This document shows, one piece after another, positions 1 to 24,778 of a stretch of 24,778 nt of DNA. How positions within the stretch are numbered: position 1 is the stretch's first letter; the number at the start of each line of letters is the position of its first letter. The notes beneath the pieces are model-generated. The model was not told where the DNA came from and did not search any database. It was given only the letters and a program-made list of their open reading frames with translations. The translations under genes were made by a program, and so were the position numbers. The DNA is from a virus, in the IMG/VR virus record IMGVR_UViG_3300047359_001620, positions 1 through 24,778 of that record. One strand, given 5' to 3'.

Positions 1-746
1 ATAGCGCTTGTTCCTCCGTTTACCCCATGTGTACCAGAATTGAAATCATAGAAATAAGTAGATGTGTCAGCTACATCACCAAACGCAGTTCGTCCATTTG
101 CACTGATGGTTAAAAATTCTTGGGCAGGTGATGTGCCACTGGCGCCAGTTGCGATACCAAAGTCTCCGGCAGCATCTATCCTTGACCTTGTCTTATGCAC
201 ATCCAATAAAGTTCCGGTACCCTGATGAACTAATCTTACATCAAAATCATCAGTTGTAGGTGATTTCAGGTCGATGTAAGATGTAGCCGATGCACCAATT
301 TCTATAGCTGAATTACCACTTGTGTTCTCAAGAGTAAGGCTGTTGGCACTTAAGTTTGACCCACCTGCTGGTCCTTGACGACCCTGTACACCTTGTGAGC
401 CAGTTGAACCTTGGGTGCCTGTTCCGGTTGTACCTTGGCGACCTTGAATACCCTGGCGACCCTGCACACCTTGAGCACCTGACCCACCTGTTGTTCCTTG
501 GCGACCTTGAATGCCCTGGCGACCCTGCGCTCCGGTTGCACCCTGAGGTCCACTTAGGTTGTAACTACCAGCGGTTAAGTCATTAACATCACCGATGGTG
601 GTGTTTAATTTACTTCTTAAATTCTCAAAATTACTGTCAACATCGTTGTGCGACAATGGATTGCCTCCAGAGTTTGCGCGAAGTTTAACATTACTACTTG
701 TGGGGGTAATTACCCCATCGTTTCCTAGATCGGTTATATTTGGCAT
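1..746 (-). CDS. Collagen-like phage fibre protein (partial, C-terminus beyond window)
   Basis: The frame is open from an ATG at 744-746 to the left edge, so about 248 residues of the N-terminal part are visible. Residues 1-65 form a head that includes [15 protein letters not shown], a pattern like the N-terminal region of the long fibre at 12759-14645. Residues 66-129 are mostly Gly-X-Y triplets such as [16 protein letters not shown], with a 14-residue block ([14 protein letters not shown]) repeated with a 21-residue period. A beta-rich region follows ([16 protein letters not shown]), like phage fibre shafts that carry simulated-structure repeats. Collagen-like triplets in phage proteins are known to form trimeric rods, so I infer a side or tail fibre. 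The gene sits 73 bases after the previous one and has the conserved motif 3 bases before its ATG. No good Shine-Dalgarno is visible. The fibre call is firm; its exact place on the virion is unknown. Confidence 0.85.
360..551 (-). repeat. Collagen-type Gly-X-Y coding repeat
   Basis: This stretch codes for about 21 Gly-X-Y triplets with one or two interruptions. At the DNA level it holds a 63-base imperfect tandem repeat, plus a third partial copy. It creates long open shadow frames on both strands that should not be called genes. Confidence 0.85.
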
Positions 747-749
747 AGT

Positions 750-773
750 GTTACAATAATTTTCGTGTTACAA
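750..773 (-). promoter_or_regulatory. Conserved motif, copy A (before collagen-like fibre)
   Basis: On the minus strand the site reads TTGTAACACGAA, four bases, then TATTGTAAC, and ends 3 bases before the ATG at 746. It matches copy B at 22 of 24 positions. On the plus strand, GTTACAATAATTT occurs twice here in exact copies (750-762 and 767-779), 17 bases apart. The role is inferred: a phage promoter or an operator overlapping a transcription start. Confidence 0.55.
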
Positions 774-774
774 T

Positions 775-803
775 AATTTAGAATGCGTTTTTGTATTCGT
801 CAA
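775..803 (-). promoter_or_regulatory. Candidate sigma70-like promoter before collagen-like fibre
   Basis: On the minus strand there is a -35 like box TTGACG (798-803), a 17-base spacer, and a -10 like box TAAATT (775-780). The expected start would fall inside motif copy A. The rest of the 73-base gap (747-819) shows nothing else. It could be chance in AT-rich DNA. Confidence 0.35.
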
Positions 804-819
804 GCATCCTGTTGGAAAT

Positions 820-1026
820 TTATGAATTGAGTCCTGCATTTAAATCATCAAGATCGCCCAAGTTTTCTCCGTCTATCTCGATTTTATTTCCGGAACTAAT
901 TACAATGTCCGCAAAAGTTTGAGTGGCGGTAAATGTATTAGCTGTGCCTAAGAAAACAGAATTGTTATTACTAATCTGTATGGCGACAGCCTGACCAAGT
1001 TGATAGAATACTGAAGTTTCCGACAT
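820..1026 (-). CDS. Small virion-associated protein, paralogue of the 35-residue ORF at 4230-4337
   Basis: 68 residues. The N-terminus MSETSVFYQLGQAVA closely parallels MTDTSSILYKIGKAIA of the small gene at 4230-4337. The middle (FLGTANTFTATQTFADIVI) resembles a repeat common in phage tail-fibre proteins, where such segments form beta-structured shafts. The C-terminus is Asp/Leu/Asn-rich (ENLGDLDDLNAGLNS). The ATG is one base from the stop of the upstream 749-residue fibre gene, with no clear Shine-Dalgarno, which suggests translational coupling. A role as a connector or fibre cap is inferred from context only. Confidence 0.7.
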   Translation of the reverse strand: MSETSVFYQLGQAVAIQISNNNSVFLGTANTFTATQTFADIVISSGNKIEIDGENLGDLDDLNAGLNS

Positions 1027-1027
1027 A

Positions 1028-3277
1028 TCAAAGAAGGGCTGGAATTAATTTAGAGTTCTTGTCCATGCTTGCAATCTTTGCGTTAGCATTTAAGCCTGCT
1101 TCCACCTGTGGCTGAATGCTTGTTACTAATGCACCAGAGTCCATGGATATTGGCTTGTCACCATCTTCTGCGTACAGAATAGAGGTTCCGTCGTCTCGGT
1201 ACATTCTACCATCAGATACTATGACTGCGTTACTGCCTATGTTTTGTATCTTGATATCTGAATTAGCGGTAACTACTTCGTAGTTTGCATTGTCAATAGC
1301 ACGCATACCACCAAACCATAAATGCACTCCATCTTCTGTTGTAGTGGAATACACAAAGAATGCGTAAATTTCTTTCGCGCTTGCTGTGCCATCCGCATCC
1401 GATACATCTACACCCATTGGGCTGCTGTAGTCTGCAGTTAATGTAGATACCGTGCTTCCGTTTATACCATTAGAGTTGTATACTTCATCTGCTACTTGGT
1501 CTACTGAGAATGTAATACCAGTGCTTGTCGCAACGCCTGTTATCTCAACGGGTAGCATTGCTTCTGCCCCTACTACACAAGTGCATCGCAGTCGGATAAC
1601 ATCTCCTTCTGAAATTTCTGTTTGGTCGTATGTACCAGTTGCATCTACATAAGTGCCTGCTGTGCCAGATAATTTCTGTGTAATTACAAGTGAATCCTTA
1701 GTTAAATTGTAAAGCTGTAGTCTTGTGGTCGCTTCCACATTTTTTACTTCCCAGGGAAGAACCGTGGTTGCCCCAAATGTACCAATGACTTCTGCACCAT
1801 TAGACAAGGTGGTAGAGCCTGATGTACTTATATTACCCACAAATGTGGTGGCTTTGATTGTTAAAGTATTACCACTTATCGCAAATGCCGAACCTGCGCT
1901 TGCGTCCACCACCACATCATAAGTGCCTGCATCAATTGTGTTACCATCCCTTGACACTAATGGTGACAGTTCTCCTGCATAGTTATCGACTAAATATGAT
2001 TTTGCTATGTCGTAAAATTTTTGTGGAGTATCTATTAAAGTATACGCATCTACAGTTGCCTTCGATGCTTCAGACACTACCAGATCTGGTGTCATTTTAA
2101 CTGTGCTTTGCAAAGCATCGAGTCCAACTAAATCCTCTGCAAATCCAGTGATAGTTTGGTTGTATGCAATAATAGAGAATGGAATTTCTGAATTTGAATT
2201 TGTGCGAGAATCAGTGGTGATGGTCTTATTAATGTAATTGATTACCTCGACCAAAACATCTTCATCTAGATTGCTAGTCTGGTTGACTCCATTGTAAATC
2301 TTATCAGATCTATCATCTTGATTTTTTGGCCCCAATGCTCTGTTGCCACTGTCTAAATCTTTAGCGTAATACGAATAGGTTAATGGGTTACCATCCAAAT
2401 CTTCCACCACTAAACTTATAGGTCTGACGCATTTTAGATACATGAAATTGTCTCTTGCTGCATCGAGTGCGACTCGCAATCTATCAGAAAACCCTTTGAT
2501 GGTAATTGTCTCTCCACTTGATTGAGTTCTAGTAACATTAATTATGTCGAAGTCATGTAAGTTTGGGCCTGTGTCGAAGTTCTCAAAAGTCAGTGGTGGG
2601 AATGGTGAATTATAACTCTGGAATCCTCCTTTTTTAAATTTAAAGATTCCGACATTCCATCCGCTTTTTGTGAAGACCCTAGACTCCAAAGTCTCTCCAT
2701 CGAAAGTTAAATTGTAAATATTTATTTTTGCGTCACTTGTCGAGTTAGTGGACTCAATCCTGAACTGAGATGTGTTCGTGTTTGATGATCCCTGCTTTGC
2801 AAGGTTGTAGAAAATCCCACTATTGACTGTGACTGTTGCCCCATTTGCAGTTCGCAAAGTTGCGGTAGTACGAATTATTCCACCATTCCATAAGAATGTA
2901 GAGCTACCACCAAACGAAATCCCAAAGGTATTATACATTTGCCCAGTCAAATTCTCATTGGGTAGATCAATTCCTACTCCGACAGAGTATTTATTTTTTC
3001 CATTTGCTGTAGTTTTGACACCTAAGTTCAATGTGCCTGTCACTGTAAGTGGGTGTCCACTACCTGCGTTGATCGCTTGCTTCATCACTTGCAAGGTCTC
3101 ATATGCAGGATCAATACTAAGTGTTCCTTGAATCTCTAAAAAATGAGTTGAGGCAATAGTATAAGTAGTGTGATTTCCACGAACTGTAGTAGTCACTCCT
3201 GGCACTCCATTCAGCCCACTAAGATCAGTGTCAGTCCCTGTTTGCGTAATCTTGTTACTTGCTTCCGAAAAACTCAT
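1028..3277 (-). CDS. Large beta-rich virion fibre/structural protein
   Basis: 749 residues. The first third has many short beta-type segments with Asn, Gly, Thr and Ser turns (for example LEIQGTLSI, LTVTGTLNLGV, NIYNLTFDGE), which suggests a beta-helix or beta-solenoid. The middle repeats this style (GNISTSGSTTLSNGAEVIGT). The last 150 or so residues look like a separate domain containing HLWFGGMRAIDNANYEV and YRDDGTSILYAEDGDKP, and end in LNANAKIASMDKNSKLIPALL-type sequence. I recall similar C-termini in structural proteins of marine phages, but cannot confirm this here. The start has AAAGGA six bases upstream and overlaps the previous stop by ATGA. A fibre or tailspike is the best reading; no catalytic residues could be identified. 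Confidence 0.75.
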   Translation of the reverse strand: MSFSEASNKITQTGTDTDLSGLNGVPGVTTTVRGNHTTYTIASTHFLEIQGTLSIDPAYETLQVMKQAINAGSGHPLTVTGTLNLGVKTTANGKNKYSVGVGIDLPNENLTGQMYNTFGISFGGSSTFLWNGGIIRTTATLRTANGATVTVNSGIFYNLAKQGSSNTNTSQFRIESTNSTSDAKINIYNLTFDGETLESRVFTKSGWNVGIFKFKKGGFQSYNSPFPPLTFENFDTGPNLHDFDIINVTRTQSSGETITIKGFSDRLRVALDAARDNFMYLKCVRPISLVVEDLDGNPLTYSYYAKDLDSGNRALGPKNQDDRSDKIYNGVNQTSNLDEDVLVEVINYINKTITTDSRTNSNSEIPFSIIAYNQTITGFAEDLVGLDALQSTVKMTPDLVVSEASKATVDAYTLIDTPQKFYDIAKSYLVDNYAGELSPLVSRDGNTIDAGTYDVVVDASAGSAFAISGNTLTIKATTFVGNISTSGSTTLSNGAEVIGTFGATTVLPWEVKNVEATTRLQLYNLTKDSLVITQKLSGTAGTYVDATGTYDQTEISEGDVIRLRCTCVVGAEAMLPVEITGVATSTGITFSVDQVADEVYNSNGINGSTVSTLTADYSSPMGVDVSDADGTASAKEIYAFFVYSTTTEDGVHLWFGGMRAIDNANYEVVTANSDIKIQNIGSNAVIVSDGRMYRDDGTSILYAEDGDKPISMDSGALVTSIQPQVEAGLNANAKIASMDKNSKLIPALL

Positions 3278-3651
3278 GCGTAATCCTTTGTGATTGATGA
3301 GACATTACCATCCCCATCGTATGCTATAGTTTGTGTAAGGATGGTTGAATCATCACCATACTTCACCACGACTTGTGTGAGGTTTCCGTTTGTATAGGTG
3401 AAGGTTTTAGTCTCAAGTAAATCCCCGCCATTAGATGTGTACTTGGATTGCCCAGTAAGCACACCATTAGTATAGGTATTTGTGGTATATGAGTCTGCGT
3501 TACCCGTGGCTAGTGTTACAATATTATTGGACGCACCACGGACATATAACTTTGCATCCGCAGAGTTAATAGCGATTTCACCCGCCGCAAGGTCAGAAGT
3601 GTCGGGGACTGACCCCCGAACACTTGACCTCTTTGGAAGTATTTTAGCCAA
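3274..3651 (-). CDS. Small fibre adaptor with receptor-binding-protein type N-terminus (TTG start)
   Basis: 125 residues, beginning at TTG (3649-3651). This start is chosen because MAKILPKRSSVRGSVP followed by LAAGEIAINSADAKLYV matches the usual beginning of phage receptor-binding proteins of the major-tropism-determinant N-terminal type, and no downstream ATG would keep that domain. Residues about 54-125 hold repeated Tyr/Asp turns (YTNGVLTGQSKYTSNGG, FTYTNGNLTQ, IAYDGDGNVSSI), similar to YD or MORN-like beta repeats. The gene starts 2 bases after the upstream stop and overlaps the next gene by ATGA. It is probably a virion protein that plugs a fibre onto a base. Confidence 0.75.
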   Translation of the reverse strand: MAKILPKRSSVRGSVPDTSDLAAGEIAINSADAKLYVRGASNNIVTLATGNADSYTTNTYTNGVLTGQSKYTSNGGDLLETKTFTYTNGNLTQVVVKYGDDSTILTQTIAYDGDGNVSSITKDYA

Positions 3652-3653
3652 AC

Positions 3654-4196
3654 TTAGGAATAAGTTCCACCATCAACTGTTTGAGTTGCTTGGTCGAGAG
3701 CTGCGGTTGCAGAGAATCCGACAACAAATCCAGCATCAGTTGAGCCAGTTACAGAAATGTCAGCACCACTATCTCCTGCACTTACTCCGGAGTTGGTGTT
3801 GTCAATCTTGTCCCAGTCTGTACCGTTATAGACAACTGAGTCATCAACATTAACAAAGAAAGCGGCAGAATCAGCTGCACCATTTTTCTTTACATAACCT
3901 GCGGTGTCAATTTTGTAGTAATCACCATTCTTAGGAGATGCAGGAAGCGCAGTAGCAGAAGCGGCAGCTACAGTAGATGCTTGAGCGTTACCGGACTTAG
4001 TACCTTTATATGTAAAGGCAGACGTTAATGCGCCAGAAATCTTTGAGTCAACCGCAAGAGTGTCAATGAACTTGATTGCGGATGTTCCATCTCCGACAAA
4101 GAGTTCTTTGTCAAATGTGTTACAGGAGATTTCTCCGAGCGTTGTAGGTGCGGATCCACCAGTGGTGGTTTTCCGTTTAATTTTTATAGTAGCCAT
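3654..4196 (-). CDS. Small fibre adaptor with receptor-binding-protein type N-terminus
   Basis: 180 residues. Residues 1-44 (MATIKIKRKTTTGGSAP, then LGEISCNTFDKELFVGDG) match the short N-terminal fold of many phage receptor-binding proteins. Residues about 84-134 contain ASPKNGDYYKI and VVYNGTDWDKI, a pattern often seen in tail-fibre proteins. The C-terminus is TVDGGTYS, nearly the same as the end of the neighbouring 35-residue protein (EIDGGTYE). A 33-base gap precedes it. It is one of three consecutive proteins with this N-terminal fold. Confidence 0.75.
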   Translation of the reverse strand: MATIKIKRKTTTGGSAPTTLGEISCNTFDKELFVGDGTSAIKFIDTLAVDSKISGALTSAFTYKGTKSGNAQASTVAAASATALPASPKNGDYYKIDTAGYVKKNGAADSAAFFVNVDDSVVYNGTDWDKIDNTNSGVSAGDSGADISVTGSTDAGFVVGFSATAALDQATQTVDGGTYS

Positions 4197-4229
4197 TGTA
4201 TTGTATTGGTTGATTTTTAGTGTTGAAAG

Positions 4230-4337
4230 TTATTCGTAAGTTCCTCCGTCAATTTCTGTCTCAAGTGCGACAATTCTTTTGACTGCGTCAGCTATAGCTT
4301 TGCCTATTTTATAGAGTATACTGCTTGTGTCTGTCAT
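4230..4337 (-). CDS. 35-residue small protein, paralogue of the 820-1026 product N-terminus
   Basis: The ATG at 4335-4337 overlaps the stop of the upstream gene (ATGA) and the frame ends with TAA at 4230-4232. The product starts MTDTSSILYKIGKAIADAV, is probably helical through residue 25, and ends LETEIDGGTYE. Two independent similarities support it as real: its N-terminus resembles the product of 820-1026, and its C-terminus matches the end of the next protein (3654-4196). The function is unknown; a docking or trimer-capping peptide of the fibre apparatus is a guess. Confidence 0.65.
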   Translation of the reverse strand: MTDTSSILYKIGKAIADAVKRIVALETEIDGGTYE

Positions 4338-4903
4338 GGAGTTATAAGTTTAAAGTTTGCACGGACATACTGATCGCCCTCTATTAGTATCGTGGTCTCC
4401 GATGCATTTATATTTGCAATGTTCTCACCCTGCCAATAATCAAAAGCGTAGCCCGTAAATGGTAATGCAGTTATGGGTTTATATGTATCTCCCGCAACAA
4501 CCTGAGACCCTAAATCTAGGGCACTTCCCCCTGATCCTGCGGCGATTGTTAAGACATAACTTGGTTGTAGACCTTGCAATCCAGCCGTAAACTCAAGTAC
4601 ACCTTGATCATCGTATGTTTTAAATTTTGCACCAAAGTATTCCAATGCACTGGACACAGTGGTTATATACTCAGGGACGACGGAATTATCATGAACAAAA
4701 GACTCTGCGGCTTCAGAGTCTCCTATTTTATAATACTGAAGATCATTCCAGTTTGTGACACCGTCTCCTATTTTTAATCTTTTGGTGTCCACCTCCCAGC
4801 CTGGCTCACCTTCAAGAAGAACAGTATTAAGCTCTTTCCAGTGTGCTTTCGTACCTCTGCGTATCGAAAGTCTCGCTGTTACATGTCTACTAGGCTGCGG
4901 CAT
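4334..4903 (-). CDS. Receptor-binding adaptor with C-terminal InlB-type B-repeat domain
   Basis: 189 residues. Residues 11-57 (RLSIRRGTKAHWKELN, EGEPGWEVDTKRLKIGDG, WNDLQY) are a clear copy of the major-tropism-determinant/hyaluronidase-type N-terminal domain of phage fibres. Residues about 147-187 (GYAFDYWQGE, then TILIEGDQYVRANF) match the divergent InlB B-repeat pattern, in which a hydrophobic GY.F..W.G strand pair is followed by V.ANF. B-repeats are common in bacterial surface proteins that contact other surfaces or glycans. Motif copy B lies 3 bases before its ATG. It is a probable receptor-contacting virion protein. Confidence 0.8.
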   Translation of the reverse strand: MPQPSRHVTARLSIRRGTKAHWKELNTVLLEGEPGWEVDTKRLKIGDGVTNWNDLQYYKIGDSEAAESFVHDNSVVPEYITTVSSALEYFGAKFKTYDDQGVLEFTAGLQGLQPSYVLTIAAGSGGSALDLGSQVVAGDTYKPITALPFTGYAFDYWQGENIANINASETTILIEGDQYVRANFKLITP

Positions 4904-4906
4904 TAT

Positions 4907-4930
4907 GTTACAATAGTATTCGTGTTACAA
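4907..4930 (-). promoter_or_regulatory. Conserved motif, copy B (before InlB-repeat adaptor)
   Basis: On the minus strand it reads TTGTAACACGAATACTATTG followed by TAAC, ending 3 bases before the ATG at 4903. It occupies most of the 39-base gap 4904-4942. A TTGAAA box just upstream, 17 bases from TATTGT inside the motif, could form a sigma70-like promoter that would give a nearly leaderless message. The role is inferred from repetition and position. Confidence 0.55.
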
Positions 4931-4942
4931 ACTTTCAAGTAT

Positions 4943-5296
4943 TTAGATCGCTTCATATATATCTCGTACTTTTCGTTCTGCGCTACCTAAGTCTGATGCA
5001 TTATTAGTGTAAGGTATCAAACTGCCATCTGTTGCAATTTCCCAAAACTGCAAAAACCTAGCTAACTGCAATACCTGGGTCTCGGAAAATTGACCTTGTT
5101 GCCCGGAACTTAAAGAATTTATCTTCAGTTGCAGTGATTCATTCTCAGTAGCTAGAGTAACCACCTTATCTTTGAGGCGTTCAAGGTTTTCCCTTGTCTC
5201 AATCCACCAATCCCTCATTTCAGGAGGCACTTCATCTTCAGCAGGGAACCTTGCTTCAATATCCCTTGTAAATGATCTTATAATTGGAGTCGTCAT
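4943..5296 (-). CDS. Short coiled-coil fibre protein ending in a fibre shaft motif
   Basis: 117 residues. Residues 25-62 contain a likely coiled coil (heptad-like Leu/Val/Ile spacing in RENLERLKDKVVTLATENES). The C-terminus (GSLIPYTNNASDLGSAERKV, then RDIYEAI) is the motif that in many phage fibres lies just before a C-terminal domain or chaperone, but here the protein stops right after it. The start overlaps the nozzle gene by ATGA, with AAGG directly before the ATG. It is probably a small trimeric fibre or linker. A truncation of a longer ancestor is possible. Confidence 0.7.
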   Translation of the reverse strand: MTTPIIRSFTRDIEARFPAEDEVPPEMRDWWIETRENLERLKDKVVTLATENESLQLKINSLSSGQQGQFSETQVLQLARFLQFWEIATDGSLIPYTNNASDLGSAERKVRDIYEAI

Positions 5297-7959
5297 CCTT
5301 GGTTGTATGCCTGTGTTGTGGATCTTGTATTAACCCCACTGACCTCAAATGTTCTGCCTACAATTTTTATGGGATTATCTTTTACCAAAGGTAAAGCGCT
5401 ATCAAAGAAAGTTTCCTGCCTTTCAATGTAACCGGGTTCTACTGCAATCGTTGGCGAGTACTCGTACTCAGGTAGTACGATTATTTCATCCCGCAAGTAT
5501 GGAGCCTTAATATACAAAGGGATCATATTCTCATCTTTGAGATTATTAAGCTCAACATAGTCTAATTCCTTACCATCTACAACTTGCATTGTCTCAACCT
5601 GCTCAGTTCCCTGGGGTGCAGTTGTAGTGCTTATCTTTACCCGCGTAGGGGTAGTTCCGTATTTACTTGATAACTCAATAACATAGGACCTGCATTCCTT
5701 GTCAGAAAAAGAATCTCCAAAATCTATTAAACCACTCCTTATACTGGAATGATACCCATAACCTAGCCTACTATACACTCGATAAGGTTCTCGCTCGCCG
5801 ACCTTAGGGGGTCCATAGCCATACCTGCACAACACGCCCCCTAGCGCACTGTCCTCCCGATATTGTGTCCCCGGGTAAATTGCACCAGTGCTCACTTGAT
5901 GTACGCCCATAATAAACCAAGCTTCCTCGGGTCCTACCCTATTGTGCTTTGGTTTTCTAATGAATGAACTAGATGTGAAAGAGGCGTCAATTGTGGATAG
6001 TGTTTTATTTATATAGTCATAAGCTATGACGCCCCAATCTAGTCTTGGTCTTTGATCAATACCTCCTGATTCAGTAGCAAAATAAGGCTGATCTCCAATT
6101 TTAGTTGGGTCATCTGCATATAATTTTCTATCTGGTGATATAGAATATTTAAAATTTTCTTCTGAAAATAAAACAACATTCCTTTCGTTAACCAAATCCC
6201 CTTGTTCATTTTGGAGTATGCCCAGAGGGCAGTTTATAAAGATTTCACGAGTAATAGGATTATCTACAGCATAGACATATTCAGCAAGATCTGGCGGGAC
6301 TAACTGCCAAAACGGTGGACCAATCTCAAACATACTTACAGGTTGTGGCTCTGTTGACGATCTATTGATTGAATATATTCCACTGTTACCCATGAATATA
6401 TGCTGCTTTCCGTCCACATCTATGATGGTATGTCTGAAATCTGCAACCCTACCACCTGTGTACCTCGGTTCTATAGCAAAAGGAAACTCTGCGCTATTTG
6501 TTTTAGAAACAAAGAAAAATCCGGAGTCCCTATAAACTACAAGTTTATCAGCGAGTGCTTTTATTTTTAAAATTCTTGAGCCATCTTGTGCAAACTCCCT
6601 AAAAGCTGCGGGCGACCTAAGTTGCTCCGCGTAGGGCCTGAGCACGATAGAGTAATTACCAGTGCCAAGAGTATTTCCCGTATTTGGATCTATTAAGATT
6701 AGATTTGATCCGTCCTTGTCGACTAGCTGTAAGTCCCCGTACTCATCATAATAACCTGTTTCTACATAAAGGGCACTGGGGTCACTAGGATCCGTGGCAT
6801 ACTCATTACTTGAGCCGGTTGATGGTGTAAGAAATATTCCGCTTACAATTAAACTATTGGGATCTTCATTTACTGTTTTAACGGCATTTATAGCACCAAC
6901 CATATTGACTGTATATGCTTCCTCCCCCTGGAATGTACCATTACGCAGGAATTTATACATACTAGCTTGTTTATCTATTGCATAGTTATAGTCGGGAGTA
7001 AAACTGTAGGACCCTGTTGTGGACACGGAAAGAGTCCCTGGCAACCCACCAGACTCCATAACCACAGATGCCCCTACTATAACACCACTATTGAAAAGTT
7101 TTGGTTCACCCTCTGCCGAATACACAGTCCTATACTGGAACCTCTGCACTTTTACTTGCCCATATAATGGGTCTTTAAGAATATCTTTGTACGGGTCAGA
7201 TGCTTGCTGGAACCATGTGTCAAACCCATCTGTTATGACTGTCAGGTCTGCACAGAAAAGCCTATCCTGAAACTCTCCTATTGTACCAACGGACACGACT
7301 CCATTTTCCCTCAAGGAGTACAAAGGCTCTGCGCGCTCATACTCACTTTTGTAGACAATAGGGAGGTCAACGCCATTATTTATAATTACATGATTTTGAA
7401 CATCTACAATCTCCCATCTATATGCACCACCCTCAAAAGGATCCACTAAGTCACCTTGAGATGTTTGATCTATAAAACTTTCAAAGACATATATTTGCCT
7501 CCAGTAGAAATCTTCTCCTGCGCCTACCCAATACTCTTCTCCTTGTCCATTAGTTGCGTATAGAGCAGAGGAGTTTTGATAATCCTTTGCGTATGTATCG
7601 GCACTTGAAAATAACCTCCAAACATTTGGGCCCGATATAGCTATAAGCACAGGCGTTCCATCGGTGCCTGGAAATTGATGAATCGCACGGATCGGGTACT
7701 GGGAGTTTATTGCATCGAAACTATTTATATTTCCCCACATATCACTACTATTGCCTGATGGAGTAAATAGCTCCCACCCTTCCCTTCTTAGCTCACCATC
7801 CGTCTCGCGTCTGAAGTTTACCTTGTCTGTGTAATTAGCAGAAGAAGACAAGTAGTTGGACTCCTGCGTAATTGGTACATCATCCGAGGCAGAACCAATC
7901 AATGCACCCCCCTGCGCAGGGTGAATCGTAATATTTTTATATGGCTTTCGCTTAGCCAT
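5293..7959 (-). CDS. Tail tube/nozzle-like structural protein
   Basis: 888 residues. The N-terminal region (SANYTDKVNFRRETDGELRR), the repeated segments that place a ligand of form VIINNGVDLPIVY, and the central LADKLVVYRDSGFFFVSKTN with GGRVADFRHTIIDVDG resemble the large propeller-like tail tubular/nozzle proteins of short-tailed phages (T7 gp12 type, 794 residues in T7). The length and its place within the tail and fibre genes fit that role. The assignment rests on pattern and context, not on a decisive motif. It shares one base with the stop of the upstream fibre gene (TGATG). Confidence 0.6.
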   Translation of the reverse strand: MAKRKPYKNITIHPAQGGALIGSASDDVPITQESNYLSSSANYTDKVNFRRETDGELRREGWELFTPSGNSSDMWGNINSFDAINSQYPIRAIHQFPGTDGTPVLIAISGPNVWRLFSSADTYAKDYQNSSALYATNGQGEEYWVGAGEDFYWRQIYVFESFIDQTSQGDLVDPFEGGAYRWEIVDVQNHVIINNGVDLPIVYKSEYERAEPLYSLRENGVVSVGTIGEFQDRLFCADLTVITDGFDTWFQQASDPYKDILKDPLYGQVKVQRFQYRTVYSAEGEPKLFNSGVIVGASVVMESGGLPGTLSVSTTGSYSFTPDYNYAIDKQASMYKFLRNGTFQGEEAYTVNMVGAINAVKTVNEDPNSLIVSGIFLTPSTGSSNEYATDPSDPSALYVETGYYDEYGDLQLVDKDGSNLILIDPNTGNTLGTGNYSIVLRPYAEQLRSPAAFREFAQDGSRILKIKALADKLVVYRDSGFFFVSKTNSAEFPFAIEPRYTGGRVADFRHTIIDVDGKQHIFMGNSGIYSINRSSTEPQPVSMFEIGPPFWQLVPPDLAEYVYAVDNPITREIFINCPLGILQNEQGDLVNERNVVLFSEENFKYSISPDRKLYADDPTKIGDQPYFATESGGIDQRPRLDWGVIAYDYINKTLSTIDASFTSSSFIRKPKHNRVGPEEAWFIMGVHQVSTGAIYPGTQYREDSALGGVLCRYGYGPPKVGEREPYRVYSRLGYGYHSSIRSGLIDFGDSFSDKECRSYVIELSSKYGTTPTRVKISTTTAPQGTEQVETMQVVDGKELDYVELNNLKDENMIPLYIKAPYLRDEIIVLPEYEYSPTIAVEPGYIERQETFFDSALPLVKDNPIKIVGRTFEVSGVNTRSTTQAYNQG

Positions 7960-10900
7960 CAGATTGAGTAAAACTTAGCTTCTATTGTGGATTGAAGGTT
8001 AGATAATAAATTATTAACCTCGGTCTCAGTATAGTACCTGCCATCATGGTTATGGGAGGCTGCCGCATACGAGCCCGCCACCTGTGCCCCGATATTTGTC
8101 CTGGCATTTGACTTCTGGGTAGAGTTAAGACCTTGCGATGCAGTGTCTACTCTTACGCGATTACCGAGTGCGGTAGATGTAGTGGTCGCAAAGTTTGCAT
8201 CATCTCCGAGTGCCGCCGCTAGTTCATTTAATGTGTTTAGTGTGCCAGGCGCAGAGTCAACTAAAGCAGATACCGCAGCGTCTACATCTTTGAGGTGGAA
8301 ACTCCCATAATCAGTTGAGCCGTCCTCACCATTATCAACCAACCACTTGTTAGTAGTTCCGTCATAAACTACAGAAGGCTGGGTTGTGCTTAGACCTGCG
8401 TTAATAGTCAGGCCCGCATTATTGTAGGCAGATTCATCTACTTCAAAATAATCTTCGGAATCATCGTCGTCGGATGTACCAAATGTATTATCTGCCCCGT
8501 AATCTATCGAATACTTAACAGCAACAAATGTGCCCGATCCGTCATCATACTCTGCGTAAGCGTAACCATTTTCTTCGCCCCCAGAAGTACCATCTACCGT
8601 AAGGTTTTGCTGAACGATTGTTTGGTTTAGTACAGTAGTATTAGTGACGTTATCGCCTTCATTAACGATAGTTGTAGATTCACCAATAACCTCTAAGCTA
8701 GTCCCATTAAATGCTACCCACTCTCCTGCAAGTCCATCATACTTAATAAAAGGAGCAGGTCCCCCTCCGCTTGATGTTGTGTCGACTTCTAACTGGTTGG
8801 GCAATTTATCTCCATCAGATAAATAGAAGTTTGGATCACGAGGAAATTGGATGCGACTACCATTCGTATGATATATCCAGGTGTACCCTCTATCTGGTGT
8901 AACCATAGTGTAGCTATATCCTGGTGTGGGCAAATAACTGTAACCATCTGGCAGGCTTCCGTTATCAACTTTCCACCTACTATGATTTATATCATATTTT
9001 ATTGATGGATTTGTAGATCTGCCTACATCAACTGTTAATCCCGAGTTTTGATACGCAGAAGCACTAACCTCAAAATAATCCTCGGAGTCGTCGTCATCTC
9101 CTGTTCCGTATGTTCCATCTGCGCCATAATCTATGGAGTACTTCCCTGCGTCTTCTGTGAATGCATAACCTACCGCCGCCCCACCTGTTTGGGCATCAAT
9201 TGTTAGGCTCTCCTGAATAATGGTTTGATTGAGAACATTAGTCTCATTGACCGTAGTATTATTATTTACGGTGGTACTTGACCCAACCTCAGTCACGGAC
9301 TGACCATCAAATGCAACCCATGCGTTTGCTAATGGATCAAATCTTATATACGGATCTGATCCAGAAGTTGCGTCATAAATAAGCTCACTTGCCTGCTCAA
9401 AACCTCTTACGTTAGTACCGTCAAACGCCTCCCACCTGTCAAGTGTAACACTATACCTTATATAGGGATTTGTTGCAGAATTGCCAAAATCGATAAGTAG
9501 TCCAGTATTTAAAGAAGTAGAAGTTGTTAGTGACCAGTACTCCTCATCAATATCATCACCAGTACCAACTACTCCATCTCCTCCTGCGTCTATTGCGTAC
9601 TTCCCGCTAGGGCTGTATGCGTAACCCGATAGTTCACCTCCGGTTGTTCCGGGTATTACTATATCGGTTTCCGTACCTCCTGTTTCTTCTTGTTGCTCCG
9701 GGTCATTACTCGTGCTTGGTAGCTCAGACTTAAGTGCGTAACCCGATAGATCAGGAAGGTCGTCAAGGTATGCAACCTCCTTAATCCCATTGTATTCGGT
9801 ATTTAATTTAAGTCTATCTGGTATCTGGGTGTCATTATCATCATGCCCAAATGTAAGGGTCAGCTTTGATGACTTTGGAACTGACCCAATAGTACTTCCA
9901 CTTCCTGAAGGTGCAAACTTATGAGCCTCCCAGAACTCTATTTCGCGGGTATCTATGTACTCTAAGCTACCAGTTGGTGCAGAAATTATACCCTCTACGC
10001 TAGTGTTATTTTCAATAGTTACATTATTGGTAGAAGAAGATATAGTTTCATTTATTACAGTGTCACCTTCAATTATTGTATCACCAGCAATTGTTGTGTT
10101 TGTAAGCTGAATATCTCCCTCTTCTGTAATATTAAATACATTATCACCCTCTACATTTGTTATATTAAATGTTTCGGTGACTGATATATTAGATACCTCT
10201 TGTACGGCTACCTCATTTACATTTATGAAATCCCCAACGGCACTAGCTCTGCCTGCATCAACATCCTCCTGTGTTGCCTCCCTCTCAATGTAAACAGGAT
10301 TAAAGGGTATCTTCCCCCATTCTGTATCTGTTAGCTTGAAGTATAAATTACTAGAGTCGTACGCAAAATCACCTATTGCTCCCGCAGAATCGTTATTCGC
10401 AAGAGGTGTAAATGCGTAACGCAATGAATCAATATAAAACTGAGTCCTGGCATCTGCTTCCGCTGTTGCATATACATCAAAAAAAGTAAGGTCTATATTA
10501 TGAGGATTACTTTCTGCCAAGTGCGCATTCATTAATGCAATGGCACTGTCGTTAGTTACATTTCCTAACCCAATTTGATCTTTTGTAACCCCATGCGGAT
10601 TGCCATTATTAGCTATATGATCTTCAATGGTTGTTTCCAGTCCATCTATAGTCAACTGGCTAACTCCACCCGCTAGATCAATTATTTCCGATGGAGTTAA
10701 GTTCTCAACTTTGCCTAATCCGACTTGCTCCTTTGTGACGGCGTGCGGATTATTTGTAAGGTTTGAGTGATCAGATACCAAAAGATTTGTTTTAGCCTGA
10801 ACCTCAGCATTAAAGTCCGTAATATCTGCAGACACATGCTCATGATCGGTTACATCAATCCCACTAATTAAGGCATCAACTTCCCCCTTGGAGTAAACAT

Positions 10901-11528
10901 TGTGCACATGATTGATGTCCGCTTTCCCATTAAGTTCAGACTCTAAATCACTTATTTCCTCAGTTAGCGATGCTATAGAGGCATTGATCCCAGAAAGGTC
11001 AACCGATCCGCCTGAGCCCGTATCTATCGCGTTGATACTTTCAATCAAGCTATCCCTTACACTATTTAGCTGATCTATCGTTGCTTTTGTATCAAGCGTA
11101 GATTGTAAATCTACAATTGAGGATATTGCCTGTGTATGAGCAGTGTCAGCCTTTCCTGATAAACTGACATTTATATCACTTATTTGCGACTGTATGTCGG
11201 TAATTTGTTCGGTATAAGGCAGTGCAACTATAACATCATCAACTGCATCAAATTTTCCATCTATCTCCGTTTTATTATAATACCCATCCGCAAAATTATT
11301 TTCTGCATCTTCTAATGTATCTACACGGGCAGAAACTAAAGTAATTGAGTCATTTAATAATTTGCCAAGGGAAGCCGCTAACGGATCCGTTGTTGAAGTA
11401 GAGTCGAGGCTCGTTACTATATCCTCAACTAATAATGTCGAGTCTATTAAATCTGAAAAGTCAGACTCAGAGGGAGATGCCCCTGATATGAAATATGACT
11501 TTAGGGTGCTTCTACTCTGTACGGTCAT
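7959..11528 (-). CDS. Giant modular tail fibre (1189 residues)
   Basis: Residues 1-230 are largely alpha-helical coiled coil (ISDLESELNGKADINHVHN). Near residues 260 and 310 there are two copies of the NPH-VTK-Q-GLG-V-N fibre repeat (NPHAVTKEQVGLGKVEN and NPHGVTKDQIGLGNVTN). A Thr/Asn-rich beta shaft follows (TNTTIAGDTIIEGDTVIN). From about 630 to 1050 there are three copies of a module containing an acidic turn such as IDYGADGTYGTGDDDDSEDY. The C-terminal part has the common LNTLNELAAALGDD segment, the SHNHDGRYYTETEV segment and a final coiled coil. SD-like GGAGG lies 12 bases before the ATG, and the start overlaps the adaptor stop by ATGA. It is very probably the main trimeric fibre, by analogy with phage fibres bearing these repeats. 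Confidence 0.85.
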   Translation of the reverse strand: MTVQSRSTLKSYFISGASPSESDFSDLIDSTLLVEDIVTSLDSTSTTDPLAASLGKLLNDSITLVSARVDTLEDAENNFADGYYNKTEIDGKFDAVDDVIVALPYTEQITDIQSQISDINVSLSGKADTAHTQAISSIVDLQSTLDTKATIDQLNSVRDSLIESINAIDTGSGGSVDLSGINASIASLTEEISDLESELNGKADINHVHNVYSKGEVDALISGIDVTDHEHVSADITDFNAEVQAKTNLLVSDHSNLTNNPHAVTKEQVGLGKVENLTPSEIIDLAGGVSQLTIDGLETTIEDHIANNGNPHGVTKDQIGLGNVTNDSAIALMNAHLAESNPHNIDLTFFDVYATAEADARTQFYIDSLRYAFTPLANNDSAGAIGDFAYDSSNLYFKLTDTEWGKIPFNPVYIEREATQEDVDAGRASAVGDFINVNEVAVQEVSNISVTETFNITNVEGDNVFNITEEGDIQLTNTTIAGDTIIEGDTVINETISSSTNNVTIENNTSVEGIISAPTGSLEYIDTREIEFWEAHKFAPSGSGSTIGSVPKSSKLTLTFGHDDNDTQIPDRLKLNTEYNGIKEVAYLDDLPDLSGYALKSELPSTSNDPEQQEETGGTETDIVIPGTTGGELSGYAYSPSGKYAIDAGGDGVVGTGDDIDEEYWSLTTSTSLNTGLLIDFGNSATNPYIRYSVTLDRWEAFDGTNVRGFEQASELIYDATSGSDPYIRFDPLANAWVAFDGQSVTEVGSSTTVNNNTTVNETNVLNQTIIQESLTIDAQTGGAAVGYAFTEDAGKYSIDYGADGTYGTGDDDDSEDYFEVSASAYQNSGLTVDVGRSTNPSIKYDINHSRWKVDNGSLPDGYSYLPTPGYSYTMVTPDRGYTWIYHTNGSRIQFPRDPNFYLSDGDKLPNQLEVDTTSSGGGPAPFIKYDGLAGEWVAFNGTSLEVIGESTTIVNEGDNVTNTTVLNQTIVQQNLTVDGTSGGEENGYAYAEYDDGSGTFVAVKYSIDYGADNTFGTSDDDDSEDYFEVDESAYNNAGLTINAGLSTTQPSVVYDGTTNKWLVDNGEDGSTDYGSFHLKDVDAAVSALVDSAPGTLNTLNELAAALGDDANFATTTSTALGNRVRVDTASQGLNSTQKSNARTNIGAQVAGSYAAASHNHDGRYYTETEVNNLLSNLQSTIEAKFYSI
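8450..9603 (-). repeat. Three diverged coding repeats with acidic turns inside the giant fibre
   Basis: The clearest segments are at about 8450-8520, 9079-9148 and 9541-9603. They code for IDYGADNTFGTSDDDDSEDY, IDYGADGTYGTGDDDDSEDY and IDAGGDGVVGTGDDIDEEYW. The first two copies are also preceded by VLNQTIVQQNLTVDG-like sequence, about 630 bases apart. The dense Asp residues suggest calcium binding, which is inference. Confidence 0.75.
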
Positions 11529-12295
11529 CCTATTACAAATCCTCCACCACCAATACCTGTGCTATTGGCGATCTGTTCTATCGACGATGTTTGATATTCT
11601 TTGCGGTTAATAAAAATCTGTGCCCTCTCCTTTTGATACATCTGCATGTAAGCCTGGTACTGAGCTAGGTCGTTGTCTACATCACGAGCAAGGTGCGCTT
11701 TTACATATCCTGCTGATGCCTTTGCCTCCATTTCATCGAATATGACTGGTGCGTTCTTTTCATCATCTGTTGCGCGGTATATAGGAGTTGGGCGGAACTC
11801 TCCTTCAAAGTATATATACATAGCTTCATCATCGCGAAGCTTAGGTGCAGTCCAAAATTTATTTTCTCCAAAAGTAATCCGCCCAGGTATATTTGAGGTT
11901 CTTTCTGCTACGCCTCCGTCTATTAATGTAAATCGTGTCTCCCAAGGGACTGAGTTTGGGTAAAAGTATCTTGATATTGTCTGCCCATTGTCATCAGTCG
12001 CAATCCTGCGCACAACAACTTGCTTTATGCGCACATTGGACATAGCAAACTCTCCCTTATGGACATCCAGATCTTCTGAGTTTACATTACTTAAATCCTC
12101 TGGGTTTGGTTCAACTAGACTGGATTTAGAATAATATTTATATTGGTTTTGCCTAATCGCAGGCACATACCTTTGTAGATCTACAACTGACGCAACAATA
12201 AGGGAGTCGATATTCTCCTGTACGCCCCTCCCTTTACGCTCACTATCTACAATTAGAAAAACTCGTACTTGATCATTAAACTCTTGCCAATTCAT
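11525..12295 (-). CDS. Probable head-tail adaptor (neck/tail tubular A-like) protein
   Basis: 256 residues. The N-terminus (MNWQEFNDQVRVFLIVDSER, then IDSLIVASVVDLQRYVP) is helical, as in podovirus adaptor proteins. The middle is beta-rich, and a C-terminal helical region follows (SAGYVKAHLARDVDNDLAQY) with a Gly-rich end. I recall that short-tailed marine phages encode similar proteins next to the nozzle gene, but did not verify this. A strong Shine-Dalgarno (GGAGG at 12305-12309) sits 9 bases before the ATG, and the start overlaps the holin-like gene by one base (TAATG). Other readings, such as a different virion protein, remain possible. Confidence 0.55.
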   Translation of the reverse strand: MNWQEFNDQVRVFLIVDSERKGRGVQENIDSLIVASVVDLQRYVPAIRQNQYKYYSKSSLVEPNPEDLSNVNSEDLDVHKGEFAMSNVRIKQVVVRRIATDDNGQTISRYFYPNSVPWETRFTLIDGGVAERTSNIPGRITFGENKFWTAPKLRDDEAMYIYFEGEFRPTPIYRATDDEKNAPVIFDEMEAKASAGYVKAHLARDVDNDLAQYQAYMQMYQKERAQIFINRKEYQTSSIEQIANSTGIGGGGFVIG

Positions 12296-12759
12296 TATCT
12301 TCTACCTCCGGGAGTGTAGTAAAATCCGACAACCATGGGGCATATAATTACAACAAAGTAGGTGGCTAGGTGGCCGGTCGTTAACGATATAGGGGCTTGC
12401 TTAGCTGGAAGAGTGATAAGCCCAAAGAGGAACTCTGTTGCACTTTCTCCACTAGGGTTGGTGAGGGTGATGATTTCTGCACTTGGGAAGAGGGTGCAGA
12501 GGATGACGACGGCTGAGAGCGTGGAGACAAGTATGAGCGCGAGCATCCTGCGAGTAGCACGAGTAAACTTACCACCTTCACCACTGTTAAGTTGTTCCTG
12601 AAATTTAAGTGCAAATTCATTTCCGCGTGCCTCCCTAGCTAATTCTAATTCAAACTTTTGCTGGCGGGAATCATTAATTGCACCAAATACACCTTTTAAT
12701 ATGGATCCAAGTGCGGCACTCCCGCCACCAGTTAAAAACATTGTGATTAATTCAAACAT
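12295..12759 (-). CDS. Holin-like membrane protein (3TM type)
   Basis: 154 residues. A Gly-rich amphipathic N-terminus (FLTGGGSAALGSILKGVFGA) is followed by a charged helix (about 30-68) and a strong membrane segment at 72-91 (RMLALILVSTLSAVVILCTL). A weaker segment lies at 108-118, and another strong one at 129-147 (GHLATYFVVIICPMVVGFYY). The layout resembles the GTA-type three-segment holin family found in tail-gene clusters of many phages, though the family's usual Trp-Arg-Pro motif is not obvious. It would act in the inner membrane to permit lysis, or could be a virion membrane protein. It shares one base with each neighbouring gene. No endolysin is nearby. Confidence 0.5.
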   Translation of the reverse strand: MFELITMFLTGGGSAALGSILKGVFGAINDSRQQKFELELAREARGNEFALKFQEQLNSGEGGKFTRATRRMLALILVSTLSAVVILCTLFPSAEIITLTNPSGESATEFLFGLITLPAKQAPISLTTGHLATYFVVIICPMVVGFYYTPGGRR

Positions 12760-14645
12760 TAATTTGCTACCCTGATTGATCTATACCCAGAACCCGCACT
12801 GTCTGCGGGACCGAGCTCGACTTTTTTCCATCCATTATCAACATAAACTTCAAAGGGATTACTACTATCGTTACTTGGCCTCATGTATGTCGTTTCTACT
12901 GGTGCTCCCTCAAACGAAATACTTGTTCCATTGTATTTAAATGATACGCCTCCCGTACCATCCATAACTACACGCTGATTTACACCTAATCGTATAGCGC
13001 AATTACTATAAGTGGCCTCATTTAAACCAATACCAACTGCAGCATTTGATACATCCCTGAATGCAAATGTGGGGGTGCCCTGTGATTGAAAATGCGCGTA
13101 TGTTGTGCCAAGTGCGCGGTAAGCGCTATTACCCCATGGCGTAACCCCATCATCCGAATTATCCCCTACAATCTCGGCACTGAATGCACTTATTTTTGCA
13201 GCACCCTTAAACTCGTAAGCATTGTAGAAAAAACCACCAGACCCATCTTCGTGGTTATCTCGCAGCCTCATTCCTGCTATGACCCCAGGTCGATCTAGTT
13301 CTTCATTTGTTTTTCGGAGCACACCATCAACTATGACACGGTTAGCACCTGCATCGAAATTTGCGGTCATGTCCAGCTCTACGGTTACACATGAACCAAA
13401 CTGCACATCCGCATAAGTATTAGCTAAATCCCATGCCTCAATGGTAGCCCCCCATGTCTTACCTCCGGACCCATGTCTTTTCCCTTGAAAGTAACCACCA
13501 ACATGCTCTGACTCTGCGTGTGCAAATGAATTATTCTTATTGGGAAAATTTTCAACTACACCTAGGATAGCCCACTCGTTGCTTTTTACATTAGGACCGA
13601 CTATAGATTTCGCATTCAATGCACAATTGACCTGACCAGACACACCTACAGGAGAGCTTGCTGAACCAAAAGCTCCTCTATCTGTATGCCTTTGCAGTTG
13701 CAAGGTGTGACGATCATCTGAGGAGACACTTGGTATTGATGGATTAAAGTCGTATACCCTTAATGCATTTCGCGAAAAATCAAAAACCATTTCACCTTCT
13801 GGTGTATTTTGTAAAATAGCTTCTGCGTTAGAGGTGAAAATAAAATCTGCATTAGAGCTAATCGTGACCGAGTCTCCACCAGTTAACTTACTTAGAGTAT
13901 CAGATAAGGTCGATTCACCAAGATCACTTATACCTAAATCAATCGAACTTGACTCTAGTGAACTAACCCTTCCATCTAAAAGATTCGTGTCACTCTGCAA
14001 GGTCGATACACTGGACTGCAAAGAGGTAATATCTGACTCTACTGAAGCATCAGTCGAGCCTGACTCCAGTGAACTAACCCTCCCTTGTAGGGTTGATATG
14101 CTTGATGTATTGCCAGAAACATCTGACTGAATCGAGGTAATGTCCGATGTATTACTAGAAACATCTGACTGAATCGAGGTGATGCTTGATGTATTACTAG
14201 AAACATCTGACTGAATCGAGGTAATGCTTGATGTGTTGCTAGAAACATCTGACTGAATCGAAGTAATATCTGACTCTATCGAAGTAATATCTGACTCTAT
14301 CGAAGTAATATCTGACTTGGCACTAGCAATATCTGACTGAATGCTAGTCATATTAATTGCCTCTAAACTTAATAACCTTGAGTCTGTGTTCAGTGATTCA
14401 AGACTATTAACTCTTGTGCTTAAGTTGGTAATGTCAGAATCCGTTTTTGTGCCTACGGCCTCGATGTCATCTACCAAACTATTAAGGGAATATCTTAAGA
14501 GCTCAAAGTTATTATCAAACTGATCCCAAGAAAGGGGGTTATCATACTGATAAGGGGAAGATCTTAACGTAATTACCCTTTTTGAGGAAGGTAGACTACC
14601 TGCATTGAACTCAGGATAATTGCTTTCTACTTTAGTTGTTGTCAT
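12759..14645 (-). CDS. Long coiled-coil tail fibre protein
   Basis: 628 residues. The N-terminal region contains NPLSWDQFDNNFELLRYSLN (residues 36-55), which parallels [19 protein letters not shown] of the collagen-like fibre, so it may be a shared docking segment. Residues about 55-235 form a trimeric-type coiled coil with 7-residue repeats (SDITSIE) and 14-residue repeats (SIQSDVSSNTSSIT); the Asn in the repeat is typical of inward-facing Asn positions in such stalks. From about 290 on there is a beta-rich C-terminal domain (FGSCVTVELDMTANFDAGAN, RLRDNHEDGSGGFFYNAYEF). The start is one base beyond the upstream stop, with no clear Shine-Dalgarno. It is a tail fibre or spike that probably binds the host. 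Confidence 0.85.
   Translation of the reverse strand: MTTTKVESNYPEFNAGSLPSSKRVITLRSSPYQYDNPLSWDQFDNNFELLRYSLNSLVDDIEAVGTKTDSDITNLSTRVNSLESLNTDSRLLSLEAINMTSIQSDIASAKSDITSIESDITSIESDITSIQSDVSSNTSSITSIQSDVSSNTSSITSIQSDVSSNTSDITSIQSDVSGNTSSISTLQGRVSSLESGSTDASVESDITSLQSSVSTLQSDTNLLDGRVSSLESSSIDLGISDLGESTLSDTLSKLTGGDSVTISSNADFIFTSNAEAILQNTPEGEMVFDFSRNALRVYDFNPSIPSVSSDDRHTLQLQRHTDRGAFGSASSPVGVSGQVNCALNAKSIVGPNVKSNEWAILGVVENFPNKNNSFAHAESEHVGGYFQGKRHGSGGKTWGATIEAWDLANTYADVQFGSCVTVELDMTANFDAGANRVIVDGVLRKTNEELDRPGVIAGMRLRDNHEDGSGGFFYNAYEFKGAAKISAFSAEIVGDNSDDGVTPWGNSAYRALGTTYAHFQSQGTPTFAFRDVSNAAVGIGLNEATYSNCAIRLGVNQRVVMDGTGGVSFKYNGTSISFEGAPVETTYMRPSNDSSNPFEVYVDNGWKKVELGPADSAGSGYRSIRVAN
14077..14345 (-). 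repeat. 42-base and 21-base tandem coding repeats (coiled-coil stalk)
   Basis: On the plus strand the unit starting ACATCTGACTGAATCGAGGT occurs at 14119, 14161, 14203 and 14245, exactly 42 bases apart. Units starting ATCTGAC then follow at 14247, 14268, 14289, 14310 and 14331, 21 bases apart. They code for 14- and 7-residue coiled-coil steps. This is not a CRISPR array: the units are contiguous and in frame. Confidence 0.9.
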
Positions 14646-14646
14646 A

Positions 14647-15405
14647 TCAATAAGCTATTTTTGCTTCCTCCCATACTTTATCCGAGCCAATGCTTGTTAA
14701 GTCCCCCAGGTGAAGAGTTGCCTCAATAAACTTACCCGCAAACATTCGGGTCTTTGATTTACCCACAGCAATAGTCGTAAAGTTGGTGGATGTATTATTG
14801 GAAAGATTTTGACCGCGACCCGCTCCGTCTGACTTCATGGTAATAACCCTTCTATTGTTTTGCGTTGGATCTATACCCGAAAACAACTGGTTAATTCTAT
14901 TGTTTGAGTTTTTACTAATAGAACCCGAAACTGTATTAAATGAGAATCGATTTGTCGGTGACCCTGGCTCAACTGAAATAAAGTCGTCATCACCAAAAAT
15001 AGAAATCATTGGTCTCGGAAGGTCACTGTCGCCAATTACTGTTAAAGTAAAATCTTTACCTACATGTATTGCGGGATTTCCTTGTAGCTCCAAATACTGA
15101 CCCAACTCAAAAGAAGCATAAAATTTACCACCTTCATTTAGCACTCTAGGTTGCCTTGATTGTGTATACTGTATGGCATTGTATTTATCATGCCCGTACT
15201 TTTCTTTTTGGTCGTATATCTCAACAAGATACGCTTCTCCTGAGGGACTCCTGTCTGGGTATGTGTACTCTTGACTTCCTTCCCTGTACTTAAAAAACTC
15301 TCCATCATATAGATTCCTAAGTTTCCTTTGCATTGATAAAGCAAAAAGTGGGTGCTGGGCATCTGCGGGAAGCTTAAGCTTTGGACTGGTTATTGAGTAT
15401 ATCAC
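14647..15405 (-). CDS. Concanavalin-like lectin domain virion protein (GTG start)
   Basis: 252 residues from GTG at 15403-15405, overlapping the upstream stop as GTGA. Residues 24-105 carry the run seen in arabinofuranosidase-B-like/concanavalin-like phage proteins: SMQRKLRNLYDGEFFKYREG, then VEIYDQ, NAIQYTQSRQPRVLNEGGKF, then FELGQYLEL. The rest is beta-rich (TLTVIGDSD, FTTIAVGKSKTRMFAGK). The family usually binds or cleaves polysaccharide; no catalytic residues could be assigned here, so I favour a sugar-binding decoration or fibre-tip role. It lies between fibre-like genes. Confidence 0.6.
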   Translation of the reverse strand: MIYSITSPKLKLPADAQHPLFALSMQRKLRNLYDGEFFKYREGSQEYTYPDRSPSGEAYLVEIYDQKEKYGHDKYNAIQYTQSRQPRVLNEGGKFYASFELGQYLELQGNPAIHVGKDFTLTVIGDSDLPRPMISIFGDDDFISVEPGSPTNRFSFNTVSGSISKNSNNRINQLFSGIDPTQNNRRVITMKSDGAGRGQNLSNNTSTNFTTIAVGKSKTRMFAGKFIEATLHLGDLTSIGSDKVWEEAKIAY

Positions 15406-16181
15406 ACTAAGTCTCCAATCCCATACCAGGTATTATTTTTACACATGACAGTTGCCGAAGAGTACTGCTCTGTCAGTAAATTGCCTTTTGATTTGTAGAG
15501 GTTCGTGAAAGTTACCGTTTTACCAGCGGAAACAAGTTGCACCGTCAGGGTGGTGCCATCAGGCGCGATGTTTGGTAATGCAATAGAAGTTCCCGCCTCA
15601 TCGGGTTCACAAATAATAAATAACCCTGTTTTAACTGGGTCGAAGGTATAGCCCGCCCCATTCACTACCTCAATTAAAGCTTTTGTGTTGGATGTCCCTG
15701 AAATATTTCTTGCAACAACATCACCTTCACTGCTTACGATAAATCCTCCTTCAGTAGAAATACTACTAGGTTGTATTTCACCGCTAACCTGCACAGTTCC
15801 ACTTAGGTTTGTGTCTCCGTCTATAGTTAAGTCACCGTAAATTTTGGCATCATCTACATATAAGTCATAGTTGTGTATAGCCGATGGAATGCGAAGCGTA
15901 TTATAGTTTGAGATACTGAAATCAATATAAGGCCTCACTTTACCATCCTCGAGTAAACCTTCCCAGTATTCGCTGCTTGGGTACACAAGAATATCGGTAA
16001 CCCATGGGCTATATCCACCTCCAGGGTCACCACCATCAAGATGGTTTAAGTTGTGATCGGCCTCTAGAACTTGGAGAGGGTATGAAGATTGTTCAGGTGC
16101 TACAGAGGATGATCCTTCTACAAAACTTATAAATTGATGCGCAGGCTGATACCCTTCGCTAACTTTAATCTCATCTTGCAT
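15402..16181 (-). CDS. Fibre-like virion protein
   Basis: 259 residues. Residues about 110-165 carry short repeated beta segments (KIYGDLTIDGDTNLSGTVQV) that are typical of fibre shafts with a G-D-L-T-I-D-G style. Residues about 165-259 (ALPNIAPDGTTLTVQLVSAG, then VTFTNLY, and a final NNTWYGIGDLV) look like a small beta-prism or trimerising tip common at phage fibre C-termini. The first 11 bases overlap the upstream gene. The precise role is unknown. Confidence 0.65.
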   Translation of the reverse strand: MQDEIKVSEGYQPAHQFISFVEGSSSVAPEQSSYPLQVLEADHNLNHLDGGDPGGGYSPWVTDILVYPSSEYWEGLLEDGKVRPYIDFSISNYNTLRIPSAIHNYDLYVDDAKIYGDLTIDGDTNLSGTVQVSGEIQPSSISTEGGFIVSSEGDVVARNISGTSNTKALIEVVNGAGYTFDPVKTGLFIICEPDEAGTSIALPNIAPDGTTLTVQLVSAGKTVTFTNLYKSKGNLLTEQYSSATVMCKNNTWYGIGDLV

Positions 16182-16953
16182 AGAACCCGCTTATTGAAAT
16201 AGATTGATTATTGTCGGAGTAATTCATTGCATCGCTACCAAGGTTTATAATCTCATACTCCGATGTGTTGTTATCACATGGGTATACATAACTACCGCCA
16301 TGACCAATCTGCTCATTAGAGTAATTAACTTTCTGTTGGTAAATAATTGGATCAACAACCACTTGGGAACTAGGTTCAATTGAGACTATTGAATTAACCA
16401 TGTTGTTTGCCCCAAATTGAGCTGATTGATTGTCAATTAATTGAACTCTATCCTGCCCATCTTCTTCTAAAAAAGCATCATAAAAGCCAAGCGATGGATA
16501 CATACATATTGTTACCTTGTATTTCGTGTAACTTTTAGAATTGGATTCTGATATTGTAAGACTGCACCCGCCTGACATACCGATTCTTACTGGGTCATCA
16601 TAGACGCTAAATTTTAGAGAGTAAGGCACTGCAGACGGAGTAACGAATGTAAATTGCACTTCCGATCCATCAAGCATAACTTCTGATGTAAGTGCCCTGT
16701 AAGAGTCTCCAGACACTCGGGCCGCACCTGTGCCCTCTAGTTCTGATGATTCATACTTTATATCACCCGTCCACTCCGTAAAGTCTGTATCATTAAAATC
16801 GTCGACTACTGTCGTTTTGTGCCGTTGCCGAATACCTATAACTTTTCCCGTGAAATTAGTTACGCGAAATGACTTTGCACGATGATACGGAATGGCATTG
16901 AAATTACCATTTGTGGTTGCCGCAAATGTCCCCGTATTATTTAGATCTGTCAT
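16171..16953 (-). CDS. Virion protein of unknown function, beta-rich
   Basis: 260 residues, mostly polar and beta-rich (KSFRVTNFTGKVIGIRQRHK, LKFSVYDDPVRIGMSGGCSL, YKVTICMYPSLGFYDAFLEE). A jelly-roll or carbohydrate-binding fold is possible for residues 50-190 but this is a guess. The ATG at 16951-16953 overlaps the short membrane gene by 17 bases and has AAGG directly before it. It lies in a run of virion genes, so a structural role is likely. Confidence 0.6.
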   Translation of the reverse strand: MTDLNNTGTFAATTNGNFNAIPYHRAKSFRVTNFTGKVIGIRQRHKTTVVDDFNDTDFTEWTGDIKYESSELEGTGAARVSGDSYRALTSEVMLDGSEVQFTFVTPSAVPYSLKFSVYDDPVRIGMSGGCSLTISESNSKSYTKYKVTICMYPSLGFYDAFLEEDGQDRVQLIDNQSAQFGANNMVNSIVSIEPSSQVVVDPIIYQQKVNYSNEQIGHGGSYVYPCDNNTSEYEIINLGSDAMNYSDNNQSISISGFYAR

Positions 16954-17107
16954 CCTTATTACCCTTCCCCTTTAGCTTTAGGTATATGCTAACACTAAGA
17001 TGTACAGCCGTCAATACGGCGCAGACTGTTGCTGCTACTAAATGTATAGTATCAAGCGTAAAACTTGCAAAAGTTCCCGCTAATCCCACAAAGGAGTCGC
17101 GATTCAT
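16937..17107 (-). CDS. Small membrane protein (56 residues), possible second holin or envelope peptide
   Basis: The ATG overlaps the upstream stop (ATGA) and has GAGGA 9 bases before it. Residues 21-44 (IHLVAATVCAVLTAVHLSVS then IYL) are a clear membrane segment; residues 6-18 are moderately hydrophobic; the end is basic (KLKGKGNKDDRSK). A short protein with a membrane helix and a charged tail could be a holin or antiholin, but this is not established. The frame runs through the overlap with the next gene, which supports it being real. Confidence 0.65.
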   Translation of the reverse strand: MNRDSFVGLAGTFASFTLDTIHLVAATVCAVLTAVHLSVSIYLKLKGKGNKDDRSK

Positions 17108-17493
17108 TTATCGGTTTCCTCTAGTGGGTCTTCCACCTCAACCTCACCAACTTGCACTAAATCTTCTGCAGGTTTTTCCGACTTAGCTTCTTTAGGATTA
17201 GGCGATTTTTTGCCCTTTTGCTTTGTTGCATACACTGCATTCGGATCTTTGTCTGCCTCCTGCTGTTGCGTTCCGAACAGACGATAAGACACCGGAGGTA
17301 AGCTCAACTTTTTTTTTAAATCTAAGAAAGATTCCTCTGAAAGCTCAGTAATCAAGTTGCCGTGTAACTTAATTAATATTTTTGCATCCTTGTCATCGTA
17401 TGCACCAAACCCACGCTCCTTGGATCCTACCATAGTTACATCGTAATTAGCCCCGTAATCGTATGGTACTCTATTGAATAATAAATACTTCAT
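17104..17493 (-). CDS. Small charged protein downstream of capsid gene
   Basis: 129 residues. The first 70 form a compact mixed domain (MKYLLFNRVPYDYGANYDVT, AKILIKLHGNLITELSEES). The last 55 are very rich in Lys, Glu and Pro (KQKGKKSPNPKEAKSEKP, EVEVEDPLEETDK) and probably unstructured. It begins 3 bases past the capsid-gene terminator, with no Shine-Dalgarno. It might be a head completion or decoration protein by position. No family is recognised. Confidence 0.6.
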   Translation of the reverse strand: MKYLLFNRVPYDYGANYDVTMVGSKERGFGAYDDKDAKILIKLHGNLITELSEESFLDLKKKLSLPPVSYRLFGTQQQEADKDPNAVYATKQKGKKSPNPKEAKSEKPAEDLVQVGEVEVEDPLEETDK

Positions 17494-17495
17494 AT

Positions 17496-17544
17496 ATAAA
17501 AAGGTCCCAGCCTTCCCCCCGATACTCAGAGGGAAGGAGGGACC
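17496..17544 (-). terminator. Rho-independent terminator after the capsid gene
   Basis: On the minus strand GGTCCC and CCTTCCC pair with GGGAAGG and GGGACC (13 base pairs with a small bulge, 13-base loop), followed by a run of five T (17498-17502) and AT-rich sequence. It sits between the capsid stop (17560) and the next ATG (17493), a place also used in T7 for the terminator after its capsid gene. The genes beyond it would be expressed by read-through. Confidence 0.85.
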
Positions 17545-17559
17545 ATGTCAGATTAACGA

Positions 17560-19455
17560 TTAAAGGTAAGACGACCAGTTAGTTGTAGCTGAATTGGCGT
17601 CAAAGTTCTCGATGATCAAGTGACGTGCAGGAACATCCATCATGGTTGTCCATTTTGTGGAGCGTAAGGAGAACTCAGTTTCCTTATGCGCCATACGACA
17701 CTTGTACAAGCGATCCGTGTCAGGATGTGGAGACTTACGGGTAACTGCATTAGTACCTGCAATTCCGATTTTCACATCCGACCAATCGATAAACCACATT
17801 GCGCGCATAACTTTTGCGGCAGTTGCGGAGCCCACGATTGCTTGAGCGGAGCGCTTTCCATCAGACTTAATGACTTTATCACCATCAGCAGGTCCGTCAC
17901 TCCCGAAGAGGCTGGACTGGTGATTGATGATGTCATCAAAGTAAGGATCATGGAATACTGCCAACTGACAACCAACTTCTGGAAGGTCGTACATGGAGTA
18001 GTTGAACAACAAGATACCATTGTGAGTGATCTGTTGATTGATCTGAGCGTGACGATCGAGTCCCCATCCGTAACGAGCTTGGTAGTATTTATTAAATACT
18101 TCAAAAAGCTTATTATAGGTGAAACGATCGGTCATGCAGTCAACTACGCTGATGCTTGATCCATCTTGCTCACGGTTGCGTTTCAAGTAGTAAATGTCAG
18201 CCTGCAGGGACTCAACAGTCAATGCAACTCCATTACCATTTTTGATACGTCCGCTTTCGCGAAGTAAAGAACGGATACCAAGCGCATTTGATTTATACTC
18301 AAGTGTGCAGTGGTCGTCCTCAGGGTCAGTGATGGCGGGAAGGTTCATGTAGGTTTCTGGAGTTTGATTCTCCGAGATAGCCTGGTTGAACCATGTTGCA
18401 CGCAACCATTGTTCCTGACTTGCCTTGGAAGCAATTTTGTTCTGCTCGGCCAAAGGCTGATAAACCATGGATTTAAGGTAAGGATTAACATCACCATTCA
18501 TGATCTTCTGCAAAGTTTCCTTATAGCATTGATCAACGGTGCGAGACTCACGAGTGGTTTGCAACCAGTTGACGATCAACTTAACGCTGAGGTCGGTGGG
18601 CTGATTACGGCACCATTCTTCAAAGTCATTTACATTGTTGGCGATCGTTTGGATAACACCTTTCTCGATTTCGTAGTCGAGTTTTCCAGCGAATCCAGAA
18701 CCTACATTGCCGCGACTCCCCCACTCAGCTGCAGAATAACCTGATGTGCCGTTTGAGTTTTCTTGCTTAAGAGCAGGACCAGTTGGACGAAGAGTTACCT
18801 TTGCTTTGGAGATTCCACCCGCACTTGCGTCTGCTGCACCAATGATTTTGAACTGAGATTCAATTGGGTCATTGCTCGCGTCCCAAGAGTTAGCAATTAC
18901 AAAACCGCCGGTTAAGAAGTAACGCTCGATATGCTCAATTGGGGAGGCCCAATCGGAAGCACCAAGGTTGACAGTGAGTTCCTGATCTCCACCACCTACT
19001 GTGTATCCGGAAGAAAGAGGGGAGTTAGCATCAGCAGCTTTACCAGCTTCGATTGCAAAGTACCCACTATTAATAACCGAACGCTGACGGCGTTGGATGT
19101 AGGGAAGGATAATCGACTGCTCGGAAATATTTACCTTATTGATCAAAGGCTTAATGTTTGTGATCGAGCTGTTAAGTAGTGCGACAAGTCCTCGCTCTTG
19201 AACCCCAAGCATTGCTGCTTCTGCTGAGCTTGCGATGACGCGAGCTAAGTCTATTTCCTTATTGGAAAGAGCTTCAAATTCCGCAGGGGTTAAACCCTTG
19301 ATGGAGGCGTTAGTAAGAGTACAACCAGTCGAGTCATCAACTTTAATGATGCGACCAAACCCGGCATCGCGGACAAGGTTCGACTGACTGATCGTGGTTG
19401 AACCCGGCTCAACGGCTTGCGAAGGTGCCGGCATGTTTGGATCTGATATAGCCAT
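17560..19455 (-). CDS. Major capsid protein
   Basis: 631 residues, directly after the acidic scaffold and preceded by a 153-base leader with its own conserved motif and followed by a terminator, the usual setting of a highly expressed capsid gene. The length is larger than many HK97-fold coats. The N-terminal 80 residues are helical (FEALSNKEIDLARVIASSAE). The middle carries NALGIRSLLRESGRIKNGNG, and the C-terminus is beta-rich (MWFIDWSDVKIGIAG, RSTKWTTMMDVPARHLIIEN). The assignment rests mainly on gene order and length. No clear family motif is seen. Confidence 0.75.
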   Translation of the reverse strand: MAISDPNMPAPSQAVEPGSTTISQSNLVRDAGFGRIIKVDDSTGCTLTNASIKGLTPAEFEALSNKEIDLARVIASSAEAAMLGVQERGLVALLNSSITNIKPLINKVNISEQSIILPYIQRRQRSVINSGYFAIEAGKAADANSPLSSGYTVGGGDQELTVNLGASDWASPIEHIERYFLTGGFVIANSWDASNDPIESQFKIIGAADASAGGISKAKVTLRPTGPALKQENSNGTSGYSAAEWGSRGNVGSGFAGKLDYEIEKGVIQTIANNVNDFEEWCRNQPTDLSVKLIVNWLQTTRESRTVDQCYKETLQKIMNGDVNPYLKSMVYQPLAEQNKIASKASQEQWLRATWFNQAISENQTPETYMNLPAITDPEDDHCTLEYKSNALGIRSLLRESGRIKNGNGVALTVESLQADIYYLKRNREQDGSSISVVDCMTDRFTYNKLFEVFNKYYQARYGWGLDRHAQINQQITHNGILLFNYSMYDLPEVGCQLAVFHDPYFDDIINHQSSLFGSDGPADGDKVIKSDGKRSAQAIVGSATAAKVMRAMWFIDWSDVKIGIAGTNAVTRKSPHPDTDRLYKCRMAHKETEFSLRSTKWTTMMDVPARHLIIENFDANSATTNWSSYL

Positions 19456-19608
19456 AATATGTTATTTAGGTTGTTAGTTACACATTTATTCGTGTAACAC
19501 CTATAATAACAGACTGAAGGCTAGTCGTGGGGAATTAGGATTATTTTTGTAAAAATAAAGCTATATCTGCAAAATTAGTATTTGTTTTTACTTTCCTAAA
19601 ATCGGATT
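19456..19608 (-). promoter_or_regulatory. 153-base leader before the capsid gene
   Basis: This is the longest non-coding gap. It holds motif copy C (19477-19498), an extended -10 like box TGTTATTAT on the minus strand (19503-19511), and a perfect AT palindrome TTATTTTTGTAAAAATAA (19541-19558), which has 8-base arms. No Shine-Dalgarno is obvious before the capsid ATG. The promoter reading is inference. Confidence 0.5.
19477..19498 (-). promoter_or_regulatory. Conserved motif, copy C (before capsid gene), inverted repeat
   Basis: On the plus strand GTTACAC and GTGTAAC are perfect inverted arms around an 8-base centre (ATTTATTC). The ATTCGTGT core is shared with copy B. It lies 21 bases before the capsid ATG. 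It could be a phage promoter, a dimer operator, or an RNA hairpin in the leader. Confidence 0.55.
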
Positions 19609-21000
19609 CTACATTCCTAAAACTGACTCAAAGGCACTCTTCTTTGGCTGGCTTGGAGTTTCTGCGGGCGAGTTTCCTGGTCTTGGCTTTGATGCAACCT
19701 TGGGTGGCACTGCTCTTTTCTTTACCTGTGGCTTTTGCGCTTTAGGTTTTTGCTGTACCTGCCTTGCGTAACCAGATTTCTCAAGCAATTGTCTTTGTTG
19801 ATTGAGAGACTCGTTTATGCGTTGATTAGCTCTCATGGTAAGAATAGCTAACAAATCCGCATCGTTCCATGTGTAGTATGGAGCCCTTTTGTTTTCAGGT
19901 AACCTAAAGTACCTCTCCCTTCTCATGAAGGTTTTTCCATCCTGCTGTGTTTGACCGCTCTGTATAAAGTTTTCCTGCTCGGTGTTGACCCACTGCAAAA
20001 GCTTGGCGTGTATCGGATTATTCTCATCGTAGCTTACCATACCTTGGGTTATATCAAGTAGTAGGTCGCCCGTGTGGTGCAACTCTGTTGTGAGGGTGTT
20101 TACTATCTGAAATTCCAATGGATTTGTCTCAGCAAAGTTCTTAATAGACTCCTCATCCTTAACATGATCAGAAAGTTCTTTAGGTATAGCATTAACAGAA
20201 TATTCCCGAAACTCTGCCTTGTGGCCCTGCACAACCGGTGCCTTGCGAGCTTTCTCTTGCTCCATTCTTGCACGCTCTTTTTCAGGTGCCTGCTTCTCCT
20301 CGATTCTACGCATCGCCTCATGAACATTACGCTCACGCTCCACCTTCTTGATTGTGAACTGATCAAAGTCAGGTCGATTTTTTTGAATAAAAGCCTGGTA
20401 GTCCTCATCTTCTGATAAGTCTACATGTGGATCATCTTGTATTCTTTTCTCAATATACTTCTTTGTCTTTTGGAAGTAGTCCTTAAACTCCTTATCTTTC
20501 CCGACATAACCATCTAAATTATCGGAAGCGAATTTTGCTAAATCATAAATATCTTTTTCTTCGGGCAATAATCCGTCCACAAACTCCTTATCCGGATCCT
20601 CCTCGGGAAACGCATATTGTGGAGCCACCTCGGGTTGATCAATATCGGGATCAACAACTTGTTTTACTTTTTTCTTCTTGGCGGCCTTGGGTTTTGGTTG
20701 ATCTTTTCCAGGCTCTTCAGCAATTTCTTCCTCAACCTCTCCCTCTGGCTCAACTTCTTCCTCGGACTCCTCTTCTTCAGCTACGGGCTCACGGTCAAGT
20801 TCGTCAATAGCTGCATTTAAAGTTATTGGCTCGCCTAAATCTTCTTCAGGCTCTTCAGGTTCAGGCTCTTCTGCTGCTTCAAAGAGAGCATTAAATAATG
20901 AATTTCCTTGCTCCTGGGCAGGCTGTTCCTGCTCCGCAACTTCTTCAGTTGCTACTTCTTCTACTTCTTGCTCTACCTGTTCTTCCTGTTCTTCGCTCAT
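19609..21000 (-). CDS. Capsid scaffolding protein
   Basis: 463 residues. The first 130 are extremely rich in Glu and Asp (VEEVATEEVAEQEQPAQEQ, EPEPEEPEEDLGEP), then come helical and coiled-coil regions (NVHEAMRRIEEKQAPEKERA), and the C-terminus is basic and Pro/Lys-rich (KPKAQKPQVKKRAVPPK), ending KSAFESVLGM. An acidic, helical body with a basic coat-binding tail is the classic scaffold plan, and it lies between portal and capsid. The ATG overlaps the portal stop (ATGA). Confidence 0.85.
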   Translation of the reverse strand: MSEEQEEQVEQEVEEVATEEVAEQEQPAQEQGNSLFNALFEAAEEPEPEEPEEDLGEPITLNAAIDELDREPVAEEEESEEEVEPEGEVEEEIAEEPGKDQPKPKAAKKKKVKQVVDPDIDQPEVAPQYAFPEEDPDKEFVDGLLPEEKDIYDLAKFASDNLDGYVGKDKEFKDYFQKTKKYIEKRIQDDPHVDLSEDEDYQAFIQKNRPDFDQFTIKKVERERNVHEAMRRIEEKQAPEKERARMEQEKARKAPVVQGHKAEFREYSVNAIPKELSDHVKDEESIKNFAETNPLEFQIVNTLTTELHHTGDLLLDITQGMVSYDENNPIHAKLLQWVNTEQENFIQSGQTQQDGKTFMRRERYFRLPENKRAPYYTWNDADLLAILTMRANQRINESLNQQRQLLEKSGYARQVQQKPKAQKPQVKKRAVPPKVASKPRPGNSPAETPSQPKKSAFESVLGM

Positions 21001-23264
21001 AACTGTACTTGTTGTTCTGGACTTGTTTGTGGTTGTTGCTCTGGTTCCATTGATGGTGCCCCCGGAGGTGCTTCAGGTGACTCACTAGCTCCTGCTTGTT
21101 GCGCAACCTGCATTAACTGCTGAACTGCCTGTATAACCTGGGGCCACTGCTCCTTGAGTTGTGAAATGAATTGCTCGTTCTGCATGTCACCTATCTCTTG
21201 CTCTTGATCTGCTTCATCTGTATCTAGTCTCAGATCGTGTGCTCCTGATAGGCGGAATATCTCATTTAAGAATGTGAATATGCGATCCTTGCCAAGGGCT
21301 TGCGGGATACCTTCTACCTGCATCAAGCCTTGCAATGTTTGACTTAAAACCTGCGCAGACTGCGTGTCCCTTGCTCTTTCTGCACCATCCCTGCTTGTGA
21401 ATAAATACTCATGTATCAGGTTAGCCGGATCGCCAATGACATTACGTGCACTTGCTTCCGTTATTCCTTCCACCTCGGACTCAAAGCCTGCTTCCCTGAT
21501 TACTCTATCGGTATACCTTTGGCTAATCGGCACAGTAAACTTATCAGATGAACAAGATACCAAATGCTCGTAGAATAGCTTTTTTGCCGCAGCCCGCATA
21601 TCATCAATCCCCTCGGAAATAAATGAGTATATACTGTTTGTCGTATTTGCTATTTCGGCAACCTCTGTGGCACTAATCTCCCGAGGGGCGGGCTGACCAA
21701 GCTCCTGTGGAGACAAGATCAGCAACCGCTCGACGAGATTAAGCAACTGGAGGATTGCTTGGATTGACTGATTGATTCCAGCCGAAAGTTCCTTTTGTAC
21801 ATCTACAATTTGTATGAAATTGTTATTATTTATGCCTAAGTCTGCCGCTTTTTGACCTGAGTAAAATAGTGCTTTTGGTTTTGCGTAGAATGAGTCCTCA
21901 GCAAGTGCATCCTTGATATACTCTTTGACATCATCATCCAGTGCATCCTGATCGATGCAAAATATCTTCATCATGCTGACCTTCATGTCGTGAAGCATTT
22001 TGGTCATGATATTTGAAAGCTGATCCTGGAACGGCATGATCTCATGAGCTACCGATATATTTGCCATGCGATCATCGTTCTCATTAATTCCGCCGTATAT
22101 AGCAGGGAGTGATGGTAGATACTCTGCGTAAATAACTGTCTCATCACTTGCGACAGTAAGCTTGAGCCAAACATCGTGCGGATAATCTCCGAGGCCATCT
22201 CTTTTGGGATTTACCTTCATGCACATATTGGTGACGAACATCCCCTTGTCCTCGTCCTCAGATGAATAAACACCTACATTTTGTGTTCTTTCATTATGAA
22301 ACGGGTACTGATCTTGCGTCTTTGGAAACGACATGTTGTCGCTAAAGTAGTAATTAAAAAACTCAGCATAATCAGAGTAAAGAGAGTGCAAAGAGTTAGT
22401 GAAACTTATCTCATCTGAGTTCCATGTGGATGGGCTATTCTTAATGTCTCCGTATCTAACAATATCCCAGTACCCGATCCACTCTGGACCTTGATTAATG
22501 TTTAGGTCATGCAGGGGCTTTGATTGATCCCACACAACTCTTGTTGGATGAGGAGTCTTTAGTTTTACCCCCGACATCTCCGAGTAAGAAGATAAATCCT
22601 TTTCACCTGTCACGGGATCGGTGGTCTCTCTCCACTGTATGTCCTCCGTCCATGAGGTTTCAGGAAATGCAATAGAATGACCATACATAAACATTTGCCT
22701 GATAATCTGCTCCCACAAGTGACGATAACCAAACTGATCGGTCATCATTTCAACCCTCTGGGAAAGCACATCTGCGCGCACCTTGTCCTCTAATTGAGTG
22801 CTCCTTGGTTCATATTTGAAGTAAGGGTAAAGATTGCTAAACCTATGCACCTGCGCGGCAACCCTTCTTGTAACATAAGACCTGATTAAATTTACACTTA
22901 CCTCATAGAGTCTGAGTGTATTGATATTCTTCAGGTTACCTTCATCATCATACTCGCAAAACTCATCAGACTTGCTTACGCTAGAAAGATCCTCCTGGCA
23001 TTGCTCAATGGAAATTTTGCCCTGTGCATACTGTAATAACGGAATGGTCGCTTTATTGATAGGATTGCTGTCCCACGCAATATCTACGGACATATAAAGT
23101 TTTGCGTGTTTTGTTGAAAACCTTATCCCCTCTATGATTCTCGACTGAACCATGTCTTGGAACTTTTCTCGGGTTTCCGCATCCTTACCCTCTTCCGCAG
23201 TGAATATTTCCCTTAGGCGTGCTTGGGTGCAACCGTATCTCTCCAGTATGTCTAAATTAACCAT
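20997..23264 (-). CDS. Portal protein
   Basis: 755 residues, placed between the terminase-side genes and the scaffold. The N-terminal half has a helical start and the region RQMFMYGHSIAFPETSWTED near residues 185-210, typical of portals that carry a conserved aromatic/charged wing. The middle contains an ordered helical bundle region (INQSIQAILQLLNLVERLLI). The last 60 residues are Gln/Pro/Glu-rich and probably disordered (QAVQQLMQVAQQAGASESPE). The length is in the range of podovirus portals of the P22 and N4 classes. GGAG lies upstream of the ATG and the start follows the previous stop by one base. Confidence 0.8.
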   Translation of the reverse strand: MVNLDILERYGCTQARLREIFTAEEGKDAETREKFQDMVQSRIIEGIRFSTKHAKLYMSVDIAWDSNPINKATIPLLQYAQGKISIEQCQEDLSSVSKSDEFCEYDDEGNLKNINTLRLYEVSVNLIRSYVTRRVAAQVHRFSNLYPYFKYEPRSTQLEDKVRADVLSQRVEMMTDQFGYRHLWEQIIRQMFMYGHSIAFPETSWTEDIQWRETTDPVTGEKDLSSYSEMSGVKLKTPHPTRVVWDQSKPLHDLNINQGPEWIGYWDIVRYGDIKNSPSTWNSDEISFTNSLHSLYSDYAEFFNYYFSDNMSFPKTQDQYPFHNERTQNVGVYSSEDEDKGMFVTNMCMKVNPKRDGLGDYPHDVWLKLTVASDETVIYAEYLPSLPAIYGGINENDDRMANISVAHEIMPFQDQLSNIMTKMLHDMKVSMMKIFCIDQDALDDDVKEYIKDALAEDSFYAKPKALFYSGQKAADLGINNNNFIQIVDVQKELSAGINQSIQAILQLLNLVERLLILSPQELGQPAPREISATEVAEIANTTNSIYSFISEGIDDMRAAAKKLFYEHLVSCSSDKFTVPISQRYTDRVIREAGFESEVEGITEASARNVIGDPANLIHEYLFTSRDGAERARDTQSAQVLSQTLQGLMQVEGIPQALGKDRIFTFLNEIFRLSGAHDLRLDTDEADQEQEIGDMQNEQFISQLKEQWPQVIQAVQQLMQVAQQAGASESPEAPPGAPSMEPEQQPQTSPEQQVQL

Positions 23265-23265
23265 T

Positions 23266-23592
23266 TTATTTCTCCGTAAAATCGAATATGTTTTTTATTG
23301 GGTCAGGTACCCAGTTCTGCATAAATTGACCCTCGATCACGGAAAGCAATATACATGCTGACATGGGAAGAGGTTTTGTTTTGTTTATCTTCAAATCAAG
23401 ATTATCGACTCCTATGAGCGTGCCTAGCTCCGCATAAGTCATGCGCAGGAACGAGCACATCCGCTCTACCCTTTTTTTATCCCAGATCTTAGGAAGTCCA
23501 AGGCGCGCGTAGTGACACTTGATAAGAACTGAAGCAGTTGTCTCATCATCACTCTTCCTCTTCTTCGTCTTCCCCTTCTTCTGGGCTTTCAT
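23266..23592 (-). CDS. Small protein with possible helix-turn-helix region
   Basis: 108 residues. The N-terminus is strongly basic (MKAQKKGKTKKRKSDDE). Residues about 46-90 (MCSFLRMTYAELGTLIGVDN, then LPMSACILLSVIEGQF) resemble a Cro/C1-type helix-turn-helix in spacing, so DNA binding, for instance as a small terminase subunit or regulator, is possible. Sitting next to the large terminase makes a small-terminase role worth testing, but the match is weak. The start overlaps the upstream gene by 44 bases. Confidence 0.6.
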   Translation of the reverse strand: MKAQKKGKTKKRKSDDETTASVLIKCHYARLGLPKIWDKKRVERMCSFLRMTYAELGTLIGVDNLDLKINKTKPLPMSACILLSVIEGQFMQNWVPDPIKNIFDFTEK

Positions 23593-23758
23593 CGCTTTCT
23601 AATGAGGTGATTGAGATGATATTCTCCAAAGGCATGGCTGCGCGGTTTTCCGATAATTCACTTATCGAAAGTTCTGCAGTTACCTTAACCTTATCCCCCA
23701 CAGACATTCCCTCAAAATCCTCCAATAGCTCTGGATTATTCTTAAGGTCTATTGACAT
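23549..23758 (-). CDS. Small acidic protein
   Basis: 69 residues from ATG at 23756-23758. GGAAAG lies just before it, whereas an upstream ATG (23770) and a TTG (23806) have poorer sites, so this start is preferred. It begins MSIDLKNNPELLEDFEGMSV and has a KVKVTAELSISEL strand region and a highly acidic end (SDESPEEGEDEEEEE). No family is recognised. It lies between terminase and portal genes, a place often used for small packaging or head-maturation proteins. Confidence 0.6.
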   Translation of the reverse strand: MSIDLKNNPELLEDFEGMSVGDKVKVTAELSISELSENRAAMPLENIISITSLESDESPEEGEDEEEEE

Positions 23759-23802
23759 AATGCTTTCCATAAAGTGTAACTTAGGATTTATTGTAACTAA
23801 AA

Positions 23803-24778
23803 TCAAGTCCCTAATTCAATGATCTCGGAACCGCTTGTTCTTCCTACATCTATATAGTGGGTTGATTCGTGATAAATTATTGGATAACTCATTGCATCAA
23901 AGGCATGTATGTAAACACTTCTCCTGGGTTTAAAGGCAACATTAGGGTCATATGTTTTGCCAGGTTTCTCTGAAACAAGGTTGCGAAACATCTTTGAACA
24001 ATTCACGCAAGGTACGGACATTACAAACTCCTCGGAACTAAGTTTCGCTATCATCAACCTCACCCTCGCTTCAACCGATCCACTAAACTTGGGTGCTGCT
24101 TTCATGCGTATTGGCTCGAGCTTAAAAGTATCGCTCTTTGCTTTGGATATTTCCTCAATGTCCCTTACATCATAGGAGCCCGTCTTCGCCCTATATTGAT
24201 TAAATGCAGAGTTATCGGAGATGTGTATAAACTTAAACTTATGCTTCATCCTTCGATTCCAATACGCCATCTTGCGCATAATCATTGGGATAAGAGTTGT
24301 GTAGGGTAGCTTCTTATTGATTACCACAAACTCATCGAATACACTCCATATTGTTTTGTCCGCACCAGGCAATGCCTGCATGAAGATTACGGCATTATTG
24401 ACAGAACCCGGATCCCAACCGCATATTATCGGATATTTAGTGGATGGCAGTATTCCGCTTTTGGCATCTCCCCGCAAGTGTAGTGTTTTATTAAAGTAGG
24501 GGCCGAATATCGCATCCCCCGCAGGGCGATCAATCCACTCACCTCTTACCATCCGAGCCTCCTCAACGGGATCGGACTTAACTGCTTCAAGAATCCTATC
24601 GTAATAACCCAATGGTAGGTTATCTACATTCTCTTTAATTGGTACATGGTAGGTGGAATAGTCGTTATTCCAATTTCCGTCCTTGTCATAGGGCTCCTCA
24701 AAAAATCTTTTATACACCCAATGACTCGGTCCATCGGGGTTGCAGGCGGCAAGATACTGTTGCGGGCCGTGGATTCCT
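23803..24778 (-). CDS. terL: Terminase large subunit (partial; N-terminal ATPase beyond window)
   Basis: The frame is open to the right edge and about 324 C-terminal residues are visible. The start at the window edge reads AACNPDGPSHWVYKRFF, the coupling motif that follows the ATPase in this family. The nuclease domain is intact: GWDPGS, ISDNSA and IHAFDAMSYP supply the three acidic metal ligands (Asp codons near 24412, 24214 and 23896). It drives DNA packaging by cutting and translocating phage DNA into the procapsid through the portal. The GTG at 24715-24717 is internal, not the real start. Two Cys (CVNC) lie before the last Asp. Confidence 0.95.
   Translation of the reverse strand, partial: GIHGPQQYLAACNPDGPSHWVYKRFFEEPYDKDGNWNNDYSTYHVPIKENVDNLPLGYYDRILEAVKSDPVEEARMVRGEWIDRPAGDAIFGPYFNKTLHLRGDAKSGILPSTKYPIICGWDPGSVNNAVIFMQALPGADKTIWSVFDEFVVINKKLPYTTLIPMIMRKMAYWNRRMKHKFKFIHISDNSAFNQYRAKTGSYDVRDIEEISKAKSDTFKLEPIRMKAAPKFSGSVEARVRLMIAKLSSEEFVMSVPCVNCSKMFRNLVSEKPGKTYDPNVAFKPRRSVYIHAFDAMSYPIIYHESTHYIDVGRTSGSEIIELGT

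Follow-up and report, generated by a model that had tools for sequence, protein, structure and literature searches.

Gene organization of the window

The window analysed in this study is the whole 24.8-kb stretch of the virus record IMGVR_UViG_3300047359_001620 (positions 1 to 24,778). On its minus strand we found, in this order, the gene for the terminase large subunit, two small genes which we call gene A and gene B, the portal gene, and genes for a 463-aa and a 631-aa protein. The terminase gene is cut by the window end, so that only the C-terminal part of the protein is encoded (23803..24777, minus strand), and its match to the Pfam family Terminase_3 (E 1.3e-4, 22 bits) was slightly below the cut-off of 23.2. 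A full-length terminase ORF is, however, present in the related locus L007 (L-numbers denote related loci, mainly IMG/VR contigs) and matched annotated terminases, with 40 phage records found and 21-29% identity among the 15 matches listed of these 40. The portal gene (20997..23264, minus strand) begins immediately past the stop codon of gene B and its product matched PHROG 6547, portal, with an E-value of 1.7e-6. The acidic 463-aa protein is probably the scaffold and the 631-aa protein is probably the capsid protein, as judged by position and size. At the other end of the window (3-746) there is an ORF with collagen-like G-x-x repeats, which resembles a fibre protein, a label given from reading the translation only.

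Gene A (23549..23770, minus strand) encodes 73 residues, with a small beta domain at residues ~1-58 followed by a disordered acidic C-terminal tail ending in ...SDESPEEGEDEEEEE*, with the stop codon at 23549. In the ORF table the gene starts with TTG at 23806; the start conserved in relatives is ATG at 23770 (MESI...), and this is the one used here. Gene B (23266..23592, minus strand) starts with ATG at 23592 and encodes 108 residues, with a basic, disordered N-terminal arm (residues ~1-14, beginning MKAQKKGKTKKRKS) and a predicted five-helix helix-turn-helix (HTH) domain of the Cro/C1 type. The two genes share 44 nt including the stop codon of gene A (23549..23592, minus strand), and the frame of gene B is +1 relative to that of gene A. 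Both ORFs lie as described in the original prediction, and a single A/G-rich run indeed serves two frames, encoding the acidic end of the A protein (DESPEEGEDEEEEE*) and the basic start of the B protein (MKAQKKGKTKKRKS).

Directly upstream of the gene A ATG we noticed the element TAAATCCTAAGTTACA (23775..23790, minus strand), a putative promoter or initiation signal. Many of the 39 upstream regions listed carry the motif TAAGTTAC, or a close variant of it, at the same position, and a Shine-Dalgarno-like 4-mer was found upstream of the gene A start in none of 39 loci. The whole 16-mer TAAATCCTAAGTTACA has a single exact copy in the window and one further copy with 3 mismatches, and the 8-mer AAGTTACA has three copies, a count reached by 6 of 100 shuffles. 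Both results speak against reading the element as a repeated promoter.

Predicted products of genes A and B

The predicted model of the A protein (mean pLDDT 81.0) combines the small beta domain and a short helix with a tail of low confidence, where residues 61-66 fall below 50. Searches of the window protein against Pfam and PHROG gave no match, and sequence comparison with the PDB gave nothing convincing (best E 0.054). The structure search against the PDB aligned 80 chains, none with Z >= 2, and that in BFVD gave one match below 0.001, the nameless A0A516MLW7 (E 1.7e-4). Among the relatives, 7 of 41 gene A members matched PHROG 4932, a family of phage single-strand DNA binding proteins (SSBs), with a best E-value of 6.2e-5. 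After the tail had been removed from all 41 members, only insignificant matches were obtained, to PHROG 4932 for 2 members (best E 0.073) and to PHROG 1278 for 4 (best E 0.065), which indicates that most of the score came from the acidic composition. An earlier tail-removed test with 9 members (not known to include the 7 matching ones) had given no match to PHROG 4932. Like the phage SSBs of PHROG 4932 and PHROG 1278, gene A couples a small beta domain to an acidic tail; it differs from them in that its tail-less matches are insignificant and that the protein of the window itself matches neither family. The tail-removed searches weaken the assignment of gene A as an SSB; the protein may still be SSB-like, with its acidic tail and possibly an OB-fold core related to that of phage SSBs.

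For the B protein the model (mean pLDDT 84.8) shows helices at residues 19-31, 39-49, 53-60, 65-70 and 77-90 and a low-confidence arm. The list of structural matches consisted mostly of Cro/C1-type HTH proteins, with regulators and antitoxins on top: the best was HigA2 (5jaa; Z 6.3, rmsd 2.7, 62 residues) and the second was MqsA (3gn5; Z 6.0, rmsd 2.4, 56 residues), and Z values around 6 may mean a common helix arrangement only. Foldseek matches had E-values above 1, in Pfam 1 of 20 members gave a weak match to HTH_26 (E 0.047), and the sequence comparison with the PDB gave nothing convincing (best E 0.0049). The predicted helical core (residues ~29-100) would be like that of the Cro/C1-type regulators and antitoxins (HigA2, MqsA, P22 c2, 434 Cro, phage Aca2); however, a sequence relation is undetectable at usual thresholds and, unlike those proteins, gene B lies between terminase and portal and has a basic arm encoded within the upstream gene. 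Judged from the model, gene B probably encodes a DNA-binding protein. In L007, an ORF ahead of the terminase large subunit (1396-2076) has an HTH-like N-terminus and, from reading only, could be the small terminase, which makes it less likely that gene B is the small terminase subunit. A tblastn comparison of gene A, gene B and the portal with 50,697 phage records gave no match.

Conservation of the overlap among relatives

Relatives were collected in scans of IMG/VR with gene B (8 loci), with the portal as an anchor (28 loci) and with an alignment of B proteins (69 loci), in sets which overlap. We read 72 loci, namely 67 of the 69 from the alignment scan together with L007, L008, L028, L029 and L031; L048 and L049 were left out, as the same contigs were read as L023 and L024, in which the overlap is present. 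A non-redundant set of 41 loci, the window included, was chosen at less than 93% identity in gene A. In the relatives a gene A homologue was found immediately upstream of the gene B homologue, and of the 28 portal loci 24 were read (near-copies, L015 and L016, L005 and L037, being left out), all with both genes between terminase and portal; the L033 locus begins past the terminase.

The frame of gene B was open into the acidic tail of gene A in 67 of the 72 loci, and in 63 of these 67 an ATG, GTG or TTG for gene B lies inside the tail. With ATG preferred and starts sought within 92 nt of the gene A stop codon, the first start of gene B in the 41 non-redundant loci was ATG in 33, GTG in 6, TTG in one and none of these in one. 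An overlap was found in 40 of the 41; among the 40 non-redundant loci with a start its length ranged from 8 to 92 nt (median 71). A Shine-Dalgarno-like 4-mer was present upstream of the gene B start in only 14 of 39. Two loci that were read after the codon rule described below had been stated, L114 and L115, show the same overlap. The conservation of both frames in relatives, which the original prediction had named as a check, was confirmed.

The five exceptions among the 72 loci are the pair L007/L008, with an overlap of 8 nt, L078 (the same as L036), in which the genes are fused, and L060 and L102, with an indel in the tract. Disruption of one frame in close relatives, given as the refuting observation in the original prediction, was seen only as tract indels in three of the 72 loci (L060, L078 and L102), each of them possibly an assembly error. 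In the four loci L050-L053 no ATG, GTG or TTG precedes the conserved core of gene B in its frame; at the place of the relatives' start stands a CTG, and an ATG for gene B could be obtained there by a change silent in gene A. These loci may imply that the start of gene B is weak, non-canonical or of another kind.

The gene B product of L007/L008 is 39% identical to that of the window over residues 18-106. In this pair the acidic tail of gene A is retained, and gene B begins MINGEATS without a basic start. L007 forms the deepest branch of the portal tree (33 rows; 2.53 changes per column); the tree is midpoint-rooted and the placement of this long branch is unsure. The acidic tail of gene A could have come first, the start of gene B having moved into it later; this polarity is tentative because it is drawn from a single lineage on a long branch of unsure place.

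As a separate observation from a scan of a genome collection, L113 sits in a metagenome bin titled uncultured archaeon (G001; contigs C40, C46 and C67), in which three distinct portal genes of the family are present. The bin may be a collection of viral contigs or may give a hint of the host; we claim no host.

Origin of the opposite charges

Acidic codons read in the +1 frame give basic or uncharged residues, as GAN-GAN becomes ANG-ANG, which can encode Lys, Arg, Thr or Met and can never be a stop codon; GAT before G yields an ATG start. To set the observed charges against this effect of the code, we kept the A protein fixed and redrew its codons from the codon usage of the window in 20-codon tails. 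The mean charge of the gene B frame was +7.97 in the observed tails and +7.70 in the reshuffled ones (33 tails, including that of L007, from the non-redundant set of 41). On average, 21% of reshuffled tails contained a stop codon in the gene B frame; in several loci the 20-codon windows reach non-acidic residues, so the frame is open at no cost only inside the acidic run itself. Methionine codons of the gene B frame were rarer than expected (0.69 per tail observed vs 2.27; 32 tails, L007 left out).

The basicity of the B protein also ends about where gene A ends. Its net charge per residue was +0.39 in the part encoded by the overlap (830 residues) vs -0.12 in the linker between the gene A stop and the first helix of B (177 residues; 40 of 41 loci, L050 having no start, and with the linker of L079 and L086 unmeasured). 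Once the tail of gene A is acidic, the opposite charges go no further than the effect of the code, and the pairing of charges is a by-product. As the code imposes the sign, the pairing is uninformative on binding between the A and B proteins. The suggestion that the two small products attract each other was thus not borne out: the code dictates the sign, the basicity stops about at the gene A stop, and L007/L008 have the acidic tail without the basic arm. On the present sequence evidence, mutual binding of A and B would have no specific support. The same suggestion had offered different partners as an alternative, with DNA for the basic product, and of this the DNA side is in keeping with the predicted HTH of gene B.

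Codon choice in the overlap

Codon choice was compared in 39 of the 41 non-redundant loci (L007 and L095 were left out, and the start of L050 was set by hand). For Asp codons followed by G and lying past the first start of gene B, we counted 102 GAC and 17 GAT, vs 471 GAC and 1531 GAT in the remaining long ORFs of these 39 loci, where GAT makes up about three quarters. Such Asp codons occur in 36 loci, and the GAT fraction was reduced in 35 of them, the exception being L058, with one codon. Glu codons before G were GAA in 212 and GAG in 48 cases, vs 1375 and 1007 in the other long ORFs, and the GAA fraction was raised in 35 of 39 loci. The Fisher P-value (1.6e-43 for Asp) counts related codons as independent and is to be read as strong, not literally.

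Acid-rich stretches without overlap served as a control. Considering only codons before GAN, Asp in these stretches was GAT in 63 and GAC in 24 cases, vs 17 GAT and 98 GAC in the overlap, and a smaller Asp control with codons before G (16 loci) gave 18 GAT and 8 GAC. For Glu the control gave 113 GAA and 85 GAG, vs 180 and 44 in the overlap; part of the GAA shift is visible in the acid-rich controls as well. The final 35 codons of gene A in L007, which has no long overlap, contain 7 GAT and one GAC for Asp before G. The excess of GAC is silent in gene A and removes further ATG codons from the other frame, and gene B thus looks truly translated there.

The position of the change in codon choice bears on the start of gene B. 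In L114 every Asp codon before G past the gene B start is GAC. In L115 GAT codons continue as far as the last ATG, beyond which such codons are all GAC; this suggests that the true start in this subgroup is the last ATG. Its relative L089 has 7 GAT past the first ATG, and the first ATG of both L115 and L089 may not be a real start.

Variability by codon position was determined in 14 loci of one subgroup, with the tails aligned without gaps from the stop codon; the shifted tail of L066 adds noise. Third codon positions of gene A had a variability of 0.297 in the overlap vs 0.519 upstream, and third positions of gene B, which are first positions of gene A, had 0.244 in the overlap vs 0.479 downstream. 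The second positions of gene B were about threefold more variable in the overlap than in the rest of the gene (0.297 vs 0.103); for the first and second positions of gene A the values were 0.244 and 0.200 in the overlap vs 0.203 and 0.131 in the rest of gene A. Both frames are therefore constrained, and that of gene B is the more relaxed one. The synonymous-site constraint that had been proposed as a check on the overlap was found, and it is strong. Homologues of both genes, reduced synonymous variation and the avoidance of ATG together indicate, at the level of sequence, that both overlapping frames are protein-coding and that the overlap is genuine, has long been maintained and is constrained in both frames.

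Discussion

We interpret A and B as separately initiated phage genes, with the start of gene B placed in the acidic tail of gene A, with the synonymous codons of gene A constrained by it and with the opposite charges as a by-product. We give this reading a probability of about 0.8. From the tail of gene A would come the start codon, the open reading frame and the basic arm of gene B, while the A protein stays unchanged. Where gene B is read, Asp is written as GAC, which is Thr in gene B, and not as GAT, which would give Met and an additional start, and Glu is mostly GAA, which is Lys in gene B, and not GAG, which would give Arg (AGG). Both genes would be translated from one mRNA, and ribosomes finishing gene A near the start of gene B could couple the translation of gene B to that of gene A through the overlap. 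The arm may add a non-specific DNA contact to the predicted HTH of the B protein, and the tail of A and the arm of B would act separately. The overlap recurs in 40 of the 41 non-redundant loci and much of the arm sequence is preserved in one subgroup, so the arm may also be selected for itself, beyond being tolerated.

Alternatively, A could bind B through its tail, with the arm of B as the partner, and so mask or load the DNA-binding face of B, and the overlap would keep tail and arm matched in length. In 67 of 72 loci the two genes stay adjacent and the tail and the arm correspond, both segments have low confidence in the models, as disordered parts do, and in L036/L078, on a 57-kb contig, a deletion of 1 nt in a GACGAA repeat puts both genes in one frame. 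However, the match in charge and length comes from the code regardless of function, and in L007/L008 the acidic tail stands beside a relative of gene B that lacks the basic arm. The fusion, moreover, depends on a single base in a repeat: L036/L078 is otherwise identical over 6,593 bases to L035, neither L035/L076 nor L077, with a tail identical to theirs, is fused, and the fusion may be an assembly error. We consider such a partnership unlikely. The same L007/L008 pair, with its acidic tail and no overlapping arm, argues against the view that selection acts on the basic arm of B, with the acidic tail of A as the by-product. The presence of the arm in 40 of the 41 non-redundant loci, with a sequence partly conserved in one subgroup, counts in favour of this view; however, the second positions of gene B are about three times more variable in the overlap and the first and second positions of gene A only somewhat more, so that gene B has the more relaxed frame, and we regard the view as quite improbable.

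Programmed frameshifting (+1 or -2) in the A/G-rich run could also lead ribosomes from gene A into gene B, with a fusion of A and B as a minor product. Such a mechanism would agree with the +1 position of the gene B frame in intact loci and would account for L050-L053, which have no conventional start, and L036 demonstrates that encoding a fused product is possible. Against it, 63 of the 72 loci have an ATG, GTG or TTG for gene B in the tail, often with a stop codon of that frame shortly before, the sequence around the gene A stop varies between subgroups with no conserved shift context (by eye), and the excess of GAC past the gene B start fits independent initiation. Frameshifting is thus very improbable here, and separate initiation of gene B within the tail of gene A is the reading we retain.

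Long same-strand overlaps of bacterial genes in phase 1 (+1) are a known class. PMC2542354 explains them by a compositional model which does not invoke selection, and in which the downstream start arises from a NAT codon before GNN in the upstream gene, Asp being among the NAT amino acids. The A/B overlap is like this class in being of phase 1, in its NAT-GNN start and in a downstream gene that begins inside the upstream one, shifted by one base (67 of 72 loci and the window). It is unlike the class, as described there, in that the upstream end is an acidic tail, so that the downstream N-terminus is basic and free of stop codons, and in that it persists throughout a diverse phage family, where codon constraint can be measured in both frames. 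The A/B overlap therefore belongs to the known +1 class, and what is special to it is the mirror of charges that comes from an acidic tail and the family-wide persistence with a codon signature. PMC8227390 reports that de novo viral proteins in the +1 frame are depleted in acidic residues, and in the passages of PMC9164415 considered here the words 'charge' and 'acidic' did not occur. Literature searches, with subscription journals mostly outside their coverage, returned among the matches listed no work on this overlap or on the acidic-to-basic effect in phages; nor was there, among the matches listed, any on acidic proteins beside terminase and portal.

More broadly, acidic C-terminal tails might serve as nurseries of overlaps, offering the next gene, in the +1 frame, a start, a basic DNA-binding arm and a frame without stops, free of cost to the tail itself, and in the present family the tail and the arm might then have become a mutually binding pair which stays neutralised until packaging; we hold this to be distinctly unlikely. 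On the reading preferred here, of two separately initiated genes, the family would provide a clean natural case in which the reading frame of a neighbour sets the sign of a protein's charge, and a family-wide test of constrained codon choices. Charge complementarity between the products of overlapping genes would then be no evidence of binding unless the effect of the code is subtracted, and the choice of GAC vs GAT before G, through the avoidance of ATG, may serve as a simple test of second-frame translation beneath any acidic tail.
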